This document shows, piece by piece, positions 1 through 64,000 of a stretch of 64,000 nucleotides of DNA. The stretch covers positions 1-64,000 of the forward strand of contig JAUSBR010000002.1 of NCBI GenBank assembly GCA_030651895.1, written 5' to 3'. The notes under the pieces were generated by a model. The model saw only the letters and a program-made list of their open reading frames with translations. It was not told the DNA's origin and ran no database searches. Each line of letters opens with the position of its first letter. Position 1 is the stretch's first letter. Origin of the DNA: Sideroxyarcus sp. (lineage in GTDB: Bacteria; Pseudomonadota; Gammaproteobacteria; Burkholderiales; Gallionellaceae). A program made the position numbers and the translations under genes.

Positions 1-133
1 TGGCTTCGCCGCCAAACTTCTTCGACAATACGGTCGTGATCGCCGCTGTCAGGGTGGTCTTGCCGTGGTCAACGTGGCCAATCGTGCCTACGTTCACGTG
101 CGGCTTCGTACGTTCAAATTTGCTCTTTGCCAT
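1..133 (-). CDS. tuf: Elongation factor Tu, N-terminal part (cut by window edge)
   Basis: Only the first 44 codons are present; the gene runs off the left edge. They encode a typical EF-Tu start with the GTPase P-loop [10 protein letters not shown]-Tu is the GTPase that delivers aminoacyl-tRNA to the ribosome. The ATG at 131-133 follows a purine-rich AGGGGAT. The gene lies downstream of tRNA-Tyr, tRNA-Gly and tRNA-Thr on the same strand, the classic proteobacterial tRNA-tufB order, so it is probably the second tuf copy (tufB) co-transcribed with the tRNAs. Confidence 0.97.
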
Positions 134-176
134 GATTTATCCCCTATCAATGCCAAACATTAATCACAAAAAAACT

Positions 177-251
<75 letters not shown>

Positions 252-260
252 CTAACTTTA

Positions 261-334
261 TGGAGCGGGTGAAGGGAATCGAACCCTCGTCATAAGCTTG
301 GAAGGCTTCTGCTCTACCATTGAGCTACACCCGC
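261..334 (-). tRNA. tRNA-Gly (TCC)
   Basis: The acceptor stem GCGGGTG/CACCCGC is perfect and the 3' end encodes TCCA. The anticodon loop CTTCCAA gives UCC for glycine GGA/GGG codons. The T-loop GGTTCGATTCC is canonical. It is the second tRNA of the Tyr-Gly-Thr-tuf transcript and lies about 10 nt upstream of tRNA-Thr. Confidence 0.97.
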
Positions 335-385
335 AAAACCCAACACCAGCCCACTAAAACCTACTAAACAGCAAACCGAAAAATC

Positions 386-470
386 TGGTGGAGGGGGAAG
401 GATTCGAACCTTCGTACTCTAAGAGGTCAGATTTACAGTCTGATGCCTTTAACCACTCGGCCACCCCTCC
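386..470 (-). tRNA. tRNA-Tyr (GTA)
   Basis: This is a class II tRNA of about 85 nt with a long variable arm. The acceptor stem is GGAGGGG/CCCCTCC with discriminator A and encoded CCA (386-388). The anticodon loop CTGTAAA gives GUA (tyrosine). It is the first gene of the tRNA-tuf transcript, 15 nt downstream of a near-consensus promoter. Confidence 0.97.
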
Positions 471-484
471 AAAAAGAGCGCGCG

Positions 485-513
485 ATTATCCATTCAACCG
501 CATACCTTGTCAA
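485..513 (-). promoter_or_regulatory. Sigma-70 promoter of the tRNA-Tyr/Gly/Thr-tuf operon
   Basis: On the minus strand a perfect -35 TTGACA (508-513) is separated by exactly 17 bp from a -10 GATAAT (485-490). The next bases are the GC-rich discriminator CGCGCGC just before the expected start site near 478. Such a discriminator is typical of stable-RNA promoters under stringent (ppGpp/DksA) control; that regulation is inferred. Confidence 0.85.
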
Positions 514-590
514 AGGGAATATACAGATATCGAGCAAAAAACAGGCCACCACCGCCCGGTTTAGCGTTGCATCCCGGAGAAAACGGCGAA

Positions 591-2127
591 TCAGGCCGTC
601 AAACTCAGCTCGCCCAGCAGGTTCAACAGGGCGGTGGCCGAATAACGCTGCTCCTTATCCTTGGCCATCATACGGTCAAGGAAGAACTGCAGATGGCGGT
701 AGCAGGAGGGCAGTTTGGGCACGGGCGCATGCAGATGCTGGTACACGATCATTTCCAGTGTCTCGCCCCGATAGGGCTTCTCGCCGGTCAGCATGTTATA
801 GAACACCGCGCCCATGCTGTAGATATCGGTGCTCTCGTCCTCGGTTTCGCCCAAGGCCTGCTCCGGGCTCATGAAATACGGGGTACCGACGATGTACTCC
901 ATCTGCTCATGCCGTTGCGCCCTGTATATACGGCGCGCGACGCCGAAATCACCCAATACGGCCGTGCCGTCACTGCGCAACAGGATGTTCTCGGGCTTGA
1001 TGTCACGGTGGATGATACCCATCCGGTGCACTTCCACCAGCGCGCAGACCATCTCGCGCAGCACGCTCCAGGCGCGCTCCGGCGCCATACCCGCGTTGCC
1101 AATGTGCTGCTTGAGCGTGCCGCCGGGCAAGTACTCCATCACGATGAACAGCACATCGTCGGTGACGCCCTGGTCGTATATCTGCAGCACATTGATGGTG
1201 CACCTGTTCCAGCAGGCCGTATTCCTCGACGAAGCGGTACAACACCTCACTGTCCTCCGACACGCTGCCGTCGGCGAACTTCAGGGCCAGGTGCGCACCA
1301 TCGCGCAAACGCTCCACCAGATAGACGCGCGACATCCCGCCGCGCCCGATAGGCCGCAGGCATCGGTACCCCGGTATCGTCGGAACAGCTTGTTCAGCTC
1401 CGGAGGCCGCGTATCGCGCCGGATCGAACGCGGGGTGACGCCCGGAGCGCGAACCGTGGTCCAGCGCCAGTGTGGTATCCAGTATCTCGTCGCCGGTCTC
1501 AATGATGTCCTCGCCGCTGTCGCGCACCACCACCGCCTCCGCCACGCGCAAGGGATGCTGCAGCCACTCCGCCCCGATCAGGGCGCGACGACGCGTCTGC
1601 ACGCCACGCCCGGCAGCCTCCAGCGATTGCTCGCTGCACACCACGTTCCAGTCCAGTTCTTTCGATTTGACCGCCAGCAGGGAGGCGACCGAGACCGCAT
1701 GGCCGCTCGCCACATGCTGCACATGGGGAAGCAGGCCGAAGCGGGCGAAGATCAACTCGCCGCTATGGATGCCGATGCCGACACCGAACTTGTCCAGCCC
1801 TTGCTCGGGAAACGCCTGGCGTATCCAGAACCGTGTCTGATAGGCAATCATGGCGATCGCCAGCGCGCAGCGCAGGGCGCGCCGCGCATGGGCATCCTCC
1901 CCTTCCACTGCGGAGAAGGTCACCACCATGCTGTAGTTGCTGATCGAGGTGAGCACGCCCTTCTGCTGCGCGACCTGGAAGCAGACCCTTTCGTAATAGT
2001 CGCTCATCAGATCGGTCAGACTGGCTGCGCTGAGACGTTCGGTCAGATGGATGAAATCCCGGATGATGACACTAACCACCGTCGCTTCGAACGGTTCGTA
2101 CTGCGTCGTTTCTTCTGCTATTGCCAT
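591..2127 (-). pseudogene. Cyclase-homology domain plus Ser/Thr protein kinase, interrupted by a frameshift
   Basis: The gene starts at ATG 2127, right after the radC stop (TGA AGGAA ATG). Residues about 10-175 resemble a class III nucleotidyl cyclase domain (GVGIGIHSGE). The two positions normally holding the metal-binding Asp carry other residues (SVIIRDF, SNYSMVV), so it looks catalytically degenerate. From about residue 250 comes a Hanks-type kinase: G-loop IGRGGMSRVY and VAIK-like LALKFA. After a frame change near 1194 follow HRDIKPEN, GDFGVARR and GTPYFMSPEQ, up to the stop at 591. At 1194 one extra C (or two missing bases) separates ...EQVHH from NVLQIYDQG. Both halves are well conserved, so this is either a recent mutation or a sequencing error. 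With one base corrected it would encode a protein of about 510 residues. No C-terminal membrane segment is seen. Confidence 0.82.
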
Positions 2128-2132
2128 TTCCT

Positions 2133-2807
2133 TCACAGCCAGCCTTTTTCCGCAAACGACAGACACCCCGCGCCCGCCACTATAAAATGATCCAATACCC
2201 TGACATCAACCAGCGCCAGCGATCTCTTCAATTCTTCCGTCAACAGACGGTCCGAATCGCTGGGCTCCGCCACCCCGCTGGGATGATTGTGCGCGAAGAT
2301 CATTGCCGCCGCATTGTGATGCAAGGCGCGCTTCACGATTTCGCGCGGATAGACACTAGTCTGGGTCAAAGTCCCCTGGAACAGCTCTTCCGTTGCCACC
2401 ACACGGTGTTGCGCATCCAGAAAGATCGCCACGAACACCTCCTGCTGCCGGGCATGCAGCAACAACTGCAGAAACTCGCGCACCGCCCGCGGCGAGTTCA
2501 GCGCATCGCCGGTTCGCATCTCTTCCTGCAACGCCCGCCGCGCCATTTCCACCACCGCCTGCAACTGCACGAACTTCGCCTGCCCCATGCCATGTATAGC
2601 ACAGAACTCCTTTTCCGCAGCCGCGAACAAACGGGTCAGGCTCCCAAACCGCACAAGTAATTCGCGTGCCAGATCGACCGCACTCTTGCCCACTACTCCG
2701 GTGCGCAAAAAGATTGCCAGCAACTCCGCGTCGGACAAAGATGCAGCGCCGCGCTGCAGCAACTTCTCGCGCGGACGTTCCCCGGCAGGCCAGTCGGTGA
2801 TACTCAT
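2133..2807 (-). CDS. radC: RadC family JAB/MPN-domain protein
   Basis: The 224-residue protein matches the full RadC length. It has an N-terminal helix-hairpin-helix part (residues about 40-90; [10 protein letters not shown]) and a C-terminal MPN/JAB domain with the metal motif [14 protein letters not shown]. The JAB motif predicts a zinc-dependent hydrolase fold; the cellular function of RadC is still unsettled. ATG 2807 begins [15 protein letters not shown], the usual RadC N-terminus. It is divergent from coaBC, a common proteobacterial arrangement, and the frameshifted kinase gene follows 5 bp downstream. Confidence 0.95.
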
Positions 2808-2906
2808 GTCTCACACCAATCTATTATTTAGTCATCGATTCGCCGCCTCACTTAATTCTCCGCGCGGTAAACCCGAACGCACACTATCCCCCTCTAGCGC
2901 CATGGT

Positions 2907-2927
2907 CAATATGCCGGATGGACTAGA
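2907..2927 (+). promoter_or_regulatory. 21-bp motif in the radC/coaBC intergenic region (copy 1)
   Basis: The sequence CAATATGCCG-N3-GGACTAGA lies 60 bp upstream of the coaBC ATG and 99 bp upstream of radC. The same pattern, with the same 3-nt gap, recurs at 24151-24171. CTAG is rare in GC-rich proteobacterial DNA. The position between divergent genes suggests a regulator site or promoter element; the factor is unknown. Confidence 0.45.
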
Positions 2928-2987
2928 TAACGACCCAGGCCCGTCGCCGCAAGCCATCGCCGCACTTTCTTGCTAAGATGCGCCACT

Positions 2988-4190
2988 ATGGATTCATCCT
3001 CGACAAAGCGCATCGTGCTCGGCATCACCGGCGGCATTGCCGCATATAAAGCCGCCGAACTTGCTCGACTATTGGTCAAACAGGGCATCGAAGTCCGGGT
3101 GGCAATGACGGATGCGGCGACGCACTTCATCACCCCTGCGACCATGCAGGCATTGACCGGGCAACCGGTGCTGATTAACCAGTGGCAAGACGACAAGGGC
3201 ATGGCGCATATCCAATCCAGCCGCAGCGCCGACGCAATCGTGATCGCCCCCGCCACGGCGGATTTCATCGCCAAACTGGCACATGGCCTGGCTGACGACC
3301 TGCTCTCTACAATATGTCTGGCGCGCGACTGCCCCTTGCTGGTCGCGCCCGCGATGAACAAGCAGATGTGGTCGAACGCGGCTACGCAACGCAACGTGCA
3401 GCGCCTCGCCGCCGACGGCGTGACTCTGCTCGGGCCGGCGAGCGGCATGCAGGCCTGCGGCGAAGAGGGCATGGGGCGCATGCTGGAAGCGGAAGAGCTG
3501 GCACAAAACATCCTGACTTTGCTCGACCGCGACAAGGTCGGCGAACTTGAAGGCGTCAAGATAGTCATCACCGCCGGTCCGACCTACGAACCCATCGACG
3601 CAGTGCGCGGCATCACCAACCGCAGCAGCGGCAAGATGGGTTATGCAGTCGCGCAGGCAGCTCTGGAGATGGGCGCGCGGGTCACCCTGATCTCCGGCCC
3701 GACGGCGCTGACCTGCCCTGCCGGCGCCAGCATGGTGAACGTCACCAGTGCCGCCGATATGTTCGAGGCGGTAAAACAGGCGACCGCCCCCGCCGACATG
3801 TTCGTCGCAGTGGCCGCAGTCGCCGATTACCGCGTTGCGCAACCAAGCGAACAGAAGATCAAGAAGAACGATGCCTCCCTGACACTGGAGCTGATCCCCA
3901 ACCCGGATATCCTCGCCTACGTTGTGAGCCTCCCGCAGCCACCTTTCTGCGTTGGCTTCGCCGCCGAAAGCGAGAAACTGCGCGAGCATGCGACCGAAAA
4001 GCGCAAGAAGAAGAACATCCCGCTGCTGGCAGCCAATCTGGCGCAGAACGCCATCGGAGCGGACGATAACGAGATCATCCTGTTTGACGACGCGGGCGAG
4101 CATATGTTGCCGCGTGCGGACAAACTCACTCTGGCACGGGCGTTGTTGCGCCATGCCGCCGCGCTTTACAAGAAAGGGAAAGTAAAATGA
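2988..4190 (+). CDS. coaBC: Bifunctional phosphopantothenoylcysteine decarboxylase / phosphopantothenate-cysteine ligase
   Basis: This enzyme joins cysteine to 4'-phosphopantothenate (CoaB) and decarboxylates the product (CoaC) in coenzyme A synthesis. The 400-residue protein has the N-terminal flavoprotein domain ([23 protein letters not shown]) and, from about residue 185, the CoaB domain ([22 protein letters not shown]). ATG 2988 is chosen over an upstream TTG at 2970 because it gives the usual N-terminus. It overlaps dut by 4 nt (ATGA), the common coaBC-dut operon. Confidence 0.97.
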
Positions 4191-4636
4191 AGAAAGTGGA
4201 CGTGAAGGTAATGGACCCACGCTTGCATGAGCACCCGCCCGCCTATGCCACGCCCGGCTCTGCCGGCATCGACCTGCGCGCCTGCATCGACGGCAGCATG
4301 ACCATCCAGCCAGGGCAGTGCGAGCTCATCCCCAGCGGCATCGCCCTGCACCTGAACGACCCTCACTATGCGGCAATGATCCTGCCGCGCTCGGGCCTAG
4401 GCCACAAACACGGCATCGTGCTGGGCAATCTGGTCGGGCTGATCGATTCCGACTATCAGGGCCAGATATTCATCTCTATCTGGAACCGCGGCCATCATCC
4501 GTTCAATCTGATGCCGATGGAGCGCATCGCGCAATTGGTCATCGTGCCGGTAGCCCAAGTGCAATTCAACATCGTGGAAGATTTTCCGATGAGCCAGCGC
4601 GGCAGCAACGGCTTCGGCAGTACCGGCAAACATTAA
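4187..4636 (+). CDS. dut: Deoxyuridine 5'-triphosphate nucleotidohydrolase
   Basis: dUTPase hydrolyses dUTP to dUMP and pyrophosphate. This keeps uracil out of DNA and supplies dTMP synthesis. The 149-residue protein shows the trimeric dUTPase motifs in order: [40 protein letters not shown] and the C-terminal [10 protein letters not shown] arm. It is translationally coupled to coaBC through ATGA and followed by an intrinsic terminator. Confidence 0.98.
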
Positions 4637-4652
4637 GGTCACACCACCAATG

Positions 4653-4679
4653 AAAAAGCCCGCTTTAAGCGGGCTTTTT
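4653..4679. terminator. Bidirectional intrinsic terminator between dut and the PEGA lipoprotein gene
   Basis: The hairpin AAAAAGCCCGC-TTTAA-GCGGGCTTTTT has an 11-bp perfect stem, with an A-tract on one side and a T-tract on the other. It lies 17 bp after the dut stop and 19 bp from the end of the convergent lipoprotein gene, so it can serve both. Confidence 0.93.
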
Positions 4680-4697
4680 CATTGCATCACTGCGATT

Positions 4698-5651
4698 TCA
4701 TTTTTCCAGTTGCAATTCGAGTTCCGTCGTCTCGCCTTTGCGCACCGCGACCTTCTCCGCGACAGTGCCGTAGCCTTTCAGCTTGGCTTGAACGTTATGA
4801 ATTCCGGGAGTCGCCTCGACATGGATGGGAGACATTCCGTAATACACGCCATCCAGATATATCTTGGCACGGGCAGGCTCGGTTCTGACCAGTAACTGAC
4901 CATTCACGAACTGACTGTTCCTGACCGCCGGCATCGTCGGTGTAGGCGTAGTCGGCACCGGTGTGCTGACACCCGGGGTCGAATAGACAGTCACTCCGGG
5001 GATAGCCTTGGTTCCCGGCGTCAGGCTGAACAGATCGCTGCGCGAGACCATCAAGGTTGCGCTGATCGCCTCTATGGTCTTGCCCGACACGATATCCAGT
5101 TCATGGTGCAGGTAATTCGCGATATCTTCCTTGTCGTTACCGGAGACCCCCGCGAAACGGTCGCTCTTCTGCGCCACTTCACCGGACCAGACCACCTTGC
5201 CGCTGGCGATCTCTTTCAGCGTCGTTTCCACCGAGATCGAGACATAGTCACGCTCCTTGGCGTCGAAGCTCAACTCCTTCACTACACCGCTCAACTCGAA
5301 CAGGGCAGCTTTGTCATCGCGCGCCAATACCTGAAAACCGGTGTCATCCAGTTTTTTGGAGAGCGAGTCCGCCACGACTTGCGTGACATCGCGATCCAGC
5401 CGTATCTCGGTGCCGCTCAAGCCGGACACCCGCACTTTCGCGACCCCAACCTTGCGCGCGTCGCCGATCTTGCGTTCGTCGGTGTAAGCCGCGATGCGGA
5501 CTGACGCGGCATACTTCACCTTGGGTGCATCCGGACTGGGCTGCTCGCTTTCGCGGATGCTGATGTCGTTGCTGCTATCCATCATGCCGGAACAACCCGC
5601 CAATGCGGCCATCGCTAGAATTGAAACCAGAAACTTGGCTAAACGACTCAT
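4698..5651 (-). CDS. Lipoprotein with YajG-like region and C-terminal PEGA domain
   Basis: The 317-residue product starts at ATG 5651, preceded by GGAGG. The signal peptide MSRLAKFLVSILAMAALAGC ends in a lipobox (LAGC), so an envelope lipoprotein is expected. Residues about 45-215 resemble YajG-type lipoproteins, with an N-terminal strand (VRIAAYTDERK) and a helix (VTQVVADSLSKKL). A Pro/Thr-rich linker (about residues 225-245) leads to a PEGA domain (about 255-317; VRTEPARAKIYLDG, VQAKLKGY), a beta-sandwich thought to mediate surface or partner contacts. Function is not known. A longer frame upstream lacks the signal peptide and was rejected. Confidence 0.82.
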   Translation of the reverse strand: MSRLAKFLVSILAMAALAGCSGMMDSSNDISIRESEQPSPDAPKVKYAASVRIAAYTDERKIGDARKVGVAKVRVSGLSGTEIRLDRDVTQVVADSLSKKLDDTGFQVLARDDKAALFELSGVVKELSFDAKERDYVSISVETTLKEIASGKVVWSGEVAQKSDRFAGVSGNDKEDIANYLHHELDIVSGKTIEAISATLMVSRSDLFSLTPGTKAIPGVTVYSTPGVSTPVPTTPTPTMPAVRNSQFVNGQLLVRTEPARAKIYLDGVYYGMSPIHVEATPGIHNVQAKLKGYGTVAEKVAVRKGETTELELQLEK

Positions 5652-5716
5652 CAAACCTCCATTCGGACTTGTGTCTTCCTGCCCATGCCAAAAATAGGCA
5701 CCGGCACTGATCATGC

Positions 5717-6316
5717 TTACTTCGCGCTGACTTTGGCCTCGATCTCCGCGAACACTTTCACGATTTCGGTCGTGCCGATCTGCACACCCAACTGACGCGC
5801 GATCTGTGTCGCCGAGAACAGACCACACACAGTCTGGCTGCCATCGGCATTGTTATCCACCACTAGCGCGTGCTGGCGCCCTGCGACCTTCAACATGGCG
5901 AGGATGTTACCCACCTTGGCTTTGCGCACATCTTCCAGAGACGATGCCTGCATCTCGCGGGTCACCGACATCACATCGCGCACCAGGATATCGGCATGCG
6001 TTCCGCCCATCTGTTGCAGGAACAACACCGGTTTGTCGCCCAACACGTCTCTCGCCGTCAATACGCCGCACACTTTGTCCGCTTCGTCCGTTACCAGCAG
6101 CATCCTCACACCGTAGCGGATCATCTTTGCATTCGCTTTGTCCAGGGATGTTTTGGCGCGCACATTAAGTACCGAGACGCTGCGCAGATCGGTCATCACA
6201 TTGATAGCCGGGTCGTCCAGAGTGACATGCTCGGGCAATACCTGCTTCGGCCTGGCGATATCCGTCCCTGTTTTGAAGGGGTGACCGGCCAACGGTGTGA
6301 AACTCTTTGTCATCAT
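5717..6316 (-). CDS. Tandem CBS-domain protein
   Basis: The 199-residue cytoplasmic protein has two CBS motifs: about residues 38-95 (MTDLRSVSVLNV... GVLTARDVLGDKP) and about 110-175 (VRDVMSVTREMQAS... VCGLFSATQIARQ). CBS pairs usually bind adenine nucleotides and act as energy or ionic sensors; the partner is unknown here. Start ATGATG at 6316 follows AAGGAG and overlaps the rppH stop (TAATG), so it is translationally coupled to rppH. Confidence 0.85.
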   Translation of the reverse strand: MMTKSFTPLAGHPFKTGTDIARPKQVLPEHVTLDDPAINVMTDLRSVSVLNVRAKTSLDKANAKMIRYGVRMLLVTDEADKVCGVLTARDVLGDKPVLFLQQMGGTHADILVRDVMSVTREMQASSLEDVRKAKVGNILAMLKVAGRQHALVVDNNADGSQTVCGLFSATQIARQLGVQIGTTEIVKVFAEIEAKVSAK

Positions 6317-6870
6317 TACTCTCCTTGAATTGACTGCCTGGATTCTTCCATCTTCCTGCCCTGCTTCGCGACCGGCAGTTTGTACCCGCCACCTTTCAGT
6401 GCCGGCAAATAACGCACCAACTCGCTCAGCGCCAGGCGATACACCTCGCGCTTGAACTCGATCACCCCATCCAGCTCGATCCAATAATCGGTCCAGCGCC
6501 ATGCGTCGAACTCGGGATGTCCACTCGCCCGCAGCGATACGTCGCAATCGCGACCCACCAGCCGCAGCAGGAACCATATCTGTTTCTGCCCCTTGTAGCT
6601 GCCGCGCGATTCGCGCTTGACCCAAGTCTGCGGTACCTCATAACGCATCCAATCGCGGGTACGTCCCAATATCTGGACGTGACAGGATTGCAGTCCGACT
6701 TCTTCATGCAACTCGCGGTACATCGCCTGCTCCGGCGTTTCGCCGTGCTGGATGCCGCCCTGCGGAAACTGCCACGCATCCTGCCTGATGCGCTTGCCCC
6801 AAAAAACCTGATTCTTTGCGTTAGTCAGAATGATACCGACATTCGGGCGATAACCTTCTCGGTCTATCAT
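6316..6870 (-). CDS. rppH: RNA pyrophosphohydrolase (Nudix)
   Basis: RppH converts 5'-triphosphate RNA ends to monophosphate and so triggers RNase E-dependent decay. The 184-residue protein starts [15 protein letters not shown], the canonical N-terminus. It carries the Nudix box [20 protein letters not shown] followed by VGL, and the family motifs WQFPQGG and [10 protein letters not shown]. An in-frame extension to 6912 was rejected because ATG 6870 matches family starts. It is divergent from proS, a conserved betaproteobacterial neighbourhood. Confidence 0.96.
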
Positions 6871-7007
6871 GATTCGCCCCAATACTGTTTTTCGATGGCC
6901 GGATTGTTCCACATTTCAGCACCCCTGAAAAGAACAAAGGCTGCAGCGCCGCGCCGGACGGGCTTATTTCGCTGTAAAATCCGCGCCTCATCAAACAAGG
7001 AAGCATC

Positions 7008-8717
7008 ATGCGCGTCTCTCAATTCTTCATCTCCACACTCAAAGAAGCCCCTTCCGAAGCCGAACTCCCCAGCCATCGCCTGATGCTGCGCGCGGGATAC
7101 ATCCGCAAGCTCGCCAGCGGCCTCTACACCTGGATGCCCCTGGGACTACGCGTGCTGCGCAAGGTCGAGAACGTGGTGCGCGAGGAGATGGACAAGAGCG
7201 GCGGCATTGAGTTGCTGATGCCCGCAGTCCAGCCCGCCGAGCTGTGGCAAGAGACCGGGCGCTGGGAAGTGTTCGGCCCGCAGATGCTGAAGATCAAGGA
7301 CCGCCACAACAACCAGTTCTGCTTCGGCCCCACGCACGAGGAAGTCATCACCGACATCGCGCGCCGCGAAGTGAAGAGCTACCGCCAGTTGCCGCTGAAC
7401 TTCTACCAGATCCAGACCAAGTTCCGCGACGAGGTGCGCCCGCGCTTCGGCGTGATGCGCGCGCGCGAATTCATGATGAAGGACGCCTACTCCTTCCACA
7501 GCAGCTTCGAAAGCCTGGAACAGACCTATCGCGTGATGTACGAGACCTACTCGCGCATCTTCACGCGCCTCGGCTTGCAGTTCCGCGCCGTCGCCGCGGA
7601 CACCGGCGCCATCGGCGGCTCCGGCTCGCACGAGTTCCATGTGCTGGCCGACTCCGGCGAAGACGGTCTCGCTTTTTGCCCCGACTCGGATTACGCCGCC
7701 AACGTGGAACTGGCCGAAGCACTCGCCCCGACCACGCCGCGCGCTGCCGCAAGCGAAGCCATGCGCGACGTCTCCACGCCCAGCCAGACCACCTGCGAGG
7801 AAGTCGCCGCGCTGCTCGGCATCCCGCTGCAACGCACGGTCAAACTGCTCGCCGTCATCGCCGACGACAAGCTCGTCATCCTGCTGCTGCGCGGCGACCA
7901 CAACCTGAACGAAGTGAAGGTCGGCAAGCTGCCGGGTCTGGAAGGCTTCCGTTTCGCGCGCGAAGACGAGATCCGCGCCTTCTTCAACTGCCCGCCCGGC
8001 TTCCTCGGCCCAATCGGCATAGACCGCAGCAAGACGCGCGTGATCGCCGACCGTACGGTCGCCGCGATGGGCGATTTTGTGGCGGGCAGCAACAAGCCCA
8101 AGTTCCACACCGCCGGGGTCAACTGGGGCCGCGACCTGTCCGAACCAGACCTGGTCGCCGACATCCGCAACGTGGTCACCGGCGACCCTTCGCCCGACGG
8201 CAAGGGCACGCTGGAGCTCTGCCGCGGCATCGAAGTCGGCCATATCTTCCAGTTGCGCACCAAATATTCCGAGGCGCTGCAAGCCACCTATCTCGACGAG
8301 AACGGCAAGGCGCAGATCATGGAGATGGGTTGCTACGGCATCGGCGTGTCGCGCATCGTGGCGGCCGCCATCGAACAGAACTTCGACGAACGCGGCATCG
8401 CGCTGCCCGCAGGCATGGCACCGTTCCAAGTCGCCATCGCGCCCATCGGTTACAAGAAGAGTGAAGCGGTGAAGCAGGCTGCCGACAAACTCTATTCAGA
8501 CTTCATCGCTGCGGGCATCGAAGTCTTGCTGGACGACCGCGACGAGCGTCCCGGCGTGATGTTCGCCGACCTGGAACTGATCGGAATCCCGCACCGCATC
8601 GTCATCGGCGATCGCGGCCTGAAGGACAGTAATGTGGAATATCAGGGACGCAAAGACGATGCCGCCCAAGTCGTCCCATTGCAAGATGTGAAAAAGCTCG
8701 TACAATCCAAGCTATGA
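7008..8717 (+). CDS. proS: Prolyl-tRNA synthetase (bacterial type with editing domain)
   Basis: ProS charges tRNA-Pro with proline. The 569-residue length fits the bacterial form with the INS editing domain (about residues 225-385; [20 protein letters not shown]) that hydrolyses mis-charged Ala-tRNA-Pro. Class II motifs are visible: motif 2 [21 protein letters not shown] and motif 3 [17 protein letters not shown]. The C-terminal anticodon-binding domain covers about residues 470-569. Start ATG 7008 follows AAGGAAGC. It overlaps the next gene by 4 nt (ATGA). Confidence 0.98.
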
Positions 8718-9352
8718 GACTGAAAACGTTCCGCAAATCCATGATCACGCTGTCGCTCGCGGCAGCGGGGCTGTGTTTTGCGGTCGCGGCGCAGGCTGGT
8801 GCGCAAAAAGAAGAGAAGCTTTCCGCCAGCGTGCGCAGCATGCTGCACCGCGCCGTGGCGGATCAGGCCGCACCCAAACTAGCCTTCTCCTCGCAGCAGG
8901 AAGCACAGTTGTGGCTGGACGAGATGTCGCAACGGCTGGCCAAGCGCATCCCGGATGCGAACTACCGTTTTGATCTCCTGAGCACGGTGCACTATGAAGC
9001 GATGCGCGCAGGGCTTGATCCGCATCTGGTTTTAAGCTTGATCGAGGTGGAAAGCGGATTCAGGAAATACGCGGTATCGAAAGTCGGGGCGCGCGGCTAT
9101 ATGCAAGTGATGCCGTTCTGGACCAAGGCCATCGGCACCAGCGACCAGAACCTGTTCCACCTGCGCACCAACCTGCGCTACGGTTGCACCATCCTGCGCT
9201 ATTACCTAGACAAGGAAAAAGGCGATCTCTACCGCGCACTGGGGCGTTACAACGGCAGTCTGGGCAAACCGGAATATCCAAATCTGGTGAAGGCGGCTTG
9301 GCACAAGCACTGGAACAAGCCGCAGAGCAACGCCCCGCGCAGCACCAGTTAG
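8714..9352 (+). CDS. Periplasmic lytic transglycosylase (SLT domain)
   Basis: The 212-residue protein has a Sec signal peptide (residues 1-28, ending AVAAQAGA) and an SLT/goose-lysozyme-like domain from about residue 95. Its motifs are [16 protein letters not shown] (catalytic Glu in ESG), [23 protein letters not shown] and [10 protein letters not shown]. It should cleave peptidoglycan glycan strands with anhydro-muropeptide formation. It is coupled to proS by ATGA and converges on the thioredoxin-like gene. Confidence 0.92.
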
Positions 9353-9358
9353 TCTCGG

Positions 9359-9820
9359 CTATTTTTTGTTCTTGCTCTTGATGTAGGACTCGACGCTGGC
9401 CCGCGTCACCACACCTTCCTGATAACTCACCAGCTTGCCCGCCGGATCGTACAGGAACGAGGTCGGCAGGGCTTCGACTTCACCGACTTGGCTAGCCAAG
9501 GTGTAATCGCCATACACGATAGGATAGCTGACGCGCTTCTTGGCGACGAACTCGACCACCGAATCCTTGTCGGAATCCAGTGCCACCCCGATCACCACCA
9601 GATCCGTATTCTTGTGTGCCTCATGCAGCGCGATCAGATCGGGGATCTCCTCCAGGCAGGGCGGACACCAGGTCGCCCAGAAATTGACCAGCACCCATTT
9701 GCCGCGGTAGTCGGACAGGCGTTGCGCCTGCCCCTGCATATCCTTGAACACGAACCCCTGCGCGCCGGCACTGCCCGCTGCCAGCAACAGCACTGCCACA
9801 ACCAGCGCGCGAAATTTCAT
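9359..9820 (-). CDS. TlpA-like periplasmic thioredoxin-fold protein
   Basis: The 153-residue product has a signal peptide (about residues 1-20, ending GSAGAQ) and a redoxin/AhpC-TSA fold with the active site WATWCPPCLEEIP. A cis-Pro region (VEALPTSFLYDPAGK) is present. Such proteins act as periplasmic thiol-disulfide reductases, often in cytochrome c maturation or copper-centre assembly; the client is not shown here. ATG 9820 overlaps the stop of the YqhA gene (TGATG) and is preferred over TTG 9823. Confidence 0.9.
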   Translation of the reverse strand: MKFRALVVAVLLLAAGSAGAQGFVFKDMQGQAQRLSDYRGKWVLVNFWATWCPPCLEEIPDLIALHEAHKNTDLVVIGVALDSDKDSVVEFVAKKRVSYPIVYGDYTLASQVGEVEALPTSFLYDPAGKLVSYQEGVVTRASVESYIKSKNKK

Positions 9821-10398
9821 CAATGCTTCGCCTTTTTGTCCCCGGCCACTTCCTCAGGCTCTTCTTCGTGCTTGCCTTCCGCAGCATGCGTCCAGTACAG
9901 CGCGAGTGCAATCAGCGCGATGGCGGCGCCGAAATAGACCAGGTCGATAGGTTGAGTGATATGCATATTCAGCGCTTCTTCGAAAAGCGTGACGATCATG
10001 ATCATCAGGATCACCTTGGCCAGACGCGATTTCAGGTCGTCCAGGTTGTTGATCACCAGTATCTTGCTGGAAGACTTGCTGCCGTGCGCCTGATCGATGT
10101 CGCTGATGAACAACTCGTACAGACCCAGCGAAAAGATCAGCATCACCGTCGCCAGCAGATAGCCGTCCACCACCTCGACGATATGCGACACCGTCGAATC
10201 GTGCAGCGCCTTGCGCGCCTCTTCGGTCAGACCGGAATCGGCATAATGCATGGCATGCTGGAAGAGGATCACCACGTCCACGGACGCCATGTAGAAGATG
10301 GCAAATCCCGCGAGCAGGCTGCCGATCACCGCCGTCAGGATGACGAAGCGGCTGTTCCACAACACCCCCTCGAACAGACGCTCAAAGAAATTGATCAT
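9820..10398 (-). CDS. YqhA family (UPF0114) inner-membrane protein
   Basis: The 192-residue protein has about four hydrophobic segments (residues about 17-38, 72-98, 125-142, 150-168) and the family start FERLFEGVLWNSRFVIL. The motif GLYELFISDID is typical of UPF0114. The C-terminus is charged (EGKHEEEPEEVAGDKK). Function is unknown. It is co-transcribed with, and overlaps, the thioredoxin-like gene. Confidence 0.85.
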   Translation of the reverse strand: MINFFERLFEGVLWNSRFVILTAVIGSLLAGFAIFYMASVDVVILFQHAMHYADSGLTEEARKALHDSTVSHIVEVVDGYLLATVMLIFSLGLYELFISDIDQAHGSKSSSKILVINNLDDLKSRLAKVILMIMIVTLFEEALNMHITQPIDLVYFGAAIALIALALYWTHAAEGKHEEEPEEVAGDKKAKH

Positions 10399-10467
10399 TT
10401 ATTTCCTCCAAATCAAGCAACGTGAAAGGCGCGCATTAAATCGTAAAAGCGCCCGGGCGGCAATATG

Positions 10468-11706
10468 TCATGCGGTCTTATTCCACAAGTCGTACAAGGT
10501 CGTTCCGCGGGGTTCGTTCATGCGGTTCTCCAGCGCGGTGAACCAAGCCCTGATGTCACCATCCCCGCTGCGCTTGGGCAGGGTCGCGGTGTCCAGCATG
10601 AACAGTTTCAGCAGATCGCCCAGTTCCACCGCTTCCGGAGCGCGCAACAAGCTCCAGCCGGTGCCGGACAACTTGCCCACGATCTTGGCGACAGTCAGCT
10701 TGTCCAGCAGGCGCTCGACATCGTCGTAACCGATGTGCAAATGGCGCGACAATCCCTGCAGCGTCTGCACCTCGCCCTTTCCCAAGCCCTTGTGCATGAG
10801 TTTGAGGATGCTCACCGCATAATAGAGCTTGGCCGCCTGATCCAGCCGCAGCGAATGGGTGCTGCGCCAATGCGACAGCGAGGCAGTGATGATTGCGCCG
10901 AACAACACCGTGAGCCAGGAAAAATACACCCACATCAGGAAGATCGGCACGCTGGCGAAGGCGCCGTACACCAGTTTGTAGGTGGGGAAATGCGAGATGT
11001 AGAAGGCGAAGCCGCGATTCATCGACTCGAACGCCACCGCCGCGATCAGCCCGCCGATGATGGCGTGCCGCATCGGCACGAAACGGTTGGGCACGACGCG
11101 AAAAAGCAGTGTGAACGCCGCCGTCGTCATCAGCACCGGCATCAGCTTCAGTATATCCATGCCCAACGACGGCATCCGTTGCGCGTGGTCGGACGAGAAT
11201 CCCACCAGCCAGGAAGTGAGCGACAGACTGCCACCGACCAGCAACGGCGCCAGCGTGATCACCGCCCAATACACCAGCACGCGCTGCAACAGACTGCGCG
11301 GACGCGACACGCGCCAGATCATGTTGAAAGCGTTGTCTATGGTCAGCATCAGCAGCATCGCGGTGATGGCCAGAAACACCAGGCCCAGCGCCGTCAGGCG
11401 CGATGCGCTTTCGGCGAACTGTTCCATGTAGCGCGTGATGATCCTGCCGCCGGTCTCCGGCATCATATTGGTCAGGATGAATTCCTTGATGTGCGTGGAA
11501 TACTCGCTGAACACCGGGAAGGCCGAGAGCAGGGTCAGCGCGATGGTGATGAGCGGAACGACCGACAGCAATGTGGTGAAGGTCAGACTCGCCGCCATCT
11601 GCGTGCAGCGATCCTCCTGCAGGCGCACGGTGACGTAGCGCAAGAACCGCAGGGAATCGAGGATACCCAGATTCGGCCGTTTCAGTTTCAATTCAGGAAG
11701 TTTCAT
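10468..11706 (-). CDS. YihY/UPF0761 (RNase BN-like) membrane protein
   Basis: The 412-residue protein has an N-terminal YihY domain with about six membrane segments (residues about 40-290; MAASLTFTTLLSVVPLITIA, DNAFNMIWRV, YGAFASVPIFLMWVYFSW). A soluble C-terminal region of about 120 residues follows, as in beta/gammaproteobacterial members. The old RNase BN name is not supported; the role is unknown, probably envelope-related. ATG 11706 (MKLPELKLKRPN) is preferred to TTG 11718. The promoter region of only 29 bp is shared with the divergent HugZ-like gene. Confidence 0.88.
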   Translation of the reverse strand: MKLPELKLKRPNLGILDSLRFLRYVTVRLQEDRCTQMAASLTFTTLLSVVPLITIALTLLSAFPVFSEYSTHIKEFILTNMMPETGGRIITRYMEQFAESASRLTALGLVFLAITAMLLMLTIDNAFNMIWRVSRPRSLLQRVLVYWAVITLAPLLVGGSLSLTSWLVGFSSDHAQRMPSLGMDILKLMPVLMTTAAFTLLFRVVPNRFVPMRHAIIGGLIAAVAFESMNRGFAFYISHFPTYKLVYGAFASVPIFLMWVYFSWLTVLFGAIITASLSHWRSTHSLRLDQAAKLYYAVSILKLMHKGLGKGEVQTLQGLSRHLHIGYDDVERLLDKLTVAKIVGKLSGTGWSLLRAPEAVELGDLLKLFMLDTATLPKRSGDGDIRAWFTALENRMNEPRGTTLYDLWNKTA

Positions 11707-11735
11707 AAGCTTCGACAACTGAATACAATGCGCAC

Positions 11736-12395
11736 ATGATAACCGACAACAGCGCTCCGCAAACTACCGCCCTAGCAGCACGCCAACTGCTGCGCGCCCA
11801 CCGTTATGGCGCCCTCGGCACCCTGTCGAAAAAATTCGACGGCCACCCGTTCGGCTCCATCACGCCCTATCTGGTGGATCACGACGGTAGCCTGCTCATC
11901 CTCATCAGCGCACTGGCCGAGCATACCAAGAACATCATGCACGACCCCCGTGTCAGCCTCATTACACACAATCAGGAAGACACCCACATCCAGACCCAAG
12001 GCCGCCTCACCGTGATCGGCACCGCCACTCTGGAAAATGAGCGCGAACTAGCCGGGAAACGCTATCTGCGCTATTTCCCCGAAGCGCAGACCTATTTTGA
12101 CATGCCGGATTTCCAGTTCTATCGCATCGTGCCGCTGGCACTGCGGTATATCGGCGGCTTCGGCGACATCCACTGGGTGAAAGCCGACCGCTATCAGGTA
12201 CCGCCCAACACGCTCACCGCCGAGGAAGACGCCCTGCTCGACCAAATCAATGCCAAACGCGGCAAGGCGCAGGGACTGCTGGTCGGCATAGACTGCGACG
12301 GCTACGACCTGCGCCTGGGCGAACGCACCGTGCGCCACGACTTCCCGTCCCCAGCTCTGGACGGCGTGCAGGCACTGGCTATGTTGGGATCGTGA
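11736..12395 (+). CDS. HugZ-like / pyridoxamine 5'-phosphate oxidase-fold protein
   Basis: The 219-residue protein has an N-terminal split-barrel FMN/heme-binding fold (about residues 13-145; RYGALGTLSKKFDGHPFGS, DPRVSLITHN, GRLTVIGTATL) and a C-terminal DUF2470-like domain (about 150-219; DIHWVKADRY, GIDCDGYDLRLG). HugZ-type relatives degrade heme, but heme ligands cannot be confirmed from sequence, so a general FMN/heme-binding role is safest. It ends in an intrinsic terminator. Confidence 0.82.
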   Translation: MITDNSAPQTTALAARQLLRAHRYGALGTLSKKFDGHPFGSITPYLVDHDGSLLILISALAEHTKNIMHDPRVSLITHNQEDTHIQTQGRLTVIGTATLENERELAGKRYLRYFPEAQTYFDMPDFQFYRIVPLALRYIGGFGDIHWVKADRYQVPPNTLTAEEDALLDQINAKRGKAQGLLVGIDCDGYDLRLGERTVRHDFPSPALDGVQALAMLGS

Positions 12396-12404
12396 CAAAA
12401 AAAT

Positions 12405-12422
12405 GGCATCGCGAACGATGCC
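12405..12422. terminator. Intrinsic terminator after the HugZ-like gene
   Basis: A 7-bp stem GGCATCG-CGAA-CGATGCC is flanked by an A-tract (12397-12403) and TTTTT (12424-12428). It lies 10 bp after the stop and also faces the end of the convergent small secreted protein gene, so it can act in both directions. Confidence 0.88.
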
Positions 12423-12449
12423 CTTTTTCAACTACCGTAAACGAAGGCC

Positions 12450-12737
12450 TTACCCGCGCACACCTTTTAGCTGAACAGACTGCTCCACCTGATCTGCGGG
12501 CGTTTCCATTGCGCTATCCTGCTTCCCTTTGGCAAGACTGGACGATTTTGATTTGGCGCCTGGCTTTTTGCCGTTAACCGCCTTCTGCTTCTTCGCCTTC
12601 AGCCCACCTTGCTGAACTGATGCCACTTTGTCCTGCCCCTTGTCCAGCGAGGATTTGGCATCCACATTCTGCTCAGCCGCATGTGCGCTGCTTTGCAGCA
12701 GCGCTCCGAGTAACGCCAACCTCACTGTACGTTTCAT
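12450..12737 (-). CDS. Small secreted Lys-rich protein, unknown function
   Basis: ATG 12737 follows a strong GAGGAGGTG. The 95-residue product has a signal peptide (MKRTVRLALLGALLQSSAHA|AEQ). The rest is low-complexity and Lys/Ser/Gln-rich (KAKKQKAVNGKKPGAKSKSS), with no Cys. A short basic periplasmic or exported protein is predicted; no family was recognised. An in-frame extension upstream (to 12815) lacks a signal peptide and was rejected. It lies between two terminator-bounded genes, 25 bp downstream of the leuA stop. Confidence 0.65.
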   Translation of the reverse strand: MKRTVRLALLGALLQSSAHAAEQNVDAKSSLDKGQDKVASVQQGGLKAKKQKAVNGKKPGAKSKSSSLAKGKQDSAMETPADQVEQSVQLKGVRG

Positions 12738-12762
12738 CGTGCACCTCCTCAGCTCAAGGATA

Positions 12763-14298
12763 CTACAACTGCGGATGGGCGCGCACCGCCCCCGCATCCA
12801 GTTTATTAAGCGCATTCAGGTACGCCTTGGCCGACGCCACCACGATGTCGGTATCCGCGCCCTGCCCGTTGACCACGCGACCGCCTTTGGACAGGCGCAC
12901 CGTCACCTCGCCCTGTGCATCGGTGCCGCTGGTGATGTTGTTGACCGAGTACAGCAACAACTCGGTATTGCTCTTCACCACTTGCTCGATCGCCTTGAAC
13001 GTTGCATCCACCGGCCCGCCGCCCTGTGCATCGGCCTGATGCTCCTTGCCGCCGACACTCAGCACCACGCGCGCCACCGGCATTGCCCCGGTCTCGGAAT
13101 GCGCGCCCATCGCCACCAGACGGAAATGTTCGCTCACTTGCGTGGCTTCCTCGTCGCTCACCAGCGCCTGCAAATCCTCGTCGAAGATCTCGTGTTTCTT
13201 GTCGGCCAGATCCTTGAACCGTGCGAACGCCGCATTCACCGCTTCTTCGCCGTCCAATACGATGCCCAGTTCCTGCAAGCGCGCGCGGAAAGCGGCACGG
13301 CCGGAATGCTTGCCCATCACCATCTTGTTCGCGCCCCAGCCCACATCCTCGGCACGCATGATCTCGTAGGTTTCGCGATGCTTGAGCACGCCGTCCTGGT
13401 GGATGCCGGACTCATGCGCGAAAGCGTTGGCGCCGACGATGGACTTGTTCGGTTGAACCGGATAGCCGGTGATGCTGGAGACCAGCTTCGAAGTCGGCAC
13501 GATCTGCGTGGTATCGATAGTCGTGTCACAGGTGAAGATGTCCCGGCGCGTCTTGATCGCCATCACCACCTCTTCCAATGCGGCATTACCCGCGCGCTCG
13601 CCCAGACCGTTGATGGTGCATTCCACCTGGCGCGCGCCGTTCATCACTGCAGCCAGCGAGTTGGCCGAGGCCATGCCCAGATCGTTGTGGCAATGGGTCG
13701 ACCAGATCACCTTGCCGCTGTTCGGCACGCGCGCGATCAACTGCTTGAAGCGCTCGCCCCACAACACCGGGATGCTGTAACCCACGGTATCCGGCACGTT
13801 CAGCGTCTTCGCACCCGCCTTGATGACGGCATCGAAGATGCGCACCAGGAAATCCATGTCCGAGCGCACCGCGTCCTCGGCCGAGAACTCGACATCGTCG
13901 GTATATTCGCGCGCCCATTTCACCGCTTGCACCGCACGCTCGACCACCTGATCCTCGGTCATGCGCAACTTGTGCTGCATATGGATGGGCGAAGTGGCGA
14001 TGAAAGTGTGGATACGTCCGTGCTTGGCCGGCTTGATCGCCTCGCCCGCGGCACGCACATCCTTTTCACTGGCACGCGCCAGCGAACACACAGCAGAACG
14101 CTCGATGACCTTGGCGATGCTGTGAATGGCATCGGCATCGCCGGGGCTGGCTGCGGCAAAACCGGCCTCGATCACATCCACGCCCAGTTTTTCCAACTGG
14201 CGCGCGATGCGCAACTTCTCTTCTTTGGTCATGGATGCGCCGGGGCTCTGTTCGCCATCGCGCAAGGTTGTGTCGAATATGATTAATTTATCAGTCAT
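12763..14298 (-). CDS. leuA: 2-Isopropylmalate synthase
   Basis: LeuA condenses acetyl-CoA with 2-oxoisovalerate, the first committed step of leucine synthesis. The 511-residue protein is full length. It has an N-terminal TIM barrel ([45 protein letters not shown]) and a C-terminal regulatory LeuA allosteric domain (about residues 390-511) that senses leucine. ATG 14298 follows CGGAGT. A small ORF upstream could be a leader peptide. Confidence 0.97.
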
Positions 14299-14374
14299 GT
14301 TTTACTCCGTCGCAATTGTTCATCCACAGCTCACACCAACCGAGCCGCCTGCTTTGATACTTAATGGGGGTGGT

Positions 14375-14458
14375 TTAGTTTGCGCGCGAGCGCAGCTTCA
14401 GCGCCGCCAGCAGGCTGAAGGTGGAGTGCGATTGCGAGATGTGTCTTGAGAAGTGCAT
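14375..14458 (-). other. Candidate leuA leader ORF (27 codons)
   Basis: In the 316-bp gap between leuA and the divergent outer-membrane gene, a 27-codon ORF precedes leuA on the same strand, starting MHFSRHISQSHS and ending LRSRAN. It contains a Leu cluster (SLLAALKLR). Its own RNA can form a stem CTTCAGC/GCTGAAG around codons 13-21. No U-rich terminator is visible between it and leuA, so a translational or antitermination role is possible but unproven. The rest of the gap shows no clear feature. Confidence 0.4.
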
Positions 14459-14614
14459 GGGCAGGAATATAACGGCTTTTATCGGGTGGTGCAACAACGG
14501 CGGCCCGCCCGACAGGTTCAAGGACGAAACTTTATCGTTCCCGCCCTGTCTTGAGGCTCGTGCGCCCTGCTATCATCGGCGCCGCCATCTCCATCCACCA
14601 GAAAGAGAGTCCCC

Positions 14615-15337
14615 ATGAAGAAGCTGCTCCCGCTGTTCTGCATTCTGGGTTTTGCCGCCCAACCCGTCTTTGCGGCGAACGACCTCAACAACCTGCAGGC
14701 GTTGGCCCAAAGCGAATTCCGCGCCCTGTCCGAAGATCTGGGTTCCGCCCTGAGCTACAAACCACTCACCCCCGCCGAACCACTGGGCGTCAGCGGTTTC
14801 GACATGGGCATCGAAGTCACCAGCACCAAAATGAGCAAGAGCGAACAAGCCTGGAAGACCGCAACCAACAGCACCAGCGGCCTTGGCACCATCTACGTAC
14901 CCAAGCTGCATATCGCCAAGGGACTGCCGCTGGACATCGACGTGGCCGCGTTCTATTCCGCCATCCCCACCACCAACGTCAAGCTGACGGGCGTCGAACT
15001 GCGCTATGCGCCCATCCCGGGCGGGGTCGCCACCCCGGCGGTAGCAATCCGCGGCTCCTACACCAAGATGAGCGGAGTCAATCAGCTGGCCTTCAACACC
15101 AAGGGGCTGGATATCTCCGTCTCCAAGGGTTTCGCCATGTTCACTCCGTACGCGGGCGTGGGCCAAGTCTGGGTCAGCAGCAAAGCGAACGTCGGTACGC
15201 TAGCTGCCGAGAACTTCACTCAGAGCAAAGTCTTCGTCGGCGTGAATATCAATCTGGGTGTGACCAACATCGCGCTGGAAGGCGACAAGACCGGCGGCAC
15301 TTCGTCATACGGACTGAAGCTGGGCTTCCGCTTCTAA
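14615..15337 (+). CDS. Predicted outer-membrane beta-barrel protein, unknown function
   Basis: The 240-residue protein has a signal peptide (MKKLLPLFCILGFAAQPVFA|AND) and alternating amphipathic strands. It ends LGLKLGFRF-like with a terminal Phe, the typical signature for BAM-dependent barrel insertion. The body is rich in Gly, Thr and aromatic residues and has no Cys after the signal. No substrate can be assigned. It follows AAGAGAG at ATG 14615 and ends in a terminator. Confidence 0.7.
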   Translation: MKKLLPLFCILGFAAQPVFAANDLNNLQALAQSEFRALSEDLGSALSYKPLTPAEPLGVSGFDMGIEVTSTKMSKSEQAWKTATNSTSGLGTIYVPKLHIAKGLPLDIDVAAFYSAIPTTNVKLTGVELRYAPIPGGVATPAVAIRGSYTKMSGVNQLAFNTKGLDISVSKGFAMFTPYAGVGQVWVSSKANVGTLAAENFTQSKVFVGVNINLGVTNIALEGDKTGGTSSYGLKLGFRF

Positions 15338-15357
15338 ACGACTGCTCCAAGTAAAAA

Positions 15358-15381
15358 GGGCGGTGCCTTGCGGCATCGCCC
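15358..15381. terminator. Intrinsic terminator between the outer-membrane protein gene and slmA
   Basis: GGGCGGTGCC-TTGC-GGCATCGCCC forms a 10-bp stem with one mismatch/wobble, flanked by AAAAA and TTTTT. It lies between convergent genes and probably serves both. Confidence 0.9.
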
Positions 15382-15409
15382 TTTTTCTATTCTCAACAGA
15401 AAATCCGGC

Positions 15410-15997
15410 TTATTTGAACTGCGAACGGATGATGCCCCACTGCTGAGGCCATTGCGCCATGGGATCGCGCGTGTAGCCGCTCTTGCCGAACTGGTTCCAG
15501 CGACCGACCACGAAACACAGCAACAGGCTGGCATGGGCGCCGATATCGTCCCCGGGCGCCAATCGCCCCTGCGTCTCGGCGATGCGCAGGGACTGCTTGA
15601 GCGTGGTCTCGATACGGTCGAGGAACTGGTTGATACGCTGTTGCAGGCGCTCATCCTCGTTCACCAGTGCATCGCCGAGCAGCACGCGGGTCATGCCGCG
15701 GTTCTTCTGCGCAAAGCCAAGCAACAGTGCGAGGATGCCTTCCACCTGCTTCAACCCGTCCTGTTCTTCTGTGGTGATCTTGTTGACCAGACCGAACACG
15801 GTCTGCTCGATGAACTCGATCAAGCCTTCGAACATCTGCGCCTTGCTGGCGAAGTGGCGATACAGCGCCGCTTCGGACAGTTCCAGCCGCGCCGCCAGCG
15901 CGGCCGTGGTGATCTTCTCGCCCTTGGGCTGTTCCAGCATCTCGGCGACCGTCTGCAGGATCTGCAGTTTTCTTTCGCCTGGTTGTTTGGCTGCCAT
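15410..15997 (-). CDS. slmA: TetR-family nucleoid occlusion factor SlmA
   Basis: SlmA binds chromosomal sites and antagonises FtsZ polymerisation over the nucleoid. The 195-residue protein has the SlmA-type N-terminus (PGERKLQILQTVAEML), a TetR helix-turn-helix (ITTAALAARLELSEAALYRH) and the SlmA C-terminal region (LRIAETQGRLAPGDDIGAHA, LLLCFVVGRWNQFGKSGY). ATG 15997 follows GGGGGG; an upstream in-frame extension was rejected. It ends an argB-nucleotidase-slmA cluster conserved in Betaproteobacteria. Confidence 0.93.
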   Translation of the reverse strand: MAAKQPGERKLQILQTVAEMLEQPKGEKITTAALAARLELSEAALYRHFASKAQMFEGLIEFIEQTVFGLVNKITTEEQDGLKQVEGILALLLGFAQKNRGMTRVLLGDALVNEDERLQQRINQFLDRIETTLKQSLRIAETQGRLAPGDDIGAHASLLLCFVVGRWNQFGKSGYTRDPMAQWPQQWGIIRSQFK

Positions 15998-16007
15998 GAT
16001 TCCCCCC

Positions 16008-17620
<1,613 letters not shown>

Positions 17621-18097
17621 TTACCGGTGGTCTTTTACGGTCGGATTGTTGTAGTGCTGGTAGCTCAGTTCCAGCGCTTTCACTTCCGCTTCCGCATTGA
17701 CGGTGAGTTTTTTACCCGCCATTTCCATAATCAATATGATCGGGATACGGTCGCCCACATTCAGGGGTTGCTTCAGCCCGACCAGCGTCAGATATATGCC
17801 GCGTGTACCGAACAGAGTAGTGCTATGCGCGGCCAGCTTCATGCTGTCGACGACACCGGTCTGCGGCTTGCCGCGGCGCATCACCACGCCCTGGATCTCC
17901 CCCGACTCGGCCGCCGGGCTGCTCACCGACAGCAGCCTTGCCGCCTTGGTGACATAGAGATTCACCTGCACAGTGGAAGAGGTCTGTCCCGGCACGCTCT
18001 CGCGCATCCAGACCTTGTCCACCATCACGTCGTTGGCACCCGCCCATGCATTACCCGCCAACAACAGACTCGCTGCACAGAAGAGGTTGCGCCACAT
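17621..18097 (-). CDS. PCu(A)C-type protein lacking the usual copper ligands
   Basis: The 158-residue protein has a signal peptide (ending GNAWAGA) and the PCu(A)C/DUF461 cupredoxin-like fold (VWMRESVPGQTSSTVQVNLYV, YLTLVGLKQPLNVGDRIPIIL). The conserved His and Met ligands of the family are replaced or displaced: the HxM motif is GEIQGVV here, and the second HxM is GIYLTL. It is 9 bp downstream of a canonical paralogue, in the operon of a TonB copper receptor, so a structural or assembly role alongside it is inferred. Confidence 0.75.
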   Translation of the reverse strand: MWRNLFCAASLLLAGNAWAGANDVMVDKVWMRESVPGQTSSTVQVNLYVTKAARLLSVSSPAAESGEIQGVVMRRGKPQTGVVDSMKLAAHSTTLFGTRGIYLTLVGLKQPLNVGDRIPIILIMEMAGKKLTVNAEAEVKALELSYQHYNNPTVKDHR

Positions 18098-18106
18098 GAC
18101 TAACTC

Positions 18107-18571
18107 CTAATGATGATGTTCGTGCCCCTGATTATTCGTTGTTTCCAGGGGTTTGACCAGCGCTTCCGCCTTGACCGTCGTTTTGCTGCCGTTGGCGAAT
18201 TTGATAGTCAGCGCGAACGGCACCTTGTCGCCCGCCTTGAGCGGTTTTTTCAATCCGATCAGCATGATGTGGTTTCCATCCGCACCCAGCGACACCGCTG
18301 TCTTGGCCGGTAGCAACAATTCCTCGATGGCGCGCATCTTCATCATATTGCCTTCCATGACCATGGTATGGATCTCCACGGTCTTGGCGATGCCGCTTTC
18401 TCCTGCGATCAATGCTCCGGCCTTGTCGCTGGTGATGACCAGTTGTATCGACGCACTGTCCTGCCCGGGCGCGGTAGCGCGCGCCCAAGCATCAGTGACT
18501 TTCACTTCGCCGGCGGATGCCGTTGCTGCACAAAACAATGCGACCAGACCCGCCCACAGATACTTGCTCAT
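18107..18571 (-). CDS. PCu(A)C periplasmic copper chaperone
   Basis: The 154-residue protein has a signal peptide (ending ATASAGEV) and the copper-binding PCu(A)C pattern: HTMVMEGNMMKMR followed by GNHIML (His and Met ligands). A His-rich tail (GHEHHH) may add metal binding. Family members pass Cu(I) to cytochrome oxidase assembly proteins. It lies between the TonB receptor gene (18644-20683) and the ligand-poor paralogue. Confidence 0.9.
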   Translation of the reverse strand: MSKYLWAGLVALFCAATASAGEVKVTDAWARATAPGQDSASIQLVITSDKAGALIAGESGIAKTVEIHTMVMEGNMMKMRAIEELLLPAKTAVSLGADGNHIMLIGLKKPLKAGDKVPFALTIKFANGSKTTVKAEALVKPLETTNNQGHEHHH

Positions 18572-18643
18572 TTCAAATCCTCCGAAAAAGTACGCGCCAT
18601 ACCCATGACGGCATGACGCGTTATTCTAGCCCAAATGCCCCGC

Positions 18644-20683
18644 TCAGAAATCGAAGTTGGCCTTCACCCAAGCATTACGCCCCATCTCGCTGATTCGGGT
18701 GTTGGTCGGCATCGTATATCCCGACACCGCACCGCCGAATCCGCGCGAAAGTGCTTCACTGTATTGCTTGTTGAACACGTTATCTACCCCGGCGGTGACC
18801 AGAACCGACTTGGCTGCATGCCAACCACCGTTCAGCGAGAACACGCTGAAACCGCCGGTACGGCCGTAGTCCATACCATATGCCACGATATTGCCGGAGC
18901 CGACGTCATAGCTGTTCTGTGCAGCCACTGCTCGCAACAAGGCACCAAACAGGAAAGTCTTGTCGTCGTAGTTCGCCCCCAGACGCAGCTCCAGTGGCGG
19001 CTGTTGCGCCAGCGGCTTGTTGTCGGTGTCGTTGGTGGCATGCACATAGGCCAGGGTTAGGTTGGACTGCCATGCGTCACTGAGGCGATAGGTCATATCG
19101 GCTTCGCCGCCCATGGTGGTGACGTTCACGTTGCGCGCCTGCGCTGTGTTAGGCACCTGGTTTATCCACTTCATGAGAATGTAGTCGGTGACCTTGCCGT
19201 AGAATGCTGAAACCGAGGTCGTCACCTCGCCGGCACGCCAGCTGGTACCGATATCCAGTTGCGTGGTTTTCTCCGGCTTAACGAAGAACGAGCTGTTCAA
19301 CACAGCGGTCGATCCGGACACGCTGGTTGCCTTGCGCTCCCAATAATCGGGAGAGCGCTCCGCATGTCCCAAGCCAACATAGGTCGTGCCCTCATTGCTT
19401 TCACGATCCATCTCATAACGTCCGAAGTAGCTCTTCAGTGTTGTTTTGTCGGTCTGTCCGGCAGTGGAAGAGGCGGCGGCCGTACGACTGTCATGCGCCT
19501 CGTGGAAATCAACACGCAGACCAGCGACCACTCGGTCCTTTTCGCTAACCACATGCGTCGTCTCGCCAAATACGCCGGTCTGCTTGAAGAGCATATCTTC
19601 GACACGGGCAGCATTCAGATAGGCGGAATTCGCGGCGGCAGCACTTCCGCCCATAGCCATCGACATACCGGTTCGAAGCGTATGGATATTGGTCTGATTA
19701 TCCACGCCGATGGTCGCTTTCGTCGCTTCGCCCAGCAACAGAGTGGTCGCAAGGCGCCCACCGGTAGTTTTGCGGTCGGGATTATTGACCATATAACTTG
19801 CCGCTGCGAAAGGACGCAATGTGAAGTTATCCATCACATGGTCGATGTAGTTGTAATAGACCTGCGCCTCGATGCGATCCACCAGCGAAGAGATGTGCTT
19901 CTTGTCGAATTTCAGGCCCAGGTTCTCCCGTGTGAACTTGATACCGTCCATGGCACGATCGGCATATGCGGCGTAACCATCGCTCTTGGCCGTCGAGACT
20001 TCCACTTTCGTGTCCGCATCGGGTGTCCAGCCCAGTGCGGCATTACCGCTCCAGCGCTTGTAATTGGATCGAACAGCATTGCCTGCGCCGTCCTTGTAAT
20101 CACCTGCCTGAGTACGGGTCGCATCAACCCGTGCATAGGCACTTTCAGCACCGAGACGACCACTCAGCACTTCGTCGTGGCGACCGAAGCTCCCCACGGT
20201 GAGCGCGGCATCGCCATGGAATCCGGTTTCAGCGCGATCATTGATCTGATCGAACATCACAACCGCGGCAGAGCTTCCTGCACCATGAACCACAGACTGC
20301 GGCCCCTTTAATACGGTGATGCTGTCATAGGCAGCAGGGAAAACGTAGGCCGTTGGCGGATCCATGCGTCCGCCGCAACCGCCCATGATGTTCTCGCCGT
20401 TCATCAGCACATTGATGCGCGAACCCGCCATGCCGCGGAACACCGGATCACCATCGGTGCCGCCCTTGCGAATGACTGAGAATCCGGGGATGGTCTTGAG
20501 GTAGTCGGCACCGTCATGGGCCGGCACCGGCTGGCGCGGCTTCTTGGGATCGGTCTTCACGGTCAGCGGCTCGGTGCTCTGCGGTGCGGTCACTACCACT
20601 TCGTCCAGCGAATCGGCGGCCTGTGCCAGATTGCCCATCGCCAGTGCAACGGCGATGACGCTCAATTTCAGCTTGATGCTCAT
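18644..20683 (-). CDS. TonB-dependent copper receptor (OprC/NosA family)
   Basis: The 679-residue outer-membrane receptor starts at ATG 20683 (after AGAGAGGAAC) with a signal peptide ending NLAQAADS. A TonB-box-like segment follows (DEVVVTAP). The plug domain contains the copper-receptor signature MGGCGGRMDPPTAYVFPAAY and VLKGPQSVVHGAG. The beta-barrel ends in a terminal Phe (WVKANFDF). The first gene of a three-gene operon with two PCu(A)C-type proteins, it should import copper across the outer membrane. An in-frame extension to 20833 was rejected. Confidence 0.93.
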   Translation of the reverse strand: MSIKLKLSVIAVALAMGNLAQAADSLDEVVVTAPQSTEPLTVKTDPKKPRQPVPAHDGADYLKTIPGFSVIRKGGTDGDPVFRGMAGSRINVLMNGENIMGGCGGRMDPPTAYVFPAAYDSITVLKGPQSVVHGAGSSAAVVMFDQINDRAETGFHGDAALTVGSFGRHDEVLSGRLGAESAYARVDATRTQAGDYKDGAGNAVRSNYKRWSGNAALGWTPDADTKVEVSTAKSDGYAAYADRAMDGIKFTRENLGLKFDKKHISSLVDRIEAQVYYNYIDHVMDNFTLRPFAAASYMVNNPDRKTTGGRLATTLLLGEATKATIGVDNQTNIHTLRTGMSMAMGGSAAAANSAYLNAARVEDMLFKQTGVFGETTHVVSEKDRVVAGLRVDFHEAHDSRTAAASSTAGQTDKTTLKSYFGRYEMDRESNEGTTYVGLGHAERSPDYWERKATSVSGSTAVLNSSFFVKPEKTTQLDIGTSWRAGEVTTSVSAFYGKVTDYILMKWINQVPNTAQARNVNVTTMGGEADMTYRLSDAWQSNLTLAYVHATNDTDNKPLAQQPPLELRLGANYDDKTFLFGALLRAVAAQNSYDVGSGNIVAYGMDYGRTGGFSVFSLNGGWHAAKSVLVTAGVDNVFNKQYSEALSRGFGGAVSGYTMPTNTRISEMGRNAWVKANFDF

Positions 20684-20810
20684 TTCGTTCCTCTCTGTAG
20701 GTATCTTGTTGTAAGACTTGCGGCGCGAATTGTAGAGAATCTCATTCATCTCCCTGTGCGACATATTGCCGCACCCCTTGTACAAAGCGACTCCGGTAGA
20801 ATCCCACCCC

Positions 20811-22157
20811 ATGAATTCATCCCTGCTTGCCACCCAGACCGGTCACTCGCATCTGCGCCGCCTCTTCTTGCTGCGCTGCGGCGCCATCCTCGCGCAGTTC
20901 GCAACACTGATTCTGGTGCACCGCTTCCTGAGCCACGACTTCGCCTGGGTACCGATGCTGGGGGCCGTAGGATTTCTGGCGGCGGTGAACGCACTGACCT
21001 GGTGGCGGCTTTCGCTAAACCTCCCGGTCGGCAATCTGGAGCTGTTCCTGCAATTGAGCGTGGATGTGCTGGTGCTGACGGTGCTGCTCTACTACGGCGG
21101 TGGCTCGACCAATCCCTTCGTCTCGCTCTACCTGTTGCCACTGGTGATCGCCGCCGCCACGCTGACACGCCGCCACACCTGGGGCATGGCCGCACTGACG
21201 CTGGCGTGTTACAGCCTGTTGATGGTGTGGTATGTACCGCTGCCGAGCGGGAACACATCCGCCGATCAGGCTGTATCGATGCAGGGTATGGACCACTCGC
21301 ATCACGACATGAGCTCGATGCAGCCAGCGTCCTCGGCCGCAGCCCCGATCGAGGAGGCCTTCAATACGCATGTGCTCGGCATGTGGCTAGGGTTCGTCAT
21401 CAGCGCCGTGGTGGTGGCCTACTTCGCCGTGGAGATGTCCCGCGCGGTGCGAGTCCGTGATGCGCAGCTCAGACGTGTACGCGAGGAAACCCTGCGCAAC
21501 GAGCGCATCGTCGCGCTGGGCACACAGGCGGCTGGGGCGGCACACGAATTGGGCACCCCGCTTGCCACCATGTCGGTCGTCATCGGCGAGATGCGTCACG
21601 ACTGCACCTCGCCCGAACAGCAAGAGGATCTAAAAATCCTCGACGAACAGGTGAAAAGCTGCAAACGTATCCTCGGCTCCCTGCTTTCGCACGCGCAGGA
21701 GACCAGCGACGAACTGTCGCTGGAGGAGTACATCCGCAACGTACTGGACGAGTGGCAACTGCTACGCCCCACGGTCCACTATCGCTTCAAGCTCGACGGC
21801 ATTCAGCCGTCGCCGCGCTTGCGCGCCGACCCGGCACTGCGCTCCGCGCTGCTGAATCTGCTCAACAACGCCGCCGATGCCTCGGGTGCCTCGCCCGATG
21901 AAATGACCATCCTGCTGCGCTGGAACGAAGAACGCATCGTGCTGGAGATCCACGACCACGGCCCCGGTCTCACCCCCGAAGCCGCCGCCCGCGCCGGCTC
22001 AGCCTTCTTCACCACCAAACAGGAAGGCCGCGGCCTCGGCCTGTTCCTCGCCAACGCCACGCTGGAACGCATGGGCGGTAGCGTGCGTCTGTCCAACCGC
22101 GAAGGCGGCGGCGCGACAACCGAAGTGACGATCCCCTTGCGCGGGAGAAAAGCATGA
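20811..22157 (+). CDS. regB: RegB/PrrB-type redox sensor histidine kinase
   Basis: The 448-residue protein has six predicted membrane helices (residues about 17-40, 47-67, 75-96, 101-118, 124-145, 186-208). The quinone-site motif GGGSTNPFVSLYLLP lies between helices 3 and 4. The H-box is AAGAAHELGTPLATM with His245. Cys284 (EQVKSCKRIL) may correspond to the redox Cys of Rhodobacter RegB. The N, G1 and G2 boxes follow (LLNNAADAS, DHGPGL, GRGLGLFLA). RegB controls a redox/respiratory regulon through RegA. Unusually, the periplasmic loop 5-6 contains MQGMDHSHHDMSSM (157-170). ATG 20811 is divergent from the copper receptor gene. Confidence 0.92.
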   Translation: MNSSLLATQTGHSHLRRLFLLRCGAILAQFATLILVHRFLSHDFAWVPMLGAVGFLAAVNALTWWRLSLNLPVGNLELFLQLSVDVLVLTVLLYYGGGSTNPFVSLYLLPLVIAAATLTRRHTWGMAALTLACYSLLMVWYVPLPSGNTSADQAVSMQGMDHSHHDMSSMQPASSAAAPIEEAFNTHVLGMWLGFVISAVVVAYFAVEMSRAVRVRDAQLRRVREETLRNERIVALGTQAAGAAHELGTPLATMSVVIGEMRHDCTSPEQQEDLKILDEQVKSCKRILGSLLSHAQETSDELSLEEYIRNVLDEWQLLRPTVHYRFKLDGIQPSPRLRADPALRSALLNLLNNAADASGASPDEMTILLRWNEERIVLEIHDHGPGLTPEAAARAGSAFFTTKQEGRGLGLFLANATLERMGGSVRLSNREGGGATTEVTIPLRGRKA

Positions 22158-22693
22158 ACCAGGCAGAACGTGCCTCGCTGTTGCTGGTGGACGACGACGC
22201 GACATTCCGCACGGTATTATCGCGCGCGCTGGAGAAACGCGGATTCGCGGTGACCACAGCGAACAGCGTGGAGCAGGCCCTGCCGCTGGCCGTCGCCAAC
22301 CCGCCGGAGTATGCCGTGCTCGACCTGAAGATGGACGGCGTTTCCGGACTGGTGCTGGTGCAGAAGCTGCATGAACTCGACCCCGCCACGCGCATCGTGA
22401 TGCTGACCGGTTATGCCAGCATCGCCACCGCCGTGGAAGCGATAAAACTGGGCGCGACGCAATATCTATCCAAACCGGCCAACGCCGACGAGATCGTCGC
22501 CGCCTTTGGCCACAACGCCAGTACTGATGTTCGTTTCGAAGCACAACCCGCCACGGTGGAACGGCTGGAATGGGAACACATCCAGCGCGTGCTACGCGAG
22601 AACGGCGACAACATCTCCGCCACTGCACGCGTGCTCAATATGCACCGCCGCACCCTGCAGCGCAAACTGGCAAAACGCCCGACCGGACTTTGA
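22154..22693 (+). CDS. regA: RegA/PrrA-type response regulator
   Basis: The 179-residue protein has a receiver domain (LVDDDATF; phosphoacceptor Asp57 in YAVLDLKMDG; Thr in VMLTGYASI; Lys in YLSKPANAD). A short linker leads to a C-terminal Fis-type helix-turn-helix (WEHIQRVLRENGDNISATA, NMHRRTLQRKL), the ActR/RegA layout. It overlaps regB by 4 nt (ATGA), so sensor and regulator are translationally coupled. Confidence 0.94.
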   Translation: MNQAERASLLLVDDDATFRTVLSRALEKRGFAVTTANSVEQALPLAVANPPEYAVLDLKMDGVSGLVLVQKLHELDPATRIVMLTGYASIATAVEAIKLGATQYLSKPANADEIVAAFGHNASTDVRFEAQPATVERLEWEHIQRVLRENGDNISATARVLNMHRRTLQRKLAKRPTGL

Positions 22694-22774
22694 CCCGCCA
22701 TTAGCACCCGCCTGCCCCGGAGTTCGAGTTAGAATCGCGGGACTGAATCCACTGCAAAGAATCCGAAGGACGCC

Positions 22775-23641
22775 ATGAACGATAAGAAAGTCGATTTGAG
22801 AGCAGCTGTTCGCAACCTGAACAGTCTGCCCGCGATGCCGGTCATCGCCCAGAAGTTGCTGGCATTGAAACTGGACAGCGACGAAGGCGAACGCCAGATG
22901 ATGCTGTTGATCGCGCAAGACCCGATGATCTCTGCCAAGATCATCGGCTTGGCTAACTCACCTTTGCTCGGTGCTTCGCGCCATATCACCGCCGTCAAGG
23001 ATGCCGCCATGATGCTGGGGTTGACCCGCGTCAAATCGGTCGCCACCGGCATCGCCGTCATGTCACTGGTGAATAAACCCATCGGCAGATTCGATCCGCA
23101 GGAACTGTGGATGCACAACCTTGGCGTCGCATTCGCCATGCTGCCGGTGGTGCGCGCTATGCCCGCCAGAAACCGCCCGGCGGACGACCAGATATTCCTC
23201 GCCGGCATGCTGCACGACATCGGTTATCTGGCGCTGGCGCATCTGGACCCGGAACGCAGCGACGACCTGCACACCCGGCTGGTGATCGAGGAAAGCAGAC
23301 CCGCGATAGAAGTGGAACGTGAACTATTGGAAGTAACACACGATGAGCTAGGAGCGGAACTGGCAAAGCACTGGAACCTGCCGGAAGAGATCGTCGCGGT
23401 GATACGCTATCACCACACGCCGGATGCCGAGGAGGCCAGCGAGGCGCAACCGCTGGTACGCATCGTCAACATCACCGAGCGCCTGATCCCCTCATTCGGA
23501 TTGCGTGAATTCGTCGGACATCATATCGCTGATGAAGAGTGGGAGGCGCTGGGCATCGACCCGAATCAGGCCGCGGAGATCGCGGCGCATGCCGCCGAGC
23601 AGGCCGAACAAGCGACGCAGTTCGCCAGCACCTTTAGCTGA
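22775..23641 (+). CDS. HDOD-domain signalling protein
   Basis: The 288-residue cytoplasmic protein has an HDOD domain (about residues 10-210): LNSLPAMPVIAQKLLALK, ISAKIIGLANSPLLG, FLAGMLHDIGYLALAHL. HDOD proteins are HD-related but usually lack hydrolase activity and act in signalling networks with c-di-GMP or chemosensory systems. The partner is not evident. It is convergent with, and overlaps by 8 bp, the CZB-domain gene. Confidence 0.88.
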   Translation: MNDKKVDLRAAVRNLNSLPAMPVIAQKLLALKLDSDEGERQMMLLIAQDPMISAKIIGLANSPLLGASRHITAVKDAAMMLGLTRVKSVATGIAVMSLVNKPIGRFDPQELWMHNLGVAFAMLPVVRAMPARNRPADDQIFLAGMLHDIGYLALAHLDPERSDDLHTRLVIEESRPAIEVERELLEVTHDELGAELAKHWNLPEEIVAVIRYHHTPDAEEASEAQPLVRIVNITERLIPSFGLREFVGHHIADEEWEALGIDPNQAAEIAAHAAEQAEQATQFASTFS

Positions 23642-24089
23642 CGCTCCAAACCTGCTTGTTGATCGACTCATTGAGTTCTGTGATGGTGATCAGCACGCGG
23701 CGCAGGGACTGGGACAACTCGCTCTTGCGCATACGCTCGGCAGCGATCCAGCTACCAGCCTGAATCATCGCCAACACCTCGGAAGCCAGCAGGTGGAATT
23801 CGGCATGCGCCTCGTGCAAACGGCCGAAGGAACGCAGCTGACCGAAACGCGATGCGCCTACGCCTTTGAGCCAGCGCTCCAGTTCGCAGCACTGCCCCAA
23901 CTCGGTCAGGTCGGAAAGGGAATGCGGCAATTCGCCGTGCACGAAATCCTTCACCCTGCCGAAGAACAACACATGTGATTCTGCCACGCCCACAAAATCG
24001 ATACCGATAGGCGAGTCGTCCGGTGCCTGCATCATGCTGCCCGGGATTCTGCCGATCTCTTGAACTGCTCTTTCGCTGGTTACTTGCAT
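23634..24089 (-). CDS. CZB (chemoreceptor zinc-binding) domain protein
   Basis: The 151-residue soluble protein consists mainly of a CZB-like four-helix domain: VLFFGRVKDFVHGEL (first His), QCCELERWLKG (Cys) and FGRLHEAHAEFH (two His). CZB domains bind zinc through 3 His and 1 Cys and regulate receptors or diguanylate cyclases; here no output domain is attached. ATG 24089 is chosen because AGGAG lies 6 nt upstream; ATG 24095 would leave no spacing. Confidence 0.83.
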   Translation of the reverse strand: MQVTSERAVQEIGRIPGSMMQAPDDSPIGIDFVGVAESHVLFFGRVKDFVHGELPHSLSDLTELGQCCELERWLKGVGASRFGQLRSFGRLHEAHAEFHLLASEVLAMIQAGSWIAAERMRKSELSQSLRRVLITITELNESINKQVWSVS

Positions 24090-24137
24090 GGTCATCTCCT
24101 GAATGGATCGCTAAGATGGCCGCATTGTCTGCCCCAA

Positions 24138-24269
24138 CGACTAGTCGAAACAATATGCCGTACGGACTAGACCGTGCCTATACCCCCCCGCAGCGTATCT
24201 ATACCTTTATCTAGTCCGCTGTCTGCAAGCCGCATGCCTGCTATAATCCAGCCTCATGACAACACTAGT
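24138..24269. promoter_or_regulatory. CTAG-rich cis-regulatory cluster, including copy 2 of the 21-bp motif
   Basis: The intergenic DNA between the CZB gene and the carboxypeptidase-like gene holds a 10-bp palindrome CGACTAGTCG (24138-24147). The motif CAATATGCCG-N3-GGACTAGA is at 24151-24171. A perfect 9-bp inverted repeat CGGACTAGA/TCTAGTCCG lies at 24163-24171 and 24210-24218, and another ACTAGT at 24264-24269. Four CTAG sites within about 130 bp is exceptional for this genome. A dimeric regulator binding several half-sites is the likely reading; its identity is unknown. Confidence 0.5.
24220..24247 (+). promoter_or_regulatory. Candidate promoter of the DacA/DacC-like gene
   Basis: A perfect -10 TATAAT (24242-24247) has a weak -35 TGTCTG (24220-24225) at 16 bp. 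It overlaps the right arm of the CTAG inverted repeat by position, so a bound regulator could act directly on this promoter. The leader to ATG 24332 would be about 75 nt. Confidence 0.45.
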
Positions 24270-24331
24270 CATACAAGACTCGCGCCAGACACGAGCACAG
24301 CAAATCCTCATCACCAACCTATTGATCCCCC

Positions 24332-25465
24332 ATGAAGTTATTTCTGAAACTGATCATCACCCTGTTCTCGACACTGGCATTCTCGCAAGAACCCCCAGCA
24401 CCTTCTTCCACCATCGCCGCCGATTCATACGCGCTGTATGATTACACCAGCGGCCAGTTCCTGGTCGAACAGAACGCGAACAAGCATATCCCTCCCGCGC
24501 ACCTGACCAAGCTGATGACAGCCTATGTCGTGTTCGGCGCGATCAAGCAGGGCAAACTGTCGCTCACCCAGCGTCTCACTCCTTCGGCCTATGCCACCCG
24601 CATCCAGAGCGAAGAGTCGCGCATGTTCCTGAGCACGGGCAAAGATGTGGCTGTGGAAGAATTGCTGCGCGGACTGATTGTGCAATCGGCCAACGATGCC
24701 GCGCGCGTGCTGGCCGAAGTGATCGCCAACCACGAGATGGCGCTGGCCGACACGATGAACAGCGAAGCACAACGCATGGGACTGAAGGACACCCACTTCG
24801 TCAACGCCACCGGCCTGCCCGATGCGCAGCACTACAGCAGCGCGCACGACCTGGCCCTGATCTCCGCCGCGCTGATCCGCGACTTCCCCGAGTTCTACTT
24901 CATCTTTGCGCAGCGCGAATACCAGTACAACAGCATCAACCAGTTTAACCGCAACCGCCTGCTGTGGCTGGACCCGTTCGTGGACGGACTGGCGACCGGC
25001 TATAGCGAGACCGACGATTTCTACCTGGCCGCTTCCGCCAAACGCGACGAACGCCGCCTGATCTCGGTGGTGATCGGCACCGACACCGAGAAACTGCGCA
25101 GCAGCGAAAGCCAGCGCCTGCTGAACTACGGCTTCCAGAATTTCGAAGCCATCAAACTCTATTCCAAGGACCAGCCCGTCAGCGACAAGCGTATCTGGAA
25201 GGGCACCGACAAGCACCTCAAGCTCGGCTTCCGCGCGGATCGATACATCACCATCCCCAAAGGCCAGCGCGCTGCACTCAAAGCGACACTGGAGACCCGG
25301 CAGCCCATCCTCGCGCCGGTCAACCGCGGCCAGCAGATTGGCACACTGCACCTGACCCTTGGCGATGCCCCCTATCTCGACCTGCCTGTCGTGGCACTGG
25401 ACGATGTGCGTCTGGCGAATGTATTCTCCCGAGGAGTGGATAACATCCGATTGCTGTTCCAATAA
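24332..25465 (+). CDS. DacA/DacC-family D,D-carboxypeptidase homologue, predicted catalytically inactive
   Basis: The 377-residue protein has a short signal peptide (ending FSTLAFSQ), a peptidase S11 domain (about residues 28-265) and the PBP5 C-terminal beta domain (about 270-365). Overall conservation is good, but motif 1 SxxK reads HLTK (His57 for the nucleophilic Ser; codon CAC at 24500-24502). Motif 3 KTG reads ATG (Ala221). Motif 2 SxN is kept (S119-A-N121). Loss of the nucleophile and the KTG Lys predicts no acyl-enzyme chemistry, so a peptidoglycan-binding or regulatory role is possible. It is followed 10 bp later by dat, as in the usual dacC-dat-ybeD-lipB operon. Confidence 0.9.
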   Translation: MKLFLKLIITLFSTLAFSQEPPAPSSTIAADSYALYDYTSGQFLVEQNANKHIPPAHLTKLMTAYVVFGAIKQGKLSLTQRLTPSAYATRIQSEESRMFLSTGKDVAVEELLRGLIVQSANDAARVLAEVIANHEMALADTMNSEAQRMGLKDTHFVNATGLPDAQHYSSAHDLALISAALIRDFPEFYFIFAQREYQYNSINQFNRNRLLWLDPFVDGLATGYSETDDFYLAASAKRDERRLISVVIGTDTEKLRSSESQRLLNYGFQNFEAIKLYSKDQPVSDKRIWKGTDKHLKLGFRADRYITIPKGQRAALKATLETRQPILAPVNRGQQIGTLHLTLGDAPYLDLPVVALDDVRLANVFSRGVDNIRLLFQ

Positions 25466-25475
25466 GGAGCAACAC

Positions 25476-26330
25476 ATGACTGTGTATCTGAACGGCCGAT
25501 TCATGCCGATCGAAGAAGCTAGCGTCCCCGTGCTGGATCGCGGTTTCATCTTCGGCGACGGCGTCTACGAAGTCATCCCCGTCTACTCGCGCCGCGCCTT
25601 CCGCATGTCGGAACACCTCAAGCGCCTGCAACACAGTCTCGACGGCATCAAGTTGCCGAACCCGCACAGCGAGAGTGAGTGGACCGGCATCCTCAACGAG
25701 CTCATCAGGCGCAACTCGCCCGAAGACCAATACCTTTACCTGCACATCACGCGCGGCGTCGCCAAGCGCGACCATGCTTTTCCCAATCCGCCCGTGCCGC
25801 CTACCGTGTTCGTGCTGAGCAACCCGCTCACCACACCGCCGGCCGAATTGCTCGCCAGCGGCATCGCCTGTATCACCGTCGTCGACAACCGCTGGTTGCG
25901 CTGCGACATCAAGGCCATCGCGCTGTTGCCAAACGTGCTGCTGCGCCAGGCCGCGGTCGAAGCCGGCTGCGCCGAAGCCATCCTCATCCGCGACGACTCA
26001 TTCCTCACTGAAGGCGCGGCCAGCAACATCTTCGCGGTGAAGAACGGCACGTTGCTCGCACCGCCCAAAGATAACCTGATGCTGCCCGGCATCACCTACG
26101 ACGTCATCCTCGAACTCGCTGCCGCGAACAACATCCCGCATGAAGTGCGCAAGGTGAGCAAGGCGGAAGTGTTCAATGCCGACGAACTGTTGCTCAGCTC
26201 CAGCACCAAGGAAGTGCTCGCCATCACCACGCTGGATGGCAAACCGGTAGGCAATGGAAAGCCCGGCGCGATGTTTGCCCGGCTGCATACGCTCTATCAG
26301 GATTTCAAACGGGACGTGATGCGCAAATGA
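25476..26330 (+). CDS. dat: D-amino acid aminotransferase (class IV PLP fold)
   Basis: The 284-residue protein is a fold-type IV PLP enzyme, with the start MTVYLNGRFMPIEEASVPVLDRG. The catalytic Lys is in RCDIKAIALLPNVL, EGAASNIFAV sits near the cofactor phosphate, and LPGITYDVI follows. By family and by its place between dacC and lipB it is the D-alanine/D-glutamate transaminase; branched-chain transaminase activity cannot be excluded. ATG 25476 follows AAGGAGC. The stop overlaps the next start (ATGA). Confidence 0.88.
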   Translation: MTVYLNGRFMPIEEASVPVLDRGFIFGDGVYEVIPVYSRRAFRMSEHLKRLQHSLDGIKLPNPHSESEWTGILNELIRRNSPEDQYLYLHITRGVAKRDHAFPNPPVPPTVFVLSNPLTTPPAELLASGIACITVVDNRWLRCDIKAIALLPNVLLRQAAVEAGCAEAILIRDDSFLTEGAASNIFAVKNGTLLAPPKDNLMLPGITYDVILELAAANNIPHEVRKVSKAEVFNADELLLSSSTKEVLAITTLDGKPVGNGKPGAMFARLHTLYQDFKRDVMRK

Positions 26331-26596
26331 TCGACCCCAAAGACTCCCTCATCGAATACCCCAGCGACTTCCCGATCAAAGTGTTCGGCGAAGCCAAGCC
26401 GGGTTTCGCGCAAGCTGTCGCCATCGTCGTGCAAGGGCATGCGCCGGACTTCGACGCGACCAGTATCGAGACGCGCAGCAGCACCGGCGCAAAATACATC
26501 AGCCTCACCTGCACCATCCGCGCCACCTCGCGCGAACAGCTCGACAATCTGTACCGCGACCTGACTTCCCACCCGATGGTCAAAATGGTGCTCTGA
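26327..26596 (+). CDS. ybeD: YbeD family (DUF493) protein
   Basis: The 89-residue protein has the YbeD/DUF493 ACT-like fold (LIEYPSDFPIKVFGEA, GKYISLTCTIRA-like segment, LYRDLTSHPMVKMVL). The family is found beside lipB in many Proteobacteria, with a suggested link to lipoate metabolism. It overlaps dat by ATGA and lies 5 bp before lipB. Confidence 0.92.
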   Translation: MIDPKDSLIEYPSDFPIKVFGEAKPGFAQAVAIVVQGHAPDFDATSIETRSSTGAKYISLTCTIRATSREQLDNLYRDLTSHPMVKMVL

Positions 26597-26601
26597 AGCC
26601 A

Positions 26602-27249
26602 ATGCAACATCCACCGATACACATCAAGGCACTGGGTATGGTCGACTACGAGCCGACCTGGCGCGCCATGCAGAAGTTCACCGCCGAGCGCACCGCCGAC
26701 ACCGTGGACGAGATCTGGCTGGTGCAGCACCCGCCCACCTACACGCAGGGTCAGGCTGGCAAGCCGGAACACCTGCTGCACCAGACCCATATCCCCGTCG
26801 TAAAGATCGACCGCGGCGGCCAGATCACCTTCCATGGCCCCGGCCAGATCGTCGCCTACCTGCTGCTCGACCTGCGCCGCTGGAAGATCAACGTGCGCGA
26901 ACTGGTGCGCCTGATGGAGCAGGCCGTCATCGATCTGCTCGCCGAATACGGCGTGAAAGCGGAAGGCCGCGAGGATGCGCCCGGCGTGTATGTCGGCGAT
27001 GCCAAGATCGCCGCACTGGGCCTGAAGATCAAGAATGGCTGCAGCTACCACGGCCTGTCGTTCAACGTCGACATGGATCTCTCCCCCTTCGACAACATCA
27101 ACCCCTGCGGCTATCAGGGCCTGCGCGTCACCCAGGCCATCGAGTTCGGCATCGCCGTGCCATGGGAAGAGCTGCAAGCGCAACTCACGCAGAACCTGGT
27201 GCATGGCATGCAAAAACATCTGGATAGAAAGCGGCAAGCCGAACAGTGA
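26602..27249 (+). CDS. lipB: Octanoyl-[ACP]:protein N-octanoyltransferase
   Basis: LipB moves octanoate from acyl carrier protein to lipoyl domains. The 215-residue protein has the family motifs DEIWLVQHPPTYTQGQAGK, DRGGQITFHGPGQIVAYLLLD, PGVYVGDAKIAALGLKI and the active-site region FNVDMDLSPFDNINPCGY, with the catalytic Cys in NPCG and Lys in AKIAALG. The usual partner lipA does not follow; two small orphan genes do. Confidence 0.96.
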   Translation: MQHPPIHIKALGMVDYEPTWRAMQKFTAERTADTVDEIWLVQHPPTYTQGQAGKPEHLLHQTHIPVVKIDRGGQITFHGPGQIVAYLLLDLRRWKINVRELVRLMEQAVIDLLAEYGVKAEGREDAPGVYVGDAKIAALGLKIKNGCSYHGLSFNVDMDLSPFDNINPCGYQGLRVTQAIEFGIAVPWEELQAQLTQNLVHGMQKHLDRKRQAEQ

Positions 27250-27596
27250 TGATGGCTTCTGCAGCCAATCCTTTCAGCGCCAAATGGACCGCGACAGGCA
27301 ACAAGCTCTGTCTCGGAAAATGGGAGATCAGCCACCTCGGCAAACCGCTCAAGCTCGACACTGCGCGCGCCGAGGAAGACATGGGGACCTATGCCATCTA
27401 CAGCTTCATCTATCCAGACGACGACATCTTCGCCGAGGGATTGAAGGAAGAGGAGTGGATCATCGAGAACCTCGACTGGCTGACGCAGATATTCCTGGCG
27501 CACGACATTCCCACCGACGAGGCGCACTTCCGCTTCTTCTATCGGGCGGTGAACAGGCAGGATTGGCGCTGCGGCAGTTGCGGGGGATGCATGTAG
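27249..27596 (+). CDS. Small acidic protein with C-terminal Cys cluster, unknown
   Basis: The 115-residue protein starts at ATG 27249, overlapping the lipB stop (TGATG); ATG 27252 is an alternative. It has no signal peptide or membrane segment. The middle is acidic (PDDDIFAEGLKEEEW) and the last residues are WRCGSCGGCM, a three-Cys tail that could bind metal or an Fe-S cluster. No family was recognised. Coupling to lipB suggests co-expression with lipoate synthesis genes. Confidence 0.7.
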   Translation: MMASAANPFSAKWTATGNKLCLGKWEISHLGKPLKLDTARAEEDMGTYAIYSFIYPDDDIFAEGLKEEEWIIENLDWLTQIFLAHDIPTDEAHFRFFYRAVNRQDWRCGSCGGCM

Positions 27597-27627
27597 CTGG
27601 CCCGGCACCATTCAGCAGGAGGCGAAT

Positions 27628-28056
27628 ATGAGTAAGCAAACGAATCAGGATGATATTTACGCCGGACTGCGCCAGTTGGCGGACTCGGCCTTCCCCAAAC
27701 GCTGCAAGTTCTGCGGCCGCGAATACCTGAACTCCGCCGAGTTCCTTGCCGCCACCCGCCCCTTGCGCACGAACGCCAGCGGACTGAAACAAAGCCATGA
27801 CGATGACGGCCACGAAATCGTGGAACTGTTTCGCAACTGCGTCTGCGGCTCCACCCTGCTTGAAAGCTTCTGGAACCGCCGCGACCTCAGCGATGAGGGA
27901 CTCACGCGCCGCAAGCGATTCCGCGACATGACCGACAAACTGGTCGCCGGGGGCTGCCCCACAGAAACAGCCCGCGACGAGCTGCTCAAATTCATGCGCG
28001 GACAACCGAACGAGCTGATGAACTTGGCAAAGCGCATGGGCGCCGAAAAGCAGTAG
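27628..28056 (+). CDS. Cytoplasmic protein with CxxC and CxC motifs, unknown
   Basis: ATG 27628 follows AGGAGGCG. The 142-residue protein has CKFCGREY (about residues 26-33) and NCVCGSTLLESFWNRRDL (about 71-88), a spacing consistent with a zinc ribbon or Fe-S site. A charged helical C-terminus follows (about 95-142). No membrane segment or signal is present. It is the last gene of the dac-dat-ybeD-lipB run and converges on addA. Function is not recognised. Confidence 0.7.
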   Translation: MSKQTNQDDIYAGLRQLADSAFPKRCKFCGREYLNSAEFLAATRPLRTNASGLKQSHDDDGHEIVELFRNCVCGSTLLESFWNRRDLSDEGLTRRKRFRDMTDKLVAGGCPTETARDELLKFMRGQPNELMNLAKRMGAEKQ

Positions 28057-28148
28057 CGGATTGCAGACGTCATGAACTGGATGAACAAACTGCTTAGTGC
28101 AACAGCCCGCGAGACCTTCTACCTGCGTTGGTTCGACTACACCATTTA

Positions 28149-31100
28149 CTACTTCAACACCCCCTCCGAAAACACCAGCGCACACCTGACAGCCTTGCCT
28201 GCAAAGACAGATTGCATAGCCGTCTGATATTCCTGCATCTGTGTTTGATAACGCTCAGCATCCTCTGAATCGCCCAATTTGTAGTCCAGCACCCATACCT
28301 CGTCGTCGAACTCCACCAGACGGTCGATGCGCTTCAGCTCGCCCTTGGCATTGATGTAGGGCATCTCGTTGTATGCCGCCAAGTATTGCGTCGAATCAAA
28401 GAAGCGGGCGAGTTGCGGCAGGGTGAGCAGGTGTTGGGCTTGCTGCCAGAGCGAGGGCATTTCATCTGGGGGGATGGCAAGATGCTGCTGAAGACCAGCT
28501 TCATCTACGGTCCCTTCAGTAAGATTCTGCAGCAGCGCATGCAGCCAGATGCCGCGCTGTTGTTGAGCGGTGTTGCGGGCGGCGCGTTTGCCGGTGGGAA
28601 GAATGGTTGGCAAGGCAACCTCAGCACTACCGTCATTCCCGCGCAGGCGGGAATCCAGCAATTGAATATCACCGCGTAGCGGACTGCATAAAGGATTTGT
28701 CTCGCTACTCGAGGCTTGTTTGTCTATCTGGATTCCGGCCTGCGCCGGAATGACAGCTATGGCTGCCGCTATGCGGTCATACCACGATGGCGTTTTCTTC
28801 TTTTCTTCCCTGTCTTCACCCTTGCTGTTGCCGCTGACGATAAGCGCCTGCTGCGCGCGGGTCATGGCGACGTAGAGCAGGTTCATCTCTTCACGCGCCT
28901 GTTCGGCGGCATCCTGCTCGAACAGCGGCATGCGCTTCTTGCCGCGCGAGGTCTGGTCGGCGTAGAGCGAGAAATGCAGCGGTTGCGCTTCGTGCGTCGG
29001 CCAGTCGAGCAGCACGTCGTTGCCGTCGCGGTTCTTCTTTTCCGCGTTCGCGTCCAGCAGCCAAACGATGGGCGCTTCCAGTCCTTTCGATTCGTGAACG
29101 GTGTAGATACGCACCGCATCGCCCGCCGTGCCGAGTTTGCCCTCGTCCGGTGCGTCATCGCTGCTGTCGCGCAGTTCGCGCAACTCTTGCAGGAAGCGCG
29201 GCAGGCTGGGATAGCGACCGGCATCCACGCTCAGCGCGATCTCCATGAAGGCGTGCAGGTTGGCAGTGACCTTGGCGCGCATCTCGGGCGGCAGTACGGC
29301 ACTGTAGCGTGCGATCACATCGCCCTCGAAATAGATGCGGTCGAGCAGGTCGTGCACCGGGAGTTTGTCGGCAAGGGCGAGCCAACGTTGCAGCAACTCG
29401 GCGGCGCGTTGCTGCGCGGGGGATGGCGAAGGTAGATGCTGCAGGCGTTGCCACCAGGAAAGGCGAGTGCTGAGTGCTGAGTGCTGAGCCTCTACCCCCC
29501 TCTCGTCACCCGGTACTCCGCACTCGGCACTGGCTTGCGCCAGCTGCATCAGGTCTTCATCGCTGCAAGCGAACACCGGCGTGCGCAGCACCTGTGCCAG
29601 CGCCAGATCGGCGAAGGGGGTGATGAGGAACATCAGCAGCGCCTGAACATCTTCCGCCTCCAATGTATCGAGCAGGCCGCCGCGGCGCGAGCTGATGAAG
29701 GGGATATGCCTTGCGCGCAGGGCTTCTTCATAGATGGCGAGATGGGTGCGGGTGCGCACCAGCACCATGATGTCGCCGTAGCTGGCGCGGCGGGTTTCGC
29801 CCTCGTCGTTCACCGACCAATCGCGGGTGATGGTTTGCAGTTGTTCGGCGAACTGCTGCGCTTCAATGTGGCGTACGCCCTCGCCCGCCTCGGCTCGCGG
29901 CGTGGAAAGCGGGTTGCGCAAAGCCAAAGGCGCGTCTTCCGCTGCAGCTTCCTCCGAATGCTCCGCCTCCGCCAGCGGCAACACCAGCACGTGCCCCGGC
30001 AATTCCTTCTGGTGGGTCTGATGTTCAACGAACTCGAAGCCGTCCGGCTGCTCGCGGAACACGGCATTCACCGCATTGACCACGGCCTGCGAATTGCGGC
30101 GCGTGAGGCTGTTGCCCAGCGTCGCGGCGTTGAAATGTTTTTGCAGGTATTCGCGCGCCACGCCGAACAGGCGCGCATCGGCACGGCGGAAACGGTAGAT
30201 GGATTGTTTGGGGTCGCCGACGACGAACACGGTGGGTTGCGATTCCACCGCCACGGCCGCATCGAACCACGCGCGCAGGATCTGCCATTGCAGCGGGTTG
30301 GTGTCCTGGAACTCGTCCAGCAGCACATGGCGATAGCGGCTGTCGAGCTTGTATTGCATGGTCTCGGCGTGCTCGCTCTGTTGCAACAGTCGGCACAATT
30401 GCCATTCGAGGTCGGAGAAATCCATCTGCTGCTTCTGCGCCTTGAGTGCCTGATAGCGCTCAAGGAAGGCGACGCCGCAATGCAGCACGGCTTCGTTCAG
30501 ACGATAGACCTGCTGCTCGGCGAGAATGTCTCGCACCATTTGCAGGTTGGCATGCAACATGGCGAGTGCAGTGTTGAAGATACCCGCGTCCTGGTTCTTG
30601 GTCGGCTTGAGCTTGCGCGGCTCGTTCTTCTGCGTGAACAGCAGCGGCCATATCACATTGAAGCGCTCCCCGGGATCGGTATCCGTCCAGGCGCGCTCCA
30701 ACTCGGAGGCATTCGCCTTCTGTGCCTCGGTGCCCTTGTTGGCAAGATGGTGCATGAAGGCAAACAAAGACTCTTCGCTGATGCCGCACATACCCCAATC
30801 TTCGACGGGGTCGAACTCCAGATCGACGTCGAGATATTTGCGCAAATTATTCAGCGCGAACGGCATCACGTCTTTCTGCCCCTGGGTGTAGGCCCACCAC
30901 TCGGCGCGTTTGCCGAGGAAGTTGAACAGCAACTTGCGCGCGGTGAACAGGCCGCAATCCTCAAACAGCCATTGCATATGCCGTGCTTCGAGACTTTCCG
31001 GTTGCTTGCGCATCTGCTCCAGCAATTCCTCCCAGGCCTCTTCCTGCTCTGCTCCCGCCCGCTCCAGCAACGACATGCCCTGCATCACATCGGCATTCAA

Positions 31101-31481
31101 CGGCGCACGCTGCATGACCTGCATGAACCAGCCGTGGAAGGTACTGATGGTGATGCCGGGTTGTGCCAGCAGCACACTGCTGTAAAGATTGCGCGCACGT
31201 TCCACCTGCTCTTCGCTCAATCTCTCGATGCCGCGTTCGGCGAAGAACTGCTGCACCGAAGCTTCGTCACCCATCGCCACATCGCGCAGCCACTGCTGCA
31301 AACGCGCCTGCATTTCCTGCGCTGCCTTGCGCGTGAAGGTGATAGCAAGGATCTGCGAGGGCTGAGCCCCGTCCAGCAGCAGGCGCACGATGCGCGATAC
31401 CAGCAGCCAGGTCTTGCCGCTGCCGGCGCAGGCTTCGACAACGACGCTGTGTTTGGGGTCGAGGGCGATATGGTTGCTCAT
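28149..31481 (-). CDS. addA: AddA-type helicase-nuclease subunit
   Basis: The 1110-residue protein is a UvrD/RecB-like superfamily 1A helicase with Walker A ACAGSGKTWLLV, motif Ia AITFTRKAAQEM, motif II LLDEFQDTNPLQWQIL, motif III VGDPKQSIYRFRRAD and motifs V-VI (YTVHESKGLEAPIVWLLD; LLYVAMTRAQQALIV). A C-terminal PD-(D/E)XK nuclease has KRIDRLVEFDD and VLDYKLGD. With AddB it processes double-strand breaks for recombination. Two repeat-derived stretches are translated within it (about residues 649-674 and 910-951). ATG 31481 overlaps the addB stop (ATGA); an upstream extension was rejected. Confidence 0.93.
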   Translation of the reverse strand: MSNHIALDPKHSVVVEACAGSGKTWLLVSRIVRLLLDGAQPSQILAITFTRKAAQEMQARLQQWLRDVAMGDEASVQQFFAERGIERLSEEQVERARNLYSSVLLAQPGITISTFHGWFMQVMQRAPLNADVMQGMSLLERAGAEQEEAWEELLEQMRKQPESLEARHMQWLFEDCGLFTARKLLFNFLGKRAEWWAYTQGQKDVMPFALNNLRKYLDVDLEFDPVEDWGMCGISEESLFAFMHHLANKGTEAQKANASELERAWTDTDPGERFNVIWPLLFTQKNEPRKLKPTKNQDAGIFNTALAMLHANLQMVRDILAEQQVYRLNEAVLHCGVAFLERYQALKAQKQQMDFSDLEWQLCRLLQQSEHAETMQYKLDSRYRHVLLDEFQDTNPLQWQILRAWFDAAVAVESQPTVFVVGDPKQSIYRFRRADARLFGVAREYLQKHFNAATLGNSLTRRNSQAVVNAVNAVFREQPDGFEFVEHQTHQKELPGHVLVLPLAEAEHSEEAAAEDAPLALRNPLSTPRAEAGEGVRHIEAQQFAEQLQTITRDWSVNDEGETRRASYGDIMVLVRTRTHLAIYEEALRARHIPFISSRRGGLLDTLEAEDVQALLMFLITPFADLALAQVLRTPVFACSDEDLMQLAQASAECGVPGDERGVEAQHSALSTRLSWWQRLQHLPSPSPAQQRAAELLQRWLALADKLPVHDLLDRIYFEGDVIARYSAVLPPEMRAKVTANLHAFMEIALSVDAGRYPSLPRFLQELRELRDSSDDAPDEGKLGTAGDAVRIYTVHESKGLEAPIVWLLDANAEKKNRDGNDVLLDWPTHEAQPLHFSLYADQTSRGKKRMPLFEQDAAEQAREEMNLLYVAMTRAQQALIVSGNSKGEDREEKKKTPSWYDRIAAAIAVIPAQAGIQIDKQASSSETNPLCSPLRGDIQLLDSRLRGNDGSAEVALPTILPTGKRAARNTAQQQRGIWLHALLQNLTEGTVDEAGLQQHLAIPPDEMPSLWQQAQHLLTLPQLARFFDSTQYLAAYNEMPYINAKGELKRIDRLVEFDDEVWVLDYKLGDSEDAERYQTQMQEYQTAMQSVFAGKAVRCALVFSEGVLK
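28631..28755. repeat. Paired dRS3-like hairpin repeat inside addA
   Basis: Two inverted arms face each other 69 bp apart. Left, 28631-28658, is centred on ATTCCCGC-GCAG-GCGGGAAT; right, 28728-28755, is centred on ATTCCGGC-CTGC-GCCGGAAT. Each arm is itself a perfect 8-bp hairpin, with compensatory changes between arms. Outer bases GTCATTCC and GGAATCCAG are shared. This is the dispersed repeat type known as dRS3 in Neisseria and seen in many Proteobacteria. On the addA strand it is open and translated as IPAQAGIQ ... DSRLRGND. Confidence 0.88.
29465..29535. repeat. GAGTGCT tandem/inverted repeat inside addA
   Basis: GAGTGCT is repeated three times in tandem (29465-29485). About 25 bp further, the related CTCCGCACTCGGCACTGG (29517-29534) forms an approximate inverted partner. 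It is read through in addA as a short insertion around AQHSALSTRL. It looks like a low-complexity or repeat-derived insertion; no known element name can be given. Confidence 0.6.
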
Positions 31482-34027
31482 ACCCATTCTCCCTTGCGAC
31501 ACACTCCCCGAATCTCGCAGTGCATGCATGCCTGATCGATGCCGTTGGCGGGCAATCCCGCGCCGTCGCGGATGCGAGCCATCACCTGCACCAAACGTTC
31601 TGCATTGAGCTGTGCCAGCAACGGCACATCATCCTTGGGTGCGACCAGTTTCACTTTGCCGCTCTCGATGCTGAGGAAGGCGGCATCCGCGGCTTCATGC
31701 GCATAAGCGTAACAGGCGAGCTGCACGTCCTCGCCCGGCTCTTTCAATTTGTTGGATAACTTTTGCGCATCCAGTGTCTTGTAATCCAGCACCAGCTTCT
31801 CGTCGCCGCGCACATCCAGCCGGTCGATACGTCCGCGCAGACGGATGCCTTCCAGTTGCCAGTCGAACGCACTCTCGGACTCGGCATAGCGCCACCCCTC
31901 AGCCTCGCTCTCGGTCTGCCATTCCAGATAGGCAGGCAAGGATTTGTACCAGCGCGCCAACCAGGCCCGCGCCGCGAAATCCTGCACCAGCAGGTCGGCG
32001 AACACTTCCTCGCTGATACGACGCAAGGCGGCTTCCATCTCCGCCATGTCGCGCCCACTCACCTGCGGAAACTGTTCGTGGAAGCGTTGCAGGATGCCGT
32101 GCACACGCTCGCCGTAATCGCGCTTCTCGATAGTCTCCTGCACTTCGTCGAGTTCGTTCAGACGCAGGATATGGCGCGCATAGAACTGGTAGGGACAGGC
32201 GACCAGCGAGTTATAGCCGCTGATGGAGATGCGTTCAGGAACCGCCTCGCTCGCCGCAGTCGGTGCAGGCTGCACCGACTGCGGCAGCCCCACCTGATGC
32301 GCCTCTTCCGCCGCAAGCACGCCATGCAGCTCACGTTCGGCCAGGTCATTGCCATGCGCCTGCTCATATTCATCGCGCACTATCTGCAGGAACGGACTCA
32401 ACAACCGCGCTTCGCCGTCCTTGTCCTTCTGCCAGGTGACCAGCACGGCATCGTTCATCGCCAACAGCGCCAGCAGATCATGTCTCTGGCGCGTCGCATG
32501 GGTGCTGCGCGTGGGCAGATTCAATGCCGAGCGCACCGCATCGTTGAACCAGCGCCCGCCGTCTGCCGCGCCGGGCAGATGGTCGGCACCGCAGCCGAGC
32601 AGCAGCACCGCATCGAAAGCGCGCCAGCGCGTTGCCGCCAGATGGGTGAAGCGCACGGGACTGTCGATGCTGCTGTCGCGAAAAGTCTCGGTGTCCAGTT
32701 GCTGCGCCAGCCAGCGCCGCCATTCGGCGTAACGGTAGCGGCCCTCGTCGCCGTGCAGTTCCTGCCTCCAGGTCTCGAGCGCGCGCAGCAGTTGCTGGCC
32801 CGCCTCATCCTGCTGCAACCCGGTGTCCACACTCAATATATTCAGGCTCTGCTGCAATGCGGCCAGCCACTCGGCCAAAGTCTTCTTCTTGTTCTGTTCC
32901 AGCAATGCCGCCGCCTGACGCAGGCGCGCCAGCGGTTGGTGTAACGCGACTTCATGTTCGGCAAGCGCCAGGAATTTCTCCAGCCCGGAGACCACGCCCT
33001 GTTTGCGCAGCAGTTGTTCGAGTTGATACACCGCCGACTTGCGCTCACCCGCCGTCATGTCCGCAAAGATGAACGGCGACTTGAGCAGGTCGAGCAGGTC
33101 GTGGTGATAGAAGTCGCTTTGCAGCGCGGTGAGCCAGCGGTCGAGCACGGTGCTCACCGACATGGTGGCGAAGGTCCAGCCGGTTTCGTCCGCCACCAGC
33201 ACTTCTGCTCGTTCCAGCAAAGCTCGCGTGCGCCGTGCCACCACGCGGTCCTGCGCCACGATAGCAATGTCGCGTTTGCCTGCAGCCAGCCAACGACGCA
33301 CTTGCATGGCGGCGGCGCGGGCCTCTTGCTCCAGCGAGATGGCGGCGAAGAATAGCGGTGCAGATAGTTTTGCTTCCATCTCGCGCAAATCGAACACCTT
33401 CACCGCTGCGTGTTGTTCATATTCATCGAGAAAACGTTGCTCGACCGCATCCCATTCCGATGCGCGCAGCACATATAAAGGACAAACCGCACCGTCCGCC
33501 AGTTTCGCCAACCGTTGCTGGTAAGCGCGCGCCGCATCCAGTTCCGCACCGACCTGCATGGCACGCCACAACTCGAACACGAGGCGCGCCTCAAGTTGCA
33601 ACGTCGTGTTCTGCCTTGCCTGCCAGGCTTGTTGCACGGCGGCAGCAAACGAATCGGCATCGCCCGGCAGCTCGCTCAGTGAGTGGGTAAGTTCGTCGAA
33701 CAGCTTGAGCAGTTCCTGCGTCATACTCCACAGGTCGGCATTCTCGAACCACTGCAACTTGCGCAATTGCTGGTACAGCAGGGCGCTGCGCTGGCTATCG
33801 GTGGCGACCGCCGCTTGCAACGGAACGCTTTGCGCCCAATCGTTCAGCGTCACCATCTGCGGAAGAAGCAGCGCCGGACGTTGCGCGGCGCGCAGCAACG
33901 CCTGTGCCAGCGACTGGGCAACATGCATATTGGGCAGGAGAACGGTGATGCCGCGCAGGTCGGGCGCGGGATGGGCGGCGAGGATACGCTGCGCGATCCG
34001 GTCGAATTGAAGGGTTGCCGGACTCAC
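31478..34027 (-). CDS. addB: AddB-type nuclease subunit with Fe-S staple
   Basis: The 849-residue protein starts at GTG 34027, overlapping the fdxA stop (GTGA). The N-terminal half is an inactivated helicase-like region ([20 protein letters not shown]; no Walker A Lys). The C-terminal nuclease has [20 protein letters not shown]. One Cys ([12 protein letters not shown], about residue 618) plus C-x2-C-x5-C at the end ([13 protein letters not shown]) reproduce the iron-sulfur staple of AddB-type nucleases. It partners AddA, whose gene overlaps by 4 nt. An extension upstream of the GTG inside fdxA was rejected. Confidence 0.92.
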
Positions 34028-34347
34028 CGCTTGAGGTACTGGAGTTTGTCTTTGACGTTCAGCCACGCGTCCGCGTCGGCGGGGGCGTCTTTCTTCTCGA
34101 CGATGGGCTTCCACAGTCGGGCGAGCTCGGCATTCAGGGCGATGTACATCTTCTGATCTTCCGGCACATCATCCGCCGCGTAGATCGCACCCGCCGGACA
34201 TTCCGGCACGCACAACGCGCAGTCGATGCATTCATCCGGATCGATGACGAGAAAAATCTCGCCCTCGCGAAAACAGTCCACCGGACACACTTCGACACAG
34301 TCGGTGTATTTGCAGCGGATACAGTTCTCAGCGACGACGTAGGCCAT
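34024..34347 (-). CDS. fdxA: FdxA-type 7Fe ferredoxin
   Basis: The 107-residue protein begins [20 protein letters not shown] and has the two-cluster pattern [17 protein letters not shown] (3Fe-4S side) and [12 protein letters not shown] (4Fe-4S side). The C-terminal extension of about 45 residues is typical of the FdxA/Azotobacter FdI family. It is a low-potential electron carrier; partners are unknown. It lies 8 bp after the amidotransferase gene and overlaps addB, so it is co-transcribed with a gene encoding an Fe-S nuclease. Confidence 0.96.
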
Positions 34348-34355
34348 ACCGGATT

Positions 34356-35072
34356 CTAACCCTTTCGGGGGGCGATGCCATGCAGCCAGTGTCGATACAG
34401 TAGCTCCGCCACCTTGTGCAATTGCGGCAGTTTGTCGTGCATCTGCGTCTGCATGACCTCGGCAGTTTGCACGGCAGGACTGTTCAGGTTGGCGGCGATC
34501 TCGTCCGAGCCAGCCCGGCACCAGTCGCGGATCATGCCCTCGGTCATTTCGACATGGCATTGCATGGCGAGATGCTTGCCGATGGCATAGGCCTGATTGG
34601 CGCAATAAGGACTGGAGAGCAACAACTCAGCGCCCGGCGGCAACGAGAAGGTCTCGCCGTGCCAGTGGAAGGAATCGAACTCGCGGACATCGCCGAACCA
34701 CTCGCGCGCCGTGGCACTCTCCGCCACTGTCACCCTGCCCCAGCCCAGCTCTTTCACCGGATTCTTCGTCACCACCCCGCCCAGCGCCTTCGACATCAAC
34801 TGCCCGCCGAGGCAGTGGCCGAGCAGCGGAATATCCTTGGCATAGGCATCGCGGATCAGCGTCAGCACCTTGGGTATCCAGGGCAGATCGTCGTTCACAC
34901 TCATCGGCCCACCCATGAACACCAGCGCATTGAAGGCACTGGCATCCGTCGGCACCTCCTCGCCCTGGTCAATGTGGATCATCTGCCAAGGGATGGCGTG
35001 TGCAGTAAGGAACAGCGCAAAGTGGCCTGCGCCTTCGGTGGGGGAGTGGCGGAAAATGGCGATGGGTTTCAT
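34356..35072 (-). CDS. Class I glutamine amidotransferase-like protein
   Basis: The 238-residue stand-alone GATase1 protein has the nucleophile Cys in [17 protein letters not shown]. The His/Glu partner region is [10 protein letters not shown], and the oxyanion region is [11 protein letters not shown]. Related proteins are annotated as GMP synthase-like amidotransferases; no synthase domain is attached, so the acceptor is unknown. It heads the run GATase-fdxA-addB-addA on the minus strand. Confidence 0.88.
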
Positions 35073-35220
35073 GGCGATTCAGCGAAAGAAGAGTGCGTAT
35101 TTTATGCGGGTTTGGAAATTGCCGCGATGGCTGCTTACCGCCCAAAGCGAACACACATCATGCAGAGGAATCTTGCGGATTAGCCAACCAAAGCAATCGC
35201 ATGGAATGATTCATCCGGCC

Positions 35221-36264
35221 TTACCAATTTCTGTGAGCATTTCTGTACGCACCAGACCAAAAGTCCGCAGCGGCTTTCTCTGCAAAGGCATCGTTAGCTT
35301 CAACTTCATTTGAATATGAGCCAAGATAAAAGTGGATAAAGTGCGGCAACCCACGGCTACTAACCTCTATCCCAACGATGGCCCATCCCATCCCCGCCCG
35401 ACTGCATAGGATCAGAATTGCAGCTCGGTCTCTAAGGTATTCGACGCGTCGCACTGTGAGTTCTGTGCAGATATCAGGATCCTCACTGTACGCAAGGACA
35501 GCTCCAAGACTTGTGTTTTGAACATAATCCTCAAGTGGATCAATACTGATATTGGCAGGACAAAGTGGGAAGTGAATTGCAGGGTTCCACATGTATTGGG
35601 CACTTCTCGGCGTGAGCGCAAAGTCGAGCCCGGGCTCCCCATCAAGCCCAGCCTCCCACTTTTGAAGTGGTTGATACATTCGGCTGAAGTTCTTTGGTGC
35701 CTGCCCCCGCACTCGATCCGTCGTTCGTTTTGAAGGAGTCGAGCCCGCCCAGATATGCATGCGTGCCATGCAATTTTTCGCCTCTTCAGGAGTGACAGCG
35801 CGCATCCACTCGAAATTCGGATTTCCGCTCGCATCTCGCAACATAGATGGATTGTCGAGAAAGGCTTCGATACTTCCGCAAAGAAACTCAACCTTACGTC
35901 GTGTTATTGGATTCTTCAGCACGTTCTCTAAACGCGTTAGCCACCGCAAATTCTCAGGTCGGTTGTTTCTGCAGTTCGTATCGATGTGATCTACCACATA
36001 GTGAGGATCTTTGGGTTCCCCATGAAAGGCCGTGGCGACAATTCTGTGAACTTGAACCCCTGAGATGTGCAAATACGGAGTGGACGAGTTCTCCCTGCCG
36101 AATGTCCACTCACTGTCATTTGCACGAACTCGTTTACTGTCTCGCGGATGCCGGAATATTGCGCCGTTATCTCTAACTGAATAATGCTCACCTTTGTAGG
36201 TACATTCCTTCTCCTCACGAAAATCGTGAACGCTACTGCAGCTATGGTTTTTGCTCGCAGGCAT
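35221..36264 (-). CDS. HNH endonuclease, probably acquired
   Basis: The 347-residue protein has an HNH_3-type nuclease motif around residues 70-115 (VHRIVATAFHG, YVVDHIDTNCRNNRPENLRWLTRLENV). The preceding segment YKGEHYSVRDNGAIFRH resembles NUMOD/HNH N-terminal parts of phage and homing endonucleases. The remaining C-terminal 200 residues are unrecognised (GLPHFIHFYLGSYSNEVEA resembles an AP2/integrase-type DNA-binding strand set). Base and codon use are visibly more AT-rich than in htpG or the GATase gene on either side. ATG 36264 has no clear ribosome-binding site. The 148 bp between its stop and the GATase gene hold no clear feature. Confidence 0.75.
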   Translation of the reverse strand: MPASKNHSCSSVHDFREEKECTYKGEHYSVRDNGAIFRHPRDSKRVRANDSEWTFGRENSSTPYLHISGVQVHRIVATAFHGEPKDPHYVVDHIDTNCRNNRPENLRWLTRLENVLKNPITRRKVEFLCGSIEAFLDNPSMLRDASGNPNFEWMRAVTPEEAKNCMARMHIWAGSTPSKRTTDRVRGQAPKNFSRMYQPLQKWEAGLDGEPGLDFALTPRSAQYMWNPAIHFPLCPANISIDPLEDYVQNTSLGAVLAYSEDPDICTELTVRRVEYLRDRAAILILCSRAGMGWAIVGIEVSSRGLPHFIHFYLGSYSNEVEANDAFAEKAAADFWSGAYRNAHRNW

Positions 36265-36296
36265 AACGGCGTTATCAGGTGGGGACTGATATCAGT

Positions 36297-38198
36297 TTAT
36301 TTCCCCATCTCCAGCATCAACTGATTCACCCGCTTCACAAACCCAGCCGGGTCGTCGAGCTGGCCGCCTTCGGCGAGCAATGCCTGATCGAACAGCACCG
36401 CCGCCCAATCGTCGAAGCGTACGTTATCTTCCTGCAGACGCAACACGACCGGATGCTTGGGGTTGATCTCGAGGATAGGTTGCGCGTTCGGGGCTTTTTG
36501 TCCGGCAGCTTTCATCAGGCGGGCAAGGTTGCCGCTGATGTCGTGCTCGCCAGCCACCAGGCAGGCCGGAGAATCGGTGAGGCGATGTGTGACGCGCACT
36601 TCCTTAACCTTGTCGGCGAGGCTGGTCTTGATCTTGTCGGTGAGGCCTTTGAATTCGTCGGCCTGCTTTTCCTGCTCCTGCTTCTCGGCGGCGTCTTCCA
36701 GCGCACCCAGATCGAGGCCGCCCTTGGCGACAGAGACGAGTTGCTTGCCTTCGAATTCGTGCAGGTTGCTCACCACCCACTCGTCCACGCGGTCGGACAG
36801 CAGCAGCACTTCGATTCCCTTCTTGCGGAACACTTCGAGGTGCGGGCTGTTCTTGGCGGCGTTGAAGCTGTCGGCGGTGACGAAGTATATCTTTTCCTGG
36901 CCGTCTTTCATGCGCGCGATGTAGTCCTTGAGCGAGACGGTCTCGTCGGCGTTATCTGCCTTGGTGGTGGCGAAACGCAGCAGTGCGGCGATCTTGTCCT
37001 TGTTGGCGAAGTCTTCGCCGACGCCTTCTTTCATCACGCTGCCGAATTCACCCCAGAACTTCGCATACTTCTCTTTATCGTTCTCGGCCAGGTCGGACAG
37101 CAGGCCCAGCACCTTGCCGGTGCAGCCCTTGCGGATAGCGTCGATGTCTTTCGATTCCTGCAATATCTCGCGCGAGACGTTGAGCGGCAGATCGGCGGAA
37201 TCCACCACGCCGCGCACGAAGCGCATGTATTGCGGCATCAGCTGCTCGGCATCGTCCATGATGAACACGCGGCGCACGTAGAGCTTGATGCCGTGGCGTG
37301 CCTGGCGGTCATACAGGTCGAACGGCGCGTGGCTGGGGATATACAGCAATTGCGTGTATTCCTGCTTGCCTTCCACACGCGCATGCGACCAGGCCAGCGG
37401 ATCGTCGAAATCGTGGCCAACGTGCTTGTAAAATTCCTTGTACTGTTCTTCGGTGATCTCGTTCTTGCTGCGCGCCCACAAAGCAGACGCCTGGTTGACG
37501 GTCTCGTCCTCGTCCAGCATCTCGTACTTGCCGTCCTTCCATTCTTCCTTCTGCATCAGGATGGGCTGCACGATGTGGTTGGAATATTTTTTGATGATCT
37601 CGCGCAGTTTGTATCCGGCCAGCAGGTCGTCCTGCCCTTCGCGCAGGTGTAGGGTGATCTCGGTGCCGCGCGTTGCCCTGTCCACCATCTCGATGGAGAA
37701 CTCGCCGCCGCCGTCCGATTCCCAGCGCACGCCCTGGTCGGCCTTTTCGCCCGCACGGCGGGTGAGTACAGATACCTTGTCGGCCACGATAAAGGCGGAA
37801 TAGAAGCCGACGCCGAACTGCCCGATGAGGTGCGCGTCCTTCTGCTGGTCGCCGGAGAGTTTGCTGAAGAAATCGCGCGTGCCCGATTTTGCGATCGTGC
37901 CGAGGTTGGAGATCACTTCGTCGCGGCTCATGCCGATGCCGCTGTCGGCGATGGTGAGCGTGCGTGCCTCTTTGTCGAAGCTGACGCGGATATTCAGGTC
38001 GGATGCGTTCTCGTACAGCGCGTCGTTGTGTAGCGCCTCAAAACGCAGCTTGTCGCAAGCGTCGGACGCGTTGGAAATCAGTTCTCTCAGGAATATCTCG
38101 CGGTTGGAATACAGCGAGTGGATCATCAGGTGCAGCAGCTGTTTAACTTCGGTCTGGAAGCCCAGCGTTTCGCGGCTGGCGGTGGTGCTATCGGTCAT
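36297..38198 (-). CDS. htpG: Chaperone protein HtpG (Hsp90)
   Basis: HtpG is the bacterial Hsp90, an ATP-dependent dimeric chaperone. The 633-residue protein is full length, with the GHKL ATPase motifs [31 protein letters not shown] and [11 protein letters not shown]. The middle domain (about residues 235-510; [20 protein letters not shown]) and the C-terminal dimerisation domain follow. ATG 38198 follows AGGAG. A sigma-32-type promoter lies 40-68 bp upstream. Confidence 0.98.
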
Positions 38199-38237
38199 CG
38201 TTTTCTCCTGTTGCGGGGTTGATCAAGACGCAAGGAG

Positions 38238-38266
38238 ATTTGGGGATGGGTGGAAGGAATTTCAAG
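38238..38266 (-). promoter_or_regulatory. Heat-shock (sigma-32, RpoH) promoter of htpG
   Basis: On the minus strand a perfect -35 CTTGAAA (38260-38266) and a -10 CCCCAAAT (38238-38245; consensus CCCCATNT) are separated by 14 bp, within the accepted RpoH spacing. It lies immediately upstream of htpG, a known heat-shock gene. Confidence 0.8.
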
Positions 38267-38283
38267 GGGGCATGGACGCCCCC
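38266..38283 (-). terminator. GC hairpin between folE2 and htpG
   Basis: GGGGGC-GTCCAT-GCCCCC forms a perfect 6-bp GC stem 8 bp after the folE2 stop. It lacks a T-tract (followed by CTTGAAATT), so intrinsic termination is doubtful. It abuts the htpG -35 box and may separate the two transcripts. Confidence 0.45.
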
Positions 38284-38290
38284 TGAACAC

Positions 38291-39088
38291 TTAGCCCTGT
38301 GTCTTGTCGCGCTCGATCAGTGCGTATGCGGAATGGTTATGGATGGATTCGAAGTTCTCGGACTCGACGGTATAAGCCTCGATACGGTCGTCAGCATTCA
38401 GCACTGCTGCCACGTCGCGCACCATATCTTCGACGAACTTGGGATTGTCGTAGGCGCGCTCGGTGACGAATTTCTCGTCCGGGCGCTTGAGCAGACCGTA
38501 CAGTTCGCTCGATGCATGATCCTCGGCAAAGCGCACCACTTCCTCGATCCACACCGAACTGCGGGTACGCACAGTGAGGGTGACATGCGAACGCTGGTTG
38601 TGCGCACCGCGGTCGGAGATCTCTTTCGAGCAGGGGCACAGGCTGGTCACCGGGATCAGCACCTTCATGGTGAAGCGGTATGCGCCGTCAACCACCTCGC
38701 CGATGAAGGTCACGTCGTAGTCCAGCATGCTCTGCACGCCGGAGACCGGCGCGATCTTGTTGACGAAATAGGGGAAGGACATCTCGATGTAGCCGGACTT
38801 CGCTTCCAGCTTCTCCACCATCTCGCGCAGGATGCTCTCGAACGACTCCACCGAAATCTCGCGCCCGTGCTGGTTCAGGATCTGCACGAAGCGAGACATG
38901 TGCGTGCCCTTGAAGTTGTGCGGCAAATGCACGTACATATTGAAGGTGGCGATGGTGTGCTGCACGCCCAAACTCTTGTCCTTGACCTGGATCGGGTGGC
39001 GAATGCTCTTGATGCCGACCTTGTTGATCGCCAGTTGGCGGGTATCGGCACTGTTTTGCACGTCGGCGATGGGCTTGGCGGAAGTCAT
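38291..39088 (-). CDS. folE2: GTP cyclohydrolase IB (FolE2)
   Basis: FolE2 makes 7,8-dihydroneopterin triphosphate from GTP, the entry to folate and queuosine synthesis. The 265-residue protein has the GCYH-IB motifs ([59 protein letters not shown]). The metal-site Cys is in LCPCSKE. This enzyme works with metals other than zinc and replaces FolE in zinc-poor cells. A TATAAT at 39119-39124 (minus strand) is a likely -10. Confidence 0.96.
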
Positions 39089-39163
39089 ATCGATGTCTCT
39101 ATAGTGATGTCTGTGGTTGGATTATACCCATTGTCCGACTATTTTTGTCGGGCAATATTGACC

Positions 39164-41002
39164 TTATATTCTTTCTCGTATGCTGCGGGCGATGCCATTG
39201 GCATCCAGCCCGCAATCGGCCAGCATCTGCACCGGATCGCCCTGTTCAACGAACACATCGGGCAAGCCCAGATGCAGCATACCCACAGGGATGCCATGCC
39301 TGGCCAGACATTCTGCCACGGCACTACCCGCCCCGCCCTGTATGGTGTTCTCTTCCACCGTCACCAGCAGATCGTGAGTGCGTGCCAACTGCAGCACCAG
39401 TTCCACATCCAGCGGCTTGACGAAGCGCATGTTGGCGACCGTGGCATCGAGCTGCTCGGCGGCTTGCAGCGAGGCTGCCAGCATGGAGCCGAATGACAGG
39501 ATGGCGACCTTGCGGCCGTTGCGCCTGATCTCGCCCTTGCCGACCAGCAGGCTGTGCAGGCTCTTCTCCACCGCCACACCCGGTCCGGTGCCGCGCGGAT
39601 AGCGCACCGCGCTGGGGGTGTCGAGCTTGAACGCGGTGGAAAGCATCTGCCGGCATTCGTTCTCGTCGGCGGGCGCCATCACCGTCATGTTCGGGATGCA
39701 GCGCAGATAGCTAAGATCGAAACAGCCCGCATGCGTCGCGCCGTCCGCGCCGACCAGACCGCCGCGGTCGATGGCAAGCACCACCGGCAGATTCTGGATG
39801 GCGACGTCGTGGATGAGCTGGTCGTAGGCGCGCTGCAGGAAGGTGGAATAGATCGCCACCACCGGCTTGAAACCGTCGCAGGCCAGTCCAGCGGCAAAGG
39901 TGAGCGCATGCTGCTCGGCGATGCCGACATCGAAATAGCGCTGCGGATATTTCTCGGCGAACTCGACCATGCCGGAGCCTTCGCACATCGCCGGGGTGAT
40001 GCCGACCAGTCGTTCGTCATGCGCGGCCATGTCGCAGAGCCAGTCGCCAAACAGCTGGGTGTAGCTGACCTTGCCGGCGGGCTTGGCGGTGATGCCATGG
40101 TCGGGATCGAACTTGCCGACACCGTGATACAGCACGCAGTCTTCTTCCGCCAGTGCATAACCCTTGCCCTTCTGCGTGACGATGTGCAGGAACTGCGGGC
40201 CTTCGAGTTTGCGAATGTTGCCCAGCGTATCGACCAGCACATCGAGGTCGTGTCCGTCGATGGGGCCGATGTAGTTGAAGCCGAACTCCTCGAACAGCGT
40301 GCCGGGCGTGACCATGCCTTTCATGTGTTCCTCGGCGCGCTTGGCGAACTCCAGCACCGGCGGCATGCCCTTGAGCATCTTCTCGCTGCCTTTGCGCATC
40401 GCGGCATAGAAGCGGCCCGACATCAGTTTGGCAAGGTAGTTGTTAAGCGCGCCGACCGGGCGCGAGATCGACATGTCGTTGTCGTTGAGGATCACCAGCA
40501 GGTTGGCATCCATCGCGCCCGCGTTGTTGAGTGCTTCGAACGCCATGCCGCCGGTCAATGCGCCATCGCCGATGATGGCGACGGAACGGTTGTCCTTGCC
40601 GGCCAGCCGCGAAGCCACAGCCATGCCGAGCGCGGCGGAGATCGAGGTGCTGGAATGGCCGGTGCCGAAGGCGTCGTATTCGCTCTCGTTGCGCTTGGGA
40701 AAACCGGAGATGCCGCCCGCCATGCGCAGACCGCCCATCGCCTCGCGGCGACCGGTGAGTATCTTGTGCGCGTAGGTCTGGTGACCGACATCCCACACCA
40801 GCCGGTCATCCGGCGTGTTGTAGATGTAGTGCAGTGCGACGGTGAGTTCGATGGTGCCGAGATTGGAGGAGAGATGACCGCCGGTCTTGCTCACCGACTC
40901 GACCAGGAAGGCGCGCAACTCATCCGCCAGTTGCGGCAACCGGTCGCGCTCCAGCTTGCGCAGGTCGTCGGGGGAATCTATGGTTTGCAGTAGCGGATAC
41001 AT
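39164..41002 (-). CDS. dxs: 1-Deoxy-D-xylulose-5-phosphate synthase
   Basis: DXS condenses pyruvate and glyceraldehyde 3-phosphate, the first step of the MEP isoprenoid pathway. The 612-residue protein has the N-terminal TPP domain ([33 protein letters not shown]), the central pyrimidine-binding domain ([35 protein letters not shown]) and a C-terminal transketolase domain. ATG 41002 overlaps the ispA stop (TGATG). A near-perfect hairpin (39130-39156) follows the stop. Confidence 0.98.
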
Positions 41003-41892
41003 CAATACTTTCTCATCACGATGAAGTCGGCCAGCTCGCGCAGACGTTGCGCCCTGTCACCGAATTCAACCAGGTTATCCATCGCTTCCTGCTGCAGTTC
41101 CGCCGCCATCTTCTTCGCGGACTGAACGCCGAGCAGGGTCACATAGGTGGGCTTGTCGTTGTCGGCATCCTTGCCCGCGGTCTTGCCCAGCGTGGCGGTG
41201 TCAGCCTCGCTGTCGAGCACATCGTCCACCACCTGGAAGGCCAGACCGATGCACTTGCCGTAGCGGTCGAGTTTGTCGAGTTGTGACTGCTCCAGATCAC
41301 CGCAGTGCGCTCCCAGCAGGATGGCGGCGCGGATCAGCGCGCCGGTCTTGTGGATGTGCATCTGCTCCAGTTCCGGCAGCGTGAGCTGTTTGCCGACGCT
41401 GGCGAGGTCGATGGCCTGCCCGCCGGCCATGCCGCGCGAACCGGAGGCTACGGCCAGCAGTTTCACCATCTGCAACTGTTTGGCAGCATCGCCACTGAGA
41501 GGATGTTCGGACAGCAACTGGAACGCCAGGCTTTGCAGCGCATCGCCCACCAGCAGCGCGGTGGCCTCATCGTATTCGACATGGCAGGTCGGCTTGCCGC
41601 GGCGCAGCACGTCGTCGTCCATGCACGGCATGTCGTCGTGCACCAGCGAATAGGCATGGATGAGTTCGACCGCGGCGGCGGCGATGCCGACGCGCTCGAT
41701 CGGCGCACCACTCAATTCACCGGCAGCATAGGCCAGCAGAGGGCGCACGCGCTTGCCGCCGTCCAGCACGCTGTAACGCATCGCGGCATGCAGGCGCTGC
41801 GGCGTAACATCAGCCTGCGGCAGCAGGCGTTTCAACACATCTTCAAAACGGGATTGATGGGTGGATACCCAGGAAGGAAAATCGGACATCAT
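41002..41892 (-). CDS. ispA: Polyprenyl (farnesyl) diphosphate synthase
   Basis: IspA makes farnesyl diphosphate from isopentenyl and dimethylallyl units. The 296-residue protein has both Asp-rich motifs, [20 protein letters not shown] (FARM) and [13 protein letters not shown] (SARM), and the [13 protein letters not shown] segment. ATG 41892 overlaps the xseB stop (TGATG) and the stop overlaps dxs, so xseB-ispA-dxs is one coupled operon, as in many Proteobacteria. Confidence 0.97.
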
Positions 41893-42134
41893 CAGTCTTT
41901 GTTCGCATCGCCCGATGCGGCGAGATCCTTGAGCGTGCCCTCTTCCAGCACGCGCACTTGCTGCTGCGCATCATCCAGACGGGAACGGCAGAACGAGAGC
42001 AGTTCCGCACCGCGCTTGTAGGCGGCCAGCGAGTCTTCCAGCGGCAGTTTGCCCGACTCCATGTCCGCCACCACCTGTTCCAACTCGGTCAGCGCCGCTT
42101 CGAAACTCTGTGTTTTACCGGGTTTTGCCGCCAT
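41892..42134 (-). CDS. xseB: Exodeoxyribonuclease VII small subunit
   Basis: The 80-residue protein is helical, with the XseB pattern FEAALTELEQVVADMESGKLPLEDSLAAYKRG and CRSRLDDAQQQV. It forms the multi-copy small subunit of the single-strand exonuclease VII with XseA (not in this window). ATG 42134 gives the usual length; ATG 42146 would add four residues. It is the first gene of the xseB-ispA-dxs operon and is divergent from the Rieske oxygenase gene. Confidence 0.95.
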   Translation of the reverse strand: MAAKPGKTQSFEAALTELEQVVADMESGKLPLEDSLAAYKRGAELLSFCRSRLDDAQQQVRVLEEGTLKDLAASGDANKD

Positions 42135-42277
42135 CTCGATTCCCATGTGCACCCAAATCTGCGTAAGGGGCGCATTTTACCCAAGCGACAGACACAGGGC
42201 CAATTTTTATTGCCCCCCCATCTGATTTCGGGGACAATCCCAGCCCCTAAAAACGGTATTCACAGAAAGACGTGGGT

Positions 42278-43384
42278 ATGTCCGAAATCGCCAAAACCAA
42301 ACAATTCGATCCCGTTTCCGCGCAGCCGCCGCTGCGCTGGTATTTCGATCCGAAAGTGCTGGAGATCGAGCAGCGCGTGCTGCTGGACGCCGGCCCGCTC
42401 TATGTCGGCCATGAACTGATGGTGCCGAATCTCGGCGATTACCATGTGATCGACTGGATGAACAAGGCCAAGATGCTGGTGCGCAACGAGAGCGGCGTCG
42501 AGCTGCTGTCCAACATCTGCCGCCACCGCCAGGCCACCATGCTGGAAGGGCGCGGCACAGCCAAGAACATCGTGTGCCCGCTGCACCGCTGGACCTACAA
42601 GAACGACGGCGAGCTGATCGGCGCGCCGCACTTCCCGAACAATCCCTGCCTGCACCTGAACAAAACCCCGCTGCAGAACTGGAAAGGCCTGCTGTTCGCG
42701 GGTAAGCGCGACATCGCCAAAGACCTGGCCAACATGCCCGCCTTCGACGAGATCGACTTCTCCGGTTACATGCTGGACCGCGTGGAGATCGACGAATACA
42801 ACTTCAACTGGAAGACCTTCATCGAGGTCTATCAGGAGGACTACCACGTTGTCCCCTTCCATCCCGGACTGGGACAGTTGGTGAATTGCGACGACCTCAA
42901 CTGGACCTTCGGCGAGAACTTCAGTGTGCAGACCGTGGGCATCAACGACCTGCACAAGAAGGCGGGCAGCCCGGTCTACGAACAATGGGCCAAGCAGATC
43001 GACCGCTACAGCAAGGGCGCGACGCCGAAGTACGGCGCGATCTGGCTGACCTACTACCCCAACATCACGGTCGAGTGGTATCCGAATACGCTGGTGGTGA
43101 GCACCGTGGTGCCGCGCGATGCGGATCATTGCGCCAACATCGTGGAGTTCTACTATCCCGAGGACATCGTGCTGTTCGAGCGCGAATACATCGAGGCCGA
43201 GAAGAAGGCCTACCGCGAGACGGCGGTGGAGGACGACATCATCTGTCTGCGCATGCATGAGGGCCGCCGCGCCCTGTACAAACAGGGTGTCGAGGAAGTC
43301 GGCCCCTACCAGTCGCCGACCGAAGACGGCATGCTGCATTACCACGAGTGGCTGCTGCGGAATCTCGGACCGCACCTGAAATAG
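42278..43384 (+). CDS. Rieske non-heme iron oxygenase alpha subunit-like protein
   Basis: The 368-residue protein has a Rieske domain (about residues 40-145) with the pair C-x-H...C-x2-H: NICRHRQATM and NIVCPLHRWTY. A catalytic SRPBCC domain follows with the mononuclear-iron motif EDYHVVPFHPG (DxxHx4H) after NFNWKTFIEVYQ. This is the layout of ring-hydroxylating oxygenase alpha subunits and choline-monooxygenase relatives. No beta subunit, ferredoxin or reductase gene is adjacent. The substrate is unknown; its place divergent from xseB-ispA-dxs may hint at an isoprenoid-derived or membrane-lipid substrate (inference). Confidence 0.87.
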   Translation: MSEIAKTKQFDPVSAQPPLRWYFDPKVLEIEQRVLLDAGPLYVGHELMVPNLGDYHVIDWMNKAKMLVRNESGVELLSNICRHRQATMLEGRGTAKNIVCPLHRWTYKNDGELIGAPHFPNNPCLHLNKTPLQNWKGLLFAGKRDIAKDLANMPAFDEIDFSGYMLDRVEIDEYNFNWKTFIEVYQEDYHVVPFHPGLGQLVNCDDLNWTFGENFSVQTVGINDLHKKAGSPVYEQWAKQIDRYSKGATPKYGAIWLTYYPNITVEWYPNTLVVSTVVPRDADHCANIVEFYYPEDIVLFEREYIEAEKKAYRETAVEDDIICLRMHEGRRALYKQGVEEVGPYQSPTEDGMLHYHEWLLRNLGPHLK

Positions 43385-43388
43385 CATA

Positions 43389-44243
43389 GTGGGCTCGTTA
43401 TGGATGCTGTTTGCAGGATTGATGTTCGCCTGCATGGGAGTGCTGGTCAAACTCGGCGCTGAACGTTTCTCCAGTGACGAACTGGTCTTCTACCGCTCGC
43501 TCTTCAGCCTGCTCATCGTGTACGCGATGCTGCACCGTGCAAAAGTGAAACTCTCCACCCGCCACTGGCAGGGCCACCTGTGGCGCGGCCTTTCCGGCAC
43601 GATCGCGATGCTGCTGTTCTTCCACTGCATCACCGTGCTGCCGCTGGCCACCGCCATCACGCTCAACTACACCTCATCTCTGTTCATCTCGGCTTTGACG
43701 GTGCTGGTGCTGAAAGAGAAGTTCCACATGCCGCTCAGCAGCGCACTGGCGGTCGGCTTCGTCGGCGTGGTGCTGTTGCTGCATCCCACGCTCGAGCAGG
43801 ACCAGTTCGCCAGCGGTCTGCTGGGACTGGGCTCAGGCTTCCTCGCCGCCATCGCCCTGCTCAATGTGCGCCAGCTGGGGATACTGGGCGAACCCGGGGT
43901 GCGCGTAGTGTTCTATTTCAACCTGATCGCCACCTTTGCCAGCGGCATCTGGATGTTGCCGGGCACGCTGCACCCGGTCGCCCTGGCCGACCTGCCGTTG
44001 CTGGTCGCGCTCGGCGCCTCCGCCACTTTAGCGCAGCTCGCCATGACCCGCGCCTACCGCACCGGCCACACGCTGGTGGTCGGCAGTCTGGCCTACAGCA
44101 CCATCGTGTTCTCGGCCCTGTTCGGCCTGTTGCTGTGGCAGGAACTGCTGAGTCTGAGCGCCTGGCTCGGCATCGCGCTCATCATCGCCAGCGGCATGTT
44201 AAGCTTGCGTCTGGGTGCAACCAACACTGGGATAAGCAAATGA
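43389..44243 (+). CDS. DMT-superfamily (EamA) transporter
   Basis: The 284-residue membrane protein has about ten hydrophobic segments and two EamA repeats (FAGLMFACMGVLVKLGAERF; GLGSGFLAAIALLNVRQLG). Members export amino acids or other small metabolites; the substrate is unknown. The GTG 43389 start lies 4 bp after the oxygenase stop; ATG 43404 is an alternative. The stop overlaps the next gene by ATGA, so the oxygenase, transporter and STAS-like protein are probably one operon. Confidence 0.85.
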   Translation: MGSLWMLFAGLMFACMGVLVKLGAERFSSDELVFYRSLFSLLIVYAMLHRAKVKLSTRHWQGHLWRGLSGTIAMLLFFHCITVLPLATAITLNYTSSLFISALTVLVLKEKFHMPLSSALAVGFVGVVLLLHPTLEQDQFASGLLGLGSGFLAAIALLNVRQLGILGEPGVRVVFYFNLIATFASGIWMLPGTLHPVALADLPLLVALGASATLAQLAMTRAYRTGHTLVVGSLAYSTIVFSALFGLLLWQELLSLSAWLGIALIIASGMLSLRLGATNTGISK

Positions 44244-44587
44244 TCACCATCGAAGAAAAGAGCAATCTGGTCAACATCGCCGTCATGGGCGAATTCTCCA
44301 TCACCGATTTCAAGCAGTTCGAGGAACACGCGCTGTACAAACTCAAGGGCGGCGGCAAGATCAACCTGCTGTTCGATCTGCGCGGCATGCTGTCCTACAC
44401 CCCGGATGTGGCCTGGGAAGAGATCAAGTTCTTCAGCCGCGAGCACAACCACGATTTCAGCAAAATCGCCGTCGTCACCGACGACCAATGGCTGACCTGG
44501 CAGGCTTGGCTGTCGCGCCTGTTCGTGGATGCGGACATCCGCGCCTTCGGTGATTACGCACAAGCGCAGGACTGGGCCCAGCAATAA
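44240..44587 (+). CDS. SpoIIAA/STAS-like protein
   Basis: The 115-residue cytoplasmic protein resembles the SpoIIAA-like/DUF3478 fold (NIAVMGEFSITDFKQFEEHA, KINLLFDLRGMLSYTPDVAW, KIAVVTDDQWLTW). These single-domain proteins may bind lipids or small ligands, and the canonical phosphorylatable Ser motif is not obvious. It is coupled to the DMT transporter gene by ATGA. Confidence 0.78.
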   Translation: MITIEEKSNLVNIAVMGEFSITDFKQFEEHALYKLKGGGKINLLFDLRGMLSYTPDVAWEEIKFFSREHNHDFSKIAVVTDDQWLTWQAWLSRLFVDADIRAFGDYAQAQDWAQQ

Positions 44588-44610
44588 TCCTCCCGGCGCA
44601 GCCAGACCAG

Positions 44611-44979
44611 ATGAGTGCCCGCAAACCGTTTGCGACCGTCTCGCTGGCTTTGGCCTTGTCGGCCTGCGTCGTCGTTCCGGTTGAAGACGAAGTCGCCGCA
44701 TCCTCCTGCGACACCTATACCAAAAGCATGACGCTCAAAACGGTCACCGCCAATGGCGGCGGCCTGCATTGCCGTGATGAGGCCTGCCTTGCCGTGATAC
44801 TCGCGGTATCCGCAGGCAGCTTCATCGTCTCGGGCAGCATCGTGCTGACCAACAACACCGTACATTGGCTGGAATATCAGGGCAGCTGCGACGACAGTTT
44901 CCTGAACACCACCAAACAGCGCTTCCTCGACTCGCTGGACGATCCCAAGCCAGTCCCAGCAAACTGGCAGACACAATAA
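44611..44979 (+). CDS. Small putative lipoprotein, unknown
   Basis: The 122-residue product begins MSARKPFATVSLALALSAC, with a lipobox (LSAC), so it is probably lipid-anchored. Four further Cys (SSCDTYT, LHCRDEAC, GSCDDSF) could form two disulfides. A central hydrophobic stretch (LAVILAVSAGSFIVSGSIVL, about residues 60-79) could be a membrane segment. No family was recognised. An intrinsic terminator follows at once. Confidence 0.7.
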   Translation: MSARKPFATVSLALALSACVVVPVEDEVAASSCDTYTKSMTLKTVTANGGGLHCRDEACLAVILAVSAGSFIVSGSIVLTNNTVHWLEYQGSCDDSFLNTTKQRFLDSLDDPKPVPANWQTQ

Positions 44980-45006
44980 AAAAGCCCGCATCTCTGCGGG
45001 CTTTTT
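44979..45006. terminator. Bidirectional intrinsic terminator between the lipoprotein gene and rpmG
   Basis: The stem AAAAAGCCCGCA-TCTC-TGCGGGCTTTTT is 12 bp and perfect, with flanking A and T tracts. It sits on the stop of the lipoprotein gene and 21 bp after the rpmG stop, serving both converging transcripts. Confidence 0.93.
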
Positions 45007-45026
45007 GAATTCCACCGGAGCCGAAA

Positions 45027-45194
45027 TTACTTCAGCTTGGTTTCCTTGTATGCAACGTGCTTGCGTGCCACCGGGTCGAACTTCATGAATTCAAGTTTCT
45101 CCGGAGTGGTGCGCTTGTTCTTGTTGGTGGTATAGAAATGCCCCGTACCAGCGGAGGATTCCAGTTTGATCTTTTCGCGTGCGCCTTTTGCCAC
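45027..45194 (-). CDS. rpmG: 50S ribosomal protein L33
   Basis: A 55-residue basic protein starts at GTG 45194, with GGAG upstream: [16 protein letters not shown] (first codon read as Met) and ending [11 protein letters not shown]. This is the Cys-free form of L33 ([17 protein letters not shown]), which does not need zinc. It lies 12 bp after rpmB in the usual rpmB-rpmG operon. Confidence 0.96.
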
Positions 45195-45206
45195 AGTAAT
45201 TCTCCT

Positions 45207-45443
45207 TTAGATCTTCTCGCCGCGGGCACGCATTTCGAACAGGACGGCGTCGATGCCGTTCTTGTCGATGGTGCGCAGTGCAGCATTGGTCAGGCGCAAA
45301 GACACCCAACGGTTTTCAGACTCAACCCACAAGCGGCGGCGTTGCAGATTCGGCAAGAAGCGGCGCTTGGTTTTATTGTTTGCATGGGAGATGTTGTTGC
45401 CCACCATGGGCTTCTTCCCGGTTACTTGACAGACGCGTGCCAT
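45207..45443 (-). CDS. rpmB: 50S ribosomal protein L28
   Basis: The 78-residue protein starts [20 protein letters not shown] and continues [20 protein letters not shown], the standard L28 pattern. Only one Cys remains, so the zinc-binding CxxC form is absent. ATG 45443 follows GGAGTG. A promoter lies 36-64 bp upstream, and rpmG follows. Confidence 0.97.
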
Positions 45444-45478
45444 GACAATCACTCCAACCATTTTTCAAAGAGGCGCGG

Positions 45479-45507
45479 ATTCTACATAAACACCCGCAAA
45501 GACACAA
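45479..45507 (-). promoter_or_regulatory. Promoter of rpmB-rpmG
   Basis: On the minus strand -10 TAGAAT (45479-45484) and -35 TTGTGT (45502-45507) are 17 bp apart, followed by the GC-rich discriminator CCGCGCC typical of ribosomal genes. It lies just after the hisD stop. Confidence 0.65.
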
Positions 45508-45516
45508 CCCAAAGTT

Positions 45517-46815
45517 TCATTTCCCTTTTCTATAGAGGGCCGACTGGGCGTGAGCCTGCAAACCCTCACCAAAAGCCAGCACCGAGGCGATTTCGCCCAG
45601 ATTTTGGGCTCCCTGGGGGGAAACCTGGATCAGGCTGCTGCGTTTCTGGAAGTCATAGACCCCCAGCGGCGAGGAAAAACGCGCCGTTCCGGAGGTCGGC
45701 AGCACATGATTCGGGCCCGCGCAGTAGTCCCCCAGCGATTCGGAAGTGTAACGCCCCATAAAGATGGCACCGGCATGCTTGAGCTTGTGCAGCCAGGTCT
45801 GCGGGTCGCCTACGGACAGTTCCAGATGCTCCGGGGCGATGCGGTTGCTGATGCGGCAGGCTTCGTCCAGGTCGGCGACATGGATCAGCGCGCCGCGGTT
45901 CTCCAATGCGGTCCGGATGATGTCCTTGCGCGGCATCTGTTCCAGCAGCTTGTCGGCGCTCTTGACCACGGCCTCGATGAAAGCCGCATCCGGTGACAGC
46001 AGGATGGCCTGCGCCAGTTCGTCGTGTTCGGCCTGCGAAAAAAGATCCATCGCCACCCAGTCCGGATCGGTCTTGCCGTCGCAGATCACGAGGATCTCGG
46101 ACGGGCCGGCGATCATGTCGATGCCGCAGACGCCGAACACGCGGCGTTTGGCGGAAGCCACATAGGCATTGCCGGGGCCGACGACCTTGTCCACCTTGGG
46201 GATGCTCGCCGTACCGTAAGCCAGCGCCGCCACCGCTTGCGCGCCGCCGATGGTAAACACGCGATCCACGCCGGACAGGTGCGCCGCCGCCAGCACCAGC
46301 TGGTTCTTCACGCCGTCCGGCGTGGGCACCACCATGATGAGCTCGGCCACGCCCGCCACCTTGGCCGGCAGGGCATTCATCAGCACGGAAGAGGGATAGG
46401 CCGCCTTGCCGCCGGGCACATACAGACCGACGCGGTCCAGCGGGGTGACCTGCTGGCCGAGCATGGTGCCGTCTTCGTCGAGATAGTTCCAGGAGACCTG
46501 GATCTGTTTCTTGTGGTATTCGGTCACCCGGTGCGCGGCTTTTTCCAGCGCGGACTTCTGGTCGGCAGGCAGACCGTCAAACGCCGCCTTCAGTTCGGAC
46601 TTTGGCAATTCCATCGCTGCAGCATCGGCCAGCGGCAGACGGTCGAACTTGCGCGTGTATTCCAGCACGGCGGCATCGCCGCGCAGCTTGACGTCGGCGA
46701 TGATGGCCGCGACGGTCGCTTCCAGTTTCTCGTCGGCAGTCTCTTCGAAGGCCAACAACTTGCTCAGCCGCGCATCGAAGTCGGCCTGTTGGGTGGATAG
46801 TCTCGTGATGTTCAC
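45517..46815 (-). CDS. hisD: Histidinol dehydrogenase
   Basis: HisD oxidises L-histidinol to histidine in two NAD-dependent steps. The 432-residue protein has [20 protein letters not shown], the signature [16 protein letters not shown] and [14 protein letters not shown], and zinc-site His residues in SQAEHDE and GPNHVLP. It overlaps hisG by ATGA. The usual next gene hisC is not present; rpmB follows. Confidence 0.97.
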
Positions 46816-47447
46816 TTTACGGCTCCGGCAAAAGCATCCAGCATGGGTTGTATCGTTGCCCGCTTGAGTTTCAGCGAGGCCTGGTTCACCACCAGACGCG
46901 AGGATATCTGCACGATCTCTTCCACTGCCTTGAGGTCGTTGGCCTTCAGGGTGGCACCGCTGCTCACCAGGTCGACGATGGCATCGGACAGGCCCACCAG
47001 CGGCGCCAGCTCCATGGAGCCGTACAGTTTGATGAGGTCGACGTGCACGCCCTTGGAAGCGAAGTGCTCGCGCGCCGTCTTCACATATTTGGTCGCCACG
47101 CGCAGACGCGCGCCCTGTTTAACTGCCGACTCGTAATCAAAGCCGTTGCGCACCGCGACCATCATGCGGCACTTGGCGATGTTCAGATCCAGCGGCTGGT
47201 ACAAGCCCTCGCCGCCGTGTTCGTTGAGCACGTCCTTGCCCGCCACGCCCATGTCCGCCGCGCCGTATTGCACGTAGGTCGGCACATCGGAAGCGCGCAC
47301 GATGATCAGGCGCACATCGGCACGGTTGGTCGGCAGGATGAGCTTGCGCGAAGACTCCGGGTCTTCCAGCGGCGTGATCCCCGCGGCTTTCAGCAGCGGC
47401 AGGGTCTCTTCGAAGATGCGGCCTTTGGATAAGGCGATGGTGATCAT
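46812..47447 (-). CDS. hisG: ATP phosphoribosyltransferase, short form (HisGS)
   Basis: HisG starts histidine synthesis by joining ATP and PRPP. At 211 residues it is the short form, which lacks the C-terminal regulatory domain and needs a HisZ partner (not in this window). Motifs: [31 protein letters not shown] and the PRPP loop region ETGATLKAN-like [12 protein letters not shown]. It follows murA by 15 bp and overlaps hisD. Confidence 0.96.
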
Positions 47448-47462
47448 TTCTTCAACTTTCTC

Positions 47463-49032
<1,570 letters not shown>

Positions 49033-49036
<4 letters not shown>

Positions 49037-49680
49037 TTCGACTCTGCTTTCTGTGCCACGGCAGCGTTGTCCGCCGCCGCCTTGTTCTTGTCGACCAGCG
49101 TCTTGATCAGGCCGTCGATGCCGACTTGCTGAATCTGGTCAGCGAAGGTGCCGCGATAACTGGTCACCAGACTCACCCCCTCCACGGTCAGATCGTACAC
49201 CTTCCAGCCGGTCGGTGTCTTTTCCATGTCGTAATCCACCATGATCGGCTGCTGCGACCCCGGCTTGATGATTTCGGTCTTGATGGTCACTTCGGTTGCA
49301 CCGCTGTCCAGCTTGGCCGGCCTGACTTCGATGATCTGGTCGCGATAGGAAGTGAACGCCTTGGTGTAGGTGCGCACCAGCAGTATGCGGAACTCCGACT
49401 GCAGGGCCTGTTTCTGCTCGGGCGTGGCGACGCGCCAACCCTTGCCCACGGCCAGCTTGGTCATGCGCTCGAAGTTGAAATGCGGCAGCACCTTGGCATC
49501 CACCAGCTCCAGCATCTTCTTCTGGTTGCCCGCGCGCAGCTCCTTGTCGGCGCGCACGATGTCGAGCACCTCGCGCACCGTTTCCTTGATCAGCACATCG
49601 GGCGCGGGCGGTTCGGCGCGCGCAACAGACGCCGCAAACAGCAGCCAGGCACCACAAAACAACGCGATAGTCTTTTTCAT
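49033..49680 (-). CDS. mlaC: Periplasmic phospholipid-binding protein MlaC
   Basis: The 215-residue protein has a signal peptide (ending ASVARAEPP) and the MlaC fold: FNFERMTKLAVGKGWR, RTYTKAFTSYRDQ, GWKVYDLTVEGVSLVTSYR. It carries phospholipids between the outer-membrane MlaA complex and MlaFEDB. ATG 49680 gives the signal peptide; a longer frame was rejected. Confidence 0.94.
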
Positions 49681-49699
49681 GTCAGATGTTTTCCGGTTA

Positions 49700-50158
49700 T
49701 CACTTCGCATCGGCAGTCGAGGTGAAGAACTTGCCAATCAGATCTTCCAGCACCACCGCCGATTGCGTCTTCTTGAATTCGTCCCCGCTCGCCAGCATCA
49801 CGTCATCGCCACCCGGCAGCAGACCAATATACTGTTCGCCGAGCAGACCGGAAGTCAGGATGTTGGCGAAGGTGTCCTTGGGGAACTGGTAGCGCTTGTC
49901 GATGCTCATGGTCACCCTGGCTTCATAACGCTCGGTGTCCAGCACGATGCTGGTCACCCGCCCCACCAGCACGCCGGAGCTGCGCACCGAGGCGGTCGGC
50001 TTCAAACCGCCCACGTTGGTGAAGTGCGCCTGCAGCACGTATGACTCCGATACGTTATAAGTGCTCAAGTTCCCGACCTTCAGCGCCAGCACCACCAGCG
50101 CGCCGAGACCCGCCACCACGAAAGCGCCTACCCACAGATCCAATGTCGTACGTTCCAT
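49700..50158 (-). CDS. mlaD: MCE-domain protein MlaD
   Basis: The 152-residue protein has one N-terminal membrane segment (VGAFVVAGLGALVVLALKVG) and an MCE domain (LQAHFTNVGGLKPTASVRSSGVLVG-type core; GLLGEQYIGLLPG). It forms the hexameric periplasmic ring of the Mla transporter. It lies between mlaC and mlaE on the minus strand. Confidence 0.95.
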   Translation of the reverse strand: MERTTLDLWVGAFVVAGLGALVVLALKVGNLSTYNVSESYVLQAHFTNVGGLKPTASVRSSGVLVGRVTSIVLDTERYEARVTMSIDKRYQFPKDTFANILTSGLLGEQYIGLLPGGDDVMLASGDEFKKTQSAVVLEDLIGKFFTSTADAK

Positions 50159-50162
50159 AACC

Positions 50163-50951
50163 TTAAGCTCCTTGAAACATGAATGCGGTCAAAATGAAAT
50201 CCAGCATCAATATCGCCAGCGACGACTGCACCACGGTGCGCGTCGTCGCACCCGACACGCCTTCCGCCGTGGGCGGCGCGTCGTAACCTTCGAACAGGGC
50301 GATGGCAGTGACTGCCAGACCGAACACGAAACTCTTGATCACGCCGTTCAGCACGTCATGCTGGAAGTCCACCGAGGCCTGCATCTGCGACCAGAACGAA
50401 CCCTCGTCCACGCCGATGATCACCACGCCGACCACATAACCGCCGAACACGCCCATCGCCGAGAACATCGCCGCCAGCAACGGCATGGAGATCACCCCGG
50501 CCCAGAAACGCGGCGCCACGACGCGCGCGATCGGGTTGACCGCCATCATCTCCATCGCGGCGATCTGCTCGGTGGCTTTCATCAGGCCGATCTCGGCGGT
50601 CATCGCCGATCCGGCACGGCTGGCGAACAGCAGTGCCGCCAGCACCGGTCCCAGTTCGCGCACCAGGCTCAGCGCCACCAGCGAACCCAGCGCCGATTCG
50701 GAACCGTAGCGCTTCAGCGTCTCGTATCCCTGCAGACCCAGCACCATGCCGACGAACATGCCCGCCACCAGGATGATGATCAGCGACATCACGCCGCTTG
50801 AGAACATCTCTTTCACGATCAGGCGGAAACGCTTGAAGCTGGGGCCGGAATAGAACAGCGTCATCACGAAGAAACGCGTGGCGTATCCCGTGCGCCATAC
50901 TGCATTGACGGTGCGGTTTCCGATGACTCTCAGACTCTTTACGATAGGCAT
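50163..50951 (-). CDS. mlaE: Mla transporter permease MlaE
   Basis: The 262-residue membrane protein has the permease motif ELGPVLAALLFASRAGSAMT, then GLMKATEQIAAMEMMAVNPI and about five to six membrane helices. It is the inner-membrane channel of the phospholipid ABC transporter. ATG 50951 touches the mlaF stop. Confidence 0.96.
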   Translation of the reverse strand: MPIVKSLRVIGNRTVNAVWRTGYATRFFVMTLFYSGPSFKRFRLIVKEMFSSGVMSLIIILVAGMFVGMVLGLQGYETLKRYGSESALGSLVALSLVRELGPVLAALLFASRAGSAMTAEIGLMKATEQIAAMEMMAVNPIARVVAPRFWAGVISMPLLAAMFSAMGVFGGYVVGVVIIGVDEGSFWSQMQASVDFQHDVLNGVIKSFVFGLAVTAIALFEGYDAPPTAEGVSGATTRTVVQSSLAILMLDFILTAFMFQGA

Positions 50952-51751
50952 CAGGCAGTTACTCCCAGATCTGTACGGTAATCCCCGCCGGGATAGTGGA
51001 ACGGCACCGGACCGTCCATCTCGCCGTGCACGAACTGGCGCACGAACGATTTATCGGATGCCTGGATCTCGTCCGGCGTGCCTTCGGCCACGATTACGCC
51101 GTCGGCGACGAAATAGATGTAATCGACGATCTTCAGCGATTCCTGCACATCATGCGTCACGATCACCGAAGTCGCACCCAGCGCATCGTTCAGCTTGCGG
51201 ATCAACTGCCCCACCACGGTGAGCGAGATCGGATCCAGTCCGGCGAACGGCTCGTCGTACAGAATCAGCATCGGATCGAGTGCCACGGTGCGCGCCAGCG
51301 CCACGCGCCGCGCCATGCCGCCGGACAATTCGGCCGGCATCAGGTCGTGGGTGCCGCGAAGACCAACCGCGTGCAGCTTCATCATCACCAGGTCGTGGAT
51401 GACCTCTTCCGGCAAATCGGTATGTTCGCGCATCTGGAACGCCACGTTGTCGAACACCGACATATCAGTGAACAGCGCGCCGAACTGGAACAGCACGCCC
51501 ATCTTGCGGCGCATGTCGTACAGCCCCTGCTGGTCCAACTCGTGCATGACCTGACCGTCTATCCTGATCTCGCCCCTGGTGGGCTTGAGCGCGCCGCCGA
51601 TCAGGCGGAACAGGGTGGTCTTGCCGCAACCGCTCCCGCCCATGATGGCGATGAGCTTGCCCTTGTGAAAGGACATGTTGATGCCTTTCAGGATGGCACG
51701 ATTGTCGTAGGCGAAATTGACGTCGCGGACTTCTACCAGAGGTGCGGACAC
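50951..51751 (-). CDS. mlaF: Mla transporter ATPase MlaF
   Basis: The 266-residue ABC ATPase has Walker A IMGGSGCGKTTLFR, Q-loop QFGALFTDMSVF, signature ELSGGMARRVALAR, Walker B MLILYDEPFAGLD and H-loop VIVTHD. It powers MlaE. The start is GTG 51751 with a weak ribosome-binding site. It is first in the mlaFEDCB operon, divergent from the response-regulator gene. The 146-bp gap shows no further clear site. Confidence 0.96.
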   Translation of the reverse strand: MSAPLVEVRDVNFAYDNRAILKGINMSFHKGKLIAIMGGSGCGKTTLFRLIGGALKPTRGEIRIDGQVMHELDQQGLYDMRRKMGVLFQFGALFTDMSVFDNVAFQMREHTDLPEEVIHDLVMMKLHAVGLRGTHDLMPAELSGGMARRVALARTVALDPMLILYDEPFAGLDPISLTVVGQLIRKLNDALGATSVIVTHDVQESLKIVDYIYFVADGVIVAEGTPDEIQASDKSFVRQFVHGEMDGPVPFHYPGGDYRTDLGVTA

Positions 51752-51897
51752 TTATGAACCTATCGCAGATGAGAAGAGGGCGCATTCTAAACCACGCCAC
51801 CGTATCTTGGAAATCGCTGATTACTTGAGCTTGGCGCGATTGCGGGCTATCCTGCGGGGCGTTACACATATCTCGTGTCTACTTTCAGGATAACAGC

Positions 51898-53313
<1,416 letters not shown>

Positions 53314-53324
53314 AGGGGGAGCAG

Positions 53325-54827
53325 ATGTATCTGGAGCATTTCGGCCTGACCGAGCCACCGTTCAAGATCACTCCGGTCACCGAATTCTTCTTTTCCGGTG
53401 CCAACCGCGGCGAGATACTCGACGCGCTGGTCTATGCCATCACCGACGGCGAAGGCATCGTCAAGATCAGCGGCGAAGTCGGCAGCGGCAAGACCATGCT
53501 CTGCCGCATGCTGCTGGACCGCCTGCCCTCCAACATCAAGGCCATCTATCTGGCCAACCCCAGCATGTCGCGCGACGAGCTGCTGTATGCCATCGCCGAC
53601 CGGCTCGACCTCGACCTCGAGGGCAAACGCGTCAACATCATCCTGCAGACCCTGCAGAACCATCTCGAAGCGATGTACGAGCGCGGCGAACGCTGCGTGG
53701 TGCTGGTGGACGAGGCGCATGCCATGCCGCTGGAGACGCTGGAAGAACTGCGCCTGCTCTACAACCTGCAGGTCGGCAAGCACAAGCTGATCCAGATCGT
53801 ACTGTTCGGCCAGCCCGAACTGGACGAGAAGTTGGAGCAGACCAACATGCGCCAGTTGAAGGACCGCATCGTTCATCACTTCAACATCCTGCCGATCTCG
53901 CGCAAGGTGATCAACGACTACCTGATGTTCCGCATGCGCGCCGCCGGCTACAAAGGACCGGACGTGTTCTCGCCCGCCGCCGTGCAGCTCATCGGCAAAG
54001 CCTCGCTGGGGCTGATGCGCCGCGTCAACATCCTCGCCGACAAATCGCTGCTCGCCGCCTTCGTCGAGAACACCCACAACATCGAATCGCGCCATGTCCT
54101 GGCCGCCATCCGCGACAGCGAGATGACCAACAAGCGCAACCTGCTCAACCGCAAAGGCGTCGCGATGACCGGTGGCGTCATCCTGTTCGCCGCCTCGCTG
54201 GCCGGCGCAAGCTTGTTCATGGGCCAGGAGAACACCAGCCTACCCGCACCGACGACGATGCAAACCGCCAGTATCGTGCAACCGGCCGTCGCCAGCGAAG
54301 TGGTTGCGACAACCGTTTCGCAAGCGGCCGCCGCCGAGACGCTGGCGACCGCAACCGAGACTCCCGCCGCACCCGCAGCTGCGGCCCCCGCTGCGGTCGA
54401 AAAAGCGCCCATCGTCATCGCGCCCAAGCCGGCTGCAAAACCCGCTGCAACCGCGGCCGCACCGGCACCGGCACCGACAACTTCCGTAGCGCAATTGCCC
54501 ACGATGCTGCAGCAGCGACTGGCGGCAACGCAAGCCATGCTGGACAAACCTGGACGCGGAAACGTCAGTATCCAGCTGTTCTACACCGACGATATCCGCC
54601 CCGAGCGCATGGAGCGTTTCCTCGGCCGGGCTCAAAGATTGGGCATACTTGCCGAGATATACATCGTGTCGATCAAGTTGAACGGCAAAGACGGATATCG
54701 CGTGCTATTCGGCAACTACGCGACCAGCGACCTCGCGCGCGGAGGGATACAGGAATTGCCGCAGCGCTATAAAGATGCATTTGCGCCCACTTTGCACATG
54801 CTAAATGAGACGCAGAACATGCCCTAA
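53325..54827 (+). CDS. mshM: MshM/ExeA-like ATPase with C-terminal SPOR domain
   Basis: The 500-residue protein begins MYLEHFGLTEPPFKITP, the ExeA/MshM start. The AAA ATPase has Walker A SGEVGSGKTMLCRML and Walker B CVVLVDEAHAMP (about residues 1-265). One membrane segment follows (VAMTGGVILFAASLAGASLF, about 282-301), then an Ala/Pro-rich linker of about 110 residues. A SPOR-like domain ends it (about 405-490; VSIQLFYTDDIRPERMERFL, DGYRVLFGNYATSD). It may insert or anchor the pilus secretin through peptidoglycan contact. It starts the MSHA gene run. Confidence 0.88.
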   Translation: MYLEHFGLTEPPFKITPVTEFFFSGANRGEILDALVYAITDGEGIVKISGEVGSGKTMLCRMLLDRLPSNIKAIYLANPSMSRDELLYAIADRLDLDLEGKRVNIILQTLQNHLEAMYERGERCVVLVDEAHAMPLETLEELRLLYNLQVGKHKLIQIVLFGQPELDEKLEQTNMRQLKDRIVHHFNILPISRKVINDYLMFRMRAAGYKGPDVFSPAAVQLIGKASLGLMRRVNILADKSLLAAFVENTHNIESRHVLAAIRDSEMTNKRNLLNRKGVAMTGGVILFAASLAGASLFMGQENTSLPAPTTMQTASIVQPAVASEVVATTVSQAAAAETLATATETPAAPAAAAPAAVEKAPIVIAPKPAAKPAATAAAPAPAPTTSVAQLPTMLQQRLAATQAMLDKPGRGNVSIQLFYTDDIRPERMERFLGRAQRLGILAEIYIVSIKLNGKDGYRVLFGNYATSDLARGGIQELPQRYKDAFAPTLHMLNETQNMP

Positions 54828-54919
54828 GCAGTTGAAGGACAAAGTATATAGATCGAAAGACGTGTTGCCGTAGTCGGGAAATGGTGTTACCTTCCGCGAA
54901 AACAAAGGGAGAAAAGGGA

Positions 54920-56656
54920 ATGAGGTTCACTCACATATTGCTGTGTTCGGCCTGTGTTTCAATGGCCGCTTGCGGCACAAGGCAGATCACACCGTCTGAC
55001 AAGCACATCCAGCAGAGCAGTCTGGAAGCCAGCCAAGCCGCCGGAACCATCCCGCAACCCAGCAAACGCGCTGTCGTTCTCCCGCCTCCCAAACCCGCAG
55101 CCAAAGTAGAGACCTATAGCGTCGTCGTCACCAGTCTGCCTGCCCGCGACATCCTGTTCGCGCTGGCGCGCGATGCAAAAGTGAACATCGACATCCATCC
55201 CGGCATCGACGGCAGCGTCACGCTGAACGCCATCAACCAGACCCTGCCGCAGATTCTGGACCGCATCTCCAAACAGGTGGACATGCGTTACGAACTGGAG
55301 AACGGCAGTCTGGTCGTGATGCCGGACACGCCATTCCTGAGAAGTTACAAGATCGATTATGTGAACATGTCACGCGATTCTGACGGCGGCATCACAAGCA
55401 CCGGCCAAATCGGCAGTGGAGCGGCAAGCGGAAGCTCGTCTGGCAATAACTCCCAGCTTTCCATCAAGAACACCTCCAAGAACCATTTCTGGGAAACACT
55501 GGAAAAGAACGTCAAGGATATCCTGAAGGAAACCGACAAAGAGGTCGTCGTATCCCGCCGCACCTCGACCTCTGAAGAAAAGGTAGCCAACAGCAAGGAC
55601 GCCAAGTCAAACGACGAAGGGAGCAATAGTACCGGGGAAGCAGAGCGCAAAGACAAGAGCGGCGAACAAGACTTCAAGGATTATCAGACACTGCAGGCAG
55701 CATCGGTCATCGCCAGCCCTGAAGCCGGCATCATCACCGTACGCGCCACCGGAAAGCAGCATGCAAAGATCCAGGACTTCATCTCCCAGGTCATGCGCAA
55801 TGCGCGCCGCCAAGTGTTGATCGAGGCGACCATCGCCGAAGTGCGCCTGAACAGCAACTATCAGCAAGGAATCGATTGGTCCAGATTGCGCCTGGGTGCC
55901 AAAGGCTTTGAGATGACACAGTCAGGAACGGCCGGCCTGCCTGCCACCTTGACCGGCAGCATGATGGTTCTGAACTACGCCAATCCCACCTCAAAACTGG
56001 GCAATCTGAGCGCCTCCGTTTCGCTGCTTGAATCGTTCGGCGATGTAAAGGTGCTCTCCAGCCCCAAGATCAGTGTGATGAACAACCAGACCGCGATGCT
56101 TCGCGTGGTGGACAACAAAGTCTATTTCATCGTCAACTCTTCCACCGCGTCATGCTCGCCGGCCCCATGCACCCCCATTGTCACCTACACCACAACGGTC
56201 AATAGCGTGCCAATCGGATTTTCCATGAGTGTGACGCCGCAGATAAACGATAGCGACACTGTTCTTCTCAGCGTGCGCCCGACCATCACCAGACTCCTGA
56301 CACCGGCCCAGGATCCGACACCGGGCTTGGCTATCCCCAACGCGATACCGCAGGTTTCCACTCGCGAGATGGAATCTGTACTGAAGATCGAAAACAACCA
56401 GATCGCCATTCTGGGCGGTCTGATGCAGGACGAGATCAACAATCTGACCGACAGCGTGCCGCTGCTGGGCGATATCCCGATCGCCGGAGTCGCGTTCAAG
56501 AACCGCAACGACACCAAGACCAAGACCGAACTGGTGATCTTCCTGCGCCCGGTGGTCATCAAAGATGCCAGCATGGAAGGTGATTACAGCGCCTACCGCA
56601 GCAACCTGCCGGATGCCAACTTCCTCAAGCCCGAGAACGAGAAGGCAAAGCCATGA
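54920..56656 (+). CDS. mshL: MSHA biogenesis secretin MshL
   Basis: The 578-residue lipoprotein secretin has ATG 54920 after AAAAGGGA and a signal with lipobox (VSMAACGT). N-terminal secretin/STN domains follow (VVVTSLPARDILFALARDAK, LPQILDRISKQVDMRYELE), then a Ser/Gly/Lys-rich insert (about residues 170-240). The secretin pore domain includes VLIEATIAEVRLN, FGDVKVLSSPKISVMNNQTA, IAILGGLMQDEINNL and ELVIFLRPVVIKD. It forms the outer-membrane pore for the MSHA-type pilus. Confidence 0.94.
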   Translation: MRFTHILLCSACVSMAACGTRQITPSDKHIQQSSLEASQAAGTIPQPSKRAVVLPPPKPAAKVETYSVVVTSLPARDILFALARDAKVNIDIHPGIDGSVTLNAINQTLPQILDRISKQVDMRYELENGSLVVMPDTPFLRSYKIDYVNMSRDSDGGITSTGQIGSGAASGSSSGNNSQLSIKNTSKNHFWETLEKNVKDILKETDKEVVVSRRTSTSEEKVANSKDAKSNDEGSNSTGEAERKDKSGEQDFKDYQTLQAASVIASPEAGIITVRATGKQHAKIQDFISQVMRNARRQVLIEATIAEVRLNSNYQQGIDWSRLRLGAKGFEMTQSGTAGLPATLTGSMMVLNYANPTSKLGNLSASVSLLESFGDVKVLSSPKISVMNNQTAMLRVVDNKVYFIVNSSTASCSPAPCTPIVTYTTTVNSVPIGFSMSVTPQINDSDTVLLSVRPTITRLLTPAQDPTPGLAIPNAIPQVSTREMESVLKIENNQIAILGGLMQDEINNLTDSVPLLGDIPIAGVAFKNRNDTKTKTELVIFLRPVVIKDASMEGDYSAYRSNLPDANFLKPENEKAKP

Positions 56657-57756
56657 GTCTGTTACTCGACGCGCTCAAGAAGTCCGGCGACAACCAGCAC
56701 AAAGGCACCGGCTTGAGCGACCTATCACTGGAAGAAGCATCGCCATCGCGTTCCGCCTCAACTTCGGCGGCTTCTCCCACTGCCTCACGCGCCGCCGGCG
56801 AGACGCTGTTCGCCGCAAAGAAGAAAAAAGCCGCCGGCCCGCGCTGGAATCTCGGCTTGGTTCCGACCACCCTTCTGATCTGCTCGGTCCTGGGTGCCGG
56901 CTACGGCTACTACGTCTGGCTGGAACTGCAACCGCCCAGCCAGCCCATGGTCGCGCAGCGCGCAGCGCCGCCTGTGCCGGCGCCTGTTGCTGTTGCCCCA
57001 CTGCCGCCGCTGGTTCCCTTTGTGGCACCGCCTGAAAAAGAAGTTGTTCCGCAACCCGAACAACAACCGGTGATCACCGCGCGCAACGATGATTTCGATA
57101 CGCCGCGCAGCCAGCCGAGAACCGAAAAACCGCGCAGCCGACCAGCCGGAACCGGTGTCGCTTTCCAGCGCAACATCGATGCGGACGGTGTCACTCCCGC
57201 ACTGATTGAAGCATGGCAGGCCTATCAGCGCGGCGACTACGCGACGGCCTCGCAAGGCTACCGCCAGGTACTGGGCAAAGACCCGAACAACCGCGACGCC
57301 CTGCTCGGCATGGCTGCGACCGCACAACAGCAAGGCATGGAAGAAGCCGCCCAGCGCTATTACCGCCAGTTGCTGGTCGTCGATCCGCGCGATCCGGCGG
57401 CGATCGCCGCCTTGTCCACCTATACACCGGCGGACGCGGCGGACAACGAGAGCAAGCTCAAGCAGATGCTGGCAGAACAACCGCGCTCCGGCGCCCTGCA
57501 TTTCGCGCTGGGCAACCTGTATGCGGAACAGTCGAGCTGGGCCGATGCGCAACAGCATTACTTCAACGCCTACACACTGGAGCCGACCAATGCGCAGTTC
57601 GCCTTCAATCTTGCGGTGAGTCTGGATCATCTGGGCCAGCGCAAGATCGCTGCCCAGCATTATCAGCAGGCTTTGCAACTCGATGTTTCCGGCAACTCCG
57701 GTTTCGACCACGCACAAGCACAACAGCGCTTGAATGAACTGACCACCGCTCGCTGA
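56653..57756 (+). CDS. mshN: MSHA biogenesis TPR protein MshN
   Basis: The 367-residue protein starts MSLLLDALKKSGDNQ, typical of MshN. It has a short Ser/Ala-rich cytoplasmic part, one membrane segment (LVPTTLLICSVLGAGYGYYVW, about residues 73-93) and a Pro-rich linker. TPR repeats follow (about 175-360; AWQAYQRGDYATASQGYRQV, LGNLYAEQSSWADAQQHYFN). It overlaps mshL by ATGA. It is a bitopic scaffold of the pilus machine. Confidence 0.88.
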   Translation: MSLLLDALKKSGDNQHKGTGLSDLSLEEASPSRSASTSAASPTASRAAGETLFAAKKKKAAGPRWNLGLVPTTLLICSVLGAGYGYYVWLELQPPSQPMVAQRAAPPVPAPVAVAPLPPLVPFVAPPEKEVVPQPEQQPVITARNDDFDTPRSQPRTEKPRSRPAGTGVAFQRNIDADGVTPALIEAWQAYQRGDYATASQGYRQVLGKDPNNRDALLGMAATAQQQGMEEAAQRYYRQLLVVDPRDPAAIAALSTYTPADAADNESKLKQMLAEQPRSGALHFALGNLYAEQSSWADAQQHYFNAYTLEPTNAQFAFNLAVSLDHLGQRKIAAQHYQQALQLDVSGNSGFDHAQAQQRLNELTTAR

Positions 57757-57763
57757 GGATACG

Positions 57764-59470
57764 ATGGCTGCACCGCAACAACAGAGCCAGCAGCCCATCG
57801 GGCACCTGCTGATAGCCAAGGGAGTGATCAGCGAAGACCAGCTTCGCATCGCCACCCAGGAGCAGAACAAATCCCCGCAACCGCTGGGCCGCCTGCTGGT
57901 GCGTCTCGGCTTCCTGTCCGAAGCGACCATCCGCGACGTGCTGTCCGAGAACCTCGGCCAGGAGAGCGTCGACCTGTCCAACGTCATCGTCGATCCCGCC
58001 GCGATCGTGCTGGTGCCGAAAGAGATCGCCCGCCGCTACATCCTGCTGCCACTCTCCGTCGATACCGCCAACAAGAACCTGACCATCGCGATCGCCGATC
58101 CGGACAACATCATCGCGCTCGACCAGGTGCGCGCGCTGCTGCGCGACGAATACCGTCTGGTCACCCAACTCGCCAGTGAATCGGACATCCTGCGCGCCAT
58201 CGACCAGTACTACGGTTTCGAACTTTCCATCGACGGCATCCTGCACGAGATCGAGCCGGGCGAGATGGAGCACCAGAACCTCCAGCAGGGGGTGAACGAA
58301 TTCAGCCAGCCGGTGGTGCGCCTGATCGACGCGCTGCTGACCGAAGCCGTGCAGCAGGGTGCATCCGACATCCACTTCGAACCGGAGAGCAGTTTCCTGC
58401 GCATCCGCTACCGCGTCGACGGCGTGCTGCGCCAGGTGCGCAGCCTGCACAAGAGCTTCTGGCCCGCCATGGTGGTGCGCCTGAAGGTGATGAGCGGCAT
58501 GAACATCGCCGAGACACGCGCGCCGCAGGACGGTCGCATCTCGCTGCGCCTCTCCGGCCGCCCCATCGACTTTCGCGTTGCCTCGCACCCGACCTCCTAC
58601 GGCGAGAACCTGGTACTGCGTATTCTGGACCGCCAGAAAGGCATCGTGCCGATCAACCAGATCGGCCTGGACGAGACCGCACTCAACACGCTCAAGACCA
58701 TCATCGCCAAACCGGAAGGCATCGTGCTGGTCACCGGACCGACCGGCTCCGGTAAAACGACCACGCTGTATTCGGTTCTGAACCACGTCAACACCGAGTC
58801 GGTGAACATCATGACGTTGGAAGACCCGGTGGAATACCCCATTCCGCTGATCCGCCAGAGCTCGGTGAACGAAGCGGCGAAACTGGACTTCGCCAGCGGT
58901 ATCCGTTCATTGATGCGGCAGGACCCGGACATCATCCTGGTCGGCGAGATCCGCGACCATCCGACCGCCGAGATGGCGTTCCGCGCCGCGATGACCGGTC
59001 ACCAGGTTTACTCCACCCTGCACACCAACTCGGCCATCGGCGCGATCCCGCGCCTGCTCGACATCGGTATCCTGCCCGACATCATGGCCGGCAACATCAT
59101 CGGTGTCGTCGCCCAGCGTCTGGTGCGCGTGTTGTGCCGTCACTGCAAATACCCGTACCACCCCGACCATTCCGAATGCAAGATGCTCGGCGTGCGCCAT
59201 GACGAGAACATCACCATCTACCGCGCCGCCGGCTGCGACGCCTGCCATCACCAGGGCTACACCGGCCGCCAGGCGATCATGGAGATCCTCAAGATGGACA
59301 GCGAGATGGACGACCTGATCGCCCGCCGCGCCAGTATCCGCGACCTTAAGAACATGGCGTTGGAACGCGGCTTCCGTCCGCTGGCACAGGACGGCATCCG
59401 CCGTATCCTGCAGGGCGTCACCTCCATCGCCGAAGTCTCGCGCGTGGTCGACCTCAGCGACAGGATGTAA
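57764..59470 (+). CDS. mshE: MSHA pilus extension ATPase MshE
   Basis: The 568-residue GspE/PilB-type ATPase has an N-terminal MshEN domain (about residues 5-160; GHLLIAKGVISEDQLRIA, GRLLVRLGFLSE). MshEN domains bind c-di-GMP. Then come the linker LLTEAVQQGASDIHFEPES and Walker A VTGPTGSGKTTTLYSVL. The Asp box (EDPVEYPIPLIRQS), Walker B (DPDIILVGEIRD) and a tetra-Cys zinc site (CRHC ... CDAC) follow. It drives pilin polymerisation and is probably c-di-GMP responsive. Confidence 0.95.
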   Translation: MAAPQQQSQQPIGHLLIAKGVISEDQLRIATQEQNKSPQPLGRLLVRLGFLSEATIRDVLSENLGQESVDLSNVIVDPAAIVLVPKEIARRYILLPLSVDTANKNLTIAIADPDNIIALDQVRALLRDEYRLVTQLASESDILRAIDQYYGFELSIDGILHEIEPGEMEHQNLQQGVNEFSQPVVRLIDALLTEAVQQGASDIHFEPESSFLRIRYRVDGVLRQVRSLHKSFWPAMVVRLKVMSGMNIAETRAPQDGRISLRLSGRPIDFRVASHPTSYGENLVLRILDRQKGIVPINQIGLDETALNTLKTIIAKPEGIVLVTGPTGSGKTTTLYSVLNHVNTESVNIMTLEDPVEYPIPLIRQSSVNEAAKLDFASGIRSLMRQDPDIILVGEIRDHPTAEMAFRAAMTGHQVYSTLHTNSAIGAIPRLLDIGILPDIMAGNIIGVVAQRLVRVLCRHCKYPYHPDHSECKMLGVRHDENITIYRAAGCDACHHQGYTGRQAIMEILKMDSEMDDLIARRASIRDLKNMALERGFRPLAQDGIRRILQGVTSIAEVSRVVDLSDRM

Positions 59471-59479
59471 CAGGACCCC

Positions 59480-60682
59480 ATGGCGCTCTATTCCTACAAG
59501 GCGATCGACAGCACCGGCAAATCCGCCAAAGGACTGCAGGATGCCGGCAATCTGATCGACCTTGAACAGCGCCTGAAACGCTCCGGCCTCGATCTCATCA
59601 GCGCCAAGGAAGAAGCTGACTCGCTTTCCTTCGGCAGCAACAAGGTCAAACGCACCGACCTCATCACCTTCTTCTTCAACCTCGAGCAGCTCGTGCGCGC
59701 GGGCGTGCCCCTGCTGGAGTGCCTTGGCGACCTGCGCGACAGCATGGAAGAAGCTTCATTCCGCGAGATCATCGCCAGCCTGGTCGAATCCATCGAGAGC
59801 GGCAAGAAACTCTCGCAGGCGATGGCGGAACACCCCAATGCCTTCGACAAGATCACCGTCAGCCTGACCCGTGCGGGCGAGGACAGCGGACGACTGGTCG
59901 AGGTGTTCGCCCACCTCACCGAATCGCTCAAATGGCAGGACGAGATGGCCTCGCAGACCAAGAGCATGATGATCTACCCGCTGTTCGTCGGCACCGTGGT
60001 ATTGGCCATCACCTTCTTCCTGATGATCTATCTGGTACCGCAGCTGGTCGGCTTCATCAAGGGCATGGGGCAGGAGATCCCGTTCCAGACTCGCATGCTG
60101 CTGGCGACCTCCTCCTTCTTCGTCAATTACTGGTATGTCGTGCTGCTGACCCCGCCGGTCTTGTTCGGCGTCTACAAGGTCGCGCTGATCGGCAATCCGG
60201 GTCTGCAATACCATGTAGACAACCTCAAGCTGCATATCTGGCCCACCGGCCCCATCCTGCGCAAGATCATCCTGGCCCGCTTCGCCAACACCTTCGCCAT
60301 GATGTACAGTTCCGGCATCACCATCCTCGACTGCATCGCCAACTCGCGCGACCTGGTCAACAATCAGGTCCTCGCCAGAAGCCTGCAGAACGTGATGCAC
60401 GAGATCGAGGCGGGCAAGAACCTGACACAGAGCTTCCAGCAGACCGGCATCTTCCCGCCGCTGGTGGTGCGCATGCTGAAAGTGGGCGAAGCCACCGGAC
60501 AACTCGACCAGGCATTGCTCAATGTCAGCTATTTTTACGACCGTGACGTGAAAGAATCGATCAAAAGAGTGCAGGCACTGATCGAGCCGACCATGACCAT
60601 CGTCCTCGGCGCATTGTTGGGCTGGGTGATGCTGTCGGTGCTGTCGCCGATCTACGACCTCATCAGCAAGGTGAAAATCTAA
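59480..60682 (+). CDS. mshG: MSHA pilus inner-membrane platform protein MshG
   Basis: The 400-residue GspF/PilC-family platform protein has two GspF domains (about residues 70-190 and 270-395; FFFNLEQLVRAGVPLLECL; FANTFAMMYSSGITILDCI) and about three membrane helices. It couples MshE to pilus assembly. The MshE gene ends 9 bp upstream and the next gene begins on its stop. Confidence 0.93.
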   Translation: MALYSYKAIDSTGKSAKGLQDAGNLIDLEQRLKRSGLDLISAKEEADSLSFGSNKVKRTDLITFFFNLEQLVRAGVPLLECLGDLRDSMEEASFREIIASLVESIESGKKLSQAMAEHPNAFDKITVSLTRAGEDSGRLVEVFAHLTESLKWQDEMASQTKSMMIYPLFVGTVVLAITFFLMIYLVPQLVGFIKGMGQEIPFQTRMLLATSSFFVNYWYVVLLTPPVLFGVYKVALIGNPGLQYHVDNLKLHIWPTGPILRKIILARFANTFAMMYSSGITILDCIANSRDLVNNQVLARSLQNVMHEIEAGKNLTQSFQQTGIFPPLVVRMLKVGEATGQLDQALLNVSYFYDRDVKESIKRVQALIEPTMTIVLGALLGWVMLSVLSPIYDLISKVKI

Positions 60683-62163
60683 TGGCAAGCACCCTGTTAT
60701 TCCTCAGCGCCGACTCATTCCATGCCTCCATTTGGCAGGGCGGCAAACTGGGCGCGCCGCAGTATTTCTCCAACGACGCCGACGGGCGCGAGCAGTTCTC
60801 GTTGTTCCTGAAGCGGCACCGCAACCAGGCCTACATGCTGGTCGACGTCATCGAGGAGGATTTCCGCCTCGAGACCGTGCCGCATCTGATGGGCTCCGCC
60901 CGCCGCGACCTGCTTGCGCGAAAATTCGAACAGTTCTATCGCGGCTCGCCGTTCCGCCAGGCCACCCTGCTGCACCGCCAGGAAGAAGGCCGCCGCGACG
61001 ACGAGATGCTGTTCTCGGCGCTGACCAACCCGCAGCGCATCTCGCCCTGGCTGGATGCCCTGCTGGCGAACCATATCCCGCTGGTGGGCATCTATTCGCT
61101 GCCCAACATCAGCACCCCGCTGATCAAGAACATCGAGTCCGACCATGTGCTGCTGCTGTCCTGGGAAAAGGACGCCGGACTGCGCCAGACCTATTTCAAC
61201 AACAAGCGTCTGCATTTCTCGCGCCTGATCCCGATCAACGGCGGCAGCGACGCCTTCAGCGAATCCGTCGCCTCCGAGACCCCGCGCACCCAGCAATACC
61301 TGAAGAGCCTGAGCCTGCCGCCGCCCGGCGAAGTGCTGGACGTCTACATCATCTGCCACAGCAGCGACCGTGTCGCCCTGCAGACGCACCTCGAGGCCAA
61401 CAGCGATCTGCGCTACACCTACCTGGACATCCAGGAACTGGGCAAGCGCATCAAGTCGAAGAACGAATACACCAGCTCGGACGCCACTCCGCTGCTGCTG
61501 CACCTGCTTGCGGCGACACCGCCCTCCAGCCACTACGCCAATTCCGATCACACCCATTTCCACTTGATGTGCCAGTTGCGTCGCCTCATGTACGCGACGG
61601 CAGCGACGATCACGCTCGCCAGCGCGCTGTGGAGCGGCCTCGCCTTCTGGCAGGGGCGCGAATATGTCGCCGAGACCGAGCCGGTCAATATGCAAACGGA
61701 ACGCGCCCTGCAGCAGACCCAGTTGATCCAGCGCAGCTTCGCCAACACGACTGTTCCCGCCGCTGACATGAAGACGGCCGTGCTCATGGCTCGCAAACTG
61801 AGCCAATACGCGCCGCCGCCAGAAAACATACTGCGCGATCTGACCCTCGTGCTGGACAATTTCAAGCAGATCAACGTCGTCAAGATCGGCTGGCATCCCA
61901 GCGCGGCAGATGCCGCTCCCTCGGCCTACCCGGCGCAGGTCATCACCTTTGACGGCAACCTCGCCGGTTTCGGCAGCGAATACCGCCGGGCGCTGGACTA
62001 TCTGGCGCGCTTCCAGTCGGCACTCACCCAGCGGGGGTATACTGTCACAGCCGAGAAGATGCCTCTGGACGTCAGCTCCCGGGGCATCATCAGCGGCGAT
62101 ATCCAGAGCAACAGCAGTTCGGCCCAGTTCACGCTGAAGATCATCTGGAGGCAGAAAGAATGA
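60682..62163 (+). CDS. MshI-like (PilM/PilN-type) pilus biogenesis protein
   Basis: The 493-residue protein begins MASTLLFLSADSFHASIW and has an N-terminal cytoplasmic part (about residues 1-300) reminiscent of actin-fold PilM/GspL proteins but highly divergent. One membrane segment (LMYATAATITLASALWSGLA, about 302-321) leads to a periplasmic coiled and ferredoxin-like part (about 330-493) similar in layout to PilN/GspL. It probably combines the PilM and PilN roles of the alignment complex. Assignment rests on layout and on position before PilO- and MshK-like genes. Confidence 0.65.
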   Translation: MASTLLFLSADSFHASIWQGGKLGAPQYFSNDADGREQFSLFLKRHRNQAYMLVDVIEEDFRLETVPHLMGSARRDLLARKFEQFYRGSPFRQATLLHRQEEGRRDDEMLFSALTNPQRISPWLDALLANHIPLVGIYSLPNISTPLIKNIESDHVLLLSWEKDAGLRQTYFNNKRLHFSRLIPINGGSDAFSESVASETPRTQQYLKSLSLPPPGEVLDVYIICHSSDRVALQTHLEANSDLRYTYLDIQELGKRIKSKNEYTSSDATPLLLHLLAATPPSSHYANSDHTHFHLMCQLRRLMYATAATITLASALWSGLAFWQGREYVAETEPVNMQTERALQQTQLIQRSFANTTVPAADMKTAVLMARKLSQYAPPPENILRDLTLVLDNFKQINVVKIGWHPSAADAAPSAYPAQVITFDGNLAGFGSEYRRALDYLARFQSALTQRGYTVTAEKMPLDVSSRGIISGDIQSNSSSAQFTLKIIWRQKE

Positions 62164-62756
62164 GTTTCTCCAAAGACGACCTGCCCTTTCTCAAATTGAG
62201 CCTTGGTGCCCTCGCGCTCAGCATCGCGCTCGCCGCCGGCATGATTACGTACAGCGACAGTTACCTGGCCAAATCCCAGCAGGCCCGCGCAGACGCACAA
62301 AAACATCTCCTGGATGCACGCGCCCAGCTGGTCGCCGCCCAAGGCGATCAGGAGAACATGTCATCCTATTCGCAGGAATATCTCTCCCTGCAAAATCAGA
62401 AAGTCATCGGCGCCGAGCAGCGCCTCGACTGGATGGAAGGCATGGAGAAACTGCGTCAGCAGGGCTTCGTGCTCGACTTCAAATACACCATTTCCCCGCA
62501 GCAGGGCTATGTACCCAATCCCCCTGTCGATGCGGGCAACTTCCAGCTCAACCGCAGCAATATGTCGATGCAGATCGACCTGCTGCATGAAGAACAGCTG
62601 CTGCAATTCTTCACCGCCCTGCACTCGCAACTGAATGGCTGGTTCATGCTCGACGGCTGCACTCTCACCCGCGCAACTGCGGGTGTTGAAAGCACCCCGC
62701 TCAAGGCGGAATGCAGCGGCGGCTGGTTCACCATGAAGAACAGGAACATGCCATGA
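62160..62756 (+). CDS. MshJ/PilO-like pilus biogenesis protein
   Basis: The 198-residue protein has one N-terminal membrane segment (LSLGALALSIALAAGMITYS, about residues 13-32), a coiled-coil (about 35-95) and a small C-terminal alpha/beta domain ending in GGWFTMKNRNMP. This is the PilO/GspM plan. It overlaps its neighbours by ATGA at both ends. Two Cys near the C-terminus (DGCTLT, AECSGG) could form a disulfide. Confidence 0.72.
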   Translation: MSFSKDDLPFLKLSLGALALSIALAAGMITYSDSYLAKSQQARADAQKHLLDARAQLVAAQGDQENMSSYSQEYLSLQNQKVIGAEQRLDWMEGMEKLRQQGFVLDFKYTISPQQGYVPNPPVDAGNFQLNRSNMSMQIDLLHEEQLLQFFTALHSQLNGWFMLDGCTLTRATAGVESTPLKAECSGGWFTMKNRNMP

Positions 62757-63118
62757 ACAAGTTCCTGATCACCCTATCCCTGCTCGCGGCGTTCCCGGCG
62801 GTCCAGGCCGGCGAACTGGGACGCCTGTTCAATACACCGCAACAGCGGCAGCAAATGGAATTCCAGGAAGCCAACGACATCGAAGACAACGGCGGCGGCA
62901 GCAGCACACCCAACTACATCATCGTCAACGGCGTGGTGCAGAAGCAGGGCGGCAACCGCGTCATCTGGGTCAACGGTGCCGCGCAAGCCGCAGAACGCGG
63001 CAACGACAAGACACCCGCTTCCGTCTCGGTCACCGTTCCCGGAAAAAGCACACCGCAGCATGTCAAAGTGGGACAAAAGATCCTGCTCGAACAGCCGGCA
63101 GAGCAGCCCGGCGAATAG
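62753..63118 (+). CDS. MshK-like periplasmic pilus protein
   Basis: The 121-residue protein has a signal peptide (ending FPAVQAGE) followed by LGRLFNTPQQRQQMEFQ and the repeat-like strands IIVNGVVQKQGGNRVIWVNG. A C-terminal VKVGQKILLEQP follows. This is the MshK/PilP-related type that links the alignment complex to the secretin. ATG 62753 overlaps the previous stop (ATGA). Confidence 0.75.
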   Translation: MNKFLITLSLLAAFPAVQAGELGRLFNTPQQRQQMEFQEANDIEDNGGGSSTPNYIIVNGVVQKQGGNRVIWVNGAAQAAERGNDKTPASVSVTVPGKSTPQHVKVGQKILLEQPAEQPGE

Positions 63119-63127
63119 AGGCAGACC

Positions 63128-64000
63128 ATGCCTGCCTGCCGCTCCTCCCTTCGACAGCAACATGGTGGCGCGTTCATCGTGATGCTGGTCATCATGATCC
63201 TCGGTATCACCACCGTGCTGGTCGGCGCCCTGACCGGCGCAGGGCAGATGGCTGCCAACAACATCAAATCCGGCGAAGCGCTGTCCCAGGCCAGGGATGC
63301 CCTGATCGCTTATGCGGTGAGCGATACGAACCGACCAGGTGAATTGACGTGCCCGGATTTAGACAACGATGGCTCCGCCGATTTCACTGGTGGTTTTGGC
63401 AGTCCCTGCACCAACTATGTTGGCAGGCTGCCATGGAAAACACTGGGCATCCCCGATCTGCGTGATGCATCCGGCGAGCGTCTCTGGTATGCATTGTCCG
63501 ATCCATTCCATGCTGGTGGAGCTGCCACACTGAACAGCGAAACCGCCGGCACGATCAGCCTCTCGGGCAACGTCACAGCCAACAATCTGATCGCCATCGT
63601 CTTCGCGCCGGGGCGCCCGCTGCCCACGCTGAATCAGAGCCGCTCGGTGGCTGATGAGAATACGGCAGCGAACTATCTCGAAAGCATCTTGGTTTCGCCC
63701 ACCAGCTTCCGGCAACTCGCGCCGAACGACCATGAGGGTGGCGCATACACCTACAACGACCAGTTGGTCTACATCGGCCACGACCACCTGTTGCCGCTGA
63801 TCGAAAAGCGCATCGTGCGCGAAGCGAAGAAATGTCTCGACACCTACGCAGCCACATCGGCGAGCAAGTACCCCTGGGCCGCGCCGGTCTCCACCGGCGC
63901 CTATGTCACCACGCCCAACACCCTGTTCGGCCGGATACCGACCGACCCGACCTACAACATCTATACACCCAGCGATCCCTGGGTCATCGACATGCTGGAC
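63128..64000 (+). CDS. PilX-like minor pilin, large, cut by window edge
   Basis: The frame is open from ATG 63128 to the edge (291 codons). The N-terminus has a prepilin-like hydrophobic segment (QHGGAFIVMLVIMILGITTV) after a short basic leader. Cleavage after a Gly is likely, but Glu at position 5 is missing, as in PilX/GspK-type minor pilins. The body has Cys pairs (LTCPDL, GSPCTN, KKCLDT) and LPWKTLGIPDLRDASGERLWYALSD, a pattern seen in large pilus-associated proteins of MSHA-like clusters. The C-terminus is missing. Confidence 0.75.
   Translation, partial: MPACRSSLRQQHGGAFIVMLVIMILGITTVLVGALTGAGQMAANNIKSGEALSQARDALIAYAVSDTNRPGELTCPDLDNDGSADFTGGFGSPCTNYVGRLPWKTLGIPDLRDASGERLWYALSDPFHAGGAATLNSETAGTISLSGNVTANNLIAIVFAPGRPLPTLNQSRSVADENTAANYLESILVSPTSFRQLAPNDHEGGAYTYNDQLVYIGHDHLLPLIEKRIVREAKKCLDTYAATSASKYPWAAPVSTGAYVTTPNTLFGRIPTDPTYNIYTPSDPWVIDMLD

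Follow-up and report, generated by a model that had tools for sequence, protein, structure and literature searches.

The gene at positions 24332-25465 (+) of the window, by which we mean the whole stretch of 64,000 nucleotides from Sideroxyarcus sp. analysed here, probably codes for a pseudoenzyme that derives from a D,D-carboxypeptidase of the PBP5 type and is maintained by selection throughout the genus. The nucleophile and the lysine of the KTG motif are gone from the protein, its domains and predicted fold persist, the loss of KTG is genus-wide, and selection on the gene is not visibly relaxed. We refer to the protein as pseudo-DacC and to the gene as dacC.

A PBP5-type protein without nucleophile and KTG lysine

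Pseudo-DacC is a protein of 377 aa, read from an ATG start in an open frame. Its N-terminus (residues 1-22, 24332-24397) looks by eye like a signal peptide, with a model helix at 3-14 and low pLDDT at 1-7 and 10-21. There follow the S11 (transpeptidase-like) domain at residues 24-251 (24401-25084; Pfam PF00768, 219.7 bits) and the PBP5_C C-terminal beta domain at residues 271-359 (25142-25408; Pfam PF07943, 71.6 bits), which is the PBP5-type architecture. Among PDB entries, the best sequence match is to P. aeruginosa PBP5 (4k91), aligned over query residues 22-359 with an E value of 6.5e-89, and the full-length homology to PBP5-type enzymes claimed in a sequence-only reading of this DNA is thereby borne out. 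The 4k91 alignment places His57 on the serine of SxxK and Ala221 on the lysine of KTG. The former SxxK motif is H57-L-T-K60 (24500-24511) within ...PPAHLTKLMTAY..., where codon 57 is CAC at 24500-24502 and the SxxK lysine is present as Lys60. The former KTG motif is A221-T-G223 (24992-25000) within ...VDGLATGYS..., where codon 221 is GCG at 24992-24994. The SxN motif is kept as S119-A-N121 (24686-24694) within ...VQSANDAA.... All three motifs had been named in that reading, and they were found again on rereading the translation. No KTG or KSG occurs anywhere in the 377 aa, and the sole SxxK string, S101-T-G-K104, lies away from the SxxK site.

The AlphaFold2 model of pseudo-DacC, built on 35 aligned sequences, has a mean pLDDT of 86.1 and a pTM of 0.81. 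The predicted fold matches PBP5/PBP6 structures; against E. coli PBP5 (1nzo), Foldseek gives a TM score of 0.87 by query and 0.93 by target. The model is less sure in the KTG region, with block means of 82 (201-210) and 79 (211-220 and 221-230), compared with 92-95 at 231-250. The C-terminal stretch with the helix 366-375 (25427-25456), a candidate peripheral membrane anchor, is modelled at low confidence (block means of 60 and 49). For residues 366-376 the hydrophobic moment is 0.56, above 310 of the 338 other 11-mers of the protein. Pseudo-DacC is thus like E. coli PBP5 (DacA) and P. aeruginosa PBP5 in its two-domain full-length homology, predicted fold, SxN, SxxK lysine and modelled C-terminal helix, and differs from them in having His57 for the serine and Ala221 for the KTG lysine. 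It also stays far below the NCBIfam cut-offs for DacA (278.5 of 694 bits), DacD (271.5 of 610) and PRK10001 (267.5 of 765). If the established mechanism applies, a protein without Ser57 would form no acyl-enzyme; the trimming of pentapeptides and the covalent binding of penicillin would then both be lost.

Downstream on the same strand lie a dat-like aminotransferase class IV gene (25476-26330, Pfam PF01063), a ybeD-like DUF493 gene (26327-26596, PF04359) and a lipB-like octanoyltransferase gene of the LplA/B_cat type (26602-27249, PF21948), as the sequence-only reading had said. The dat neighbour recurs in relatives. In 39 of the 41 loci of the window's genus it follows on the same strand at a distance of no more than 150 bp, and among 154 other loci 150 have it within 326 bp, the remaining two and four loci coming without flank; these counts include named duplicates, and the 154-locus set holds three fragments from the window's genus (L198-L200) and the outgroup. 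Between 24050 and 25560, a promoter scan gave no sigma-70-like site, and there are two terminator-like sites where 0.9 were expected. Farther along the window, VIPAQAGIQ...DSRLRGND is read at 28632-28754 inside a long minus-strand helicase-like ORF (28149-31529); it resembles an interspersed repeat, inserted in frame and translated.

Loss of catalytic residues across genus and family

How widely is the loss shared? In the window's genus (g1, 34 genomes searched), the KTG lysine is absent at all 30 readable sites, replaced by Gln in 17, Ala in 12 and Ser in 1, and the site occurs as ATG, AAA, AAG, AAS, STS, QTA, QTS and QAA. Four genomes give no reading: the two pieces of the gene in G011 omit the site, and G021, G030 and G031 have no ortholog match. 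The SxxK serine is lost in 13 of 30 readable genomes (His 7, Gln 4, Ala 2), namely 29 of the 30 loci together with L198 of G011. As for the check on close relatives proposed in the sequence-only reading, the loss is conserved at every readable site for the KTG lysine and in these 13 genomes for the serine. The other motif residues are retained, K60 in 29 of 30 rows, S119 in 30 and N121 in 29. The DacC proteins of G001 and G022 are identical. Nearly all motif residues are lost in L032 (G005, 53% complete), which reads ALTQ/SAR/QTA. The codons at site 57 agree with the earlier remark that Ser-to-His takes at least two base changes, since relatives in g1 that keep the serine use TCN and the window's sub-clade uses CAC, CAA or CAG.

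Outside g1, both residues are kept in 108 of 116 family tree rows. Among the other eight, L192 (G146) and L194 (G138) have both residues changed, with ALTK and EVG/EIG, and single losses are seen in L193 (G035), L087 (G125), L117 (G139), L091 (G042), L149 (G097) and L155 (G118). Eight further rows keep Ser and Lys with some other motif change (KTS in L089; SGS/SAS, SLSK or KSG in seven). KTG is intact in L048, which coincides with G155 of genus g14. S57 and K221 are invariant in all 107 'intact' family rows, a set with exclusions fixed beforehand that leaves out nine odd rows (the eight with losses and L089) and four outgroup rows and still includes seven rows with SGS/SAS for SxN. In the wider order, the exact pattern PA[H/Q]LTKLMTAY was matched in 2 of 399 genomes, both in g1. 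Note that a Ser-type control pattern matched 229 of the 399, so that such a search sees little more than half of these genes, and it is blind to KTG loss; pseudo-DacC may occur elsewhere in the order beyond the family.

A protein tree of 150 rows was built with the motif columns removed; it is a quick tree with SH-aLRT support only. Named-record duplicates, frames below 300 aa, paralogues and split genes (L016/L042/L200, L198, L199) were left out. The duplicates at the same coordinates are L038/L039 with G025/G024, L047 with G012 and L034 with G013. The 13 of 158 family genomes without a row are G006, G011, G021, G030, G031, G053, G067, G068, G121, G124, G126, G134 and G151. On this tree, g1 and L079 form one clade of 30 rows (SH-aLRT 98), which adjoins eight g13/g9 rows, seven of them intact, and is made of two sub-clades of 13 rows (the window's) and 17 rows (SH-aLRT 99 each). 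L079 comes from the g6 genome G109, where it reads HLTK/ATG beside an intact copy, L112; with its place inside the g1 clade, it is likely to be contamination (5% in the table).

Is there any order in the losses? At the KTG lysine site, all 17 rows of the other sub-clade have Gln, and the window's sub-clade has Ala in 12 rows and Ser in 1. At site 57, the window's sub-clade (13 rows including L079) has His in 8, Gln in 4 and Ser in 1, and the other has Ser in 15 and Ala in 2. Because KTG loss spans both sub-clades, the loss of the serine, found mainly in the window's sub-clade, was probably added on top of it. The two independent losses of the sequence-only reading are thus both real, with the correction that they appear stepwise, the KTG loss genus-wide and the serine loss mainly in one sub-clade. 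Over the whole tree, the minimum number of changes, counted irrespective of direction, is 5 for Lys, 6 for Ser and 7 for either.

Selection on dacC after the loss

The dN/dS check proposed in the sequence-only reading was carried out with GY codon models fitted inside each group, as one-ratio fits without intervals. Omega is 0.115 in the window's sub-clade (12 sequences; L015 dropped as duplicate) and 0.116 in the other, here called the QTA sub-clade (16 of 17 sequences), with total codon tree lengths of 5.1 and 10.8. The intact groups give 0.100 (g13, n=7), 0.143 (Nitrotoga-type, n=13) and 0.126 (a subset of the genus Gallionella picked by hand, n=13). All these values are far from 1, and no rate relaxation on dacC after the loss was found in the g1 sub-clades as compared with the three intact groups. 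After the loss, dacC is under purifying selection like that in intact clades. For the neighbouring dat, omega is 0.070, 0.079 and 0.088 (from 12 of 12, 15 of 16 and 6 of 7 sequences); dat is thus under tighter constraint than dacC, whether the DacC of the clade is dead or intact.

Where does this selection act? There are 107 sites at least 95% conserved in the 107 intact rows, and nine of them are lost in g1. Three of the nine are among the six catalytic-motif residues that the 107 sites include (hypergeometric P 0.0074, a post hoc value as motif loss was the starting point), and two others, 229 and 231, sit just beyond KTG. In the window's sub-clade, mean entropy is 0.43 for S11, 0.60 for PBP5_C and 0.12 for the C-terminal tail, the lowest of four regions. 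Since S11 is not above PBP5_C in entropy, the old catalytic domain is still constrained. The old catalytic domain and the tail are therefore held by selection, and it is mainly the catalytic sites that are spared from it. Only A120 and R209 are fixed in g1 as against its sister clade, and T89, L138, K254, K286, D358 and N371 in the window's sub-clade alone; so short a list gives hardly any hint of a new binding site having been built.

Other DD-peptidases of the genome

A second, canonical dac gene had been suggested as something to look for. The window's genome (G000, a draft of 2.13 Mb, 73% complete) holds three other DD-peptidases, all with SxxK, SxN and KTG: an S11 paralogue of 266 aa (L201/L208, G000:C5:25331-26128, minus strand), a PbpG-type S11 protein that exceeds the NCBIfam PRK11669 cut-off, and an S13 DacB. 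Neither of the two S11 proteins has PBP5_C, and pseudo-DacC is the only S11 protein with this domain seen in the 73% complete draft. The short S11 paralogue is patchy in the family, being present in 55 of 158 genomes (E <1e-80) and needing 27 or more changes on the DacC tree, which suggests frequent loss or transfer. In g1 it is present in 24 of 34 genomes including the window's, it is split in G008, and its motifs are intact in the five g1 genomes where they were read. A VanY-type metallo-carboxypeptidase as replacement was found in none of eight genomes searched, with a control that was positive in 3 of 14 known genomes.

Alternative explanations

Could the gene simply be decaying? A redundant copy may erode slowly and neutrally, its frame being left open by chance or by its place at the head of the operon, which we regard as quite improbable. 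What speaks for such erosion is the closest relative, G006 (98-99% identical), where the gene (L016/L042/L200, G006:C14:19861-20981) is split over two frames near residue 103; the split may be a real disruption or a draft-genome error. L032 with its nearly erased motifs, and the 8 of 116 family rows outside g1 that have also lost Ser or the KTG lysine, point the same way. However, an omega of 0.115-0.116 has been maintained over both of the tree lengths given above, and K60, S119 and N121 are each missing from one of 30 rows at most. Stops or frameshifts in close relatives had been named as signs of decay. The split frames of G006 are the one such case, and no stop was found inside the matches listed for the 31 g1 genomes that carry an ortholog, two of which (G011 and G029) have it split over contigs. 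The three g1 genomes without an ortholog match, G021, G030 and G031 (62-89% complete), are probably assembly gaps, because the dat-ybeD-lipB stretch is also without a DNA match in G030 (40 of 107 candidates scored) and G031 and is held in part by G021. Simple decay is unlikely, and the claim of a retained pseudoenzyme is supported by a loss common to g1, by the omegas and by the kept operon. The least probable account, with practically no chance of being right, is a sequencing or assembly error. The window does come from an incomplete draft; this explanation was rejected because comparable losses recur in independent genomes of close relatives, three of them single-contig (G001, G002 and G032), and the earlier view that a single sequencing error is unlikely is upheld.

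The protein might instead still be an enzyme, by rearranged chemistry (e.g. with K60 and S119), as a divergent active hydrolase, or with weak activity in the SLTK/QTA sub-clade. The nearly fixed K60, S119 and N121, the serine 57 present in 15 of 17 QTA sub-clade rows, and the replacement at 57 in the window's sub-clade, which in each of the 12 changed rows is either His or Gln and so not random, would fit such activity. We hold it to be improbable, as the window protein is without both nucleophile and KTG lysine, the three kept residues may be retained for structure, and mutants with this serine changed to Gly or Ala, in E. coli PBP5 and PBP6b and in A. baumannii PBP5/6a, are described as inactive in excerpts of the reports cited below. 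A further scenario is that the short S11 paralogue took over the carboxypeptidase work and freed DacC, leaving it a relic. The paralogue is frequent in g1, with motifs intact where read, and the raw counts tilt to this side: it accompanies 23 of the 38 family rows with lost Ser or Lys versus 28 of 108 others, and 16 of 26 versus 23 of 71 in a more complete subset (97 rows, listed by hand from completeness values). Yet in G001 and G032, both single-contig genomes, DacC is dead and the short paralogue is absent, and ten g12 (Nitrotoga-type) genomes carry the paralogue beside an intact DacC. A tree-aware pairs test gave 0.2 for and 1.4 against of 4 pairs, a number that cannot reach significance. 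A relic would not be expected to stay under undiminished purifying selection either, as DacC does. The scenario as a whole is very improbable, though one of the other DD-peptidases may have permitted the loss. We thus keep to a maintained pseudoenzyme.

Possible role of pseudo-DacC

If pseudo-DacC is a maintained pseudoenzyme, what might it do? Its role would most probably be that of a factor without hydrolytic activity, associated with peptidoglycan or with its synthases. One possibility, offered tentatively, is that it still sits on the periplasmic face of the inner membrane and serves there, where peptidoglycan is being made, as a partner or placeholder that does not hydrolyse. As a placeholder it would limit the access of the remaining DD-peptidases (DacB, PbpG and the short S11 protein), and thereby could influence the pentapeptide level and cell shape. 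In canonical enzymes, KTG belongs to the substrate-carboxylate site, and its loss argues against a shield that binds D-Ala-D-Ala. As KTG loss should weaken the binding of the terminal carboxylate, the guard role is weakened, and a role as protein partner is about as likely as that of a guard.

The behaviour of PBP6a and of inactive PBP5, PBP6b and PBP4 makes a non-hydrolysing partner or guard plausible by analogy. According to excerpts of PMC4916385, E. coli PBP6a (DacC), a PBP5-family protein like pseudo-DacC, shows little or no cellular carboxypeptidase activity; nearly inactive, it accompanies more pentapeptides and seems to protect them. PBP6 differs from the window protein in that it is ampicillin-acylated in structure 3ita, by its title, and hence keeps a working serine, which pseudo-DacC is without. 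The same excerpts report that inactive PBP5(S44G) and PBP6b(S63A) worsen misshapen mutant cells, and that inactive PBP6a(S66A) has no shape effect. For E. coli PBP5(S44G), the available part of PMC2909392 describes no penicillin binding or activity, no restoration of shape, and a loss of septal localisation from which its authors infer lost substrate interaction; the last point counts against a shielding role. A. baumannii PBP5/6a S121A is likewise given as inactive (excerpts of PMC13059705). These mutants belong to the same family and have the nucleophile gone, as in pseudo-DacC. They are, however, engineered and have one loss each, and the two from E. coli do not restore shape in the texts just cited, whereas the loss in the window is natural, doubled with that of KTG, and maintained under selection. 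Inactive PBP4 still reaches midcell, for which its non-catalytic domain 3 is required (PMC9166362, in part). A parallel outside the family is given by DipM-like dead LytM factors, which in excerpts of PMC10336132 keep a degenerate peptidoglycan-hydrolase domain as regulator, as may be the case here; DipM differs in belonging to another protein family and in having known partners. Inactive homologues have been counted among serine proteases as well, with 42 putative cases among 966 in five families, the DD-peptidase family there being S12 (excerpts of PMC2605481). Among the open PMC papers listed by our searches, at the level of titles and abstract beginnings, we found no described pseudo-DacC, dead PBP5 homologue, or account of this gene in Gallionella.

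What does this imply for PBP5-type proteins? Homology is the sole ground on which they are called enzymes, and for the iron-oxidising bacteria of g1 such labels may claim more carboxypeptidase activity than there is. In E. coli, the shape function of PBP5-type carboxypeptidases needs activity, as far as excerpts of PMC2909392 and PMC4916385 go. A natural clade in which such a protein has lost nucleophile and KTG under undiminished selection says that the PBP5 fold has a non-catalytic job worth keeping. What is more, a natural series is available, from intact proteins through those with KTG lost to those that have lost Ser as well. Some of its members probably occur in iron oxidisers that have been cultured, and the series could separate the catalytic from the non-catalytic role.

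A bolder idea, rather unlikely as a whole, is that the main PBP5 of this Sideroxydans-like genus lost its catalysis stepwise and became a peptidoglycan factor for cell shape, by guarding pentapeptides or by organising synthases. The thin helical form of the cells would then be owed in part to this conversion, with related lineages repeatedly starting on the same path. According to the available part of PMC3770913, cells of Sideroxydans ES-1 are thin helical rods (0.32 um) and those of Gallionella ES-2 curved rods (0.73 um). The DacC of G002, putatively ES-1, reads QLTK/ATG, and that of G050, putatively ES-2, reads SLTK/KTG, so that a dead DacC goes with the thin helical shape in this one pair, which is suggestive. 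As a separate observation on the same two strains, both reportedly stain Gram-positive and yet show Gram-negative-looking walls by TEM (PMC3770913, in part), an unexplained wall property in the family.
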